Origin: Pseudomonas sp. TMP9
GTDB taxonomy: Bacteria > Pseudomonadota > Gammaproteobacteria > Pseudomonadales > Pseudomonadaceae
Length of the DNA: 64,000 nt
Reading direction: 5' to 3'
Assembly (NCBI RefSeq): GCF_037943105.1
Contig: NZ_CP149803.1
Coordinates: 2,150,001-2,214,000 of the forward strand
Position 1 is the stretch's first letter. Every line of letters starts with the position of its first letter. The notes below the pieces were generated by a model that did not search any database, had not been told where the DNA came from, and was given only the letters and a program-made list of their open reading frames with translations. This document shows positions 1 through 64,000 of this stretch, in pieces. The translations under genes and the position numbers were made by a program.

Positions 1-761
<761 letters not shown>

Positions 762-909
762 AATACTGCTTGGGTTTTGAGAAAACCCTAAACTTAGCTC
801 AGCAATCGTTGGTTACATCTTTGATTTCTCGCGGAGTAACTTGTGATGCTGATAATCTTGCGACTAGCAGTCTTACCTCACAAGCACCCACACGAATTGC
901 TTGATTCAG

Positions 910-921
910 TTGTTAAAGAGC
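910..921 (-). promoter_or_regulatory. boxA antitermination element of the rrn leader
   Basis: Read on the minus strand this is GCTCTTTAACAA, the classic boxA sequence of rrn leaders where NusB/NusE load to make RNA polymerase resist Rho. It lies about 150 nt upstream of the 16S start and downstream of the promoters, as expected. Confidence 0.85.
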
Positions 922-956
922 GGGTGGTTGATTCTTTCGTCTCAACCGAGGCGCGC

Positions 957-984
957 ATTCTACAGCAGCCTCATCTTCCGTCAA
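957..984 (-). promoter_or_regulatory. rrn promoter, proximal (-35 TTGACG, -10 TAGAAT)
   Basis: On the minus strand TTGACG (979-984), a 16-bp spacer and TAGAAT (957-962) are followed by the GC-rich discriminator GCGCGCC, the signature of a stringently controlled stable-RNA promoter. It is the promoter closest to 16S, upstream of boxA. Confidence 0.85.
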
Positions 985-1076
985 GTGGTTTTTCTATTTG
1001 AAGTTTGAAAATTTCTTTTCTACTTCAACCACTTGCGCCTTCGCTCAGCCTTAAGCTTCTCGTCAGCGGGAGGCGA

Positions 1077-1104
1077 ATAATACAGCGTTTAAACCCGCTG
1101 TCAA
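1077..1104 (-). promoter_or_regulatory. rrn promoter, second (-35 TTGACA, -10 TATTAT)
   Basis: On the minus strand a perfect -35 TTGACA (1099-1104), a 16-bp spacer and TATTAT (1077-1082) are followed by a GC-rich discriminator (TCGCCTCCCGC). About 120 bp upstream of the proximal rrn promoter. Confidence 0.85.
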
Positions 1105-1180
1105 CCGCCTCTTTTACCGCTTTCGATCCACTTGACCGAAGCACTGGTCGGGCTAAACAACCACCCTTGCAGTGATGCGC

Positions 1181-1208
1181 ATTCTACGCAGCTTTCGCTG
1201 CTTTGCAA
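1181..1208 (-). promoter_or_regulatory. rrn promoter, third (-35 TTGCAA, -10 TAGAAT)
   Basis: On the minus strand TTGCAA (1203-1208), a 16-bp spacer and TAGAAT (1181-1186) are followed by GCGCATC. It shares the -10 and the GCGC discriminator with the proximal promoter. Confidence 0.75.
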
Positions 1209-1276
1209 CCGTTATCTTAAACTAACTTATTGATTTATAAGAGATTTAAGCAGCTGCATATGCCTTGAGAGCGCGA

Positions 1277-1304
1277 ATTATAGGGGCAGCGCCCAGAAGG
1301 TCAA
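1277..1304 (-). promoter_or_regulatory. rrn promoter, distal (-35 TTGACC, -10 TATAAT)
   Basis: On the minus strand TTGACC (1299-1304), a 16-bp spacer and a perfect TATAAT (1277-1282) are followed by TCGCGC. It lies just downstream of the ilvD stop codon, so ilvD transcripts would run into the rrn promoter array unless terminated. Confidence 0.8.
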
Positions 1305-1367
1305 TCGTTTGTTGCACTTTTCCAAGCATTGGAGCCACAAGCACTCCTCTTGAACTGTATCGATCGG

Positions 1368-3047
<1,680 letters not shown>

Positions 3048-3289
3048 CTCAAATCCTCAAAGTGGCGTTCGGAACATATGTGCATGCCGCGCCAAGTCAA
3101 TAAATGGCCCATGATTATCTCGATAGCGCGTATTGCCATCAGCGGTGCAGTACCTTAGTCATGCGCATTCAAGACATGATCAAGCTCTCGCCTGTCCAGT
3201 ACTAGTCTTGTAACTGTTACCTAGTATGTGACGGCGCCATGGCTTGGGCTTAATAAAAGCTGCTACAGCACAGATCAGCGCTTGATACG

Positions 3290-5044
3290 TTATGACGAGC
3301 AACTCAGATGCGACAAACCACCGACATTAAACAGCTCAGCGGGTTTGCGCCGATGGTAGCTATCTTCCACTGCCTGTGACTGTTCAGCGTAAGGCTGTGT
3401 CATGACAGCCTGCAGCTCTCGCACGAGCGCGTAGTTGCAAGCGCTCGCTTGGCTGTAAGCAGGCGCGAGGAACCACTCGCGCAACGTATATTTTGGGTTG
3501 ACCCGCTTCATCTGCCTAGAGAGCTCCTCACGATTGCGGCGCTGATCCGTGCTCTCGTCGCTCGTGCCGACGCCGACGAGTGTTTGCCATTGTTTTAGCC
3601 ACTTGGACCAGCGTAATTCCAGTCCTTGACGGTCTCCTAAAGAGCCTTGGTAGAAGCTCTTTTTCAGGGGCTCAATATCGTCAGGCAGACTCGAGAGTTC
3701 GCGGAAGAACAGGCTGTAATCAACCGGCGTTTGCCGCATCAACGTTTCCAACTCACTGAAGAGCGTCGGATGAAATGTGCCCAACCCCAGTTTGGCGGCC
3801 CACATCTGTTGCATTTGCGCTTGCATCACTGCCGCAAAGCCACTGCAAATATCGTCGAGTTGGTGCAAGCAGTCCGCGTCCTCAAGCGGATCCAGCAACG
3901 GCCGCAACGCCGTACAAAACATCTGAAAGTTACGCTCTGCAGCCACGGGTTGATTGAGGAATGAGAAATGCTCTCCGCCACCCGTCCATGGCTGGTAGAA
4001 AGGGTCGAACACCTCGCAGAATCCGAAGGGGCCGTAGTCAAGAGTGAAGCCACCGGCCGCACAGTTGTCCCCGTTGAAGTTGCCCTGGCAATAGCCGACA
4101 CGGATCCAGTTCGCCACCAACGCAGTCAGGCGACTGCGGAATGCGCCCGCCAGCAACAGCACCTTGGCGCCAATGTTGAGTTGTGGATCAATAACTTCTG
4201 CGTACTCACGCGCGATCAGGTGCAACACCAGTTGCTCGAGCTCCTGCAGCGCTTGCGGATGTTCTTCCTTGCGCGCCCGACGACCGAACAGCTCGAGTTG
4301 GCCGACACGAATAAACGAGGGGGCAACTCGCGTCGTTATGGCGACGGCCTCCGTTATAAGCCGGTCAGGGTCCTGCGCGTGCGAGCCCTGCGAGTACCAC
4401 GGCCGCTGGACCTGTTCAGTTTTCGAAACGTACAAACTCAGCGCGCGTGAAGTTGGCACGCCGAGCGCGTGCATATGTTCTTGCGCGAGGAACTCGCGGA
4501 CACTCGAGCGCAGCACCGCGCGACCGTCCGCACCTCGGCAGTAGGGCGTGCGGCCGCCACCTTTGAGCTGCATTTCCCAACGACGACCATTGATCACGGC
4601 CTCCAGCACGGACAATGCGCGACCGTCGCCATAGCCGTTGCCGGTTCGGAACGGGCACTGCTGGTAATACTCTTTACCGTAGATAGACAGTGCATAGCCC
4701 GTCGCCCAGCCGACCTTGCGTAGCGGCAGCGGAACGTGGGTAAGGTCGCCAGAAAACATCCGCACAAAATCTGCCGACTGCGCCAAACTGTCGGCAAAAT
4801 TTAGCTCGCGGAAAAAAATTTGACTGTGCGCGACATACTCTGGGTCTTTGATTGGCGTGGGTTGGACCGGCACATAGTGGCCGCTAAACACTTGGCGCGG
4901 CGCATGGTCGGCGCCGTCGGCTGTCGCCTGTGGATCGCAGTTGAGCGTGTCCATTAGCGAGTAGTTGGCCAACTTGGCGAGATCGTCGAGCGTTGCCACG
5001 GGGGCCGACAGTGCGGCGATTTCCGGAGCGGGTCGATTCTTCAT
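3290..5044 (-). CDS. selO: SelO/YdiU-family protein adenylyltransferase (divergent, 584 aa)
   Basis: SelO proteins are pseudokinases that transfer AMP from ATP to protein Ser/Thr/Tyr in redox stress. Family motifs are present: [13 protein letters not shown] and [13 protein letters not shown] around residues 139-186, the metal/catalytic NFNGDN...LDYGPFGF segment, and a C-terminal SCSS whose Cys takes the selenocysteine position of animal SelO. It is about 100 residues longer than E. coli YdiU, and the usual YSGHQFG-type stretch before GDGRA reads [11 protein letters not shown], so it belongs to a divergent branch. An upstream in-frame ATG at 5173 exists, but the one at 5044 has a GAGGTGG ribosome binding site and was chosen. 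Family sure, substrates unknown. Confidence 0.88.
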
Positions 5045-5675
5045 AAGGCCACCTCTGGCGCGGATAAAACGGCTGTTTGCGCGCCGCGATGTGGTGGTAT
5101 CGACAATTTCTTCGATTTCCAGGGCAATTGCCTTAAGCATAACTGCAACGCCTTGCAGCCGTGTCACTTGCAAGGACGCGAAGCCACTGTGAGCATAAAT
5201 CCAGAAACAGTAGAGGCATCCATACCTTGGTGGATTTGGCTACCTGCAACCCTGAAAGCGCTGGGCTACTGCCCTACTCCCGACTCAGGCGCGCGTAGGA
5301 ACCCCGGTCATCATGGTTTGGCAGGATGACCGAGAACCCTTCTACGCCGCTCCTGCCAAGGCCGACGCCTGTGGCCATGAACGTCTGCGTGGGATTTTTC
5401 GAAAGCACGGCGCCCATATCATAAAATACAAACACCGCATTGAGCACGTTAATAAAGAATACGCTGCAAACGCCAAGCACGTTATTAAGAAGGACTGAGC
5501 TAGGTTAGAGAGTCTTTACACGCTAACGAAGGTCGACCACACGGAAATTTATTCCGAAATTGCGGATGACTTTTTAAGCTTGGCGCAGCCCCACTCAGAG
5601 CACGATTGATCATAAAAATCATAAGCGAGGTAAAAAGCATGGTAAAAATTCGCTTCACCAAAAACACTCGCCCAT
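5045..5675. other. Intergenic stretch without recognised gene
   Basis: About 630 bp between selO and the tRNA-Pro terminator. Only short ORFs of 60-70 codons without ribosome binding sites or familiar sequence are open on either strand. It probably holds the selO promoter; nothing else is seen. Confidence 0.5.
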
Positions 5676-5710
5676 AAAAAAATCCAACCACCGCTAGGTG
5701 ATTGGATTTT
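5676..5710 (-). terminator. Rho-independent terminator after tRNA-Pro
   Basis: On the minus strand AATCCAA-T-CACC, loop TAGC, GGTG-G-TTGGATT is followed by a run of T. It starts about 12 nt beyond the tRNA 3' end. An A-run on the opposite side means it could also work on the plus strand. Confidence 0.88.
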
Positions 5711-5721
5711 TTTTATATTTA

Positions 5722-5798
5722 TGGTCGGGACGGAGTGATTCGAACACTCGACCCCTAGCACCCCATGCTAGTGCGCTACCGGACTGCGCTACGCCCCG
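5722..5798 (-). tRNA. tRNA-Pro (anticodon GGG)
   Basis: 77-nt cloverleaf with encoded CCA end. The 5' arm CGGGGCGTAGCGCAG is nearly the same as E. coli tRNA-Pro, the anticodon stem is CTAGC/GCTAG around loop ATGGGGT (anticodon GGG, reads CCC/CCU), and the T-loop is GTTCGAATC. It has its own promoter-like sequence upstream and a strong terminator downstream. Confidence 0.97.
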
Positions 5799-5840
5799 AC
5801 TAGGCGTGAATCTATTTCCGGAAACCCGAAAACGTTTCAG

Positions 5841-5870
5841 AATATACACTAAGCTTATGAAATATGTAAA
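5841..5870 (-). promoter_or_regulatory. Probable promoter of tRNA-Pro
   Basis: On the minus strand TTTACA (5865-5870), an 18-bp spacer and TATATT (5841-5846) lie in the gap between the merR-family stop codon and the tRNA, about 43 nt before the mature tRNA 5' end. The tRNA could also be read from the upstream operon. Confidence 0.5.
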
Positions 5871-5884
5871 CTTTTTAAATATAA

Positions 5885-6241
5885 CTACTTTCTAAGTACC
5901 AGCAATACGTCTTCAAGCTCAGTGATCATTTGCTTGATTAGTTGCCTGTACTGAGTGTTGTCATCTTTGGCCTCATCACCGGAAAGACGCTGCCGTGCAC
6001 CACCAATGGTGAAGCCTTGGTCATACAATAGCGCACGGATCTGGCGAATCATCAGCACATCTTGGCGCTGATAGTAGCGCCGGTTCCCGCGTCGCTTAAC
6101 TGGATTGAGCTGAGGAAATTCTTGCTCCCAATAACGCAGCACGTGCGGTTTAACAGCGCAGAGTTCGCTGACCTCACCTATGGTGAAATAACGTTTGCCA
6201 GGTATGACGGGCAGTTCGTCGTTATGACTTGGTTCCAGCAT
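5885..6241 (-). CDS. MerR-family transcriptional regulator (118 aa)
   Basis: Small DNA-binding protein with an N-terminal MerR winged helix ([25 protein letters not shown], about residues 18-43) with the helix-turn-helix and the wing [13 protein letters not shown], followed by a short helical dimerisation part. It lacks the C-terminal effector domain and the metal-binding cysteines of CueR or MerR types. It overlaps ihfA by 20 nt, so it is translated from the same transcript. This pair downstream of ihfA is conserved in Pseudomonas; its target is not known to me. Confidence 0.9.
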
Positions 6242-6524
6242 ACGCTTCGACCCTGGCTTTAAGTTTTTGGCCTGGACGGAAGGTCACCACACGGCGAGCC
6301 GTAATGGGAATCTCCTCTCCTGTTTTTGGATTGCGACCGGGGCGCTGACGCTTGTCGCGCAGATCAAAATTGCCGAACCCCGAGAGCTTCACCTGTTCGT
6401 TGAGTTCCAACGCTTGACGGATCTCCTCAAAAAAGAGCTCCACCAATTCCTTGGCTTCTCGCTTGTTCAGGCCAAGCTCTTCATACAGACGTTCCGCCAT
6501 CTCAGCTTTCGTCAGAGCCCCCAT
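6222..6524 (-). CDS. ihfA: Integration host factor alpha subunit
   Basis: 100 residues, the usual length. The HU/IHF fold signature is clear: [20 protein letters not shown] at the N-terminus and the beta-arm [21 protein letters not shown] at about residues 50-70, carrying the Pro that intercalates into DNA. It forms a heterodimer with IhfB, bends DNA sharply and acts in transcription, recombination and nucleoid structure. The start lies 3 nt after the pheT stop, as in the pheST-ihfA operon of E. coli and Pseudomonas. Confidence 0.98.
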
Positions 6525-6527
6525 ACG

Positions 6528-8906
6528 CTACTTCCTTAACGTGGCGTTGAACCTTTGTTCTAGGCAGGTGAGAATATTTAACGTTGTTGCGCTCACCTCA
6601 TCGTCATTAAGAGTGCGCGACGGATGCTGCCAGGTCAAGCCAACGGCAAGGCTTTTTCTTTGCGGATCAATACCTTTACCGTGATACACGTCAAATAGCT
6701 TGAGGTCTGTCAGCCATTCGCCTGCAGCTTCATGAATTGCGTCGAGCAAATCTTGCGCAGGCACGTCACGCTCGACCAGCACAGCAAGGTCACGCCGCAC
6801 TTCTGGGAACTTAGAAAGCTCTTGGAACTTAGGCATGAACCCCTGAGTAATTTCGCCCAGTACCAATTCAAACATGTAAACCGCACGATCCAGTCCCAAC
6901 ACCTTCGACAACTCAGGGTGAATAGCACCGAGAAAACCGACTAGCCGTCCTTCCCGCTCAATACGCGCCGTTTGACCCGGATGCAGAGCTGCATGTTCGC
7001 CAGGTAAAAATGCAAAACCATCACCCGCACCGGCACTGGCCAATAGCGCTTCGACATCGGCTTTAATGTCATAGAAGTCGACATCATCACGGCTATGAGC
7101 CCATCCTTCAGGCAGGCGAGCGCCACAGATAACACCGGCTAGCATGGGCTCTTGTTGCAACCCGTCGAGCTGGCCGACAAAACGTAAACCACTTTCGAAC
7201 AGACGCACACGTGATTGCTGACGATTGAGGTTGTACTCAAGCGCTTTTACCAAGCCTGGCCACAGCGAAGAGCGCATGGCGGCCATATCAGCAGAGATCG
7301 GGTTGGCCAGCAGCAGCGGCGAAACACCAGGATTGAAAAGCTCGAATAATTTGGGGTCGATAAAACTGTAGGTGATCGCTTCCTGATAGCCGCGCGCGAC
7401 CAGCAAACGGCGCAGTGCAGGCAGCTCGATAGCCGCCTCAGCCTTTGATTGCGGAGCTAAACGCGCTTGCGGGTAGCGCACGGGCAAGCGGTTGTAGCCA
7501 TACAGACGGGCTAGCTCTTCGATCAGATCGACTTCAAGGCTGATATCGAAACGATGACTCGGCACATCGACCTGCCACTGTGCTTCGCCATCGGCTTGGA
7601 CACTCAAGCCTAAAGCGGCTAACAAGCGGACAATTTCTGCATCATCCATCTTCAGACCGAGCATCTGCTCGATACGCTCAGCACGCAGCGTAACAGGCGC
7701 AACGTTTGGCAAATACTCATGCTTGACGACTTCGATAATCGGACCGGCTTCACCGCCGACGATATCCAGCAGCAGACCGGTCGCCCGCTCCATTGCCTCG
7801 CGTGCCAGCTGCCAGTCCACCCCCCGCTCGAAGCGGTGCGAAGCATCCGTATGCAAACCGTAAGAGCGCGCTTTACCTGCAATAGCAATGGTGTCGAAAA
7901 ACGCACTTTCGAGGAATAGGTGACGGGTCTTGTCATTCACACCGCTATGTTCGCCACCCATCACGCCGGCAATTGCCAGGGCACGATTATGATCGGCGAT
8001 TACCAGTGTATCGCTGCGCAAGCTGACTTCTTGACCGTCAAGCAGAACGAGCTTCTCGCCCTCCTCCGCCATGCGCACACGAATACCGCCATTGATCTCA
8101 GCGAGATCGAAAGCATGCATCGGTTGACCCAGCTCGAGCATCACGTAGTTGGTGATATCAACGGCAGCGTCAATGCTGCGCACATCAGCACGACGCAAAC
8201 GCTCGACCATCCATAACGGCGTCGGCTTGGATAAATCAACATTACGTACAACACGCCCGAGGTAACGCGGACAGGCGTGTGCAGCCAAAATCTCAACCGA
8301 CCGCACTTCATCATGGCTCGGCGCAACGACTGCAACGACCGGACGCGTGACGGGTGCAGCGTACAAAGCACCGACCTCACGAGCCAGGCCCGCCAGTGAC
8401 AAACAATCACCACGATTAGGCGTCAGATCAACTTCTATGCTGGCATCCTCCAGATCCAGATAGGTGCGGATATCTTGGCCGACCGGCGCATCTGCCGGCA
8501 ACTCCATCAGGCCGTCATTGTCTTCACTGATCTGCAACTCGGAGGCCGAGCAGAGCATGCCGTTGGAATCAACACCGCGTAGCTTGGCTTTCTTGATTTT
8601 GAAGTCGCCGGGCAGTTCGGCGCCGATCATGGCGAACGGAATCTTCAGGCCAGGACGCACGTTCGGCGCGCCGCACACCACTTGGAAGGTTTCCGCACCA
8701 CTGCTGACTTGGCACACACGCAGCTTATCGGCATCGGGATGCGGCTCGGTGCTCAGCACTTCACCCACGACCACGCCACTAAAGACGCCAGCCACTAACG
8801 ACACGCTATCAACTTCAAGGCCAGCCATGGATAGGCGAGCAACCAGATCGTCACGCAATACTTGTGGGTTAACCCAGCTACGCAGCCATTTTTCACTGAA
8901 TTTCAT
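6528..8906 (-). CDS. pheT: Phenylalanyl-tRNA synthetase beta subunit
   Basis: 792 residues, full length. Domain order is typical: an N-terminal EMAP-like tRNA-binding fold (about 39-150, GVVVGEVLSTEPHPDADKL), a B3/B4 editing domain, B5, a catalytic-like core, and a C-terminal ferredoxin-fold anticodon-binding domain (from about 700, FPEVRRDLAVLVERDVP). It works as an alpha2-beta2 enzyme with PheS, charging tRNA-Phe and editing Tyr-tRNA-Phe. It lies 45 nt downstream of pheS. Confidence 0.98.
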   Translation of the reverse strand: MKFSEKWLRSWVNPQVLRDDLVARLSMAGLEVDSVSLVAGVFSGVVVGEVLSTEPHPDADKLRVCQVSSGAETFQVVCGAPNVRPGLKIPFAMIGAELPGDFKIKKAKLRGVDSNGMLCSASELQISEDNDGLMELPADAPVGQDIRTYLDLEDASIEVDLTPNRGDCLSLAGLAREVGALYAAPVTRPVVAVVAPSHDEVRSVEILAAHACPRYLGRVVRNVDLSKPTPLWMVERLRRADVRSIDAAVDITNYVMLELGQPMHAFDLAEINGGIRVRMAEEGEKLVLLDGQEVSLRSDTLVIADHNRALAIAGVMGGEHSGVNDKTRHLFLESAFFDTIAIAGKARSYGLHTDASHRFERGVDWQLAREAMERATGLLLDIVGGEAGPIIEVVKHEYLPNVAPVTLRAERIEQMLGLKMDDAEIVRLLAALGLSVQADGEAQWQVDVPSHRFDISLEVDLIEELARLYGYNRLPVRYPQARLAPQSKAEAAIELPALRRLLVARGYQEAITYSFIDPKLFELFNPGVSPLLLANPISADMAAMRSSLWPGLVKALEYNLNRQQSRVRLFESGLRFVGQLDGLQQEPMLAGVICGARLPEGWAHSRDDVDFYDIKADVEALLASAGAGDGFAFLPGEHAALHPGQTARIEREGRLVGFLGAIHPELSKVLGLDRAVYMFELVLGEITQGFMPKFQELSKFPEVRRDLAVLVERDVPAQDLLDAIHEAAGEWLTDLKLFDVYHGKGIDPQRKSLAVGLTWQHPSRTLNDDEVSATTLNILTCLEQRFNATLRK

Positions 8907-8951
8907 ACTGCCTGTTCTCCTGAACCAATTCGATTACGCAATGCGAGGGCG

Positions 8952-9968
<1,017 letters not shown>

Positions 9969-9988
9969 TTACAGACTCCAGATACGAA

Positions 9989-10051
9989 ATAGGGGAAGAG
10001 CTTGAAGGCTCTTCCCCTATTGGTGACGTTTAGCACCGGGCGAGCCCGGTG
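9989..10051 (-). promoter_or_regulatory. Two hairpins in the rplT-pheS spacer (possible terminator/attenuator)
   Basis: On the minus strand a 7-bp GC hairpin (10034-10051, CACCGGG / CCCGGTG) is followed by a perfect 13-bp hairpin (9989-10020, stem ATAGGGGAAGAGC, 6-nt loop). The second hairpin is followed by TTCG rather than a clear T-run, so it may be a weak or conditional terminator. E. coli pheST is controlled by attenuation, but no Phe-rich leader peptide is seen here. Confidence 0.55.
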
Positions 10052-10063
10052 ACTGTCGGGGAC

Positions 10064-10420
10064 TTAAGCCAGTATGGCTTTCGCTTTCTCGACAATCGCA
10101 GCAAACGCCGCTTTTTCGTTCACTGCCAGGTCAGCCAGTACCTTACGGTCGATCTCAATGGACGCTTTTTTCAGGCCAGCAATGAAACGGCTGTAAGACA
10201 GTCCGTTTACACGTGCACCAGCGTTGATACGAGCGATCCACAGAGCGCGGAACTGACGTTTTTTCTGGCGACGGTCGCGGTAGGCATACTGGCCTGCCTT
10301 GATCACCGCTTGCTTGGCAACGCGGAACACGCGTGAGCGTGCGCCGTAGTAACCTTTAGCGAGTTTCAGAATTTTTTTGTGACGCTTGCGAGCGATAACG
10401 CCGCGCTTAACACGAGCCAT
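10064..10420 (-). CDS. rplT: 50S ribosomal protein L20
   Basis: 118 residues with the basic N-terminal extension ([18 protein letters not shown]) and the conserved [19 protein letters not shown] and [18 protein letters not shown]. It binds 23S rRNA early in 50S assembly and in E. coli represses the rpmI-rplT message. It sits 25 nt downstream of rpmI in the infC-rpmI-rplT operon. Confidence 0.99.
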
Positions 10421-10445
10421 GAGTCATTTCCTCTATCTTGACCGA

Positions 10446-10640
10446 TTAACGAACGCGCAGCATGCGCGCCACTTTTGCTACGTCAGACGGATGCACCATG
10501 GTGCTACCGCGCAGATGACGCTTACGCTTAGTGGACATCTTGGTCAGGATGTGGCTCTTGAAAGCGTGCTTGTGCTTGAAGCCGTTAGCGGTTTTAAGAA
10601 AACGCTTGGCTGCACCACTCTTAGTTTTCATCTTTGGCAT
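10446..10640 (-). CDS. rpmI: 50S ribosomal protein L35
   Basis: 64 residues, the normal length, beginning [20 protein letters not shown] and rich in Lys/Arg, with [20 protein letters not shown] in the middle. Component of the large subunit. It lies between infC and rplT, with a ribosome binding site ahead of the ATG at 10640. Confidence 0.99.
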
Positions 10641-10700
10641 GTTCGGATACTCCGCATTCAGTTGATAAACATAACCGTAAGGCCTGCCGTGCCCTGGTGG

Positions 10701-11252
10701 TTACTTCTTCTTTTTGGGGGCGATGACCATTATCAGCTGGCGTCCTTCCATCTTTGGATGCTGTTCAACGGTGCCGTATTCAAGCAAGTCACCTTCAACT
10801 CGCTTCAACAACTCCATGCCCAGCTCCTGATGCGCCATCTCACGGCCGCGGAATCGAAGCGATACCTTGGCCCTGTCCCCATCACTAAGGAAACGTACCA
10901 GGTTGCGTAGTTTTACCTGGTAATCCCCTTCCTCCGTCCCTGGACGAAACTTGATTTCTTTAACCTGAATCTGCTTCTGATTTTTCTTTGCAGCAGCCAC
11001 TTGCTTCTTCTTTTCGAAGATCGACTTACCGTAATCCATCAGCTTGCAAACAGGCGGCACTGCGTCGGCAGAAATTTCTACCAGATCCAGCTTGGCCTCT
11101 TCGGCCTTAAGAAGCGCGTCTTCAATTGACACAATCCCAAGCTGCTCACCCTCAGCGCCAATTAAACGAACCTCACGTGCCGAGATATTCTCGTTGATCG
11201 GGGCTTTCGGTGCAGCTCGTTTGTCTTGTCTCATTTCACGCTTAATAATAAT
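10701..11252 (-). CDS. infC: Translation initiation factor IF-3, probable ATT start
   Basis: Binds the 30S subunit, keeps 50S away and checks start-codon pairing. N-domain ([21 protein letters not shown]), Lys-rich linker ([18 protein letters not shown]) and C-domain ([20 protein letters not shown]) are complete. The first ATG (11234) has no ribosome binding site. Upstream and in frame are three ATT codons (11252, 11249, 11246) preceded by GGAG, giving an N-terminus MIIKREM. infC is known to start at the rare AUU and thereby regulate itself, so an ATT start is preferred; which of the three is unsure. The first ATT shares its A with the thrS stop codon TAA. Confidence 0.95.
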
Positions 11253-13174
11253 TACTCCAAATCTTGGCGACCACGCCGGGAAACCGCCTGCGTAAGAAAA
11301 TCAGCGAATTGAGAAACGGACATTGAGCCCAGATCAGCACCTTCACGGGTACGCACAGCGACAGTTTTTGTCTCAACCTCCCGATCTCCAATAACCAAGA
11401 GATAAGGAACCTTGAGCAAAGTATGCTCGCGGATTTTAAAGCCTATCTTCTCGTTCCTCAAGTCAGACTTGGCACGAAAGCCGCTTTGATTGAGTGTTTT
11501 TTCAACCTCAAGGGCGAAATCAGCCTGTTTGTCAGTGATATTCATCACTACCGCTTGATTGGGAGCCAACCACGCCGGGAATGCGCCTTCGTAGTGCTCG
11601 ATCAAAATACCGATAAAGCGCTCGAACGATCCGAGAATTGCGCGGTGCAACATAACCGGCACTTTACGGCTGTTATCTTCAGAAACGTAACTGGCATCCA
11701 AACGCTGCGGCATGTTCGGATCGTACTGCAAAGTGCCACACTGCCAAGCGCGGCCGAGACAGTCGAGCAAGGTGAACTCGATCTTCGGGCCGTAAAACGC
11801 ACCCTCCCCTGGCAAATACTCCCAAGGCAAACCGGCCTCATTCAGCGCGTTAGCCAGCGCCTCTTCAGCACGATCCCAGAATGCATCGTCACCCACCCGC
11901 TTGGCTGGGCGCGTGGAGAGCTTCATTTTGACATCGCTGAAACCAAAATCTGCATAAACCTGCAGTGTCAGCTTGATAAAGTCTGCAGCTTCTTTCCTGA
12001 CCTGCTCTTCTGTGCAGAAAATATGCGCGTCATCTTGAGTGAAGCCACGCACGCGCATGATGCCATGCAGCGCGCCTGACGCCTCATTACGGTGGCAGGA
12101 ACCAAACTCAGCCAAACGCAGCGGTAATTCGCGGTAGCTTTTAAGCCCCTGATTGAACACCTGCACGTGGCAAGGGCAGTTCATCGGCTTAATCGCGTAA
12201 TCGCGGCTCTCCGACTCCGTGGTGAACATGTTGTCGGCGTAATTACCCCAATGCCCGGATTTTTCCCACAGCACGCGGTCAACAATTTGCGGGGTTTTGA
12301 TTTCCTGATAGCCGTTTTCACGCTGCACAGCACGCATGTACTGCTCAAGCACCTGATAAATGGTCCAGCCATTGGGGTGCCAAAACACCATGCCCGGCGC
12401 TTCTTCCTGGGTGTGGAATAGATTGAGGCGCTTGCCAATCTTGCGATGGTCGCGCTTTTCAGCCTCCTCAATACGCAAGGTATAAGCAGCCAACTGCTTC
12501 TTGTCTGCCCAAGCAGTGCCATACACGCGCTGTAACTGCTCATTCTTAGCATCGCCACGCCAGTATGCGCCGGACAATTTGGTCAGCTTGAATGCTTTAA
12601 GAAAGCGGGTGTTTGGCACGTGCGGGCCGCGGCACATGTCGACGTATTCTTCGTGGTAGTACAGACCCATGGCCTGCTCATCCGGCATGTCACTGACCAA
12701 GCGCAGCTTGTAGTCTTCGCCACGCGCAGTGAACAGATCAATAACCTCAGCTCGCGGCGTCACTTTCTTGATGACGTCGTAATCTTTCTCGATCAGCTGC
12801 TGCATGCGCTGCTCAATCGCCGCCACATCATCTAGAGTGAAGGGGCGCTCGAAGGCGATGTCGTAATAGAAACCGTCATCAATGACAGGGCCAATCACCA
12901 TTCTGGCAGTCGGGAATAACTGCTTAACCGCATGACCGATCAAGTGGGCGCAGGAATGGCGAATAATTTCGAGCCCTTCCTGGTCTTTCGGCGTAATGAT
13001 CTGCAGGGTCGCGTCGCTGCTGATCAGGTCACACGCATCAACCAGTTTACCGTTGACCTTACCGGCCACCGTAGCCTTAGCCAAGCCAGCACCAATAGAT
13101 TGCGCCACCTCAAGTACGGATACCGGGTGATCAAATGGACGCTGACTGCCGTCGGGAAGAGTAATGATGGGCAT
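11252..13174 (-). CDS. thrS: Threonyl-tRNA synthetase
   Basis: 640 residues, as usual. An N-terminal TGS domain (about 1-60), the editing domain with [16 protein letters not shown], the class II core with the zinc-ligand region [10 protein letters not shown] and the motif around [13 protein letters not shown], and a C-terminal anticodon-binding domain are all present. It charges tRNA-Thr and edits Ser-tRNA-Thr. The ATG at 13174 has an AGGAGG ribosome binding site; the open frame extends to 13285 but that part lacks family sequence. It heads the operon and its stop overlaps the infC start. Confidence 0.98.
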
Positions 13175-13446
13175 GGCGCCTCCTCTCCTAGTGGTGACCT
13201 CTACCAAAGGCCACATGGGTTGGGATGAGCCAGTAAGCGATTCGGCGGTATACCTGCCGTACAGAGGCAGAAGCGTATAAGCCAAACCAAAACCGAACCG
13301 CAGTCACTGGAGGTTTGAATAACAGTAATCGTTAAGATGTTTGCAGCAAGCCGCGTCAACTGACAACACGCCAAGAGCATGACTGCACGCGGACTTAACA
13401 TCGCACAGCAGGCTAGCAAGGCATGACAACCGGACGAGCGAACCAC

Positions 13447-13472
13447 AAAAAAAGGCCGCCTAAGCGACCTTT
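13447..13472 (-). terminator. Rho-independent terminator after tRNA-Val
   Basis: On the minus strand AAAGGTCGC, loop TTAG, GCGGCCTTT is followed by more T. It lies about 14 nt after the CCA end of tRNA-Val, which makes the tRNA a separate unit from thrS. Confidence 0.88.
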
Positions 13473-13485
13473 AATCTACCAAATT

Positions 13486-13562
13486 TGGTAGGCACGATTG
13501 GACTCGAACCAACGACCCCCACCATGTCAAGGTGGTGCTCTAACCAACTGAGCTACGTGCCT
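13486..13562 (-). tRNA. tRNA-Val (anticodon GAC)
   Basis: 77-nt cloverleaf with encoded CCA. Acceptor AGGCACG/CGTGCCT, D-arm TAGCTCAGTTGGTTAGAGC, anticodon stem CCACC/GGTGG around TTGACAT (anticodon GAC, reads GUC/GUU), T-loop GTTCGAGTC. Downstream terminator present. Confidence 0.97.
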
Positions 13563-13745
13563 ACAATGGGTGCGCATTTTACGGCCGAGCCCAAAAGTGT
13601 CAACAGGTTTTTTGCTAACTGCCTGAATAACTGTATTTTTTACTGTTCAGCAGTGCGTTTAATATTTCGCACAGGCCACTAGCCGGGCATTTTTAACTCA
13701 GGTAGCATCCGTCCATTCGTAAAAAATAAAGAACAGAGGTGCAAA

Positions 13746-15029
13746 ATGGCGCACACAGCTTATCCACAATCCTACTACGCGGCCTCAGCTAATGCGGTTC
13801 CGGCTCGCCCGGAGCTCAACGGTGAAGTCGAAACAGACGTGTGCGTGATCGGCGCAGGTTATACCGGCCTGTCGACGGCTATCGCGCTGCTGGAAAACGG
13901 TTTTAAGGTCTGCATTGTAGAAGCCGCCAAAGTTGGATTTGGCGCATCGGGTCGCAATGGCGGGCAGATCGTCAACAGCTATAGCCGCGATATCGATGTG
14001 ATCGAGCGCAGCTGCGCGCCTAAGCAAGCACAACTGCTTGGTGATATGGCATTTGAAGGCGCCCGGATCATCCGCGAACGCATTGCTACCTACAACATCC
14101 AATGCGACCTCAAGGACGGCGGCGTGTTTGCCGCCAATACGCCCAAGCATATGAAGCACTTGGAGTCGCAGAAAAAACTCTGGGAACGTTACGGCCACAC
14201 CCAGCTTGAGTTGATGGACGCCAAGCGCATCCAAGACGTTGTGGGGACCGACATCTATGCCGGCGGCATGCTGGACATGAGCGGCGGCCATATTCATCCG
14301 CTGAACCTGGCGCTGGGTGAAGCGGCTGCAGTGGAATCCCTTGGTGGAGTGATTTACGAACAATCGCCAGCTGTTCGTATCGAGCGCGGCGCCAACCCCG
14401 TTGTGCACACCCCTAACGGCCGGATCAAAGCCAAGTTTGTAGTCGTTGCTGGCAATGCCTATTTAGGCAACCTGATCCCAGAGCTGTCGGCCAAGTCGAT
14501 GCCGTGCGGCACTCAAGTGATCACCACTGAGCCGTTATCGGCCGAGCTGGCTAAGAGCCTGTTACCACAGGATTACTGCGTCGAAGACTGCAACTACCTG
14601 CTCGACTACTACCGCCTGAGTGGCGACAACCGCCTGATCTTTGGCGGCGGTGTGGTGTATGGCGCACGCGACCCAGCAAACATTGAGGCCATTATTCGCC
14701 CGAAAATGCTCAAAGCCTTCCCGCAGTTGAAAGATGTGAAGATCGACTACGCCTGGACCGGCAACTTCCTGCTGACGTTATCGCGCCTGCCGCAAGTCGG
14801 TCGTTTGGGCGACAACATCTATTACTCACAAGGTTGCAGCGGCCATGGCGTGACGTACACCCACTTGGCCGGCAAGGTGCTGGCTGAGGCGCTGCGTGGC
14901 CAGGCTGAGCGTTTCGATGCCTTCGCTGATTTGCCGCACTATCCGTTCCCCGGCGGTCGCCTGTTCCAAGTGCCGTTCAGTGCGCTGGGCGCGTGGTACT
15001 ACACCTTGCGCGACAAGTTAGGCATGTAA
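13746..15029 (+). CDS. puuB: FAD-dependent oxidase, gamma-glutamylputrescine oxidase type
   Basis: 427 residues of the DAO family. The FAD dinucleotide-binding motif VCVIGAGYTGLSTAIALLE is at about 32-50, and a second conserved segment GFGASGRNGGQIV follows at about 64-76. The C-terminal YYSQGCSGHGVTYTHLAGKV closes the FAD site. These fit PuuB/PauB proteins that oxidise gamma-glutamylated polyamines to the aldehyde with H2O2. Single gene with AGAGG upstream of the ATG and a strong terminator after it. No other polyamine genes flank it, so the substrate is inferred from the family only. Confidence 0.82.
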   Translation: MAHTAYPQSYYAASANAVPARPELNGEVETDVCVIGAGYTGLSTAIALLENGFKVCIVEAAKVGFGASGRNGGQIVNSYSRDIDVIERSCAPKQAQLLGDMAFEGARIIRERIATYNIQCDLKDGGVFAANTPKHMKHLESQKKLWERYGHTQLELMDAKRIQDVVGTDIYAGGMLDMSGGHIHPLNLALGEAAAVESLGGVIYEQSPAVRIERGANPVVHTPNGRIKAKFVVVAGNAYLGNLIPELSAKSMPCGTQVITTEPLSAELAKSLLPQDYCVEDCNYLLDYYRLSGDNRLIFGGGVVYGARDPANIEAIIRPKMLKAFPQLKDVKIDYAWTGNFLLTLSRLPQVGRLGDNIYYSQGCSGHGVTYTHLAGKVLAEALRGQAERFDAFADLPHYPFPGGRLFQVPFSALGAWYYTLRDKLGM

Positions 15030-15044
15030 TAACAACCGCGCAAA

Positions 15045-15071
15045 AAAACGGCACCGCAGAGGTGCCGTTTT
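15045..15071. terminator. Bidirectional terminator between convergent genes
   Basis: AAAACGGCACC, loop GCAGA, GGTGCCGTTTT: a perfect 11-bp stem with A-run on the left and T-run on the right. It can end both the puuB-type gene and the convergent lipoprotein gene. Confidence 0.9.
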
Positions 15072-15093
15072 GCTTTCTATCTTTTAAACGCTT

Positions 15094-15786
15094 TTATAGC
15101 GCCGCATTCGGCCAAACCTGCCGTGCGCTGCGCAACGCACGTTGCGCAGCTTCGCCGCGGCCTTGCTGTTGTAAATCACGGGCTGCATTCAGCCACACGT
15201 CCTTATCGGCTTGCGCGGGTAATTGGCTGGTCGGCTGAATCAGTACCGCCCAGCGCCCCGCTTCGCTCCAAGCATTATCAAAGCTGGCGAAGCTGGTGTA
15301 CCAACGCCGGGAATTGCCTGAACGCAGCACCAGCGTGCGCTCGCGCTGGTCATAGCCAACCAACACAGCAAACTGCGAGCCTGGCCCAGCAAACAGGCGA
15401 TCTTGCATCAGCAATACCGGGTGCCCAGCCGACACCTGCTGCATCAGAGCGTCCAAATTGCCGGGCAAGGGATAAACCAACAGCTCATAAGACCGCGCCG
15501 CCGCTGCAAGCGCGGCTTGTGGGCTTTGCCCTTTGGCCAGCTGCTGCATGCGCTCATCGACCAATCCTGGGCTGCTGATAACCCCGTGATGATTAAGCAG
15601 CGCCGCTAATGCCGAGGGCCCGCCCTGTGCATCACTGAGTTGAAAGAACGGCACATCTGCCAACTCGACGCGCTCAGGCAGCTGCTTGGTTTGCGGGAGC
15701 AACTGCGGCCCACTTGCGCAAGCGCCAAGCAGCAAAAGCATGCCGAGTGGTAGAAGTCTTAACGCCCGAATTGACTGAAACATCAC
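15094..15786 (-). CDS. PA2778-like C39-fold lipoprotein lacking catalytic residues
   Basis: 230 residues with a lipoprotein signal (LLPLGMLLLLGAC, lipobox Cys near 23) and a C39-peptidase-like domain; the C-terminus has one TPR-like helix pair (LQQQGRGEAAQRALRSARQV). In this family the active Cys sits in QCGPAAL and the His in a segment like HFAVLVGYD. Here they read QGGPSAL and SQFAVLVGYD, so Cys became Gly and His became Gln. I infer a catalytically dead, perhaps substrate-binding, protein anchored to the outer membrane. The usual second gene of the pair (PA2779-like) is not beside it. Family assignment is from memory of motifs. Confidence 0.72.
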   Translation of the reverse strand: MMFQSIRALRLLPLGMLLLLGACASGPQLLPQTKQLPERVELADVPFFQLSDAQGGPSALAALLNHHGVISSPGLVDERMQQLAKGQSPQAALAAAARSYELLVYPLPGNLDALMQQVSAGHPVLLMQDRLFAGPGSQFAVLVGYDQRERTLVLRSGNSRRWYTSFASFDNAWSEAGRWAVLIQPTSQLPAQADKDVWLNAARDLQQQGRGEAAQRALRSARQVWPNAAL

Positions 15787-17999
<2,213 letters not shown>

Positions 18000-18003
<4 letters not shown>

Positions 18004-18344
18004 AGCAGGCGCCAAAACGCACGCCGCCTGCCAGCCCCAGCCTAGCGGAACAGGTCGGCGCCAAGGCGACACGCAAACTCAAAGCACGGCGCAACGGCGC
18101 CCCCGGCGTCTGGTTCGGCCTCGGCATGATGGGCTTGATCGGTTGGTCGGTGGCCGTGCCCACACTGCTGGGCGCAGCGCTCGGCCTGTGGCTCGACCAG
18201 CACTATCCCGATGGCCGTTCCTGGACCCTGGCACTGCTGATGGCGGGCCTGACCATCGGCTGCTTGAACGCCTGGCACTGGGTCTCCCAAGAAGACCGGG
18301 CGATGCACGCCGAACCGGAGGATGAGGATGATCGACAACCCTAA
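18000..18344 (+). CDS. atpQ: N-type ATPase accessory membrane protein AtpQ
   Basis: 114 residues, TTG start overlapping the atpC stop (TTGA). A basic N-terminus (KRTPPASPSLAEQVGAKATRKLKARRNG) is followed by two transmembrane helices at about 36-62 and 74-95 and an acidic tail. It is the AtpI/AtpZ-like small protein placed after atpC in all N-ATPase operons. Its role may be rotor assembly or Mg2+/cation supply; this is not settled. Confidence 0.85.
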
Positions 18345-18675
18345 CTGGCTGGCCGGAATCGCAGCGCTGCTAGCAGGCGGTGCGCTGGGTACGGTGTTCT
18401 TCGCTGGCCTGTGGTGGACGGTACGCCGTGCCGCCGACTCGGCGACACCGGCGACACCGGCGCGCTGGTTTATCGCCAGCCTGATTGTGCGCACCGCCAT
18501 CGTACTCGCGGGTTTCTACATGGTCGGTGCGACGCAGCCGCTGCGCCTGGGGCTGTGCCTGCTAGGGTTTGTACTGGCACGTGTGCTGGTCTTACGCATC
18601 ACCCGCCCGAACCCCGCCGCACTTGCGCCATCGGCATCACCCCTGCATTCGCGAGGAAAACCACCATGCGCCTGA
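18328..18675 (+). CDS. atpR: N-type ATPase accessory membrane protein AtpR
   Basis: About 115 residues with three hydrophobic segments (about 9-30, 46-66 and 72-90). The Arg residues in the membrane segments (for example SLIVRTAIVLAGF) are a known AtpR trait, proposed to touch the c-ring glutamate during ring assembly. The ATG at 18328 has a GGAGG site 6 nt upstream; an ATG 6 nt earlier (18322) is an alternative. It overlaps atpQ by 17 nt and atpB by 10 nt. Confidence 0.85.
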   Translation: MIDNPNWLAGIAALLAGGALGTVFFAGLWWTVRRAADSATPATPARWFIASLIVRTAIVLAGFYMVGATQPLRLGLCLLGFVLARVLVLRITRPNPAALAPSASPLHSRGKPPCA

Positions 18676-19367
18676 CCCCCGACAACTGGATTTTCTGGGA
18701 GTACGGCTTTATCAAGCTCAACGCCACTATTGTCTTCACCTGGGCATTGATGGCCGTGTTGGTGGTGGGCGCTGCGCTGATCACTCGGCGCCTTGCCACC
18801 GGCCATGAACGTTCGCGCTGGCAGAACCTGCTGGAAATCGTGGTGACGGCGATCATGGGCCAGATCAAGGATGTCGGCCTGCAGAACCCACGTCGCTACC
18901 TGGCCTTTCTCGGCACCCTGTTTCTGTTTGTCGCCGCCGCCGCGCTGGCCACCGTGATTCCCAGTTACGAGCCGCCGACCGCATCGCTGTCGACCACAGC
19001 CGCGCTGGCCCTGTGCGTATTGGTGGCAGTGCCGCTATTCGGCATTTCGGGCCAGGGCCTAGGTGCCTACCTGAAATCCTATATGCAGCCGACGCTGATC
19101 ATGCTGCCCTTCAACCTGATCAGCGAAGTCTCACGCACCCTGGCGCTGGCGGTGCGCCTGTTCGGCAACATGATGAGCGGCGCGATGATCATCGCCATCC
19201 TGTTATCGATCACGCCTTTTGTGTTCCCCATCGTGATGACCGTGCTGGGGCTGCTCACCGGCATGGTCCAGGCCTACATCTTCACCATCCTCGCGGCGGT
19301 GTACATCGCCGCCGCCACCCGCAGCAGCAAGGCTGCCGAGGCGCCTTCGCCCGCACCAGAAGCCTGA
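18666..19367 (+). CDS. atpB: N-type ATPase subunit a
   Basis: 233 residues, five or six transmembrane helices. The essential stator arginine is R164 in TLALAVRLFGNMM, and the C-terminal helix keeps QAYIFTILAAVYI. It forms the ion half-channels beside the c-ring. The start is ATG 18666, overlapping atpR by 10 nt with GAGG ahead. The long open frame upstream to 18411 is in the atpR region and lacks family sequence. Confidence 0.93.
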   Translation: MRLTPDNWIFWEYGFIKLNATIVFTWALMAVLVVGAALITRRLATGHERSRWQNLLEIVVTAIMGQIKDVGLQNPRRYLAFLGTLFLFVAAAALATVIPSYEPPTASLSTTAALALCVLVAVPLFGISGQGLGAYLKSYMQPTLIMLPFNLISEVSRTLALAVRLFGNMMSGAMIIAILLSITPFVFPIVMTVLGLLTGMVQAYIFTILAAVYIAAATRSSKAAEAPSPAPEA

Positions 19368-19408
19368 CTGCTGCCCTCCCCTAATCCACTCACACAAAGG
19401 CATACCTT

Positions 19409-19699
19409 ATGGACGCTCTTACCCTAATCGCCGTCGCTTCCATCGTTATGGCGGGCCTGACCACCGGTTTCGGCACAATGGGGCCCGCGTTGGCCGAAGG
19501 TCGCGCAGTCTCGGTGGCGCTCACCGCGCTGGCTCAGCAGCCTGATGCATCGGCCACCATCACCCGTACGCTGTTTGTCGGCCTGGCGATGATCGAGTCC
19601 ACGGCGATCTACTGCTTCGTGGTGTCGATGATTCTGATTTTCGCCAACCCGTTCTGGAATGCCGCACTGACTGCAGCCTCCCAGGCGGCAGGCAAATAA
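19409..19699 (+). CDS. atpE: N-type ATPase subunit c (two-carboxylate site)
   Basis: 96 residues, a two-helix hairpin. Ion site residues are visible: E63, S64, T65 and Y68 in helix 2 (MIESTAIYCF), which match the Na+-binding set of sodium c-rings, and E30 in helix 1 (GPALAEGR) where well-studied Na+ rings have Gln. The set fits N-ATPases. It is compatible with Na+ but a double carboxylate can also favour H+; one Burkholderia N-ATPase ring has been reported as H+-specific. The gene has an AAAGG site and a 41-nt gap after atpB. Confidence 0.94.
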   Translation: MDALTLIAVASIVMAGLTTGFGTMGPALAEGRAVSVALTALAQQPDASATITRTLFVGLAMIESTAIYCFVVSMILIFANPFWNAALTAASQAAGK

Positions 19700-19702
19700 A
19701 CC

Positions 19703-20476
19703 ATGCTTATCGACTGGTTCACCGTCGGCGCACAGTTGCTCAACTTCATCATTTTGGTTTACCTGATGAAGCGCTTTCTCTATCAGCCGGTGCTCGACGC
19801 CATCGCCGCGCGCGAAGCGAAAATCGCCACCGAGCTGGCCGATGCTGCTGCCACCAAGGCCAAAGCGCACCAGCAGCAGGCTGAGTTCGAGCAGAAAAAT
19901 CAGACCTTCGACGAACAGCGCGCCGCCTTGCTAAGCGAAGCCACCGAGGCCGCCAATACTGAACGTGAGCGCTTGTTGGCTGAGGCGCGCAAGGCGGCCG
20001 AGGGAGCGAGTGCAGCGCGGGCGAAAACACTGCAGGCCGACACCCAGGCGTTGCATGCTGAGATCGTCCGAAAGACGCAGCACCAGGTGTTCGAGATTGC
20101 CCGCCGGGTGCTGGCCGATCTGGCTGACGTCAGCTTGGAACAACGCGCTTGCGCGGTGTTTATTCAACGTTTGCAGGCCGTTGATGGCGCAACGCTGGCC
20201 GCCTTGAGTACGGCGCTCAAGGCCACCTCCGCCGAGGCACCGGCCTTGCTGCGCAGCGCCTTTGCTTTGCCAGCCGAGCAGTTAGCCACGATTCAGGCGG
20301 CGCTGGATGAAACCTTTGGCCAGCCGATTGCACTCAAGGTTGAGACCGCGCCCGACGTGGTCAGCGGCATCGAACTCAGCGCGCAAGGGCAGAAGCTGGC
20401 CTGGAGCATTGCCGACTACCTGACCAGCTTGTCCGCCACGCTGAACGAACACCCCGCTGAGATGGGCGCCGCATGA
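19703..20476 (+). CDS. atpF: N-type ATPase subunit b with delta-like C-terminus
   Basis: 257 residues, much longer than the 156 or so of a plain b subunit. One N-terminal membrane helix (about 5-25), then a long charged coiled coil (25-130), then a region ending [20 protein letters not shown] that resembles the C-terminal part of F1 delta/OSCP. N-ATPase operons have no separate delta gene, so this extension probably does the F1-binding job. Starts 3 nt after atpE and overlaps atpA by 4 nt. Confidence 0.9.
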
Positions 20477-22056
20477 CCACGGCCAGCCCCGACAACAGCC
20501 TGCGCAGTGTTTACGACGGCGCGTTCGCCGGCATTCAGCAGTGCGTGCAATCTTTCAGCGCGCAACTGCTGCCGCGCGAGGTGGGTTCCATCGTCAGCGT
20601 TTCCACCGGCATCGCGCGGATTAATGGCTTACAGAATGTCGGCTTCGAGGAGCTGCTGGTGTTTCCCGGTGGACTGTCAGGCATCACCTTTAACCTCGAT
20701 GAGGACGGCGTTGATGTGGTGTTGCTCGGTGACTACGCGCACCTGCATGCCGGTCAGGAAGTGCAACGCAGCGGCCGGGTAATGGACGTTGGCGTCGGCG
20801 ATGCTTTACTCGGTCGGGTGATCGACCCGCTAGGGCGACCGCTGGATGGCCTCGGCCGCGTATTAACCGAACAACGCCTGCCCATCGAGCGACCGGCCGC
20901 GCCGATCATGGATCGCGCTCCGGTGACCGAGCCTTTGCAGACTGGGCTGAAAGTACTCGATGCGCTGATCCCTATCGGGCGTGGCCAGCGTGAATTGATC
21001 CTCGGCGACCGGCAGACCGGCAAGACAGCGATTGCCCTGGACACCATTTACAACCAGCGCGACAAGAACGTGCTCTGCGTTTACTGCGCCATCGGCCAGC
21101 GCGCCTCGGCGGTGGCCAAGGCGGTGGCGAATCTGCGTGCCAAGGGCGCACTGGCCTACACCGTGATGGTGGTGGCCGAAGGCAACGAAGCGCCGGGGCT
21201 GTCCTACATTGCGCCGTACGCCGCCACCAGCATCGCCGAGCACTTTATGGAGGCCGGCCGTGATGTGCTTATCGTCTACGACGACCTCACCCACCACGCG
21301 CGGGCTTACCGCGAACTGTCGCTGCTGCTGCGCCGCCCACCGGGGCGTGAGGCCTTTCCGGGGGACATCTTCTATATCCACTCGCGCATGCTGGAACGCG
21401 CCACCCACCTCAACGAGGCGCGCGGTGGTGGCTCGCTGACGGCGCTGCCGATTATCGAGACCGAGGCGCAGAACATCTCGGCCTATATCCCGACCAACCT
21501 GATTTCCATCACCGACGGGCAGATCGTGTTATCGCCATCGCTGTTTGAGCTGGGCGTGCTGCCGGCCATTGACGTTGGCCAATCGGTCTCGCGGGTCGGT
21601 GGCAAGGCCCAGCGCGCGGCTTATCGCGCGGTGGCCGGCGATCTTAAGCTGGCCTATGCACAGTTCGAGGAGCTGGAAACCTTCGCACGCTTCGGCGCGC
21701 GCCTGGATGAAGAAACGCGGCAGTCCATCGAGCACGGCAAACGCATCCGTGCCTGCCTAGGCCAAGCCGAATTCTCACCGGTCTCGGTGCCCGCGCAGAT
21801 CGCCATTCTGCTGGCGCTGAATACCAAGCTGTTCGACCCGGTAGCGCTCGAGCGTATGGCGGCGGCCCAGCAAGCGGTTGAGGAAGCCGCCAATGCATTA
21901 GCCGATGAGCTGCGCACACGCCTGAGCGGTGTCGACAAATTGACCGACGCCGACCGTGAGCAGGTTAGCGCTGCGGCCCGTCAGGCGCTTGCCGCCTTTT
22001 CCAGCACCGACAACGCCGCCCCTGGCGCCAAGACTGCAATCGAGAAAACCCCATGA
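20473..22056 (+). CDS. atpA: N-type ATPase alpha subunit
   Basis: 527 residues, non-catalytic nucleotide-binding subunit of F1. Walker A GDRQTGKT at 178-185, [36 protein letters not shown] and the alpha/beta signature region ([18 protein letters not shown]) are intact. It overlaps atpF by 4 nt and the following HPF-like gene by 4 nt (ATGA), indicating coupled translation. Confidence 0.95.
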
Positions 22057-22421
22057 AAATCCAGATCAATACCGACAATCACATCGACGGCAGTGCCGAA
22101 CTGTCCGCGCACATCAGCGCCACGCTTGAGCAGGCGCTGCAGCGCTTTAGCGAACAGATCACCCGCGTTGAAGCGCATCTCAGCGACGAGAATGGTGACA
22201 AGAGCGGCCAGCATGATCAGCTGTGCATGCTTGAGGCCCGCCTCAAAGGGCGCCAGCCGGTAGCCGTGACCGAGTTCGCCGCCACCCAGGAGCAAGCGGT
22301 GCATGGTGCCGCGCAGAAAATGGTGCATCTGCTGGACAGCACGCTCGGCCGGCTGAACAAGCATCGCGATAAGACCTCCGCTGCGCCGGTGCCCGATAGC
22401 GAAGATACGCCAAGCGCATGA
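22053..22421 (+). CDS. HPF/RaiA-family ribosome-associated protein inside the N-ATPase operon
   Basis: 122 residues. The N-terminal 100 residues fit the beta-alpha-beta-beta-beta-alpha S30AE/HPF fold: [13 protein letters not shown] strand, helix [15 protein letters not shown], strand [11 protein letters not shown], strand [18 protein letters not shown], and helix [25 protein letters not shown] and RaiA bind the 30S decoding centre and idle ribosomes in stress or stationary phase. It lacks the C-terminal dimerisation domain of long HPF. It overlaps atpA and atpG by 4 nt each, so it is a true operon member, yet it is not part of the known atpDCQRBEFAG set. Function in this place is unknown. Confidence 0.85.
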
Positions 22422-23338
22422 CCACCACCCTGACCGCACTGCGCCGGCAGATAGGCAGCGCCGGGGATCTCAAGTCCGTGGTGCGCACCATGAAGGCTTC
22501 AGCGGCGTCGGCCATTGGTCAGTATGAGCAGTCGGTGGCGGCGCTCGCCGACTACGCCCGCACGGTCGAGCTTGGCCTGAGCCTGTGCCTGCGGGCAGTC
22601 GATCCACAGGGCGCACAGCGTCAGGCGCCTAATACAACGACCGCTGACGCGGTGGTGCACGCCATCGTGTTTGGCTCCGACCAGGGCCTAGTGGGGCGCT
22701 TTAACGAGGTGGTGGTTGAGCATGCGCTGGCACAGTTGTCGCAGTCCTTAGACAAGACCACGGTTAAGGTCTGGGCGGTCGGCGAGCGCGTACAGGCGCG
22801 CCTGATCGGTGCGGGCATAGACCTGGAAGGTTCATTTGCGGTGCCGGGGTCAGTGGCGCTGATCACCCAACTGGTGGGGCAAATTCTGCTGACGGCTCAG
22901 CTGCCTGATGACCCAGCGATGAGTGCAATGCCACGCGCCACGCTGCTGCTGTTCTATAACCGGCCCAGCGAATCTGGCTACAGCCCTGTAAGCCAGAGGC
23001 TACTGCCGTTAGACGCCGCGTGGCAGCGTGAGCTGGCGGCTCAAGCCTGGCCCACGGCGCAACTGCCAGAGGTGCTGGGTAACCCTGCGCCGGCGCTGCA
23101 AGCCTTTATCCGCGAGCACCTGTTTGTTTCGTTGTTTCGCGCCAGTGCCGAGTCGTTGGCCAGTGAGAACGCCAGCCGTCTCGCCGCCATGCAGCGTGCT
23201 GATCGCAATATCGGCGAACTGCTGCAGAGGCTACAGGCTAATTTTCATCAGTTACGCCAAGCCAGCATCGACGAGGAACTTTTTGATGTGATCGCCGGTT
23301 TCGACGCCTTGCTGCCCCACGACGCCGGCGACACATAA
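22418..23338 (+). CDS. atpG: N-type ATPase gamma subunit
   Basis: 306 residues. Both ends show F1 gamma: N-terminal coil TALRRQIGSAGDLKSVVRTMKASAASAIGQYE and C-terminal coil ASENASRLAAMQRADRNIGELLQRLQANFHQLRQASIDEELFDVIAG. The central Rossmann-like part contains FGSDQGLVGRFN. It is the rotor shaft. Starts with 4-nt overlap after the HPF-like gene; last structural gene of the ATPase. No terminator is visible after it. Confidence 0.92.
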   Translation: MTTTLTALRRQIGSAGDLKSVVRTMKASAASAIGQYEQSVAALADYARTVELGLSLCLRAVDPQGAQRQAPNTTTADAVVHAIVFGSDQGLVGRFNEVVVEHALAQLSQSLDKTTVKVWAVGERVQARLIGAGIDLEGSFAVPGSVALITQLVGQILLTAQLPDDPAMSAMPRATLLLFYNRPSESGYSPVSQRLLPLDAAWQRELAAQAWPTAQLPEVLGNPAPALQAFIREHLFVSLFRASAESLASENASRLAAMQRADRNIGELLQRLQANFHQLRQASIDEELFDVIAGFDALLPHDAGDT

Positions 23339-23471
23339 ACCTAGCCCTCAAGCCCGTGTGTTCGTTGTCGAACAGACAGCTCGGCAGACGGCGCTCAGAC
23401 TGGTAACTGAAACCACATCAACCCACGTTCTAGACGCTGCGGTTGGTCACCTCACTGCAAAGGTATTTGCT

Positions 23472-23720
23472 ATGAACCAGCCTTACTCGGACGTATACCG
23501 CTACATCGTCAAAGAGCTCACACCCACCGCGCACAAGCCGGATGAGGTGTCGCTGAGCATCGTCTGCGAGCCCGTCAATGCGCCGGGGCATCAGAGCACG
23601 GTAACCCTGCACCTTGAGCCAGGCACCACGATGGCCGAAGCGCAAGAGATTGCCGATACACTGCAAAGCAAGGTCAAAGGGCTCTTTCATACGCAGGTCA
23701 AAAAGAATGACCGCGGGTGA
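23472..23720 (+). CDS. Small protein of unknown function (82 aa)
   Basis: Not recognised. ATG at 23472 with AAGG about 8 nt upstream; an upstream in-frame start at 23358 lacks a site. The protein is soluble, mixed alpha/beta by eye (strands VSLSIVCEPV and STVTLHLEPG, then helix MAEAQEIADTLQSKVKGLF) with one Cys and a basic tail. Its stop overlaps the GTG start of arcD, so it is translationally coupled with the arginine transporter. It lies 133 bp after atpG. Confidence 0.6.
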   Translation: MNQPYSDVYRYIVKELTPTAHKPDEVSLSIVCEPVNAPGHQSTVTLHLEPGTTMAEAQEIADTLQSKVKGLFHTQVKKNDRG

Positions 23721-25189
23721 GCGTCGCTGACGCAAACAAAGCCAACAGCGCCGCACCACCCGACGCAACCCTTGCCAAAAAACCCGCCTCGAAACTGGGG
23801 TTGACCCTGCTGGTGGCGCTGGTGGTTGGCTCGATTCTCGGCAGCGGTATCTTCGGCCTGCCGCAGAACATGGCGGCCGGTGCAGGTGCCGGCGCCATTT
23901 TGATCGGCTGGACCATTACCGGCATCGGCATGCTGTTGCTGGTGCGGGTTTACCAGATGCTCTCGATGCGCAAACCCGATCTCGACAACGGCGTCTACGC
24001 CTACGCCCGCGCATTGTCAGGTGAGTACGTCGGTTTCAACTCGGCCTGGGGTTACTGGATCAGCGCCTCGATCGGCAATGTTGGCTATTTGGTGGCGGCG
24101 TTCGGCGCGCTGGGTTACTTCTTCCCGATGTTCGGTACAGGCAATTCACCAGCCGCTATTGCGGGTGCTTCGATCGTGCTGTGGGTCATCCACCTGTTGG
24201 TGTTGCGCGGCATTCAAGGTGCTGCGGTGCTGAATGCGCTGGTCACACTGGCCAAGATTGTGCCGCTGCTGCTGTTTATTGCGCTGGTCGCCATGGCCTT
24301 CAAAGTGGAAACCTTTAACTTCAACTTCTGGGGAGCTGCCAGCCTCGGCTCGGTGCTTGATCAGGTCAAGAGCACCATGCTGGTTACGGTCTGGGTGTTT
24401 ATCGGCATTGAAGGCGCCAGTGTGTATTCGGCGCGGGCGCGCAAGCGGGAAGATGTTGGCCGCGCCACGGTCATCGGCTTTCTGATCTGCCTGCTGTTAT
24501 TGATGTCGGTGTCGCTGCTGTCGCTCGGAATATTCAACCAGCCGACGCTGGCCGGCCTGAAAAACCCATCGATGGCCGGCGTGCTGGAGGACGCTGTTGG
24601 CACCTGGGGCGCGGTACTGATCTACGTCGGCCTGATTGTCTCGGTCGGCGGCGGCTTCCTGGCCTGGATGCTGTTGTCGGCGGAATCCCCGTTCACCCCA
24701 GCAGGCGGCGGCGTGATGCCGAAATGGCTGGGGCAGACCAACGACAAGCACGTGCCGGCCAACGCCCTGTGGCTAACCAACGGCATGGTGCAGTTGTTTC
24801 TGATTCTGACGCTGTTCTCCAAGGCGTCTTATCTGGCGCTGATCTCACTGTCCACCGCAATGATTCTGCTGCCTTACCTGTTCAGCGCCGCCTACGGTCT
24901 GTTGCTGGCATGGCGGGGCGAGGGTGTCAAAGCGGCCATCAAGCCTACTGACGTACCCATCGCGGGGCTGGCCACGCTCTACTGCCTGTGGCTGCTGTAC
25001 GCCGCAGGCTTTAAGTACTTGCTGCTCAGCGCCCTGCTCTATGTGCCGGGTGTGTTGATCTATGCCTGGGCCAAGCGGCAACGCCAAGAAACGCTTTTTA
25101 CCCCGTGGGAGTGGCTGATTTTGGCCGGTCTTATTGTGCTGTCCGGTGTAGCGGCGGCATTGCTTTACAACGGCCAGCTGAGTCTGTGA
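23717..25189 (+). CDS. arcD: Arginine/ornithine antiporter, first copy
   Basis: 490 residues, twelve to thirteen membrane helices of the APC superfamily. The N-terminal [23 protein letters not shown] is the substrate-site signature. It is close in sequence throughout to the second ArcD in this window (28673), for example [15 protein letters not shown] and [18 protein letters not shown]. It exchanges arginine for ornithine without energy cost in the arginine deiminase pathway. GTG start overlapping the upstream small gene by 4 nt. It carries a longer, basic N-terminal tail than the second copy. Confidence 0.9.
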
Positions 25190-25241
25190 TGCCTGCTCTC
25201 GACCCCTTCATTTCACTGTGTGCGAAAAGGAAATTAACACC

Positions 25242-26459
25242 ATGAGCCAAGGTCTGAATTCTGAAATCGGTCGGCTACGCCGCGTGTTGGTGTGCCGTCC
25301 TGGCTTGGCGCAGCAGCGTCTGACTCCCGCTAACTGCCGCGATTTGTTGTTCGATGATGTGCTCTGGGTAGAGCAGGCGCGTAATGATCACGACGCCTTT
25401 ACCAATGCCATGCAAAGCCGCGATGTTGAAGTGCTGGAGCTGCACAACCTACTGGCCACCACCGTGACTGACCCAGCCGCCCGCTCGTGGCTGCTGGACC
25501 GCAAGCTCGCCCCCGGCACAGTCGATACCGAGCTGGCGCAGCAGCTGCGCCCTTGGCTGGAAGACCTGCCGCCCATGCGCTTAGCGGAACACCTGATCGG
25601 CGGCTTAGCCCGGGCTGAACTGCCGTTTGAGCCAGATGGCCTGTTAGCCCGGTATGCCAACGCCAGCGACTTCCTCCTACCGCCACTGCCAAACACCCTG
25701 TTTAGCCGCGACAGCAGTTGCTGGATCGGTGAGGGCGTGGTCTTGTGCCCGATGTATTGGCCTGCACGCCGCCAGGAAACTTTGCTCACCGCTGCGGTTT
25801 ATCGCTTTCACCCGCTGTTTGCCGGCAACGTCACCACCTGGTGGGGTGACCCGGACGTCGACCACGGCGGTGCCACTCTAGAGGGTGGTGATGTGATGCC
25901 GCTGGGTAATGGTGTGGTGTTGATCGGCATGGGTGAACGCACCTCACCGCAGGCAGTCAGCCAACTGGCTCGCGCCTTATTTGCCCAAGGTGGCGCCACA
26001 CGAGTACTGGCCGCACAAATCCCGAAATCCCGGGGCGCCATGCACCTGGATACAGTGTTTACGTTCTGCGACGTCGACCTGGTGACCAGCTTCCCGGAAA
26101 TGGTTGATGCGATCCGCGTGCACAGCCTACGCCCGGGTGATCGTGAAGGCAGCGTGGATGTACACACCGAAACCAAGCCGTTTTTACAAGTAGTCGCCGA
26201 AGCATTGGGCTTGGCCAAACTGCGTTCCGTGGCCACCGGCGGCGACGCTTGGCAGTCCGAGCGTGAGCAGTGGGACGACGGTAACAACCTGCTGGCATTA
26301 GCGCCGGGCGTGGTCATGAGCTATTCACGCAACACTCACACCAATACCTTGCTGCGCAAGGCTGGCGTTGAGGTCATCACCGTTCCGGGTTCTGAGTTAG
26401 GCCGCGGCCGTGGAGGCAGCCATTGCATGTCGTGCCCCATTGAGCGCGACCCCATCTGA
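25242..26459 (+). CDS. arcA: Arginine deiminase, first copy
   Basis: 405 residues. Converts arginine to citrulline and ammonia. The catalytic Cys is in GGSHCMSCP near the C-terminus; the other site residues lie in [33 protein letters not shown] and the N-terminal [17 protein letters not shown]. The start ATG 25242 ([10 protein letters not shown]) has AAAAGGAAA upstream; an in-frame start at 25218 is less likely. It follows arcD by 52 bp without a terminator. It is a diverged paralogue of the arcA at 30121. Confidence 0.93.
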
Positions 26460-26481
26460 CCCCTATTGACGGCGGCAACCC

Positions 26482-26621
26482 CACATCGAGCCATTGCTGG
26501 CGCTCTACCCGGCGAACATGGCGCTGCTGCAAGCCACGCCATATAAGGCGGTGCGGATGGCAGCGCTTTACTCAAACCGCCGGGGCAACTGTATAAAGAT
26601 TACGACCCCAGTGGCAGGTGA
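26482..26621 (+). pseudogene. Possible frameshifted remnant of a coding sequence
   Basis: One frame reads IEPLLALYPANMALLQAT...RMAAL up to about 26567; shifting the frame gives LKPPGQLYKDYDPSGR and a stop at 26619-26621. The two parts together look like a protein C-terminus broken by an indel. I do not recognise the family. The surrounding gap (26460-26767) holds no other gene that I can support. Confidence 0.3.
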
Positions 26622-26767
26622 CGGCCCAGATGGATGTGGACGCCCAGCCACTCGCGGATGCGCTCGGAACTGTAACGCCGATCTGCTGATCCCAGACAAT
26701 ACGGCGTGCAATCTATTGGCGTATACAGGTGCTCATAATGTCTCGGTAGATAAACCAAGGTGGCGCG

Positions 26768-27715
26768 ATGGACTTTAAGGATTACTACAAAATACTCGGC
26801 CTTGAGCCGGGGGCCGATGACAAGGCAGTCAAAGCGGCCTACCGCAAACTGGCACGCAAATACCACCCCGATGTCAGCAAAGAAAAGGGCGCCGAGGATA
26901 AATTCAAGGAAGTCGCCGAAGCCTATGAAGTGCTGAAAAGCGCCGAAAAACGCGCTGAGTACGATGAGCTGCGCAAATACGGCCAGCAAGGCAAACCCTT
27001 TGAGCCACCGCCCGGCTGGCAACCCCGTGGCAACTCCGGCTTTACCGATGAAATGGGCGGCGGCGGTGATTATTCGGACTTTTTCGAATCGCTTTTTGGT
27101 GGCGCCGGACGCTCTCAGCGAGGCCCGCGCAACAGTTCACGACGCGGGCAGGATGTGGAAATGGAATTAGCGCTGCTGCTGGAAGAAACCCAGACGCAGG
27201 ACACCAAGCAAATTGCCTTTCAGCTGCCGCAATACAGCCCTAACGGCCAACCACTGCCAGCCATCAATAAGACCCTCAACGTAAAAATCCCACCTGGCGT
27301 GACTAACGGCGAGCGCATTCGCCTGAAAAATCAGGGTGCTCCGGGTGTGGGCGGTGCTGCGAATGGTGATCTGTACCTAATCATCCGCTTGGTGCCGCAC
27401 CCACTGTTCGATGTCGAGGCCTCCAACCTGATTCTCACTGTGCCCTTGGCGCCTTGGGAAGCGGCGTTAGGCGGCTCAATCACGGTGCCCACGCTGACCG
27501 GTAAAATCAGCCTGCGTATTCCCGCTAACACCCAAAGTGGGCAGCGGCTGCGCATCAAGGGCAAGGGCCTGCTGACCAAATCCGCGGAACCCGGCGATAT
27601 GTTTGCCCTGTTCAAAATCGTCATTCCCGCTCAGGCTGACGAAGCCACGCGTGCGCTCTGGGCGCAGCTGGCCGAGCAAGCCGCTTTCAACCCGCGCGCG
27701 CAGTGGAGTCAGTGA
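26768..27715 (+). CDS. cbpA: Curved DNA-binding protein / DnaJ-like co-chaperone
   Basis: 315 residues. J domain at 1-70 with HPD at 33-35 ([11 protein letters not shown]), a Gly/Phe-rich linker with [18 protein letters not shown], and two C-terminal beta-barrel domains ([54 protein letters not shown]). There is no DnaJ zinc-finger. CbpA stimulates DnaK and also binds curved DNA in stationary phase. It overlaps cbpM by one base. Confidence 0.95.
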
Positions 27716-28017
27716 TGAGTAGCCTGATCATGCAACTAAGCACCCACGAACTTTGCCTGTGCGCCGAGCTGCCACAGACAGTCCTGCTGGAAATTGTCGA
27801 GCACGGCATTGTCGAGCCCAGCGGCCAAACGCCGGAACAATGGCAGTTCGACGCTGACGCGCTGATCATCGTCAAGCGCGCCTATCGCCTGCAAGCCGAA
27901 CTGCAGATTGACTGGGCCGGTGTCGCCTTAGCGCTGCAGTTACTGGATGATTTGCAACAACTGCGCGGTGAAAACAGCCACCTGCGCCAACGCTTAAACC
28001 GCTTCGAAGAACCCTAG
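27715..28017 (+). CDS. cbpM: CbpA modulator
   Basis: 100 residues, all-helical with a MerR-like N-terminal fold (LSTHELCLCAELPQTVLLEIVEHGIVEP, then WQFDADALIIVKRAYRLQAEL). CbpM binds the J domain of CbpA and blocks both its DnaK stimulation and its DNA binding. The ATG at 27715 overlaps the cbpA stop (TGATG), so the two are made together, as in E. coli. Confidence 0.92.
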   Translation: MSSLIMQLSTHELCLCAELPQTVLLEIVEHGIVEPSGQTPEQWQFDADALIIVKRAYRLQAELQIDWAGVALALQLLDDLQQLRGENSHLRQRLNRFEEP

Positions 28018-28083
28018 CCGAACCGGCATAACTGAGCAGCGTGGCAAAACCGGCGGCTGCAATGCTGCGCCTCTGCTACCCGC

Positions 28084-28098
28084 TTGCGCAGTGCGCAA
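28084..28098. promoter_or_regulatory. Perfect dyad upstream of the DUF5064 gene (possible operator)
   Basis: TTGCGCA-G-TGCGCAA is a 7-bp perfect inverted repeat around one base, 40 nt ahead of the DUF5064 start codon. It could be an operator; no known regulator consensus fits exactly. Confidence 0.3.
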
Positions 28099-28137
28099 AC
28101 ACTCACCTCAGGCGGTATCGTTCCCAAGGAGAAAGGC

Positions 28138-28506
28138 ATGTTTAAAGCAGGTCACTTGCACCGTGCCAACCTGACTGAAACACCCGGTATGCCGGCGTTT
28201 TCAATCGATATCCATTACCAGGTGCGCACCGATGCAACTGAAGGGCAGATGGTGCATTTCCACATTCTCGGTGAGGTGCAAGGTATGCCGTTCGAGGAGA
28301 GTGTCGAACTGCACCGCGACACGGTATTCAACTTCGCCAGCACGCTTACCCGCATTGCTGAAAAACATGGCTTACACCCTAAATTTGGTGCGGTGCTGGC
28401 CCACCATAAAGAATACGACCAGATGTTTGAGGACATCCGCAGCCAGGTCCATGGCGTGTCTGGCGAGGCGATAAATTTCGACCACCTGCGTCAAGATGGT
28501 TTTTAG
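28138..28506 (+). CDS. DUF5064 family protein
   Basis: 122 residues, small soluble protein of a Pseudomonas family without known function. Recognised by MFKAGHLHRANLTETPGMPAFSID, FEESVELHRDTVFNFAS and YDQMFEDIRSQ. ATG 28138 with an AAGGAG site; the frame is open to 28084 but the upstream part has no family sequence. It stands alone between cbpM and the arc operon and has a terminator-like hairpin after it. Confidence 0.8.
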   Translation: MFKAGHLHRANLTETPGMPAFSIDIHYQVRTDATEGQMVHFHILGEVQGMPFEESVELHRDTVFNFASTLTRIAEKHGLHPKFGAVLAHHKEYDQMFEDIRSQVHGVSGEAINFDHLRQDGF

Positions 28507-28510
28507 CGGC

Positions 28511-28534
28511 TGAAGCATTATTCGCTTCTTTTTT
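28511..28534 (+). terminator. Probable terminator after the DUF5064 gene
   Basis: TGAAGC, loop ATTATTC, GCTTC then TTTTTT. The stem is short (5 bp) but sits inside a further GCGGCT/AGCCGC pairing at 28506-28540. Confidence 0.55.
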
Positions 28535-28596
28535 AGCCGCCAGCGCCCTCAGCTAACGGCTATTACACCGCCTAAAAGTCGCCACCTCGGCACTTC

Positions 28597-28610
28597 TTGA
28601 CCCAAATCAA
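28597..28610 (+). promoter_or_regulatory. Anr/FNR box upstream of arcDABC
   Basis: TTGACCCAAATCAA matches the Anr consensus TTGAT-N4-ATCAA with one mismatch. It lies about 63 nt before the arcD start codon, so a transcript starting near 28645 would place the box at about -41, as in the P. aeruginosa arc promoter. It predicts oxygen-limited induction of the operon. Confidence 0.85.
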
Positions 28611-28672
28611 CACCCATCACCACGCAAAAGCGCCCACTAACTTTTGGACCAAGCGTTTAACGGAGAGCTGCT

Positions 28673-30100
28673 ATGACGGAGTCAACACGCAAACTTAAAC
28701 TGGGTGCCTTGGTTGCCCTCGTTGTGGGGTCGATGATCGGCGGGGGCATATTTTCGTTGCCGCAAAACATCGCGGCCAGCGCCAGCGCCGGCGCAACACT
28801 GGTCGGCTGGCTTATTACCGGGGTCGGTATGTTGACCCTGGCCTTCGTCTTCCAGACCTTAGCCAACCGCAAGCCTGAGCTGGATGGCGGTGTCTACGTT
28901 TACGCCAAGGCCGGCTTTGGCGATTACATGGGCTTCTCATCAGCCTGGGGCTACTGGATCAGCGCGTGGATCGGCAACGTCAGCTACATGGTCCTGTTGT
29001 TTGCCACCCTCGGCTATTTCTTCCCGGTATTTGGGGAGGGCAACAACCTCGCGGCCATCATCGGTGCGTCGGTGGTGCTGTGGCTGCTGCATTTCTTGGT
29101 GCTGCGTGGCATCCACGAAGCCGCCTTTATCAACACCCTGACCACTGTCGCCAAGATTGTGCCCCTCGCGGTGTTCATCGTCATCGCCGTCATCGCGTTC
29201 AAGCTGGATGTATATACCGCTGATTTCTGGGGCAGCAATAACCCCGAATTGGGCAGTGTGATGGACCAAGCCCGCAACATGATGCTGGTTACCGTCTGGG
29301 TGTTTATCGGCATTGAAGGCGCGAGTATTTTCTCCGCCCGCGCTGAAAAACGTTCAGATGTGGGCAGGGCCACGGTGGTGGGTTTTATCGCTGTGATGCT
29401 GCTGTTGGTTATGGTCAACCTGCTGTCCCAAGGCATCTTGGCGCAAGCCCAATTGGCAGGCTTAAAAAACCCATCGATGGCCGCTGTGCTGGAACATGTG
29501 GTTGGGCCTTGGGGCGCGATGCTGATCAGTGTCGGCTTGATCATCTCCCTCGCCGGGGGGTTACTGTCTTGGACTTTGCTGTGTGCCGAAATCCTCTTTA
29601 CCAGCGCCAGTGACCACACCATGCCGGCCTTCCTGCGCAAGGAAAACGCCAACAAGGTGCCGGTCAATGCCCTGTGGCTTTCTAACGGTTTAATCCAGCT
29701 GTTCTTAGTCATCACCCTGTTTAACGATGCCACTTACTTAAAACTGCTGTACCTGGCCACCTCGATGATTCTGGTGCCGTACTTCTGGTCCAGCGCGTAT
29801 GCCCTGCTCCTGACGGTGCGCGGTGAGACTTACGCTGGCGAGGCCGGTGAACGCAACAAGGACATGTTGATTGCGCTGATCTCTACCGTCTATGCCGTAT
29901 GGCTGGTGTATGCCGCCGGTGTGCAATACCTGCTCCTCTCGGCATTGCTCTATGCCCCCGGTGCCATCCTATTCGCCATGGCCAAGCGCGAGCTGGGTCA
30001 ACAGGTGTTTACCGGGGTAGAAAAAGTGATTTTCATCGGCGTGCTGGTTGGCGCAGCGATTGCGGCTTACGGCCTGTATGACGGGTTCTTGAGCATCTAA
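28673..30100 (+). CDS. arcD: Arginine/ornithine antiporter, second copy
   Basis: 475 residues, APC-superfamily membrane protein with the N-terminal [23 protein letters not shown] signature and twelve or so helices. First gene of arcDABC. Imports arginine in exchange for ornithine, feeding arginine deiminase. GGAGAG ahead of the ATG; an Anr box lies upstream. It is shorter at the N-terminus than the copy at 23717 but clearly paralogous along its length. Confidence 0.94.
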
Positions 30101-30120
30101 TTGGCAAAAGGACAGAGTGC

Positions 30121-31377
30121 ATGAACACTGCAAAAATCAAACTGGGCGCCCATTCCGAAGCGGGCAAACTGCACAAGGTATTGGTCTGCTCGCCTGGCTT
30201 GGCGCACTTGCGCCTAACCCCGGACAACTGCGACGAACTGCTGTTCGACGACGTTATCTGGGTTAGCCAGGCTAAACGTGACCACTTCGACTTTGTCAGC
30301 AAAATGCGCGAGCGTAATATCGAAGTGATCGAGATGCACAACATGCTCACCGACGTGGTGCAAAACCCAGAAGCGCTGAAGTGGATTCTCGACCGTAAAA
30401 CCTCAGCTAACCACGTGGGCGTCGGCCTGCACAATGAAGTACGCAGCTGGCTGGAAAGCCAAGAGCCGCGCAAGCTGGCTGAGTTTTTAATTGGCGGCGT
30501 ATCGGGGGCTGACCTCAATGCCAACGGCGGCAGCGACATGGCCAAGATGTTCAGCGACTTCCTCGGCGCATCCAGCTTTATCCTGCCTCCCTTACCTAAC
30601 ACCCTGTTCACCCGTGACAACAGTTGCTGGATCTACGGTGGCGTGGTGCTCGACCCGATGTACTGGCCCGCACGCAGACAGGAAACCCTGTTGATGACGG
30701 CCATTTATAAATTCCATCCGGACTTTATAAATGCCGACTTCAAGGTCTGGTACGGCAACCCGGATGAGGACCATGGCGCGGCTACGCTGGAAGGCGGCGA
30801 TGTGATGCCCATTGGCAACGGCGTGGTTTTGATCGGTATGGGTGAACGTAGCTCCCATCAAGCCATCGGCCAGTTAGCGCAATCGCTGTTCAAAGCCGGC
30901 GCCGTACAACGGGTCATCGTTGCCGGCCTGCCAAAATCCCGTGCAGCCATGCATTTGGACACCGTATTCAGCTTCTGCGACCGCGACCTGGTGACCATCT
31001 TCCCCTCGGTGGTCAACCAGATTGTGGCCTTCAGCATTCGTCCCGATGAAAGCATGCCGGGCGGCCTGGATATCCGCCGCGAACCTAAACCATTCCTCGA
31101 CGTAGTGGCCGAGTCGCTGAACCTAAAAAAACTGCGGGTGGTGCAAACCGGCGGCGACAGCTTTGAAGCCGAGCGCGAGCAGTGGGACGACGGCAATAAC
31201 TTGATTTGCTTGGAGCCCGGGGTGGTCATCGGCTATGACCGCAACACCTTCACCAATACCTTGCTGCGTAAAGCTGGCGTGGAAGTCATCACCATCAGTG
31301 CCAGCGAGCTTGGCCGTGGCCGTGGCGGCGGTCACTGCATGACCTGTCCGATCATCCGCGACCCGATCGATTACTGA
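30121..31377 (+). CDS. arcA: Arginine deiminase, second copy
   Basis: 418 residues, the usual length. The C-terminal [17 protein letters not shown] carries the nucleophilic Cys, and [34 protein letters not shown] and REQWDDGNN provide the guanidinium-binding acids and His. AAAGGA precedes the ATG, 20 bp after arcD. It differs from the copy at 25242 by scattered substitutions and a short extra segment around residue 140. Citrulline from it goes to ArcB. Confidence 0.97.
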
Positions 31378-31453
31378 GTCTTTTTCAATGGCGTTGCACT
31401 TTAAAACCCAACGCCGCTGACCTTACGTTTAATTTCTGCAGAGGCAACTCAAC

Positions 31454-32464
31454 ATGGCTTTTAACATGCACAACCGCAGCCTCCTCAGCCTGATGCACCA
31501 CACCCAGCATGAGCTGCGCTTTCTGCTGGACCTGTCCCGTGACCTTAAACGCGCCAAATACACCGGCACCGAACAGCAACACCTAAAAGGCAAAAACATT
31601 GCCCTGATTTTTGAAAAAACCTCGACCCGCACCCGCTGCGCGTTTGAAGTGGCGGCCTACGACCAAGGTGCCAATGTCACCTACATCGATTCGACCTCCT
31701 CACAAATCGGCCACAAAGAGAGCATGAAAGACACTGCTCGCGTGCTTGGCCGCATGTTTGACGCGATCGAGTACCGCGGCTTCGGTCAGGAGATCGTCGA
31801 AGAGTTGGCCAAGTTTGCTGGCGTGCCGGTGTTTAACGGCCTAACGGCCGAGTTTCACCCCACACAAATGATTGCTGACGTGCTGACCATGCTTGAACAC
31901 AGCGACAAGCCTTTGCATGAAATCAGCTACGCCTACCTGGGCGACGCCCGCTACAACATGGGCAATTCACTGCTGATGATCGGTGCCAAACTCGGTATGG
32001 ATGTGCGCATTGGCGCGCCCAAAGCCCTCTGGCCAACAGAAGAATTTGTCGCCCAGTGCCAGCGTTTTGCCGAAGAGAGTGGCGCGCGCATTACGCTGAC
32101 GGAAAACCCCGAAGAAGCGGTCAAAGGCGTCGATTTCATTCACACCGACATTTGGGTGTCCATGGGTGAGCCGGCCGATGCTTGGGACCAGCGCATCGCT
32201 CAACTGCTGCCCTACCAGGTGAACGCAAACATGATGAAAGCAGCCGGCAACCCACGGGTGAAATTCATGCATTGCCTGCCGGCTTTTCACAACAGCGACA
32301 CCACGGTGGGTAAAGACATTGCCTCGCGCCATCCAAACCTGGCGAACGGCGTTGAAGTGACCGAAGAGGTCTTTGAGTCGCCCGCCAACCTGGCCTTCGA
32401 ACAAGCGGAAAACCGCATGCACACCATCAAGGCAATTTTGGTCTCGACCCTCGCCAACCTTTAA
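31454..32464 (+). CDS. arcB: Ornithine carbamoyltransferase, catabolic
   Basis: 336 residues. Carbamoyl phosphate site [20 protein letters not shown] (STRT motif), the FHPTQ loop, DARYNMGNS and the ornithine-binding MHCLPAFH are all present. In the arc operon it runs phosphorolysis of citrulline to ornithine and carbamoyl phosphate. 76 bp after arcA, 6 bp before arcC, with AGAGGCAA ahead of the start. Confidence 0.97.
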
Positions 32465-32470
32465 GGAGCC

Positions 32471-33403
32471 GTGACTATGCGCATCGTTGTCGCCCTCGGT
32501 GGTAATGCTCTTTTACGCCGTGGTGAACCCATGACGGCGGACAATCAACGCAACAACGTGCGCATTGCCACTGAACAAATCGCCAAAATTGTCGCCGGCA
32601 ACCAGCTGGTCATCGCTCACGGCAATGGCCCGCAGGTGGGTTTGTTAGCCTTGCAGGCGGCGGCTTACACCTCGGTTAACCCCTACCCCTTGGATGTCCT
32701 TGGTGCAGAAACCGAAGGCATGATCGGTTACATGATTGAGCAAGAGCTGGGCAATCTGTTGCCGTTTGACGTGCCATTCGCCACCTTGCTCACCCAAGTA
32801 GAAGTCGACCCCAACGACCCGGCCTTTGCCAACCCCAGCAAACCCATTGGCCCGGTTTACAGCCACCAAGAAGCTCTGCGCTTAGCCAAGGAAAAAGGCT
32901 GGAATATCGCCGCCGATGGCGATCAATTTCGCCGCGTTGTGGCCAGCCCACGACCCAAGCACATTTTTGAAATCCGCCCGATTAAATGGCTGCTGGATAA
33001 AGGCACCATCGTCATCTGCGCCGGTGGTGGCGGTATTCCAACCCAGTACAAGGACGGCAAACTGCAAGGCGTCGAAGCGGTAATCGATAAAGACCTTTGC
33101 AGCGCATTGTTGGCTGAGCAACTGGAGTGCGATTTGCTAGTCATCGCCACCGACGTTAACGCCGTCTTTATCGATTGGGGCGAGCCGACACAAAAAGCCG
33201 TGGCTAGCGCTCACCCCGATGCGCTGGAGAAAATCGGGTTTGCTGCCGGCTCCATGGGGCCAAAAGTTCAGGCCGCGTGTGAGTTTGCCCGCAACACCGG
33301 CAAGGCCGCGGTAATCGGCTCTTTGGCCGAGATTGAAGCCATTGTTAACGGCCACGCCGGCACACGCATCAGCATCGCCGCAGCCGGCATCAGCTACCGA
33401 TAG
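32471..33403 (+). CDS. arcC: Carbamate kinase
   Basis: 310 residues. Amino-acid kinase fold with [20 protein letters not shown] at the N-terminus, [14 protein letters not shown], and [12 protein letters not shown] and the nucleotide-binding [12 protein letters not shown] toward the C-terminus. Makes ATP from carbamoyl phosphate and ADP, the energy-yielding step of the arginine deiminase pathway. Follows arcB by 6 bp with AAGGAG ahead. Last gene of arcDABC. Confidence 0.97.
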
Positions 33404-33628
33404 CCCAACAGAGCAACCGACCGGTTAAGACGAGCGCACGCCACAGGTTACGGCGCGACTGTGCGCTAGGGCACAGACGCCATGCAGCGTGCAGTGCAGA
33501 AATGTACAGTGAAGCACCCACCTCGTCCCCCAGGACTCTGCCATGACGCCCTCCTTCTCACCCACCCTCGTCAACCCGCGACAGCTGCAAAACCCACAGA
33601 TGGATAGCCTCAGCAGCAGGCTCGCATC

Positions 33629-34963
33629 ATGAACGCTGCTCGCGCGCTGGCGTATGTGATGCTTCTGTTGGCCCTCACCGCCTGCGGCAGCACCGTCGGA
33701 CCGTCTGCAGACAAAGCCGGCACGGCCGCGCTGGATGTAGGCTTGAACCCGGTTCTGCCTGCGCCGCAACCGTCTTTGCTGCCGATCGTCGACATCGCAC
33801 CCGCCGTGGGTTGGCCTGCGGGCAAAACCCCACTGGCAGCGCCTGGCCTGCAGGTACAAGCCTTCGCCAGCGGGCTCGACCACCCACGGTGGCTGCATGT
33901 GCTGCCCAACGGAGACGTACTGGTGGCCGAGAGCAATGCACCGGCAAAACCGGATGGTGCGCAAGGCCTGCGTGAATGGGTGGCCGGTATGATCATGGCG
34001 CGTGCTGGGGCCGGCGTGCCCAGCGCTAACCGCATCACCCTGCTGCGCGACACCACAGGTGACGGCAAGGCTGATCTGCAGACGGTCATGCTTGAGGGGC
34101 TGAACTCACCTTTTGGCATGGTGCTGGTGGGCGACTCCCTCTACGTCGCCAACACTGACGCCGTGTTACGTTTCCCTTATGCACCCGGCCAGACGCGCAT
34201 CACCGCGCCGGGCAGGCGCGTGGTTGAATTGCCCGCCGGGCCTATCAACCATCACTGGACTAAAAACCTGATCGCAAGCGCGGACGGTCGTACGCTCTAC
34301 GTCACCGTCGGCTCGAACAGCAATGCGGGCGAGCGCGGGATGGCGGTTGAGGCCGGGCGTGCATCAATTTGGGCGGTCGATGTGCGCACCGGCAAGCACC
34401 GCGAAATGGCCACCGGCCTGCGCAACCCCAATGGCCTGGCCTGGGAGCCGCACAGCGGCAAGCTGTGGACGGTGGTCAACGAGCGCGACGAACTGGGCAA
34501 CAACTTAGTCCCCGATTACCTCACTGCCGTGACTGACGGAGCTTTCTACGGCTGGCCGTGGAGCTGGTACGGCCACCACGTTGACAGCCGCGTCACCCCG
34601 CCCAACCCCTCGCGTGTGGCACAAGCGGTGGTACCTGACTATGCACTCGGTTCGCACGTCGCCCCGCTGGGCCTGGCCGCTGTTCACGACCAAGCGCTGT
34701 TGCCGTCACTCGCGCAGGGCATGTTCGTCGGCGAACATGGCTCATGGAACCGCAAGCCTCCCAGTGGCTATGCCGTTGTGTTCGTAACGTTCGCGGCGGG
34801 CCAGCCCACAGGAGCGCCGCCGCTGAGCGTATTGAGCGGTTTTTTAGCTGCGAATGGCGATGCTTATGGGCGCCCAGTCGGCGTTGCACTTGAGGCCAAT
34901 GGCGCACTGCTGGTGGCGGATGACGTTGGCAATACCGTCTGGCGGGTGAGCACTGCGCGCTGA
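33629..34963 (+). CDS. PQQ-dependent sugar dehydrogenase-like lipoprotein
   Basis: 444 residues. Signal peptide with lipobox LLALTAC (Cys 19), then a six-bladed beta-propeller of the soluble glucose/sorbosone dehydrogenase family: GLDHPRWLHVLPNGDVLVAES, GLNSPFGMVLVGDSLYVAN, GLRNPNGLAWEPHSGKLWTVVNERDELG and FVGEHGSWNRKPPSGY. Likely a periplasmic sugar or aldose oxidase using PQQ. It precedes gnd by about 40 bp, hinting at delivery of sugar acids toward the pentose phosphate enzymes. Substrate is not readable from sequence. Confidence 0.82.
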   Translation: MNAARALAYVMLLLALTACGSTVGPSADKAGTAALDVGLNPVLPAPQPSLLPIVDIAPAVGWPAGKTPLAAPGLQVQAFASGLDHPRWLHVLPNGDVLVAESNAPAKPDGAQGLREWVAGMIMARAGAGVPSANRITLLRDTTGDGKADLQTVMLEGLNSPFGMVLVGDSLYVANTDAVLRFPYAPGQTRITAPGRRVVELPAGPINHHWTKNLIASADGRTLYVTVGSNSNAGERGMAVEAGRASIWAVDVRTGKHREMATGLRNPNGLAWEPHSGKLWTVVNERDELGNNLVPDYLTAVTDGAFYGWPWSWYGHHVDSRVTPPNPSRVAQAVVPDYALGSHVAPLGLAAVHDQALLPSLAQGMFVGEHGSWNRKPPSGYAVVFVTFAAGQPTGAPPLSVLSGFLAANGDAYGRPVGVALEANGALLVADDVGNTVWRVSTAR

Positions 34964-35002
34964 TCTCACTGAGTAAAACGGCCACGCATAAGGAGCGTAA
35001 AG

Positions 35003-36037
35003 ATGCAAATCGGTATGATCGGCCTCGGCCGCATGGGTGCCAGTATGGTCACCCGCCTGCTACGCGGCGGCCATGACTGTGTTGTGCATGACCATGGGTC
35101 TGAAAACATCGCACGCCTGAGCGCACTCGGCGCCACGGGCAGCGCATCGCTCATGCAATTTGTTGACTTATTACAGGCACCCCGCGTGGTTTGGCTGATG
35201 GTCCCGGCGGCGGCCGTCGACGCCCTGCTGGAACAACTGACGCCGCTGCTGCAAGCGGGTGACATGGTTATTGATGGCGGCAATTCGCATTACCACGACG
35301 ACCTGCGCCGCGCCGAGGCCTTGGCGACGTTAGGCATTGCCCACGTGGACGTCGGCACCAGCGGCGGCGTTGCTGGTCTGCAGCGCGGCTACTGCTTGAT
35401 GATCGGCGGCGCCAATGAGTCGGTACAGCACCTCGCCCCGCTGTTTGTCACCTTAGCCCCCGGCGCTGGCAGCGCAGCGCCCACACCGGGCCGCCAAGCG
35501 GGGCCAAGCAGCGCCGACCAAGGTTGGCTGCACTGCGGGCCGCATGGCGCCGGGCACTTCGTGAAAATGGTGCACAACGGCATTGAGTACGGGGTGATGG
35601 CCGCCTATGCCGAAGGGCTTAACATCCTGCACAACGCCAATGTCGGCATGCGCGAGCATGCCGTGGATGCTGAAACCGCACCGTTGCGACAACCCGCGCA
35701 TTATCAATACCAAATGGACCTGCCCGAGATCGCTGAAGTTTGGCGCCGCGGCAGTGTGATCGGCTCATGGTTGCTGGACCTCACGGCCGAGGCGCTAGCG
35801 GCCGACCCAACCTTGACCGGCTATGCAGGGCGCGTTTCTGATTCCGGCGAAGGTCGCTGGACTGTTCAAGCGGCCATCGATGAAGGCGTGCCCACGCCGG
35901 TGTTGAGTGCGGCGTTGTACGCGCGCTTTAGCTCGCGGGGCCAGGCTGATTTTGCCAACCGCGTGCAGTCAGCAATGCGCCATGAGTTCGGCGGCCACGT
36001 CGAGAAGCCCGACCAAGACCCACAGTCGGAGTCTTAA
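35003..36037 (+). CDS. gnd: 6-phosphogluconate dehydrogenase, short (YqeC-type)
   Basis: 344 residues, the short class rather than the 470-residue E. coli type. N-terminal Rossmann motif [49 protein letters not shown] and the catalytic region [18 protein letters not shown] are in place. Oxidises 6-phosphogluconate to ribulose 5-phosphate with NAD(P)+ reduction. It overlaps nothing but ends 1 bp before the zwf start codon. A Ser/Pro-rich insert ([19 protein letters not shown]) around 155-173 is less usual. Confidence 0.93.
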
Positions 36038-36038
36038 A

Positions 36039-37442
36039 ATGATCCCTACCGCCACAGACCCGCACGCACACCCTGCCGATGCATTGGTCGTTTTCGGCGC
36101 CACCGGTGATCTGGCCTACAAGAAAATTTTCCCGGCGCTGTACGCCATGTGTCAGCGCGGTACGCTGACGATGCCGGTGATCGGTGTGGCCTCATCTACT
36201 TGGGATGTCGAGCAACTGCGTACGCGGGTGCGCGAAAGCATTCAGCAGATGGACGGCGAGGTTGATTGCGCGGCGTTGCAATGCCTCTTGTCAGCGCTGC
36301 AGTACGTCAGCGGCGACTACGCAGACGCGAGCACTTTCACGGGGCTGCAACAAGAACTGCGCGGTGCGCAGCGTCCAGCCTTTTACTTGGCCATCCCACC
36401 GGCATTATTTCCCACCGTAATCAATGGCCTCAAAACCGCCGGGCTGGCTGATGGCGGCCGGTTGATCGTGGAAAAACCATTCGGCCGTGATCTGGCTTCT
36501 GCGCGCGCGCTTAACCAGGTCGCACTGGAGGCCTTTTGTGAGAACGCGATCTTCCGCATCGATCACTTTTTAGGCAAAGAAGCGATCATGAATATTTTGT
36601 ATTTCCGCTTTGCCAACTCCTTTCTTGAGCCAATCTGGAACCGCAACCACATCGAAAGTGTGCAGATCACTTTGGCCGAACAGTTCGGCATTGAGGGCCG
36701 CGGCGCGTTCTACGAGAGCGCGGGGTGCCTGCGTGATGTGATGCAGAATCACTTGTTCCAGATTGTCGCGCTATTGGCGATGGAACCCCCGGCGAGCCGC
36801 GATTACGAAGCGGTGCACCGGCATAAAACTGATGTGTTCAGCGCCATGCGCCCGTTGGGTGCTGATGACATTTTGCGCGGGCAGTACCAAGGTTACCGCG
36901 ATGAGCCACAGGTCGCCCATGACTCGGATGTTGAGACCTTTTGCGCCCTGCGCGTGCATATCGATTCTTGGCGTTGGGGTGACGTGCCGTGGTACTTGCG
37001 CGCTGGCAAGTGCCTGCCGCTGACTGCCTGTGAGGTGGTGGTGCGGCTCAAGCCACCGCCGCAAAACCTATTCGGCGACGCGGCCATGGCCGACACCGCC
37101 AACACCCTGCGCTTTCATCTGTCGCCGCACTCAACCATCGCGCTAACCGCCAGGGTTAAGCGCGCTGGCAAAGAATTTATCGGCGATACACGTGAGTTCA
37201 CCTTGCTTGATGAAGAACCGGGCGAGCAGTCGCCCTATGAGCGTTTGTTAACGGATGCCATCAATGGCGACAGCGCGTTGTTTGCCCGCGAAGACGCCAT
37301 TGAGGCGGCGTGGGCCGTGGTCGAGCCGGTGCTGATCGAGCCTCCACCGGTGGACGTGTACGCCCCTGGCTCATGGGGCCCAGACGCCGCCGAGTCGTTT
37401 ATCGCAGGCACAGGTGGCTGGCACAACCCCACACTCACCTAA
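36039..37442 (+). CDS. zwf: Glucose-6-phosphate 1-dehydrogenase
   Basis: 467 residues. NADP-binding [21 protein letters not shown], the catalytic [21 protein letters not shown], and [22 protein letters not shown] are clear. Converts glucose 6-phosphate to 6-phosphogluconolactone, feeding Gnd or the Entner-Doudoroff path. ATG 36039 right after the gnd stop; the open frame reaches 35907 within gnd, which is not used. No pgl is next to it. It is convergent with the cytochrome genes. Confidence 0.95.
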
Positions 37443-37507
37443 CGCTCAGGGCATGCGCCCACACCCCGCCCTGACTCACATCAACTAAGCCAAGGCCGCT
37501 GGTTTAG

Positions 37508-38434
37508 TTAAATGCCCTTACCGAGCACCTGCCCGTTGACGGTTTTACCGTAGAGGCTGACGCCGTCGTTGGCGTGATAGGTTTCGCGGGTTTTTTCGAC
37601 CGAGCCATCGATCAAACGCGGGTCTTGCGGGCGCTCATGGCTGTTCATAAATGCCGCCACATGCCAGGCGTCGGCATCCGACAAGGTGCCGCCTTTGCCC
37701 AGCGGCATATTGCCCTTGATAAACGCCGCTGCGGTGTTGATCCGGTGCATACCGGCACCCCAATTGAATGAATCCGCGCCCCACAGCGGCGGGAATACGT
37801 ACTCCGCGCCGGCCTTCTGCCCCTCGCCGCGCGGACCGTGGCACACCGCGCATTGCGCGGCATAAATCTGCCCACCTTGAGCAAGGTCAAAGCCATCAGC
37901 GGGGGGCGACACTGGTGCATAGCCACGGCCCGGCAACTCCTGCCCAATGGGTGCACCGGTGGCCAGCCAGTAGGAATAAGCCGACAGAGCCGCGATTACC
38001 GGGCTGTCCGCGGCCGGCGCTTTGCCGTTCATGCTGTACTGGAAGCAGCCCTGCAAGCGCTCGGCATAGCTGTTGACCTTGTCATTCTTTTTTCGGTACG
38101 CCGGGTACAGGGTGTACGCCGCCCACAGTGGCGCGGAGTTGGCTTTACGGCCTTGGTCAAGGTGGCAATTGGTGCAGGCGAGGCCGTTACCAACATATTC
38201 CGGCGCATATTTTTTGGTTTCAACGAAGATGGCGCGGCCTTGCTGCACCAGCTTGCCAAATGCGTTATCCGGCAGCTCACTCTCCACCGGCGGCTGGAAG
38301 GGGTGGCTGTTAGCCGGGTCATACGCGCGGGTGGGGGTTGGCGACTGATCGCCCAAGACGAGGGTCTCGGCATGAGCGGGAATGGCAAGTGCGATCAGCA
38401 GCAAGCTAGCGATGGAGGCGTTGGAAGCGTTCAT
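37508..38434 (-). CDS. tsdA: Thiosulfate dehydrogenase, dihaem cytochrome c
   Basis: 308 residues. Sec signal peptide (cleaved after PAHA), haem 1 at C87-T-N-C90-H91 and haem 2 at C195-A-V-C198-H199. C130 in RLQGCFQYSMNG matches the unusual Cys ligand of haem 1 in TsdA, and M-P-L-G after haem 2 fits the second ligand. It joins two thiosulfates to tetrathionate (or the reverse) in the periplasm. It overlaps tsdB by 4 nt. The Cys ligand makes the TsdA call stronger than a generic cytochrome c. Confidence 0.88.
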   Translation of the reverse strand: MNASNASIASLLLIALAIPAHAETLVLGDQSPTPTRAYDPANSHPFQPPVESELPDNAFGKLVQQGRAIFVETKKYAPEYVGNGLACTNCHLDQGRKANSAPLWAAYTLYPAYRKKNDKVNSYAERLQGCFQYSMNGKAPAADSPVIAALSAYSYWLATGAPIGQELPGRGYAPVSPPADGFDLAQGGQIYAAQCAVCHGPRGEGQKAGAEYVFPPLWGADSFNWGAGMHRINTAAAFIKGNMPLGKGGTLSDADAWHVAAFMNSHERPQDPRLIDGSVEKTRETYHANDGVSLYGKTVNGQVLGKGI

Positions 38435-39078
38435 CTTGCTGCTCCTGTGTCGGTCAAGTTGGCGAAATATGCCGAGACGGCGTTGATCTCATCAACGCTC
38501 AGGCTGCGGGCGATGTGCCCCATTAAATCGTTCGGGTCATTCTTACGAGTGCCCTGCTGCCAAGCGATTAGCTGCGCAGACAGGTACTGAGCAGACTGCC
38601 CAACCAGCGCCGGAAAGGCTTCGCCGACACCCACACCACTTGGTCCGTGGCAGGCGACGCATTCAGGAATATTGCGCGCCCACGCGCCACGCAACGCAAG
38701 TACAGCGCCCGGCCCCTCGGCTATAGCGGCGCGGCTGATACGCGCGACGGACGGTGACGGTTTGTTGGCTAGCAGCGTCGTCACGGCGGCCACCTCTTCA
38801 GCACTTAAGGCCGCTGCAATGGGTTGCATAATTGGATTGGCGCGCTGACCAGAAGCGAAATCAGCCAGCTGTTTAATCATGTAGCCGGCGGACAACCCCG
38901 CAAGTCGTGGGAAACCAGCGGCGGCTAAGCCCTCGCCCTCAGCACCGTGGCAGCTGACACACGCCATCGCGGCAGGGTTAGCGCCGCCTTTGGCATAAAT
39001 GGCAGCCGGGGATGCGGCGTGGGTGGCCACTGACGCTACTAAAAGAAGCCCTGCAAGGAGCCAGCAAGGGACGTTCAT
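38431..39078 (-). CDS. tsdB: Dihaem cytochrome c, TsdA electron acceptor
   Basis: 215 residues. Signal peptide (VATHAA), two cytochrome c4-like halves with haem motifs C40-V-S-C43-H44 and C140-V-A-C143-H144, each with a downstream Met ligand region (NPIMQPIA; DLMGHIARSL). In Pseudomonas stutzeri TsdB is encoded just upstream of TsdA and takes its electrons; the same order and a 4-nt overlap (ATGA) occur here. GGAGG-like site ahead of the ATG. Confidence 0.85.
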   Translation of the reverse strand: MNVPCWLLAGLLLVASVATHAASPAAIYAKGGANPAAMACVSCHGAEGEGLAAAGFPRLAGLSAGYMIKQLADFASGQRANPIMQPIAAALSAEEVAAVTTLLANKPSPSVARISRAAIAEGPGAVLALRGAWARNIPECVACHGPSGVGVGEAFPALVGQSAQYLSAQLIAWQQGTRKNDPNDLMGHIARSLSVDEINAVSAYFANLTDTGAAR

Positions 39079-39927
39079 ATAGCCTCCACATCATGTCCGG
39101 TTAACAGCACGGGCCGCTTGTGTAGTGGTTAATGCATCACCGGCAGCGCCCCAAAATTTAGAGGGCTTGGTGATAGGGTCGGTACTTGCCGACTCAATCT
39201 GTAACCGGTGCAATGGCAGTACGACCTGTGTGATGGTTTTTGTGCATGCCCGCAGGCCGTGGCTTCTGTGTCGAAAGTGATCATCGTAGACTCCTTAAGA
39301 GCAGTCGATGATTCAACGTTCAGGCGAGGCCAAGCAATCCATTGGCTTCAGCACCGAGACTTCCATTATGAGCAGCTGAATCAGATCTCACACCCCGTTG
39401 TGGTTATCGCCAAGAGTCTTCGATAACGAAAATGCGCAACACTCACCACTCAGTTGCAGATGATCCACCTCGTCAAGGCGGCTGGTCTGTTCGCTGTCAC
39501 ACCTAGGCCAACAATTGGATCCACATCTTTGCTAACCCTGCCGCAGCATCTCGCCATGCTGATAAGTACGCGAGTCAGCGGGCCGTCTGATTTGTTGTGT
39601 CATGCAAATCATTGTTGGCGGGCAAGGCAGTAATTGGCCGCTCAGTGCTTCAAGACTGGAGCGACTGATACCAGTCAGTTTATGGCATGAACGGCCAACT
39701 CTCCATAACGGTCGCAGCGCGAAGGAAAACAGTCACTCACAATGCAGTGAGTTGGTTTAACTTAGTGGCCGGTTTGTTTATTAAATGCAATCAATTCGCC
39801 TCAATTTTTACGCTGCGGGCAGCTTGAGAAGAATCAGAAGGCAAGCATCGCCTCGATGCCAGAACACCCAATTTATTCCACGCCATACCTACTCTGCTGC
39901 AAGCGTTGACTCCACAAAGGTTTAGCC
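39079..39927. other. Intergenic stretch without recognised gene
   Basis: About 850 bp between tsdB and the broken sensor gene. Open frames are at most about 75 codons and none carries a familiar motif or good ribosome binding site. It should hold the tsdBA promoter; it may also contain decayed sequence. No Anr box, tRNA or repeat was found. Confidence 0.45.
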
Positions 39928-41271
39928 ATGATAGAAGCACCCATTCCTGACTCCGAAGAGGCCCGCTTGCGTGCCCTTCACCAACTCGAAATTCTCGATA
40001 CGGAAGTCGAAGAAGGGTTTGACTCAATTGTCAAAGCTGCAGCATTAGTGTGCGGCGCACCTGTATCACTGGTCAGCCTTGTCGATGCCGACCGGCAGTG
40101 GTTCAAAGCCAGTATTGGGCTAGGCGATGTCAAAGAAACGCAGCGCCACGGCTCATTTTGTTCGCATGCCATTTTGCAGAATATTTTTTTGAAGTGCCAA
40201 ATGCGTTAGAGGACCAACGCTTTCACGACAACCCAATGGTTACCGGTGATGCGCATATCCGCTTTTATGCCGCCGCACCTTTGGTTGCGGCGGGTGGCGC
40301 ACTAGTAGGTGAGCTCTGCGTCATTGACCATGTGCCGCGCACACTCAGCGCGCTGCAACAGCAGGTGCTACTGCAATTAGCCAAGGCAGCTAGTCAGTTA
40401 ATGGAGATGCGCCGCATGGCTCGTCATGCCGAGCACAACGCAGCGCAGTTTCAGGCCTTAAGTGAGGCCTCGCCCTTGGGCATTTATGCAGCAGACCCCC
40501 AGGGGGTATGCACCTATACCAATGCGATCTGGCAGCGGGTTTTCGGCATGACCGCAGCGCAAAGCCTGGGTGCCGGATGGACCGCCACCCTGCACCCGGA
40601 GGATGCGCCCCAGGTATTTAGCCATTGGCAGGCTTGTGCTGAATCTGGCCTGGCGTTCGACATGGACTTTCGCATCTACCAGCCAGGTGGATCGCTGCGC
40701 GTTGTGCACAGCAAGGCCGGCCAGATACTCGATGCACAATGGCAACGAACCGGCTACGTCGGCACAGTTGAAGACATAACCGAGCAATCCAAGGCGAAGC
40801 ACGCGACCCAGTCGCTGCTTAGCATGATCAAAAACCACTTCATCGTCACGGTATCTGACCTGCAGGGCCGAATCAGCGAGGTGAATGACGCTTTTTGCGC
40901 TATCAGCGGCTACTCGCGCTCAGAGCTGTTGGATCAAGACCACCGCATGTTGAACTCAGGCGTTCACCCCAAACCATTCTTTGCCCACCTTTGGCAAACG
41001 CTGGAGAAGGGCGAGTCGTGGCAAGGCGTGATATGTAATCGCAAAAAAGACGGTGGGATGTATTGGGCCGATACCGTCATAGCACCGCTCAGAGGTGCGG
41101 ACGGCGAAATCGAACACTATGTTTCTGTGAGTCGCGATGTATCACAACGCAAACAGATTGAAGATCAACTGAGCAAGAGCCAGCTCTTTCTCGACCGAAC
41201 GGGTCGCATGGCAGGCGTCGGCGGATGGGAGATCGACCTGCGCGTGAACAGCGTGTACTGGTCTGACGAAA
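39928..41271 (+). pseudogene. GAF-PAS-PAS sensor protein, frameshifted and 3'-truncated
   Basis: Begins MIEAPIPDSEEARLRALHQL, typical of GAF-domain diguanylate cyclases and sensor kinases. The GAF domain runs to FCSHAILQN, then the frame shifts in a run of seven T (40184-40190); one more T would give N-I-F-F-E-V-PNALED, the expected GAF continuation. After it come PAS (about 40450-40790), a second PAS/PAC (40830-41150), then the start of a third (GRMAGVGGWEIDLRVNSVYWSDE) that ends abruptly at about 41271, where the neighbouring efflux cluster begins. No GGDEF or kinase domain remains. Confidence 0.82.
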
Positions 41272-42753
41272 CTAGGGGCTATTCACACCGCCCAGTGACT
41301 TGAAGACTGTTACCCAGGAGGAGGCCAGCGCAAACGCAAACTGTTCGCTGCGATCGCGCAAGCGCTGTTCAGAGCGTTGCGCCTCTAACCAACTGCTGGC
41401 ATCACTCAGACCTGCCCGATACTGTGTTTCAAAGACTGCAGACGCTTCCAATTGTGACTGCAATGCTAGAGATATCGCACGCGCTGATCGATTGCCTTGC
41501 GCCACGTCAGCGAGCGCTGCGTCAGCTTCGATATAGGCACGATGTACAACTTGTCGATACTTGGCCACGGCCTCCTGCTGCACTGCCGCTGCGCTCCCTC
41601 GGTCTGCCGCCAATCGCCCACCGTCGAAGAAGTTCCAGCTGATTCCGCCCGCCAACATGCCCACTGCTGCGCCAGGGCCGGTCAAGGCGCTGAATGTCCC
41701 GCCAGCAAGCCCAGCAGTAGCGTCAACTTTGAGTGTCGGCCATATCGCTGCGTTGACGGATTCGACATCTGCACCTGCTGCGCGCATCAATGCCTCAGCT
41801 TGCAGCACATCGGGCCTGCGGCTTAGCAGCTCTACAGGAAGCACTGCCCCTACAGTCAGATTCAGTGGCTTAGTTCCTGGGGCCGCGGCAAGTTGATCGG
41901 CTAGTTCCGATGGCGTGCCATGCAACAGCATGCCCAGCGCAGCGAGGATTGATGTCATGCTCGAGCGAAGCGCGACCTCATCCGCCTGAACTTCTTGCAA
42001 CTGGGCCCGTGCTCGCAAGCTGTCTGCAGGCATGGCAAGACCCGCATCGGTTCGTACCTGTGCAATCTCTGCGAGGCTCTGCGCCGATGCAACAGCGCTC
42101 TGTGCAACTTTGAGCCGCGCCTGTACTGATCTTGCAGCTAAGGTTTGTCGAACCACCTCCGCACTGACGATTAAGCGCACGCCCATTTGATCCGCTTGAG
42201 AAGCTTCTACACGTTCGCCTGCCGCGCGACTTGCCGCGCCTAGGCGGTCAAACAAATCAATCTCCCAACTGAGGCTCCCCTGGGTAGTGAGGGTACTAAT
42301 CGTGCGCGCAGAGCCCGTCAAGGACTCCTCCTGCGAAGAGCGCTGTCGTGAGGCTAGTGTGTCGAGTTGCAGGGTTGGTGAGGTCTCGGCCTTAGCTCGC
42401 TCGAATAGGGCACGCGCCCGCAGCAAACGCGCATGCGCAATCCCGATATCACTATTTCTTTTCAAGGCCTCGTCAACCCAGCGGTCGATCAAAGGATCAG
42501 CAAAGCGGGTCCACCATCGGTCCAAGGTATCCGGCGCGATGCTGGGTTGCAGCGATGTCTGAAACTGTGTTGTGTCAGAGAACGCCGGTGCCATTTCCGC
42601 GCGCGCTGATGCCACCGCCGTGGCAGATGCGCTGGAAGGTGCGGTTGCACAAGCACTGATCGAAAAAACGACAGTGAGCCCAACAGCATGAATCCACAGG
42701 CGCTTAGGAGAACCCATGACATTACGCATCGCGAGGCAAGTGGCACCGATCAT
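41272..42753 (-). CDS. Outer-membrane efflux lipoprotein, NodT/OprM family
   Basis: 493 residues, TolC-like channel. Lipobox VVFSISAC (Cys about 35), two repeated helical/barrel halves, with the conserved LSWEIDLFDRLGAASRAAGERVEAS and the second-half GGISWNFFDGGRLAADRGSA. It starts with ATGA overlap on the upstream HlyD-like gene, so it is translated with it. It forms the exit duct for the ABC/HlyD pump. The gene's 3' end touches the broken sensor gene, which marks the edge of the cluster. Confidence 0.9.
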   Translation of the reverse strand: MIGATCLAMRNVMGSPKRLWIHAVGLTVVFSISACATAPSSASATAVASARAEMAPAFSDTTQFQTSLQPSIAPDTLDRWWTRFADPLIDRWVDEALKRNSDIGIAHARLLRARALFERAKAETSPTLQLDTLASRQRSSQEESLTGSARTISTLTTQGSLSWEIDLFDRLGAASRAAGERVEASQADQMGVRLIVSAEVVRQTLAARSVQARLKVAQSAVASAQSLAEIAQVRTDAGLAMPADSLRARAQLQEVQADEVALRSSMTSILAALGMLLHGTPSELADQLAAAPGTKPLNLTVGAVLPVELLSRRPDVLQAEALMRAAGADVESVNAAIWPTLKVDATAGLAGGTFSALTGPGAAVGMLAGGISWNFFDGGRLAADRGSAAAVQQEAVAKYRQVVHRAYIEADAALADVAQGNRSARAISLALQSQLEASAVFETQYRAGLSDASSWLEAQRSEQRLRDRSEQFAFALASSWVTVFKSLGGVNSP

Positions 42754-43772
42754 CGCGGCGCCCCTGCAGGCCAGCCGATGACATAGGCGTCTACCTGCTG
42801 GCCCACGAAGAAGCCGGCCGTCCCGGGTGGCAGTTTGAAGATCAGCTGCAACACCCGTGTGTCCACGCGTTCGTCAGCCGCATTGTTGAGCGATCGCTTA
42901 GGCTTGACGAGCGGCTCGAATCGCACGAAATCACCTTGCACCGATACCCCCGAAGCGCCGCGGGGCGAGACGGTTACTGTGAAGCCGGACGCCGTCGTCG
43001 CGACCTTGCCGCTGTCCCCGTCCTTCAGCCCCAGTCGCGGGATGTCGGCCTCGTCGATGTCCACTCGCACATGCAGCGGGGAAATGCGCCCGATGGTCAA
43101 CAGCGCCTGGCCGGGCTGACCCGTGGTGGACGCTGCAGCATATTGACCCGGACGAGCCCGCACCTCCAACACGGTGGCGTCCATCGGCGCATGCAGTGCG
43201 AATTGGCCTGCCCGAACGCGGGCTGCATTCAGCGCCGCTGCGGCCTCATCCTGTTGCGCTTGGGCCAGGCGCACGCGTGCCTGTGCCTGCTGTGCTGCAC
43301 CTTGGCGGCGCAGTAACTCTTCGCGCGACATGGCGCGGGGGTCGGCTACGCTCTCATAAATCGCCAACAAGCCCTGCTTATCCTGCAGTTCAGCCAGGGC
43401 CAGTTCTGCATTGCGCTGCGCAGTGGCCAAAGCGGACACGCGCAGGGCGACGTCAGCCACGGCGTCCCGGTCGTCGATTTGTACCAGCAACTGCCCCTTG
43501 GTTACTGTTACACCCGGCGCAACGGCGACGCTGCGCACGATGCCGCCCAGTGCGGGCGCCAGTTCCAGCGATTCGCTGGAAGGCTCGATCAAGCCCGTGC
43601 CGGCCACCGTGGTTGCTGCCGATGAGTCTGATCTGCCTGGCTGGCTGGCACTGGGTGCGGCAGCAGGCATGATGGCTGGAGCCCTCGACGCGTCGTTGGG
43701 TTGCCTGGACAGTGACTGCCAGACGGCATAGCCGATCAACAGCACGGCCACTGCGGGCAACAGCCACTTCAA
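42750..43772 (-). CDS. HlyD-family periplasmic adaptor (membrane fusion protein)
   Basis: 340 residues. One N-terminal membrane anchor (LLPAVAVLLIGYAVW), lipoyl half (APALGGIVRSVAVAPGVTVTKGQLLVQIDD), long coiled coil (about 100-185, LRRQGAAQQAQARVRLAQAQQDEAAA), second lipoyl half (APMDATVLEVRARPGQYA) and beta-barrel. It resembles DevB-type adaptors of ABC exporters. The start appears to be TTG 43772, with a weak site. Joins the ABC permease to the outer-membrane channel. Confidence 0.87.
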   Translation of the reverse strand: MKWLLPAVAVLLIGYAVWQSLSRQPNDASRAPAIMPAAAPSASQPGRSDSSAATTVAGTGLIEPSSESLELAPALGGIVRSVAVAPGVTVTKGQLLVQIDDRDAVADVALRVSALATAQRNAELALAELQDKQGLLAIYESVADPRAMSREELLRRQGAAQQAQARVRLAQAQQDEAAAALNAARVRAGQFALHAPMDATVLEVRARPGQYAAASTTGQPGQALLTIGRISPLHVRVDIDEADIPRLGLKDGDSGKVATTASGFTVTVSPRGASGVSVQGDFVRFEPLVKPKRSLNNAADERVDTRVLQLIFKLPPGTAGFFVGQQVDAYVIGWPAGAPR

Positions 43773-43789
43773 TACCCATTAGCGGCGTT

Positions 43790-44572
43790 TCATTCAGCGG
43801 TTTCCTCTTTGCTCATGCGTTCATCGGACGGACGATCCGCTTTCGATGCAACCAGCCGTCCGTCTTCCATTTCGACAATGCGGTCGGCGAACTCGTAGAC
43901 GCGGCTGTCATGCGTCACCACGATCACGGCGCGCCCAGGCTGCACAGCCATCGCGCGCAGCAGTTTCATCACCGCATGGCCTGATGCGGCGTCCAGGGCC
44001 GAAGTGGGCTCGTCGCACACCACCAGCCGCGGTCCAGGGGCCAGCGCGCGGGCGATGGCTACGCGCTGCTGCTCGCCACCCGACAGCTTCGATGGCAGCA
44101 GGTTGACTTTGGCTGCCATGCCCAGCTTCGCCAGCATGGCAGCACCCGCTGCGGTGGCTGATTTGCGTGAAGCGCCCGCTGCGGCGAGCGCCAGACCTGC
44201 GTTCTCGGCCGCGGTCAGCGTCGGCAGCAAGTTGAACTGTTGGAAGATGAATCCGACTTCGCGCACGCGAAAGTCCACGAGCGCGCGGCTTGATAGCGAT
44301 GATAAGGGTGTACCGAATAGCTCCACATTGCCGTCTGTGGGCGACAAGATGCCCGCAATGATGGAAACCAGGGTCGTCTTGCCGCAACCCGATGGGCCGA
44401 CCAGCAGCGTTAATTCTCCGGAAGGCAGGGTCAGGTCGACGCCATGCAGGACGCGGTTGCGTTCTTCACCATCGCCGAAGTCCTTGACGATGGATGTGCA
44501 ACGGATGGCCACCGGCGCCGATGCGGCCGGTGCGGGCGTCAAGGCCTTTGTGATGTCTGTGCGCTCAGCCAC
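43790..44572 (-). CDS. ABC exporter ATP-binding protein (MacB/DevA type)
   Basis: About 260 residues. Walker A GPSGCGKTTL, Q-loop FIFQQFNLLPTLTAAEN, signature LSGGEQQRVAIARAL, Walker B VVCDEPTSALD and H-loop VVTHD are complete. It drives the neighbouring FtsX-like permease. The start is uncertain: GTG 44572 overlaps the permease end and gives the family-like length; ATG 44590 and a start at 44632 are also in frame. Neither has a convincing ribosome binding site. Confidence 0.88.
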   Translation of the reverse strand: MAERTDITKALTPAPAASAPVAIRCTSIVKDFGDGEERNRVLHGVDLTLPSGELTLLVGPSGCGKTTLVSIIAGILSPTDGNVELFGTPLSSLSSRALVDFRVREVGFIFQQFNLLPTLTAAENAGLALAAAGASRKSATAAGAAMLAKLGMAAKVNLLPSKLSGGEQQRVAIARALAPGPRLVVCDEPTSALDAASGHAVMKLLRAMAVQPGRAVIVVTHDSRVYEFADRIVEMEDGRLVASKADRPSDERMSKEETAE

Positions 44573-45722
44573 GGAACACGATCGCTGCATCGGTAACCAC
44601 CACCTTGCGCACAGACGCCAGCGACGCGACAAACGTGATCACCAGCACGGCAGCGCCCACGCCCACCATTACCTGCCAGGGCAAATAGAAGGTGGAGAAG
44701 TCGGCCGCCGCGCCGGCCAGTGCCTGCAAAACCCAGGCTGCCGCGCCGATGCCCAGGCCGAAACCCACCAGCGCAGCCAGTTGCGCCTGCATCAGCACCA
44801 TGCGGACCAGCACGCTGTTGCGCACACCGATGGCTTTCAGGGCGCCAAGCTGGCGTAAGTTGTCGCGCACGAACAGGCTCAGCGTCAACGCCACGATGAC
44901 TGCGCCGACGATGGCGCCCAGAATCACCACCACGGCGAACGAGTACACGATGCCGCTGGTGGCCACGGTGTAGTCAATGCTCTGCCGCACAAACGCCTCA
45001 CGCGTGGTGCCCTTGAGCCCCGTGTCGGCTTCAATGCGCTGGGCCAAGGCCGCCATATCTTGGCCATCGGCTGCCTTCACGAGGATGAACGACAGTGCGT
45101 TGCGTCCGCTGGGCGCAAAACGCAAGGCATTGGCGTAGCGCGTGAACACGATGGCTCGGCTGACGCCGAAGACCGGCAGGGTGTCGACGATGCCTGCCAC
45201 CACGGCGCGCCGGTCGTTCAGCTCGAAGCTGCGCCCCAGTGCTTCAGGCTCACCCGGAAACAGCAGCTTGTAACCGCTGCGGTTGAGGAAGACGGCATCA
45301 GGGCTGCGCAAGTCTTCGAAGCGGCCGAGAAACAGTTTCTGAGGTGCACCCAGCAGAGTGGCATCGTCAACGCCCACCAGCCCAACGGGTTGGCTTGACC
45401 CATCGGCAATGCGCACCGCGCCCGCGCCACGCAGCAAGGGCACCGCCCAGGCAACACCGGGTACGCTCCTGACGCGTGTCACCTCCGACAGCGGCATGGC
45501 CACCGGCGTGTTGACGCTTTGGGTGCCGCGCCGCATCACCCATAGATCGGCCTCGGGCACGTCACGGACGCTGTTGCCCGACAGCGATATCAAACCGATG
45601 CAGAACGAGATTTGTTGGGCCATCAGTAGCGTGGCGAAGGCCACGCCGAAGATCAGCGAGAAGAACTTCACGCTGTCGCCGACGAGCATGCTGATGGCGA
45701 CCCACCCTAGCTTGGCGGTCAT
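44565..45722 (-). CDS. ABC exporter permease, FtsX/DevC type
   Basis: 385 residues. One N-terminal membrane helix (SLIFGVAFATLLMAQQI), a large periplasmic domain (about 45-255), and three C-terminal helices (VVVILGAIVGAVIVALTLSLFV; ALVGFGLGIGAAAWVLQAL; VMVGVGAAVLVITFVASLAS), the MacB/DevC topology. Such permeases export peptides, lipids or small toxic compounds through a HlyD adaptor and TolC. Cargo unknown. It follows the MipA-like gene by 28 bp. Confidence 0.88.
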   Translation of the reverse strand: MTAKLGWVAISMLVGDSVKFFSLIFGVAFATLLMAQQISFCIGLISLSGNSVRDVPEADLWVMRRGTQSVNTPVAMPLSEVTRVRSVPGVAWAVPLLRGAGAVRIADGSSQPVGLVGVDDATLLGAPQKLFLGRFEDLRSPDAVFLNRSGYKLLFPGEPEALGRSFELNDRRAVVAGIVDTLPVFGVSRAIVFTRYANALRFAPSGRNALSFILVKAADGQDMAALAQRIEADTGLKGTTREAFVRQSIDYTVATSGIVYSFAVVVILGAIVGAVIVALTLSLFVRDNLRQLGALKAIGVRNSVLVRMVLMQAQLAALVGFGLGIGAAAWVLQALAGAAADFSTFYLPWQVMVGVGAAVLVITFVASLASVRKVVVTDAAIVFRG

Positions 45723-45750
45723 ACGGTTCCCCGACAGATTCTGTGGTCCC

Positions 45751-46542
45751 TCAAAATTTGTAGTTCAGCGTCGCCAGCACAGAGGGCTGGCCGCGATCTT
45801 CGGTGATTGGGCTGGTGGCCGCATCGTTTCGCAGCTGGTTGAAAGAGGCCCGACCGAAGAGTGTCCAAGCGTCGGATAGCGGCACGATCGCTTGCACGAA
45901 AGGACCGATGCTCTGTAATCCGCCATTGGCGTTGAACGTCGCCAGGCCAGAAGCGGCTGATTGCTGAGCTGATACGCCGAAGAAGTTGCGTGCATAGGTG
46001 TTGTCCATCGCCTTCACTTCCAGCCCCAGTGCGACGATCCCGGCGCGCGAGGCCAGGACCGTGTAACCCGCATCGACTTCAAGCTGTGTGCCGCGTCCGT
46101 TACTGCTGCCGAGGCGCGAGATGACCGTGCCACCGACAAAAGCCTTGCCGAGTTTGTATTCCATCCCTAGACGTATGGTGGGGGCTGAGCCGATGTCTCC
46201 CAAACCATTCAGGCGGGAATCGTCCTTGGTCTTTCGAGCATTGAGCGATGCTCCCAGCGATGCACTAGCTTTGAGGCCTTCGAGCAACTCCACTTCAGCC
46301 CCAATGCCTCGTATGGGGTTGATAAAGAACCAGTCTCGGTATCTGATATCGAAGGTTGGAATCGCCAAGGTCTTGCTCTTGCTGGAGCCGACATACAGGG
46401 GATAGACGCCGACAGCCGCTCCGGCACTTAAGGTCCAGTCACTGGTAGCCCCCGCAGGCGGCGTTGTTTGCGCCTGCGAAGCAGCTGATAGGGTCACCAA
46501 GATTAGGCCTGAGAAAATCCATTTGTTTGCTTTTGCGTTCAT
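45751..46542 (-). CDS. MipA/OmpV-family outer-membrane protein
   Basis: 263 residues. Signal peptide (cleaved near SQAQ), then GAAVGVYPLYVGSSKSKTLAIPTFDIRY, the YxGS region typical of MipA/OmpV, a beta-barrel pattern, and a terminal aromatic TLNYKF. MipA proteins are scaffold or porin-like outer-membrane proteins often coupled to two-component systems and stress export. First gene of the minus-strand efflux operon, divergent from the regulator genes. Confidence 0.87.
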   Translation of the reverse strand: MNAKANKWIFSGLILVTLSAASQAQTTPPAGATSDWTLSAGAAVGVYPLYVGSSKSKTLAIPTFDIRYRDWFFINPIRGIGAEVELLEGLKASASLGASLNARKTKDDSRLNGLGDIGSAPTIRLGMEYKLGKAFVGGTVISRLGSSNGRGTQLEVDAGYTVLASRAGIVALGLEVKAMDNTYARNFFGVSAQQSAASGLATFNANGGLQSIGPFVQAIVPLSDAWTLFGRASFNQLRNDAATSPITEDRGQPSVLATLNYKF

Positions 46543-46767
46543 GATGTTGACTTATCTAGGTGAAGGGCAGCGGGGATTTTGAAGTGATTGATTGTTACTT
46601 GTGGCGAATGAAGATTGGGTGAAGACAAGTAGATCCTCGTTTCAAAGAGGACGTCGCAAGATGAAGAGACGATGAAGCTGGACACGAGGATGCAAGTGAA
46701 TCGCCTCTACAACTCGTTAATTGGCTCTACATTAGAAAATCAAAAAAATCTGTAGAGCCTAACTCCG

Positions 46768-47424
46768 ATGAAGATTCTGCTGGTCGAAGACGATTTGCCC
46801 CTGGGTCAATCACTACGCCGCGTGCTGGCTGACGAAGGTCATGCCGTTGTCTGGCTACGTTTGGCTGTTGAGGCTCAGCATCACTTGAGGGCGGGAGTCT
46901 TCGATGCCGTGCTGCTGGACATCATGCTGCCGGACGGCTCGGGGCTAGACCTGCTGGCGTCGATCCGTTCGCGCGGCGACACGGTGCTGGTGATGATGCT
47001 GACAGCACGCGACGCCGTGTCCGATCGCGTGGCGGGCCTGGATGGAGGAGCCGATGACTACCTGCCCAAACCCTTCGCGATGGAAGAGCTGCTGTCGCGC
47101 ATCCGTGTGTTGCAGCGGCGCGGTCGCGGCCAGCTCAGCGCTTCCTGGCGTGTGGGCGACCTCAGTATCGACACTTCCCGACGACGCGTAATGATGGGTG
47201 ATGCAGAGGTGGCGCTGTCGGCACGCGAGTACGACATCCTAGTCACCTTGGCGGCTGACCCCGGCAAGGTCATGACACGCAGGCAGATCGAGCGTTCACT
47301 GATGCTGAGTGAAGGCAGTGACAGCAATGCGTTGGACGTCCACATCTACAACTTGCGCAAGAAGCTAGGCGCAGCGTGCATTGTGACAGTGCGCGGCGTG
47401 GGCTACGCGCTGGAGACGATGTGA
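46768..47424 (+). CDS. OmpR/QseB-family response regulator
   Basis: 218 residues. Receiver domain with the acidic pair EDD near residue 7, phosphoacceptor Asp in VLLDIMLPDGSG and Lys in LPKPF, then a winged-helix DNA-binding domain (LSAREYDILVTLAADPGKVMTRRQIE; SNALDVHIYNLRKKLG). It most likely controls the divergent mipA-ABC-HlyD-NodT operon. The stop overlaps the GTG start of the sensor kinase gene. Confidence 0.93.
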   Translation: MKILLVEDDLPLGQSLRRVLADEGHAVVWLRLAVEAQHHLRAGVFDAVLLDIMLPDGSGLDLLASIRSRGDTVLVMMLTARDAVSDRVAGLDGGADDYLPKPFAMEELLSRIRVLQRRGRGQLSASWRVGDLSIDTSRRRVMMGDAEVALSAREYDILVTLAADPGKVMTRRQIERSLMLSEGSDSNALDVHIYNLRKKLGAACIVTVRGVGYALETM

Positions 47425-48830
47425 TCAAGCACCCCTCGCTCTTACGCCGACTGGTGTTGTGGCAGGTGGCTGCGATGGTGGTGGCTTGGCTGGTGTTGAG
47501 CACCTGGCTGGTTGTCCAGATGACGAGCTTTGGTGATGGCGATCTGGACCAGCGCATGAAGACGTTTGCCAGCATGTTGTCCGAGACCGCTAGTGGCAGT
47601 GCCACTGTCAACAGCGGCGGCGACGCCGAGTTGCAACGCCGACTGGGCAACGCCGAGCGCATCTTCGTCGACGGCTTGATGCGCGACATGAACTCTATGG
47701 AGGGTCAGGCGCCGCTGTACCAAGTGTGGTCGCGTGACGGCACGCTGCGCCATGCCAGTGCGGGCGCCGCTGTCATGAAGATGCCTACACAGGGCAAGCA
47801 GTTCTCTGAGTTCGAGTTTTCCGGCCACAGGTATCGCGCGGTCCACGTCGAGAGCAGCGACACCAGCACAGTGGTCGCGATGGCTGAAAGATCGGATCGC
47901 CGCTTTAGTGTGCCGCTGCTCAGAGTCATCAAGGTCCTGGGACTGAGTCAATTGATGATCTTGCTGTGGTGTCTGGTGGTTACCGGCCTGGCAGGCTGGC
48001 GCGGTTTCAAGCCCATCACGGCCTTGGCCCAACAACTCGCCAGCCGTCGCGCCGGTGATCTATCGCCGCTGCGTGCAACCAGGCTCTACTCGGAGACGGC
48101 CCCCGTGGTTCAGGAGATCAACGCCTTAATGGCGCGCGAATCGGCTCGACTGGAAACCGAACGTGGCTTCCTAGCTGACGCCGCGCATGAGTTGCGCACG
48201 CCGCTGGCCGCCATCAATGCGCAAGCGCACCTGTTGGCCAGCACTGCCGATCCCGCCACGCGTGTCTTGGCGGTCGAAGAACTTCAACAGGGTATCGACC
48301 GGGTGTCTCACCTGCTGGAGCAACTGTTGACGGTGGCCCGGCTTGAAGCCGTGACGGTTGCCGCTCCACGCGAAACGCTGGACTTGGCCGAACTGTGCCG
48401 TCAGCGGCTGGCTCCGTTATCTCGAATGGCCCGCTCGCGGGCCATCGATCTGACCTTGGATGCACCCGAGACATTGAATGTTTGCATCCATCGCGCGGGC
48501 TTTATTTCGATTCTGGATAATTTGGTAGACAACGCGATTCGATATACATCCTCAGGTGGCCACGTAGCGGTGCGTTTGCTGATGCACCGCGATGAGTTTG
48601 AGCTCCAAGTTCAGGACGATGGTCCCGGCATTGCGCCCAAAAATCGCGAACGTGTCTTCGAGCGCTTTGTGCGCTTGCCGGGTCAGGACGAGCCGGGCAG
48701 CGGGCTGGGCTTGTCTATCGTGCAGCGCGCTGCGACTGCAGAACACGCCAAACTGCGCTTCATTGAGGGCCTGTCTGGGCGCGGGGTTGGTTTTTCGATA
48801 CGGATGTCACAGTCCGTCCCAAGCGATTGA
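47421..48830 (+). CDS. Sensor histidine kinase, QseC-like
   Basis: 469 residues from GTG 47421 (ATGTGA overlap with the regulator). Two membrane helices (LVLWQVAAMVVAWLVLSTWL; VLGLSQLMILLWCLVVTGLAG) enclose a periplasmic domain of about 130 residues; then a HAMP-like linker, H-box FLADAAHELRTPLAAINAQ, N-box ILDNLVDNAIRY, and G-boxes DDGPGI and GSGLGLSIV. Signal unknown; by position it controls the efflux operon. Confidence 0.92.
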   Translation: MIKHPSLLRRLVLWQVAAMVVAWLVLSTWLVVQMTSFGDGDLDQRMKTFASMLSETASGSATVNSGGDAELQRRLGNAERIFVDGLMRDMNSMEGQAPLYQVWSRDGTLRHASAGAAVMKMPTQGKQFSEFEFSGHRYRAVHVESSDTSTVVAMAERSDRRFSVPLLRVIKVLGLSQLMILLWCLVVTGLAGWRGFKPITALAQQLASRRAGDLSPLRATRLYSETAPVVQEINALMARESARLETERGFLADAAHELRTPLAAINAQAHLLASTADPATRVLAVEELQQGIDRVSHLLEQLLTVARLEAVTVAAPRETLDLAELCRQRLAPLSRMARSRAIDLTLDAPETLNVCIHRAGFISILDNLVDNAIRYTSSGGHVAVRLLMHRDEFELQVQDDGPGIAPKNRERVFERFVRLPGQDEPGSGLGLSIVQRAATAEHAKLRFIEGLSGRGVGFSIRMSQSVPSD

Positions 48831-49156
48831 GCGTTTTGAGGCGAGGCTAGTGCTGCTGAAAATCAATGATGGCCGCTACCCATTCAAGAGCAGTACCACG
48901 GGTAGTTAGTTGGCGGTGAATCGCCCTGGTTTTGTAGACGCTGAGTGACTGCTCCTGGCACGTTCCTGCCTGTCACCACCGTCAGCTCTGGGTCAAAAAA
49001 GTCCGTTTCTATGGTTCGCGGTGTGGGATCCCTGAGCGGTAGGTTCGGATTGAATAGCGCTGGTCGCAGGGATTTGCCATGCACGGCGTTGCTCGACAAA
49101 ATCCCGCTCCAATTCGGCCTAGAGTGCCGGACGTCGATGGTGAAAAGGAACTGGTG
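48831..49156. other. Intergenic stretch without recognised gene
   Basis: About 325 bp between the kinase and trmK. Short frames on both strands show nothing familiar. No continuation of the broken sensor gene at 39928 is found here, so the efflux cluster is not a simple insertion that left both halves of that gene at its ends. Confidence 0.4.
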
Positions 49157-49852
49157 TTGAACGAACAGACATTGTCTATGCGCCTAGAGCGTGTGGCGGC
49201 GCATGTGCCTGCAGGTGCGCGGTTAGCCGATATTGGCTCGGATCACGGCTATCTGCCGGTGGTGCTGCTGAGCCGTGGTGCCATCAAGACTGCGGTGGCT
49301 GGGGAAGTGGCCTTGACACCGTTTCACGCGACGGAACGTACCATACGCGAGAGTGGCCTGAGCCATCTGATCAGCGTGCGTCTGGCAGATGGTTTGGCGG
49401 CAATCGAACCTGGAGACGCAATAACTGCAATCAGCCTCTGCGGTATGGGCGGCAAGAAGATTCGCGACATCCTCGACAGCGGTAAGTCCCGCCTGAGTGG
49501 CCAGGAGCGCCTAATCCTGCAACCCAACGGCGGTGAGCAGCCGCTGCGCCAATGGCTGATGGGAAATGGCTATCGCATCCTTTGCGAGGAAGTGCTTCTG
49601 GAAAACCGCTTTGCATACGAGATCATCGTTGCCGAACGCTCCGGGCCGGTGATGTACACCGCCGAGGAACTGTACTTTGGCCCTATGCAGATGCGGAAGC
49701 GCAGCCCGGCGTTCCTGGCCAAGTGGCAACGCATGTTACGTCTGAAGCAGCAGACCCTGGTCGACTTCGCTCAGGCGCGGCAGGCTGTGCCGGAGGAGAA
49801 GGTGCAGAAGGTGGCTCGACAGACGCAGTGGATTATTGACCTACTGGCGTGA
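49157..49852 (+). CDS. trmK: tRNA (adenine-N1)-methyltransferase, TrmK family
   Basis: 231 residues. SAM-binding motif I LADIGSDHGYLPVVLL at about residues 18-33, then VAGEVALTPFHA, AISLCGMGGKKIRDIL and LILQPNGGEQPLRQWLM, and a C-terminal coiled coil. In Bacillus TrmK methylates A22 of tRNAs. The preferred start is TTG 49157 (reading LNEQTLSMRLERVAAHVP) with AAGGA 7 nt upstream, because relatives begin at this point; ATG 49079 is in frame but lacks a site. IS1182 lies about 100 bp downstream. Confidence 0.8.
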   Translation: MNEQTLSMRLERVAAHVPAGARLADIGSDHGYLPVVLLSRGAIKTAVAGEVALTPFHATERTIRESGLSHLISVRLADGLAAIEPGDAITAISLCGMGGKKIRDILDSGKSRLSGQERLILQPNGGEQPLRQWLMGNGYRILCEEVLLENRFAYEIIVAERSGPVMYTAEELYFGPMQMRKRSPAFLAKWQRMLRLKQQTLVDFAQARQAVPEEKVQKVARQTQWIIDLLA

Positions 49853-49954
49853 GCCCGGCGCAGAAAGCGGGCGCTAAAAGGGTGATGCCCGATCTCAGAG
49901 CACACGGCGTAACTTGAGCCGTTATTCACTTGACCTTCACAAGTGACTTTTTCT

Positions 49955-49978
49955 GGCCCAGAGTGTGTAAAAACGCAG
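49955..49978 (+). repeat. Left terminal inverted repeat of the IS1182 element
   Basis: 24 bp starting GGCCCAGAGTGTGTAAAAAC; exact reverse complement of 51616-51639. Confidence 0.95.
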
Positions 49979-50029
49979 ACACCAATCTTGATATGATTTG
50001 ACCAGACTTCATCTCAGCAGGAAATTCCT

Positions 50030-51466
50030 GTGCGGCGATTCATTCAAGGTGAAAATCGGACTCAAGTTACCTTGCTCCCCGAGAGTTTGGATGACTATGT
50101 GACGGTCACTAACCCAGTGCGGGTAGTCGATGTATTCGTCGCCGAGCTCGACCTAGGCAAGCTGGGTTTTGAAGGTGTCGTACCGGCGGAAACAGGTCGG
50201 CCTGCCTACCATCCTGCTGACTTGCTCAAAATTTATATCTACGGTTACCTCAACCGCATCCAATCCAGCCGTCGCCTTGAGCGAGAAGCTCAACGGAACG
50301 TCGAGCTCATGTGGCTGACTGGGCGCTTGATGCCGGACTTCAAAACCATCGCCAATTTCCGAAAAGACAACGGCAAAGCTATCCGCGCTGTTTGTCGTCA
50401 ATTTGTGGTGCTGTGCCAGCAGGTTGGCTTGTTCTCTGAAGCTCTCGTTGCAATCGACGGAAGCAAATTTAAGGCGGTCAATAACCGGGATCGCAACTTC
50501 ACTAGCGCCAAGCTCCAGCGGCGCATGGAAGAAATTGAATCGAGTATCAATAAGTACCTGAGCGCACTCGATACCGCAGATCGTCAGGAGCCAGTCGTTT
50601 CGCAACCGAAGGCTGAGCGACTGCACGGCAAGATCGCTGCGCTGAAAATGAAGATGCAAGAGCTCAAGGAAATCGAGGTACGACTCAATGAGACGCCGGA
50701 TAAACAAATATCGCTGACCGACCCTGATGCTCGCTCAATGAAGACCCGAGGCACGGGTATCGTGGGCTATAACGTGCAAACAGCCGTAGATGCAAAGCAC
50801 CATTTAATCGTGGCTCATGAAGTGATCAACGACGGCAGTGACCGAAGCCAATTAAGCCCAATGGCCAAGCTGGCGAAACAGGCCATGGGGACGGAAGAGC
50901 TATCGGTGGTTGCAGATAGGGGCTACTTCAAAAGCGAAGAAATACTGGCCTGTCACCAGTCGGATATAACCGTACACGTGCCAAAGCCTATGACCTCAGG
51001 GGCCAAGGCAGATGGGCGATATGACAAGGCTGCTTTTATCTACGACACCGAAACCGACGAGTACAAATGCCCAGCAGGACAGAGTTTGATTTGGCGGTAC
51101 GCCAGTATTGAAAAGGGACTGAAGCCCCACACTTATTGGAGTTCACACTGCCAGAATTGCGAACTGAAAGCGCAATGCACGCCCAGCACGCAGCGACGCG
51201 TAAGGCGGTGGGAGCATGAAAGCGTGCTGGAGAATATGCAGCAGCGCTTGGATCAGGCCCCAGAGATGATGCGTATCCGCAAGCAGACCGTTGAGCACCC
51301 CTTTGGAACGCTCAAAGCCTGGATGGGCGCTACCCATTTTCTGACCAGAACCTTGCCTAGGGTCAGCACTGAAATGAGCTTGCATGTGCTCGCCTACAAC
51401 ATGAAACGAGTTATTAATATATTGGGTAGCGCAGCGCTGATAGAGGCGATAACTGCCAAAGGCTAA
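50030..51466 (+). CDS. IS1182-family transposase
   Basis: 478 residues, GTG start at 50030 with AGGAAA upstream. N-terminal DUF772-type domain (MRRFIQGENRTQVTLLPESLDDYV; YGYLNRIQSSRRLEREAQRNVELMWL), DDE catalytic core (VAIDGSKFKAVNN first Asp; VVADRGYFKSEE second Asp), a cysteine cluster (CQNCELKAQC) and the C-terminal RKQTVEHPFGTLKAWMG with the final Glu. Frame is complete, so the element may be active. Confidence 0.95.
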   Translation: MRRFIQGENRTQVTLLPESLDDYVTVTNPVRVVDVFVAELDLGKLGFEGVVPAETGRPAYHPADLLKIYIYGYLNRIQSSRRLEREAQRNVELMWLTGRLMPDFKTIANFRKDNGKAIRAVCRQFVVLCQQVGLFSEALVAIDGSKFKAVNNRDRNFTSAKLQRRMEEIESSINKYLSALDTADRQEPVVSQPKAERLHGKIAALKMKMQELKEIEVRLNETPDKQISLTDPDARSMKTRGTGIVGYNVQTAVDAKHHLIVAHEVINDGSDRSQLSPMAKLAKQAMGTEELSVVADRGYFKSEEILACHQSDITVHVPKPMTSGAKADGRYDKAAFIYDTETDEYKCPAGQSLIWRYASIEKGLKPHTYWSSHCQNCELKAQCTPSTQRRVRRWEHESVLENMQQRLDQAPEMMRIRKQTVEHPFGTLKAWMGATHFLTRTLPRVSTEMSLHVLAYNMKRVINILGSAALIEAITAKG

Positions 51467-51615
51467 GTGCCTTTTCGGCTCGCCTGGCGCCTGTACAGCC
51501 AGTTTCTTGTAGTTATGCGACCAGGAAGCTTCAGAATCGCCACGTATGGTGTAGAAGACCAGTGCCAGCTTTCTAGCGCATCTCGGGAGCCGCTCTACCG
51601 CTCAACACTTCTCCG

Positions 51616-51639
51616 CTGCGTTTTTACACACTCTGGGCC
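51616..51639 (-). repeat. Right terminal inverted repeat of the IS1182 element
   Basis: 24 bp, exact reverse complement of the left end. It lies 149 bp after the transposase stop codon and about 95 bp before the copA stop codon. Confidence 0.95.
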
Positions 51640-51732
51640 GTTTGCGGTTCATCGCGAACAGCTGCTTTGGACCTGTAGCGGACATGCTGACTTGTTGAGA
51701 CCGCTAATTTCAATTCAACTTTGCCTGCTGAG

Positions 51733-54120
51733 TCAGTCCTGCTTGAGCGTGCTAAAGCGGAGCCGCAGAGCATTACTGATCACCGATACCGAGCTGAGGC
51801 TCATCGCCAGTGCGCCAATCATCGGTGACAACAGCCAGCCGGTGAACGGGAACAGCACACCGGCGGCCAACGGCACGCCGAGCATGTTGTAGACAAAAGC
51901 AAAGGTCAGGTTCTGTTTCATGTTGCCTACGGTGGCCACCGACAGCGCCCGCGCGGTGGCGATGCCGCGCAAATCGCCCTTAACCAAGGTCAGCTGTGCG
52001 CTGTTCATCGCCACGTCGGTGCCGGTGCCCATGGCGATGCCGACATTAGCCTTGGCCAGCGCCGGCGCATCGTTGATGCCGTCACCCACCATGGCCACGA
52101 TGCAGCCTTCCTTTTGCAGACGTTCGACGAGTTGCAATTTGTCAGCCGGCTTGACCTCGCCATGCACTTCTTCGATACCCAAGCGCTTGCCTACTGCCTT
52201 TGCCGTGGTCAGGCCATCGCCGGTGGCCATGATGATGCGCAGGCCCGACTTGCGTAGCGAGTTCAGCGCATCGGCGGTGGTCGCTTTGATCGGGTCGGAA
52301 ACAGCCAGCAACCCGGCCAAGGCGCCGTCTACAGCCAAGTGCATGACGCTAGCGCCCTGCCCGCGCAGTTCTTCGGCCTGGTCGGCCAACGACGCCACAT
52401 CGATGCCCAACTGCTCCATTAACGTTGTGTTGCCGATAGACAGCGACTTGCCGCCCACCACGCCCTTAACCCCGACGCCTGATGCGGAGTCGAATTGCTC
52501 GGCCTTCTCCAGTTCCAGTTTGCGCTCACGCGCTGCGCTGACGATGGCGGCGGCCAAAGGATGCTCGCTGCCCTGATCGAGGCTGGCGGCCAGGCGCAAC
52601 ACTTCGTCGTCGCTAAAACCACTGACGCCCAGCGCCTGCTCAAACGCCGGTTTGCCTTCGGTCAGCGTGCCGGTTTTGTCGACGATTAACGTATCAACTT
52701 TGCACAGGTTCTCGATGGCGGCGGCATCGCGGAACAACACGCCGTGAGAGGCGCCCCTGCCCGTAGCCACCATGATCGACATGGGTGTGGCCAACCCTAG
52801 AGCGCACGGACAGGCGATGATCAATACTGTTACGGCAGTGATCAGCCCATATACCCAGCTTGGCTGCGGTCCAAACAGGCCCCAGGCGAAGAAGGTCAGT
52901 AACGCGACGCCGACCACGCCATACACAAAGTACGCCGCCACGGTATCAGCCATGCGCTGCATGGGCGCTTTGGAGCGCTGCGCCTGCGCCACCATCTGCA
53001 CGATCTGTGCAAGCACGGTGGCCGAGCCGACGTGTTCGGAGCGCATCAACAAGGCACCACTGGTATTTAGCGTGGCGCCGATAAGCTTGTCGCCCTCGCG
53101 CTTGCTGACGGGTAAGGGTTCGCCCGTCAGCATCGACTCGTCGAGCGCGCTGCTGCCTTCGAGTACCACACCATCCACCGGCACCTTCTCGCCTGGCCGC
53201 ACGCGCAAGCTGTCGCCTTCGTGCACATTGCTCAGCGGGATGTCTTCCTCGCTGCCGTCGGCGTTTACCCGGCGCGCGGTTTTCGGGGCGAGGCCGAGCA
53301 AGGATTTGATCGCCGCCGAGGTTTTCGACCGTGCTTTGAGCTCCAATAACTGACCAAACAACGTTAAGGAAATAATCACCACGGCCGCTTCGAAGTAGAC
53401 CGCCACGCGGCCCATCGAAATAAATGAAGCCGGGAATACACCGGGCGCCACGGTGGCCACCACGCTGTAGCTAAAGGCCGCCCCAGTGCCTAGGCTGATC
53501 AGCGTCCACATGTTGGGGCTGCGCTGGATGACCGATTGCACGCCGCGCACAAAGAACGGCCAACCAGCCCACAGCACCACCGGTAATGACAGAACCAGCT
53601 CAACCCAGCTCTGCGTGGCCATGTCGAACCAGCCGAACCGATGGCCGAACATGGCCAGGGTCATGACGATCACGGACAGCGGCAGCGTCCACCAGAAGCG
53701 CCGGCTAAAGGAGGCAAGCTCTGGGTTGTCGTCCTCGTCGAGCTCAGGGATCAGCGGTTCAAGCGCCATGCCACACTTAGGGCAGTTACCCGGATGGTCC
53801 TCGCGGATCTCCGGGTGCATCGGGCAGGTGTAGACCGCTGCTGTTTTTGCTGCCGATGATGGCGGTTGCTGAGCTGGCGCTGATTTAGATTGCGCCGACT
53901 GAGTGTACTTATCCGGTTCAGCGCTGAATTTAGCCAGACACTTGGCGCTGCAGAAATACAACGGCTTACCCGCATGCTCGGCTTTGTGCGCCGACTGAGC
54001 GGTGACCGTCATGCCGCAGACAGGATCCTTCAGCTCAGCGTGCGGCGCTGGTGTGGGCGGATGCTGCTGGCCGTTTGCGTCGTGGTCTGTGCTTACTTTC
54101 GTGTCCATGGGCTGATTCAT
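51733..54120 (-). CDS. copA: Copper-translocating P-type ATPase
   Basis: 795 residues, P1B-1 type. N-terminal YHS domain (about 30-72; C35, C57, C61), then a metal-binding segment [22 protein letters not shown] (C99, C113, C116) in place of classic HMA domains, eight membrane helices, TGEPLPV, the CPC motif in [20 protein letters not shown] with the phosphorylated Asp, SEHPLA and [10 protein letters not shown]. Exports Cu+ from the cytosol. Third in a minus-strand copper group after the copZ-like and Met/His-rich genes. IS1182 is just downstream. Confidence 0.95.
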
Positions 54121-54152
54121 TCCTGTGTGCTAATGCGCTGCGATGAAAGTGG

Positions 54153-54605
54153 CTACTGCTGCGTAGGCGGCTGCAGGTCCATCATCAGCTGCATCATCGC
54201 GTCCATCATGTGCATATGACTGTTCAGGTTGGTGCAGTCCATCGGCATGCCATTTGACTTACCCTGCCCGCCCATTTGATTGCCACCCATATGGCTGCCC
54301 ATACCCATTGCGGTACCCATGCCTTGGCGCAAATGCCCCATCATCGCCATGCCGTTGTGCATCGTTGCCATGCCTTCTTGCATTAAGGCGGCTCGTGCTT
54401 CGGGTGTCTTGGCCGTCATCATTTTTGCGTGCATGTCCTGCATGGCCTTGGTCTGCTGCTCAATGTTGGCGGCATCAGGCTGCGCGGCAGAGTTAACTTC
54501 AACCGGCTGGTTGGCCAACTGCTTGCTATCTGCTGCTGGAGTGGCGGCATGTGCGCTGGCAACCAACGCAAATGCCAAGGTGGCGATAAGTTGTTTAGTG
54601 TTCAT
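54153..54605 (-). CDS. Met/His-rich periplasmic protein, probable copper binding
   Basis: 150 residues. Signal peptide (LIATLAFALVASAHA) followed by a helical segment and a Met/His-rich part: MHAKMM, MHNGMAMMGHL, MGMGSHMGGNQMGG, MPMDC and HMHMMDAMMQLMMD. Met and His clusters of this kind bind Cu+ in periplasmic proteins such as PcoE or CopC/PcoA tails. Between copA and the copZ-like gene. Family name not certain; copper role inferred from composition and context. Confidence 0.75.
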   Translation of the reverse strand: MNTKQLIATLAFALVASAHAATPAADSKQLANQPVEVNSAAQPDAANIEQQTKAMQDMHAKMMTAKTPEARAALMQEGMATMHNGMAMMGHLRQGMGTAMGMGSHMGGNQMGGQGKSNGMPMDCTNLNSHMHMMDAMMQLMMDLQPPTQQ

Positions 54606-54674
54606 AGGTCCCTTCGTGCCATCGCTGATGGCTTGGCTGCATGGTTAAGTTGCGGCGCGTTGTGGTGGCGCTGC

Positions 54675-54932
54675 TCAATGACAGCAGCACGCGCGTTTAG
54701 CCTTGTTGGCTGGCGCGTTAAAGAGTGGGTCGTTGGCCGTCGCGACGGGTGAGTAGCCCGCCTGCTCAATGGCCTGACTGAACTCAGCTTCGGCGCTTGC
54801 TGAGTCAATTTGTACCCGCTGCGACGGCAGGTCGATCTGCACCTTAGCCGCCGGGTCCACGGCCAGCACCGCCTGGGTAATAGCATTTGTGCAGTGTGCA
54901 CAGGTCATGTCTTTTACGTCGAAGGTCGTCAT
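54675..54932 (-). CDS. copZ: Heavy-metal-associated domain protein, copper chaperone
   Basis: 85 residues. HMA fold with MTTFDVKDMTCAHCTNAIT (C11, C14) and the second half VQIDSASAEAEFSQAIEQAGY; an added tail ends in RACCCH, which may bind further metal. ATG 54932 follows AAGGAG; an upstream ATG (54968) would lie in the promoter zone. Likely hands Cu+ to CopA. A CueR-like dyad is 45 nt upstream. Confidence 0.85.
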   Translation of the reverse strand: MTTFDVKDMTCAHCTNAITQAVLAVDPAAKVQIDLPSQRVQIDSASAEAEFSQAIEQAGYSPVATANDPLFNAPANKAKRACCCH

Positions 54933-54975
54933 CACGCGCTCCTTGAGAAGCATTGGTTGATAAACCAACTTTCGT

Positions 54976-54998
54976 CCTTACCATCGTGGCAAGGTCAA
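54976..54998 (-). promoter_or_regulatory. CueR-like operator/promoter of the copper genes
   Basis: On the minus strand TTGACCTTGCCACGATGGTAAGG: a -35 TTGACC overlapping the dyad ACCTTGCC...GGTAAGG, the layout of MerR-family copper promoters with an over-long spacer. The -10 is not clear. No cueR gene is in the window, so the regulator would act from elsewhere. Confidence 0.65.
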
Positions 54999-55344
54999 GC
55001 TGCAAATTGCTCCGCCCTGATGATGTAACTGCCGAGCCGTCCTAGTAGGCCTTGCTCGGCGGCAAGGTATCGGTGGGGTTTATCAACACTGCAGGCGGGC
55101 AACACTCAGCGTTTGATCAAGGATATTCCGCTGCAGCGGGCTGCTGGTCTGTTCGTTGCGACACATAGACAGGCATCAGCCTCGGCGCTTGGGTCAACAC
55201 AGCGCAGCAGCGACACACGGCCAAAGCCTGCGGCGAGAGCGTGCCGTGTTGCTGTGATCAAAGATGGGAGGTTTCGCAGGATGCGCAAAAGGCCAAAGGA
55301 CTGCTGCTGAAAGTCAGCTTCGGGGGCGCTGCCGTTACGGTCGA
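54999..55344. other. Intergenic stretch without recognised gene
   Basis: About 345 bp between the copper promoter and the 3' end of the helicase gene. Several short frames overlap here but none looks coding. Nothing else is seen. Confidence 0.4.
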
Positions 55345-57303
55345 TCAGCGTCCTCGCCCTGCGAGGATCTGCGTGGCGCCTCGGGGCTTCTGGCAATACC
55401 AAAACACTCGACTAACGCCACGCGTCACCGCGACATAAGCCAGGCGCAGGCTTTCATCCTGCATGGCGTGGTCGTAGCTGCTGTTGAAAAACCCTGAGTA
55501 GCTGTACAGCGCATTGCGCAGCGGGTGCGGCTCGGCTGGCATGCAGTCATCAAGGATGATCGCCACTTCGGCTTGCAAGCCTTTGGCACGGTGGATGGTG
55601 TAGGCCTTGACCGGCAATTTTTTATCCAACTGCGCGGTGACGGCCTGCAAAGGCTCGTTGCGCCGGCTGAGCAGCAACACCGCCGTGCGCTCGCGGCGAG
55701 TGCGCTCAGCCGCATGCGTACATTGCGCGCGGATTTGCTGGAGCAACTCCGGCAAGCGCGTCTTGAGGTCAAAGTGCTGGATCAGCTGCACACCGTGGTC
55801 GCCCGCTTGGGTGGCCTTGATCGCCTGGCTGACCTTCGCTTGTTTACGCTGCACGCCGCTTAGCAACGCCTCAGCATCGCGGATAATCGGCTCAACCGAG
55901 CGGTAGTTGTTGCCCAGGGTCAGCACGGCACTGCGTTTGGCGCGGCCTTTGCCGGGGAAGTGCCGGTCGAAGTCGATAAACAGTTCTGGCGAGCTGCCGC
56001 GCCAGCCATAAATCGACTGCCAATCATCCCCAATCGCCATCAGGCTGACCGTGCTGCCCTGCTGCGCCTGAGCACGCTGTACGGCCTGCAACCACAGGAC
56101 GATTTGCGGCGAGATGTCTTGAAACTCGTCGATCAACAAATGACTAAAGGGCGCCAGCACCGGCGCAGCGACGCCCTGCCCGGGCGCTTTCAGCCGCGCC
56201 GTTAGTTGTTGAAACGCCGCATTGAAGGTCAGCAACCCATGTGCCTGCAGGCAGCGCTCAAAGTAAGGCCAGAACAGCAGCAAGGCTTGGCTAAAACTGC
56301 GCGCCTGCGCCGGAGCATTCAGCGCCTGTGGCTGCAAGGTGGCAAGGTCAATACCAATGCTTTCGATAAAGCCAGCCTGAGCGTAAAACGCCTCGTACAA
56401 CTGCACGGCACTCAACTCGCCTTGCAATTTAAAGGCATCCAGCGGCGCTTTCGGCTCTCCCTTAGCCTCAGCCGGCGGCATGGGTAACTGCAACAAGCTG
56501 TGCACCTGCTCGCGGAACATCGGCTGCTCGGCATAGCACTGCTGATAAGCCTGCTTGAGCAGACGCTGCTGAGCTGGGCGCAAGCGACTGGCCATCAACG
56601 GGTTATCCAACTCGCGGCCAACCGCTTGCGGGTCAGCCAACTGCTCGAACCAGCGCGGGTTGTCGAGCAGGCACTTGGCCATAACGCCCATGGCCGAGTG
56701 AAAGGTGCGCACGGACTGACGCGCCTGCGCCGCATTGAAAGGGTAATTGAAGAAGCCCAGCACCTTGAGCAGCTGTTCACGCAACTCCGTGCAGGAGGCA
56801 TTGGTGAAGGAAATCACCGTTAACTGCTCGGGTTTGATACCCAGGTGACAGAGCATAAACACCACCCGCAGCACCAGCGTGGTCGACTTTCCCGACCCAG
56901 CTCCGGCGAAAATACGGGTCAGCGGATGATGGCTGAGGATCATCGCCCACTGCTCATCCGAGGGCGCACTGAGCAAACCGGCCGTCACAGCGCGGGCCAC
57001 CTGTTCGCGCATCGACTGGCTCTGCGCGGCATCGACCGGCAGCATGGCCGGCCCGTAAATACCCGCCCCCACCGTGCTGGTTTTAGCGGCAGCGCGACGG
57101 GGTGTACTGGGCGGCTTGGTAATACGTGACTTGGCTTGAGTGGGCGTGGCTTTCTTCCCTCGCGCAGCCGGCTTTTCCAATGCAGCCACCGCCTCGCGCT
57201 CGGCACGCAGGTACGCGGTGGTGTGGGGGAAATAACGCGCCAGAGCCGCAGCAATACGCTGCGTATAGCGCTGAACAGCAGATGGCATTCGCGACCCAGT
57301 CAT
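55345..57303 (-). CDS. UvrD/Rep-family DNA helicase
   Basis: 652 residues. After an Ala/Lys/Pro-rich N-terminus of about 110 residues come helicase motif I RIFAGAGSGKSTTL (Walker A about 133-141), motif II LLIDEFQDIS, motif III MAIGDDWQSIYGWRG, motif IV LGNNYRS, motif V TIHRAKGLQAEVAI and motif VI LAYVAVTRGVSRVFW. An SF1A helicase, shorter than UvrD; it could act in repair or be an orphan. The start may also be the ATG at 57288. Confidence 0.88.
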   Translation of the reverse strand: MTGSRMPSAVQRYTQRIAAALARYFPHTTAYLRAEREAVAALEKPAARGKKATPTQAKSRITKPPSTPRRAAAKTSTVGAGIYGPAMLPVDAAQSQSMREQVARAVTAGLLSAPSDEQWAMILSHHPLTRIFAGAGSGKSTTLVLRVVFMLCHLGIKPEQLTVISFTNASCTELREQLLKVLGFFNYPFNAAQARQSVRTFHSAMGVMAKCLLDNPRWFEQLADPQAVGRELDNPLMASRLRPAQQRLLKQAYQQCYAEQPMFREQVHSLLQLPMPPAEAKGEPKAPLDAFKLQGELSAVQLYEAFYAQAGFIESIGIDLATLQPQALNAPAQARSFSQALLLFWPYFERCLQAHGLLTFNAAFQQLTARLKAPGQGVAAPVLAPFSHLLIDEFQDISPQIVLWLQAVQRAQAQQGSTVSLMAIGDDWQSIYGWRGSSPELFIDFDRHFPGKGRAKRSAVLTLGNNYRSVEPIIRDAEALLSGVQRKQAKVSQAIKATQAGDHGVQLIQHFDLKTRLPELLQQIRAQCTHAAERTRRERTAVLLLSRRNEPLQAVTAQLDKKLPVKAYTIHRAKGLQAEVAIILDDCMPAEPHPLRNALYSYSGFFNSSYDHAMQDESLRLAYVAVTRGVSRVFWYCQKPRGATQILAGRGR

Positions 57304-57499
57304 GTAGATAGATCGTTGGATGATAAGTGCTTTTTAGTCTGAGCTGGCAATCAGCAGAGGGTTCATCGGGGGCTGCCAACCCCGTGGGGTGGGTCGACAG
57401 CCCATCGCTCAAGTAAGCCGATATAGCGCGCATGACAGGCTGGCAACGACTTAGAAGCTGGGTTCAGAAGCCCTGCACAGCCTGCACGCAGCACCTCAC

Positions 57500-58666
57500 T
57501 TAACGCGTTGCGCCGGCTTGCGCTTCGCGGATGACGGCAGCTAGGCGCTTAAGGCCCTCGCTCAGCCGCTCCGGTGCCACGTGGCTAAAGTTAAGGCGCA
57601 GATGGCCCGGATGGGCGTCGGGGTCGATAAAAAACGGCTCACCCGGCATAAATGCCACGTTCTGCGCCAGTGCAGGGGCGAGCAGCGTGCGGGTATCCAA
57701 CGGCTGTTTCAGCGTTAGCCAGAAGAACAAACCGCCCTGAGGGATCTGCCAATCGGCCAGGTCGCTGAAATGCTCTGCCAGCACCGCTTGCATGGCATCA
57801 CGACGCAGCCGATAAAAATCGCGCAGCTCGGCCAAATGGCCGCGGTATTTCTCACTGCCCAGCCACTGCAACGCCTGCCACTGACCAATGCGATTGGTGT
57901 GCAAATCCGCCGATTGCTTGAGGCGCAGCAGGTAGGGATAGAGGTCCGGGGTGGCGATCAAATAACCCACACGCAGCCCCGGCAGCAGCGTTTTCGACAC
58001 GGTACCGGTATAGATCCAGCTGGCTTTGCGCAGACGGCTGACAATCGGCGTGGCTTGGCCATCATCGAATACCAGCTCTCGATAGGGTTCGTCTTCAATC
58101 AGGGTCACGCCGAACTCATCCAGCAGCGCCGCGACTGCGTCGCGCTTGGCTGCGCTGTAGCGCACCGCCGAAGGGTTCTGGAACGTTGGGATCAGGTAGG
58201 CAAACGCCGGTTTGTGCGCTTCCAAGCACTGGCGCATAGCATCCAGCTGTGGGCCATCAGCCTCCTGCGCGACGGCGATGCAATCAGCACCAAATAGCTG
58301 AAAGGCTTGCAGGGCCGCCAGGTAAGTTGGCGCCTCAACCAGCACTTCGGTGCCCGGATCAATAAACAGCTTGCTGGCCAAATCCAGGGTTTGCTGCGAA
58401 CCGCTGACGATTAACACTTGGCTGGCATCGCACGGTACGCCCAAAGCACGTGCCTCAGTGGCAATCGCCTCACGTAAGGCCGGTTCGCCTTCACTCATGC
58501 CGTATTGGCCCATGCTGGCCGGCATCGCTTCCCACTCGACTTTGGGTAACATCCGCTCGGCAGGCAACCCACCGGCGAAGGACATGACTTCCGGGCGCTG
58601 CGCGGCAGCGAGAATTTCACGGATCAGGGAGCTTTTCAGGCGGGTAACACGTTCGGAGAAGGCCAT
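57500..58666 (-). CDS. PLP-dependent aminotransferase, class I/II (2-aminoadipate/LysN-like)
   Basis: 388 residues. Fold-type I: VSGSQQTLDLASKLF, YLIPTFQNPSAVRYS, LIEDEPYRELVFDDG and the PLP Lys in YTGTVSKTLLPGLRVGYLIA; C-terminal Arg region HLRLNFSHV. Resembles the free-standing aminotransferases related to MocR proteins that act on 2-aminoadipate, aromatic or branched amino acids. Divergent from a MarR regulator that may control it. Substrate not assignable. Confidence 0.87.
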   Translation of the reverse strand: MAFSERVTRLKSSLIREILAAAQRPEVMSFAGGLPAERMLPKVEWEAMPASMGQYGMSEGEPALREAIATEARALGVPCDASQVLIVSGSQQTLDLASKLFIDPGTEVLVEAPTYLAALQAFQLFGADCIAVAQEADGPQLDAMRQCLEAHKPAFAYLIPTFQNPSAVRYSAAKRDAVAALLDEFGVTLIEDEPYRELVFDDGQATPIVSRLRKASWIYTGTVSKTLLPGLRVGYLIATPDLYPYLLRLKQSADLHTNRIGQWQALQWLGSEKYRGHLAELRDFYRLRRDAMQAVLAEHFSDLADWQIPQGGLFFWLTLKQPLDTRTLLAPALAQNVAFMPGEPFFIDPDAHPGHLRLNFSHVAPERLSEGLKRLAAVIREAQAGATR

Positions 58667-58776
58667 GGATGCACCGGTAGCAAAGGCAAATAAAAATAGG
58701 TCAAACTATTTGACTGAAATTCGATTCGCCTGAAATTACGACGACCACCGCATATACGTCAACAGGCTTGACCTTA

Positions 58777-59208
58777 ATGATTGATTTCAAGAGCACGGCC
58801 ACCCAGCAAGCGGCCATGGAAGCGTTCTTCTTTGGCTACCAAGCCTTCACTGCCAAGGCCGATGAGATGCTGGCGCGGCGCGGTTTGTCGCGGGTGCATC
58901 ACCGTATTTTGTTTTTTATCGCCAAGTACCCGGGCTTAAGCATGAAAGAACTGCTCGCCTACTTGGGCGTGAGCAAGCAGGCACTGAGCACCCCGCTGCG
59001 TCAGTTACAAGAGATGCACCTGGTCGAGAGCCTTACCGCAAAGGATGACAAGCGCAAACGCCTGCTCGGCTTCACGACTGAAGGAGCCAAGCTGCAACAA
59101 GCGCTGCACCGCGAACAGACCAAATTGCTCCAGCGGGTTTTCGCTGAGGTGGATGAAGCCACCGTGCAAGGCTGGCTGAAGGTCAACCAGGCGCTGGCGG
59201 GGCGTTAA
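58777..59208 (+). CDS. MarR-family transcriptional regulator
   Basis: 143 residues from ATG 58777; a TTG 9 nt upstream (58768) is also possible. Winged helix with KYPGLSMKELLAYLGVSKQALSTPLRQLQEMHLVE (about 50-85) and wing AKDDKRKRLLGFT, then a C-terminal dimerisation helix. Encoded back to back with the aminotransferase gene, with about 110 bp between them, so it probably regulates that gene and itself. Confidence 0.9.
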   Translation: MIDFKSTATQQAAMEAFFFGYQAFTAKADEMLARRGLSRVHHRILFFIAKYPGLSMKELLAYLGVSKQALSTPLRQLQEMHLVESLTAKDDKRKRLLGFTTEGAKLQQALHREQTKLLQRVFAEVDEATVQGWLKVNQALAGR

Positions 59209-59465
59209 CCCCTGGATAGCTGGGATGTGATCGGCCCCGAACCATTTCCCATAATCTAGGGGCGAGAAAACGCTTAAGGCCTTACATGAGCCTTACTAGG
59301 ACAGGAGCCCGCTAGGGCGTTAGCGGCGTTGTCTGCGTTGGCAAAACTGTACCGGTGGTTTGGGCAAACACTTCACAACTGATGCGTCTATTGCGCTTCC
59401 TGCTGTACCGCGACGCCCTGCTCGCCTGCCTTTAGGCTGATAAACATTGCCTATGAGTACGCGCC

Positions 59466-60077
59466 ATGACCCTCGAATTAATGATTGCCTTTGTTGCGTT
59501 TGCCTTTGTCACCTCAGTCACACCTGGCCCCAACAACACCATGCTGCTGGCCTCCGGGGCAAATTTCGGCCTGCGCCGGACCTTGCCGCATATGCTCGGT
59601 ATTAGCTTGGGATTGATGCTGCTGGTGCTGTCGGTCGGCTTGGGGCTCGGTCAGCTATTTGAGCAAGTGCCCGTGCTGTACACCGTGTTGCGCTACGTTG
59701 GGGCGGCCTACCTGCTGTACCTAGCCTGGAAAATCGCCAATGCCGGCGCGCCGAACAGCCAAGCGTCGGCCAGCGGCAAGCCGTTCAGTTTTATACAGGC
59801 CGCCGCCTTCCAGTGGGTTAACCCCAAGGCGTGGATTATGGCGATCGGCGCGATCACTACGTACACGCCGCAAGAAAATTTCATGGTCAATGTGCTGCTG
59901 ATCTCGGCGCTGTTCGCGCTGGTCAATTGCCCGACAATGAGCATCTGGACCCTCGTCGGCAGCCTGTTGCGTAACTGGCTCGATGACGCACGCAGGTTGC
60001 GCGCATTCAATATCGGCATGGCGCTGCTGCTGGTAGCCTCGCTCTACCCCATTCTCGCGGACACAGGGCTGTTCTGA
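59466..60077 (+). CDS. LysE/RhtB-family amino-acid exporter
   Basis: 203 residues, six membrane helices. The N-terminal signature VTSVTPGPNNTMLLASGANFGLRRTLPHMLG and AAYLLYLAWKI are characteristic; FQWVNPKAW follows. Exports an amino acid or derivative. Its stop codon overlaps the benE-like start by one base (TGATG), so the two form an operon. Confidence 0.92.
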   Translation: MTLELMIAFVAFAFVTSVTPGPNNTMLLASGANFGLRRTLPHMLGISLGLMLLVLSVGLGLGQLFEQVPVLYTVLRYVGAAYLLYLAWKIANAGAPNSQASASGKPFSFIQAAAFQWVNPKAWIMAIGAITTYTPQENFMVNVLLISALFALVNCPTMSIWTLVGSLLRNWLDDARRLRAFNIGMALLLVASLYPILADTGLF

Positions 60078-61273
60078 TGCACGACTCGTCACCACTGCGC
60101 CTAAGGCCGCTGGCCGACACTTCACCCTCGGCGGTGGTCGCTGGGTTTATCGCCATGCTCACCGGTTACACCAGCTCCTTGGTGTTGATGTTTCAAGCCG
60201 GCCAGGCCGCTGGCTTGAGCAGCGGGCAAATTTCTTCATGGATCGGGTCACTGTCGATTGGCATGGCTATTTGCTGCATTGGCCTGTCGTTGCGCTATCG
60301 CGCACCAATCATGATCGCGTGGTCTACGCCAGGGGCGGCCCTGCTCATCACCAGCCTGCCCGGCGTGCCTTATAGCGAAGCAATTGGCGCTTATATGCTG
60401 GCCTCGGGCTTGATCGTGCTGATCGGCCTGACGGGCACCTTCGACCGCATCATGCGGCGTATTCCCGGTTCTCTGGCGGCGGCTTTGCTGGCGGGTGTGT
60501 TGTTCAAGATTGGCCTGGAAATTTGCGTGGCCGCCGAGCAGCAGCCGGTGCTGGTGATCGCCATGTTGCTGGCCTACCTGCTGGGTAAACGCCTGCTGCC
60601 GCGCTACGCGGTGCTGGCTGCTTTGCTGGTGGGCAGCGGCCTAGCGGGTGTTCTCGGTCTGCTAAATTTCGAACAGTTCGAGTTGCAACTGGCGGTGCCC
60701 GAGTGGACCACGCCACACTTTTCTCTCGCCGCGAGCATCAGCATCGGCATCCCGTTGTTTATCGTTGCCATGGCCTCGCAAAACTTACCGGGCATGGCGG
60801 TGCTGCGCGCAAATGGGTATGACGTGCCGGCCAGCCCATTGTTAACGACGACCGGAATGACCTCGATCATACTGGCGCCGTTTGGCAGTCATGGCATCCA
60901 TATGGCCGCTATCAGCGCTGCGATCTGCGCCGGCCCAGAAGCCCACGAAGACCCGCACAAACGCTACACCGCCGCCATCTGGTGCGGGGTGTTCTACGCC
61001 ATCGCCGGCATCTTCGGCGCCACCTTGGCCGCGCTGTTTAGCGCCCTGCCGAAAGCGCTGATCCTGTCCATCGCGGCGCTTGCGCTGTTCGCCTCGATCA
61101 TCGGTGGTCTGGCCCAAGCCATGAGCGAGCCAAAAGAGCGCGAAGCGGCGCTGATCACCTTCCTGGTAACCGCGTCAGGTATGACGCTGTTGTCGGTGGG
61201 CTCGGCATTCTGGGGGATTGTTGCGGGGCTGTTGACCCTAGTCATTCTCAACTGGGGCAAACACCCAGCATGA
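60077..61273 (+). CDS. benE: BenE-family benzoate/H+ symporter-like transporter
   Basis: 398 residues, about twelve membrane segments. Family features: PSAVVAGFIAMLTGYTSSLVLMFQAG at the N-terminus, APIMIAWSTPGAALL in the middle and SQNLPGMAVLRANGY and FGSHGIHMAAISAAICAG. BenE carries benzoate in some bacteria, but the family is broad and no benzoate genes are nearby. Its last 120 bp are repeated at the right window edge. Confidence 0.88.
   Translation: MHDSSPLRLRPLADTSPSAVVAGFIAMLTGYTSSLVLMFQAGQAAGLSSGQISSWIGSLSIGMAICCIGLSLRYRAPIMIAWSTPGAALLITSLPGVPYSEAIGAYMLASGLIVLIGLTGTFDRIMRRIPGSLAAALLAGVLFKIGLEICVAAEQQPVLVIAMLLAYLLGKRLLPRYAVLAALLVGSGLAGVLGLLNFEQFELQLAVPEWTTPHFSLAASISIGIPLFIVAMASQNLPGMAVLRANGYDVPASPLLTTTGMTSIILAPFGSHGIHMAAISAAICAGPEAHEDPHKRYTAAIWCGVFYAIAGIFGATLAALFSALPKALILSIAALALFASIIGGLAQAMSEPKEREAALITFLVTASGMTLLSVGSAFWGIVAGLLTLVILNWGKHPA
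61154..61247 (+). repeat. benE 3'-end segment repeated at 63907-64000 (copy A)
   Basis: 94 bp inside benE that match 63907-64000 with about 11 differences and no gap, in the same orientation and frame. Confidence 0.85.
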
Positions 61274-61344
61274 GTGATGGGTGCCACTGCGCTCGACCCT
61301 GCTGCTTAGGTCGATTTAAGGGCGAAATCATTTTGTGCAGGCGT

Positions 61345-63630
61345 TCAGCGAACGTCGAGGTTATGGAACAGTTCATCCTCCAACTGAAAGTGAAGCCCTA
61401 GCACGGTGTCCAAGCGCAGCAAGGTCTGACCTATTTCATCCTGGCTGAGCGCTGCGCTGTTAGCGGAAAAATCGCTGTTCATGCGGCCTAGTAGTTTGAC
61501 CAAGCGAAAGATTTCTCGGTGCGTATGGCTCAGTGCTGACATCGGGTCTTCACCTTTTAGATGACGTGCCAGCAAGGGATACAGTTCGTTCTCATCAGCC
61601 TGCTCATGGGGGATTAACTGAGTCTCGAGCCGCGTTAATAGACGCTGTAGTTTGTTCTGGGCCTGGTCCTGGGCCAGTGTCGAGAATTGATCGGCGAGGT
61701 GACTCACCGACTCCAGCAGTTGCGCGAGATCGGCATGCTCACGCTTTAATTCGTCGACGTGACTGCCCTGCAGTTTACTTGCGGCGTTCGCATTGAAGCC
61801 CGCACCCAGTGCGCGCAAAGCATTGCAGATCACGGCGATGTCGATCCCTTCCTGCAGAATCGCACCTGCCAGCGGTGGTAAATAACCCAGTGCAGCAGCG
61901 AGCATGGCTAATAGCGAAAGCCCCATGCCGACGAGCACACCTTGCCGGGCGATGAGGCGCGATCGACTGGCAATGTGCATAGCTTCGGCGACTCGGTCCA
62001 AGCGATCGACCAACAACACCACACCGGCCGCCTCGGATGAGGCCGTCGCGCCACTGGCACCCAGCGCTATACCTACGTCAGCAGCGGCCAGCGCCGGGGC
62101 GTCATTGACACCGTCACCCACCATCAACGTTTTGCCGTCTTTGCGTCCTTGTTGCACAGCGGCGACCTTAGCAGCCGGATCAAGCTCGGCACGGACTTCA
62201 TCGACCCCGGCGGCAAGGCCGATCATCTGCGCGGTTTGAGCACGGTCGCCGGTGAGCATTATTATTTTGCGGATGCCGGCCTGCCTTAGGCGCCGCAGGG
62301 CGTTGGGCGATTCGATGCGCAACGGGTCGGCAAACAACACGACGCCGGCCATCGCGCTATCCACGCCAATAAAGCTGCCGCTGGAGTCCTGGTAATCCAT
62401 GCGCCTGAGCATGCCCTCATCCCAGGCCTGAGCAGGTTGATTGGCATTGATAAAGTGATGCGCACCGAGCATCACTTGATGCCCGTCGACCACGCCAGAC
62501 AGACCGGCGCCGGGCTCCTCGACCACCTGCTCAGGCGTGCTCAGAGGGCGTGTGTTGGTGCTGGCCGCTGCGACAATCGCAGCAGAAATCGGGTGGGGCG
62601 AGGCTTGGGCCAGCGAGGCTGCCAGATGCAGCAGTTGTTCCTGGGTGTACGCGCCGCTGCTTTCTACCGATTGCACGGTGGCATGGCCAGTGGTGAGGGT
62701 GCCTGTTTTGTCGAGGAACAGCACTTGCGCCTCAGCGAGGGCTTCAAGCGTGGCACCATCTTTGACCAGAATGCCGCGTTTGGCACACCGCGAGATGCCC
62801 GACATGATGGCGATAGGTACGGCCAAGATCAGCGGGCACGGCGTCGCAACCACCAGCACCGCCAGCGCACGGATCGGGTCGCCGCTGAGCAGCCAGGCTA
62901 AGCCCGCGATCAACAGGGTTAACGGAATCAGCGCTAGGGCATAGCGGTCAGCCATACGGGCGAAAGGCGCGCGAGACTGGCTGGCCGCTTGCGCCATGCC
63001 CACGATGCCGGCGTAGGTACTGTATGCGGCCGTCTCGCTTGCTTGTAACTCTAAGGGCGCGCCGACGTTCACGCCGCCGCTGCGGATACTCGCCCCGGTC
63101 TGCAAGGTTACTGGCAAGGGCTCACCGGTCAGAGCCGACTCATCGAGGGTAGCGGTGAGCGAGAGCAGTACGCCGTCAACCGGCAGCACTTCGCCCATGC
63201 GCACCAGCAGGCGGTCACCGGGCATTACCTCCTCAACCGGGATCTGCTGCAACTGGCCTTCAACCATGCGCGAAGCAATTCGTGGCGCGCGATCAATCAG
63301 CTTGTTTAATTCACGTTCCGCACGCCGTGCGGTGAAGAATTCAAGGGTACGACCGCTGGCTAGCATCACAGCAATAACCGCCGCGACCAGTGCCTGACCG
63401 AGCAGAACGGCTCCGGCAATCGACAGCAAGGCGATCAGGTCAACCCCCACCTCGCGGCGGATCAGGCGCTGCACAATTTCCAGTATCAGAACGGCCGCCA
63501 CCACCAGCGCGCTGAGGTTCCACAGTTGAGCTGCCAGAGGCGGGTTACCTAGCTCATACGCCAGCCAGCCAGCGGGAAGGGCGATTAAGGTAAGCGCCAA
63601 CAATGCTGGGTTCTGCCAGTCTTTGGTCAT
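61345..63630 (-). CDS. P1B-5-like heavy-metal ATPase with C-terminal hemerythrin domain
   Basis: 761 residues. P-type ATPase core: TGEPLPV at 168-174, TPCP at 263-266 in place of the CPC of copper pumps, DKTGTLT with the Asp at 307, SPHPIS and GDGVNDAPAL, then QEGID in the last membrane helix. No N-terminal metal-binding domain. From about 625 a hemerythrin domain with HVDELKREH, HEQADENELYP, HTHREIF and HFQLEDELF supplies di-iron ligands. This set matches P1B-5 ATPases such as Nia of Sinorhizobium, linked to Fe2+/Ni2+ export. Convergent with benE. Confidence 0.9.
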   Translation of the reverse strand: MTKDWQNPALLALTLIALPAGWLAYELGNPPLAAQLWNLSALVVAAVLILEIVQRLIRREVGVDLIALLSIAGAVLLGQALVAAVIAVMLASGRTLEFFTARRAERELNKLIDRAPRIASRMVEGQLQQIPVEEVMPGDRLLVRMGEVLPVDGVLLSLTATLDESALTGEPLPVTLQTGASIRSGGVNVGAPLELQASETAAYSTYAGIVGMAQAASQSRAPFARMADRYALALIPLTLLIAGLAWLLSGDPIRALAVLVVATPCPLILAVPIAIMSGISRCAKRGILVKDGATLEALAEAQVLFLDKTGTLTTGHATVQSVESSGAYTQEQLLHLAASLAQASPHPISAAIVAAASTNTRPLSTPEQVVEEPGAGLSGVVDGHQVMLGAHHFINANQPAQAWDEGMLRRMDYQDSSGSFIGVDSAMAGVVLFADPLRIESPNALRRLRQAGIRKIIMLTGDRAQTAQMIGLAAGVDEVRAELDPAAKVAAVQQGRKDGKTLMVGDGVNDAPALAAADVGIALGASGATASSEAAGVVLLVDRLDRVAEAMHIASRSRLIARQGVLVGMGLSLLAMLAAALGYLPPLAGAILQEGIDIAVICNALRALGAGFNANAASKLQGSHVDELKREHADLAQLLESVSHLADQFSTLAQDQAQNKLQRLLTRLETQLIPHEQADENELYPLLARHLKGEDPMSALSHTHREIFRLVKLLGRMNSDFSANSAALSQDEIGQTLLRLDTVLGLHFQLEDELFHNLDVR

Positions 63631-63906
63631 TACGAGCCGCTCGTGATGGGAAATGGCGCGCAGCTTTTGCAGCGCAGTTGCCTTGATTAAAACAGGTCGA
63701 CTTAGGCGGTTCTGTTGGCGAAAAACGCTGACAGAGACAGATCAACCTTCGGACAAAGACCCAATAACGCCCGATAGTTTCCTACTTAGCATGAGCGTTT
63801 GGCAGGACTACTCATAGCTGCAGTGCTTTGGATAGGTTAATCGCAGCGGAAATCACGCGGCAATCGATCAAACACCTTAGGCACCTTAGAACATGATGGG
63901 CATGGC
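63631..63906. other. Region upstream of the P1B-5 ATPase gene
   Basis: About 275 bp that should contain the ATPase promoter. No Fur, Anr or other clear operator was found and no gene is visible. Confidence 0.4.
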
Positions 63907-64000
63907 CTCACTTCCCTAGTAACCGCATCAGGTATGACGCTGATGTCGGTAGGTTCGGCGTTCTGGGGGATTGTTGCGGGGCTGTTGACCCTGGCCATTC
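63907..64000 (+). pseudogene. 5'-truncated benE copy, 3' end only (copy B, runs off the window)
   Basis: In frame it reads LTSLVTASGMTLMSVGSAFWGIVAGLLTLAI, the C-terminal end of BenE; upstream of about 63907 the similarity stops. About 88% identical to 61154-61247, with most changes at third codon positions, so it comes from a related benE gene rather than a fresh copy of the one here. Confidence 0.8.

Follow-up and report, generated by a model that had tools for sequence, protein, structure and literature searches.

The N-ATPase operon of Pseudomonas sp. TMP9 carries one gene more than the known operon, inserted between atpA and atpG, and the product of this gene is predicted to have the fold of the ribosome hibernation factors HPF and RaiA. 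The gene lies in the window analyzed here, a stretch of 64,000 nucleotides (contig NZ_CP149803.1, positions 2,150,001 to 2,214,000 of the forward strand). The best reading of the arrangement is that a Balon-HPF dormancy cassette has become lodged in the operon of an ion pump, with only the HPF found in the window. More specifically, the gene probably encodes a short hibernation factor of the HPF/RaiA type that is carried as cargo in the alpha/gamma junction, that is of a kind at home in a Balon-HPF pair, and that would be produced together with the pump; our confidence in this reading is modest. It is based on the gene itself, the fold and kinship of its product, the junctions on either side, the recurrence of the arrangement, the existence of an insertion hotspot, and the partner gene present in relatives.

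The surrounding genes form a full N-ATPase operon, in which the order DCQRBEFAG is kept apart from the insert (Table 1). The beta, a, b(delta), alpha and gamma subunits exceed the NCBIfam cut-offs for the "alternate F1F0" families, AtpR and an AtpQ-type protein are present, epsilon was recognized by Pfam, and c was recognized by position and sequence. In the accessible text of three publications on N-ATPases (PMC5376962, PMC11738941, PMC4154653), the operon order is given as atpDCQRBEFAG, and the enzymes are described as usually residing beside another rotary ATPase and as presumed ion pumps that consume ATP. The window has the same subunits in the same order and differs from this known operon by the one gene between atpA and atpG. 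The NCBIfam and Pfam matches to the subunits thus bear out the initial annotation, which had described an N-ATPase operon in the atpDCQRBEFAG order plus one gene.

Table 1. Genes of the N-ATPase operon in the window and the adjoining arginine deiminase pathway genes
Feature	Position in window	Strand	Basis
atpD, N-ATPase beta (start codon uncertain)	16089..17618	+	TIGR03305, 868 bits, over cut-off
atpC, epsilon (ORF; true start probably further in)	17503..18003	+	PF02823, 51.5 bits
atpQ-type small membrane protein	18000..18344	+	TIGR02230, 143 bits
atpR	18322..18675	+	PF12966, 81 bits
atpB, subunit a (ORF from 18411; start estimated from profile match)	18666..19367	+	TIGR03306, 362 bits, over cut-off
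atpE, subunit c	19409..19699	+	Position and sequence only, no profile basis
atpF, fused b/delta	19703..20476	+	TIGR03321, over cut-off; PF00430 and PF00213
atpA, N-ATPase alpha	20473..22056	+	TIGR03324, 870 bits
hpf-like gene (S30AE protein, 122 aa)	22053..22421	+	PF02482; AlphaFold model; best PDB matches 7m4z_v and 8rd8_D
atpG, N-ATPase gamma	22418..23338	+	TIGR03323, 356 bits
Arginine-ornithine antiporter, downstream	23717-25189	+	TIGR03810, over cut-off
Arginine deiminase, downstream	25218-26459	+	TIGR01078, over cut-off

The position and family of the extra gene had also been correctly recognized at the outset: the open reading frame, the match to PF02482 and both junctions were confirmed. 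The ATG of hpf overlaps the stop codon of atpA in an ATGA at 22053-22056, and its own stop overlaps the start of atpG in a second ATGA at 22418-22421. The match to the Pfam family Ribosomal_S30AE (PF02482) scores 27.0 bits against a curated cut-off of 23.7, and the match to the NCBIfam HPF/YfiA equivalog TIGR00741 scores 24.3 bits against a cut-off of 40.9. Judged from these profile scores, the predicted protein is a member of the S30AE superfamily that falls outside the canonical HPF equivalog as NCBI draws it. The C-terminal dimerization domain of long HPF is absent, the protein having 122 residues and PF02482 as the only domain found, so that it does not belong to the long form. An AlphaFold model built from 37 sequences has a mean pLDDT of 84 and presents a strand, a helix, three strands and a helix, which is the beta-alpha-beta-beta-beta-alpha order of the HPF/RaiA fold; residues 110-119 form a floppy tail with pLDDT below 50. 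The profile search and the structure prediction that had been proposed as a check therefore both found the S30AE fold, and a different fold is ruled out by the model and its Foldseek matches.

The closest solved relative by sequence is chain v of 7m4z (E 8.9e-21), an entry in which hpf is bound to the Acinetobacter baumannii 70S ribosome (according to the accessible text of PMC8263017). The same chain ranks first in Foldseek, with a TM-score of 0.94 on the target and 44% identity over 100 columns, and the second rank is held by 8rd8_D, from a ribosome entry with Balon and RaiA; chain D is taken to be RaiA from its fold and the entry title. All of the 32 best PDB fold matches (E up to 0.001) are chains of HPF, RaiA, YfiA, pY or RafH structures or of ribosome entries. 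An alignment of 37 sequences (the window protein, 26 database proteins and 10 HPFs from the same position in other operons) contains 19 invariant columns, and at 14 of these, read by eye, ribosome-bound 7m4z_v has the identical letter. The window protein therefore resembles short HPF/YfiA (RaiA), with 7m4z_v as the nearest example, in fold, length class, invariant residues and overall identity, but it differs in residing in a rotary-ATPase operon, in being a copy additional to two other S30AE genes, and in scoring below the TIGR00741 cut-off. By analogy with 7m4z_v, it would be expected to bind the 30S/70S ribosome at the mRNA/tRNA path and to stop translation. Its net charge is -6 (-3 for the core); negative charge is weak for an rRNA binder and counts against a role in hibernation, although the ribosome-bound 7m4z_v also has a charge of about -1 over 100 residues by hand count. 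In a simple dN/dS comparison with the nearest relative, L004 (L numbers designate the loci compared), hpf gave 0.20 and atpA 0.065, and purifying selection appears to act on hpf.

The arrangement is not confined to this strain. The window AtpA was used to fetch 80 loci from species genomes, which are the best 80 of 551 confirmed matches rather than a sample. Among these best 80, 12 loci have an HPF detected by a profile of the subfamily, in each case between atpA and atpG, a position referred to below as the slot (L004, L006, L007, L008, L011, L015, L023, L030, L032, L033, L054 and L056). According to the record titles, the carriers include Gamma- and Betaproteobacteria, Lacunisphaera (Verrucomicrobiota) and Pirellulales (Planctomycetota). 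The neighborhood survey suggested in the initial annotation thus recovered atpA-hpf-atpG in other genera and phyla, which rules out uniqueness to this strain. Because the subfamily profile misses canonical HPFs, a second search used a profile made from 17 different S30AE sequences, and neither profile detected an S30AE gene outside the slot anywhere in the 1.08 Mb of the 80 loci. A different picture of frequency came from even draws of genomes, in which N-ATPases other than those of the window or of the draw centers were counted: 7 in 274 genomes for the class, 10 in 397 for the phylum, 7 in 250 for the family of the L011 genome and 4 in 194 for the phylum of the L015 genome, the latter two draws possibly sharing genomes with the former two. 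A slot HPF is absent from all 28 of these N-ATPases. In 27 cases, atpA directly precedes atpG with no room for a gene, and in the remaining one (L196) atpA is out of view; gamma falls below the family cut-off in four (L091, L121, L122 and L123), and L092, with a partial gamma of 138 bits and no alpha in view, was left out of the count. The slot HPF is a recurrent minority arrangement, and its absence from the even draws argues that the pump does not need it. AtpA matches were also found in 107 plasmid records, many of them of the ordinary F-type, and the two N-type plasmid regions that were inspected have no insert at the alpha/gamma junction.

The alpha/gamma junction is a preferred site of insertion within these operons. 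With gaps measured from the stop codon to the start of the next profile match, inserts longer than 250 nt occur at 18 of 79 alpha/gamma junctions, the window included, versus 7 of 474 other operon junctions (0/69, 0/75, 4/78, 3/62, 0/63, 0/63 and 0/64), and two of those seven, at 276 and 293 nt, are close to the threshold. Fisher's test gave p 2e-11, a value that is descriptive because the test treats related loci as independent. The 18 slot inserts comprise 13 with HPF, two with a baeRF gene and no HPF (L022 and L035), and three with neither (L049, L074 and L079). The HPF stop codon overlaps the start of atpG in 10 of the 13 slot loci, by four bases in eight and by one base in two. At the upstream end, overlap between the stop codon of atpA and the start of HPF is found in the window and in L004, and in L015 as well if its HPF begins at the upstream ATG (9593); in L007, L011 and L023 the overlap with the atpA stop involves the start of baeRF rather than that of HPF.

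Other cargo in the slot is varied. A DUF2254 membrane protein is encoded at L049:9641-10969 and L074:9590-10909, in lineages that are apart on the alpha tree. The slot of L022 (9726-13503) extends over 4 kb and holds a family 3 baeRF, a CMAS-type methyltransferase and an AI-2E family transporter. A CitMHS-type ORF occurs in L035 and a DUF29 protein in L033, and the two slot ORFs of L079 gave no match to a Pfam family. In the N-ATPase operon of a Burkholderiaceae metagenome-assembled genome (L034:693-7725), a family 3 baeRF gene lies just before atpC, and genes for a PPK2 polyphosphate kinase and a pyridine nucleotide-disulphide oxidoreductase separate atpF from atpA.

In four of the 12 slot-HPF loci (L007, L008, L011 and L023), the HPF gene is preceded by one for a baeRF family 3 protein of about 385 residues. 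For the L023 protein, the match to 8rd8_B covers residues 18-384 of 384 (E 1.7e-10); this chain was deposited as "Methyl-accepting chemotaxis protein", but it is common to the three Balon entries 8rd8, 8rdv and 8rdw and is therefore taken to be Balon. The five top fold matches of the L023 model are all chains of Balon or Msmeg1130 entries; the model, from 12 sequences, has a pLDDT of 78, the highest among five models of uneven quality, the lowest of which scored 46. The loop GGQ and NIKS motifs are absent from all 12 aligned baeRF relatives, four of which have a GGQ elsewhere, near the C-terminus, and the Balon homologues treated in the accessible text of PMC10901736 likewise lack both loop motifs. 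With near-full-length similarity, the aeRF1 fold and no loop GGQ or NIKS, the L023 slot protein is a member of the Balon family. The window itself has no baeRF partner in the slot and so lacks the Balon/baeRF-HPF pair, and its genome gave no match to the family 3 baeRF profile (PF18845). Loss of the partner is suggested by a 33-residue baeRF-like stretch (30 bits) at L054:8409-8507, before the slot HPF of a planctomycete, and by the sister operons L023 and L030, which differ by the presence of baeRF.

The pairing as such is known. As far as the accessible texts go, gene neighborhoods of baeRF-1 and HPF were reported by Burroughs and Aravind in 2019 (PMC6514570), with stress-response operons being named, and Balon and RaiA were seen together on ribosomes of Psychrobacter urativorans (Nature 2024, PMC10901736). 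The same pairing is found in the four slots just described, and some slot operons, as judged from sequence, encode relatives of both of the proteins seen together on those ribosomes. The published pairs differ in being placed by those texts in stress-response operons rather than in an ATPase operon, and the window differs in having no baeRF partner. Within the main texts of the open-access literature searched (figures and supplements aside), no description was found of an N-ATPase or other rotary-ATPase operon with a hibernation factor or a baeRF-HPF pair. The words ATPase and ATP synthase are absent from the main text of the Balon paper (PMC10901736), and the accessible N-ATPase texts (PMC5376962, PMC11738941, PMC4154653) describe no gene between atpA and atpG, a figure in PMC4154653 marking unnamed intervening ORFs of ATP synthase loci with an X.

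The slot copy is an addition to the S30AE proteins of its hosts. The genome of the window has two further S30AE genes, three in all, which excludes the slot HPF as the sole S30AE protein of the strain, and each of the 12 other slot-HPF genomes has one to three more; their presence in every such genome argues that the slot copy is an extra one. Sampling of 149 genomes of the genus, the strain's own included, showed a relative (E up to 1e-12) in 147, and in none of 29 places inspected does it lie beside ATPase genes. The possibility that the slot HPF is a moved copy of this genus protein was rejected: the strain's own other copy is 45% identical, and eight genus copies group with that copy on a separate starred branch of the tree (100/99). 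Free-standing baeRF-HPF pairs also exist. One (L157) belongs to a Hydrogenophaga genome, in which about 35 kb of a single contig separate it from the slot copy; another is in L181, and L182 has the reversed order, with HPF before baeRF. A clade of the slot HPFs together with L157 is compatible with the data (p-AU 0.55), and an exclusive clade of slot HPFs without L157 is weakly rejected (p-AU 0.032). It is possible that there was a single origin followed by escape, or that there has been exchange.

The distribution of the slot HPF on trees is patchy. A first HPF tree, which left out L178 and counted 120 of 1143 homologous database proteins as non-slot, required 8 changes, at least 4 of them forced, but it was set aside because some of the database proteins may themselves be slot copies; a second tree left out L173 and the database proteins. 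On the alpha tree, a quick tree of 96 rows without a mixture model, the pattern of slot HPF implies 10 changes, of which starred branches force at least 6. When the labels were shuffled, the mean was 12.4 changes, and 10 of 500 shuffles were as low as 10. The slot HPF is thus scattered on the alpha tree, hardly more clustered than expected by chance, and this result slightly weakens the case that the gene is hibernation cargo. A single old cassette lineage with many losses and an exchange between operons at one junction would both fit the pattern.

The main rival explanation is that inserts do no harm at the final junction of the operon, where a mobile baeRF-HPF pair would have left the HPF by chance, with HPF and pump being functionally unrelated. 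Such hitchhiking would account for the assorted other occupants of the slot (DUF2254 in L049 and L074, the methyltransferase and transporter of L022, the CitMHS-type ORF of L035, DUF29 in L033), as well as for the 10 state changes on the alpha tree and the 0/28 in the even draws. It accounts poorly for a slot in which 15 of 18 inserts hold HPF or baeRF when no S30AE gene occurs elsewhere in the best 80 of 551 loci, and for stop/start overlaps in 10 of 13 cases in a gene that appears to be under purifying selection. Accident seems rather unlikely, although it deserves to be taken seriously.

The two remaining explanations assign the insert a role in the ATPase itself. The enzyme contains three copies of alpha and one of gamma, and the hotspot coincides with the junction at which copy number drops from three to one, so that an extra cistron might serve as a spacer that lowers the translation of gamma, with the identity of the inserted protein being secondary. 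This is very improbable, given that 61 of 79 operons lack a long insert, that the cargo is far from random, and that the ATGA overlaps would couple gamma tightly to hpf. Less probable still is that the S30AE fold was put to a new use, assisting the assembly of the N-ATPase F1 or inhibiting it instead of binding ribosomes. The position between alpha and gamma with translational overlap, together with the negative net charge, would suit such a protein; the initial annotation had itself offered recruitment as an assembly factor, for which nothing was found beyond the position. Arguing against it are the 14 of 19 invariant columns in common with ribosome-bound HPF, the pairing with Balon-family proteins in relatives, the lack of a slot HPF in most N-ATPase operons seen, and the close kinship of slot HPFs to the L157 copy, which stands free beside baeRF.

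If the gene is indeed hibernation cargo, its action probably begins with one polycistronic message that would yield both an ATP-driven ion pump and a hibernation factor, the latter presumably co-translated with alpha and gamma. Under energy or ion stress, the pump would spend ATP to hold the membrane gradient, with the ATP possibly coming from arginine deiminase, whose genes adjoin the operon. HPF, bound as in 7m4z, would block the mRNA/tRNA path on the 30S subunit and park the ribosomes, and in some relatives Balon would occupy the A site alongside it. Protein synthesis would stop with the ribosomes being kept, and dormancy would be the common state; in the window's genome, HPF would work by itself or alongside the other two S30AE proteins. 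The arrangement suggests that the pump may be activated together with ribosome dormancy. The initial annotation had proposed that the ribosome factor acts in the physiological state of the pump, and that proposal is strengthened by the Balon-family protein in the slots of L007, L008, L011 and L023, Balon being known as a partner of RaiA on the ribosome; the shared state itself is something that we infer. A broader and more tentative proposal, possible but on balance doubtful, is that the N-ATPase serves as the membrane arm of a dormancy program, in which, in some lineages, a single message for pump, HPF and Balon would keep the gradient charged (with ATP from arginine deiminase or other stores) and the ribosomes locked, and in which the cassette would move across phyla by exchange at the same junction. 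The recurrent tie of N-ATPases to HPF and Balon leads to the hypothesis that some of them serve dormant cells. The operons with slot HPF or Balon are places where such a role is testable by deletion, and for hibernation factors they are a new kind of genomic setting, in which energy and ion stress is the likely physiological trigger.

The region downstream of the operon has several further features. Genes of the arginine deiminase (ADI) pathway (arc) are near the N-ATPase in only four of the best 80 of 551 loci besides the window (L004, L005, L006 and L011), a scarcity that counts against the favored reading. Control of the ATPase operon by ANR was considered and rejected, since no ANR-type site with up to 2 mismatches precedes atpD; the window as a whole has 28 such sites versus 17 expected. 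No sigma-70-type promoter was found in 15700-27900, which, like the lack of an ANR-type site before atpD, counts against the favored reading. A small ORF at 23358-23720, between atpG and arcD, has no Pfam or NCBIfam match, and relatives of it follow atpG in L004 and L013. Besides the arcD-arcA pair after atpG, there is a second, complete arcDABC set at 28673-33400, making two ADI clusters within 10 kb, and the best ANR match in the window, TTGACCCAAATCAA at 28597, lies before this second arc operon. A CbpA/DnaJ-like gene, scoring slightly below the CbpA cut-off, is also located downstream.
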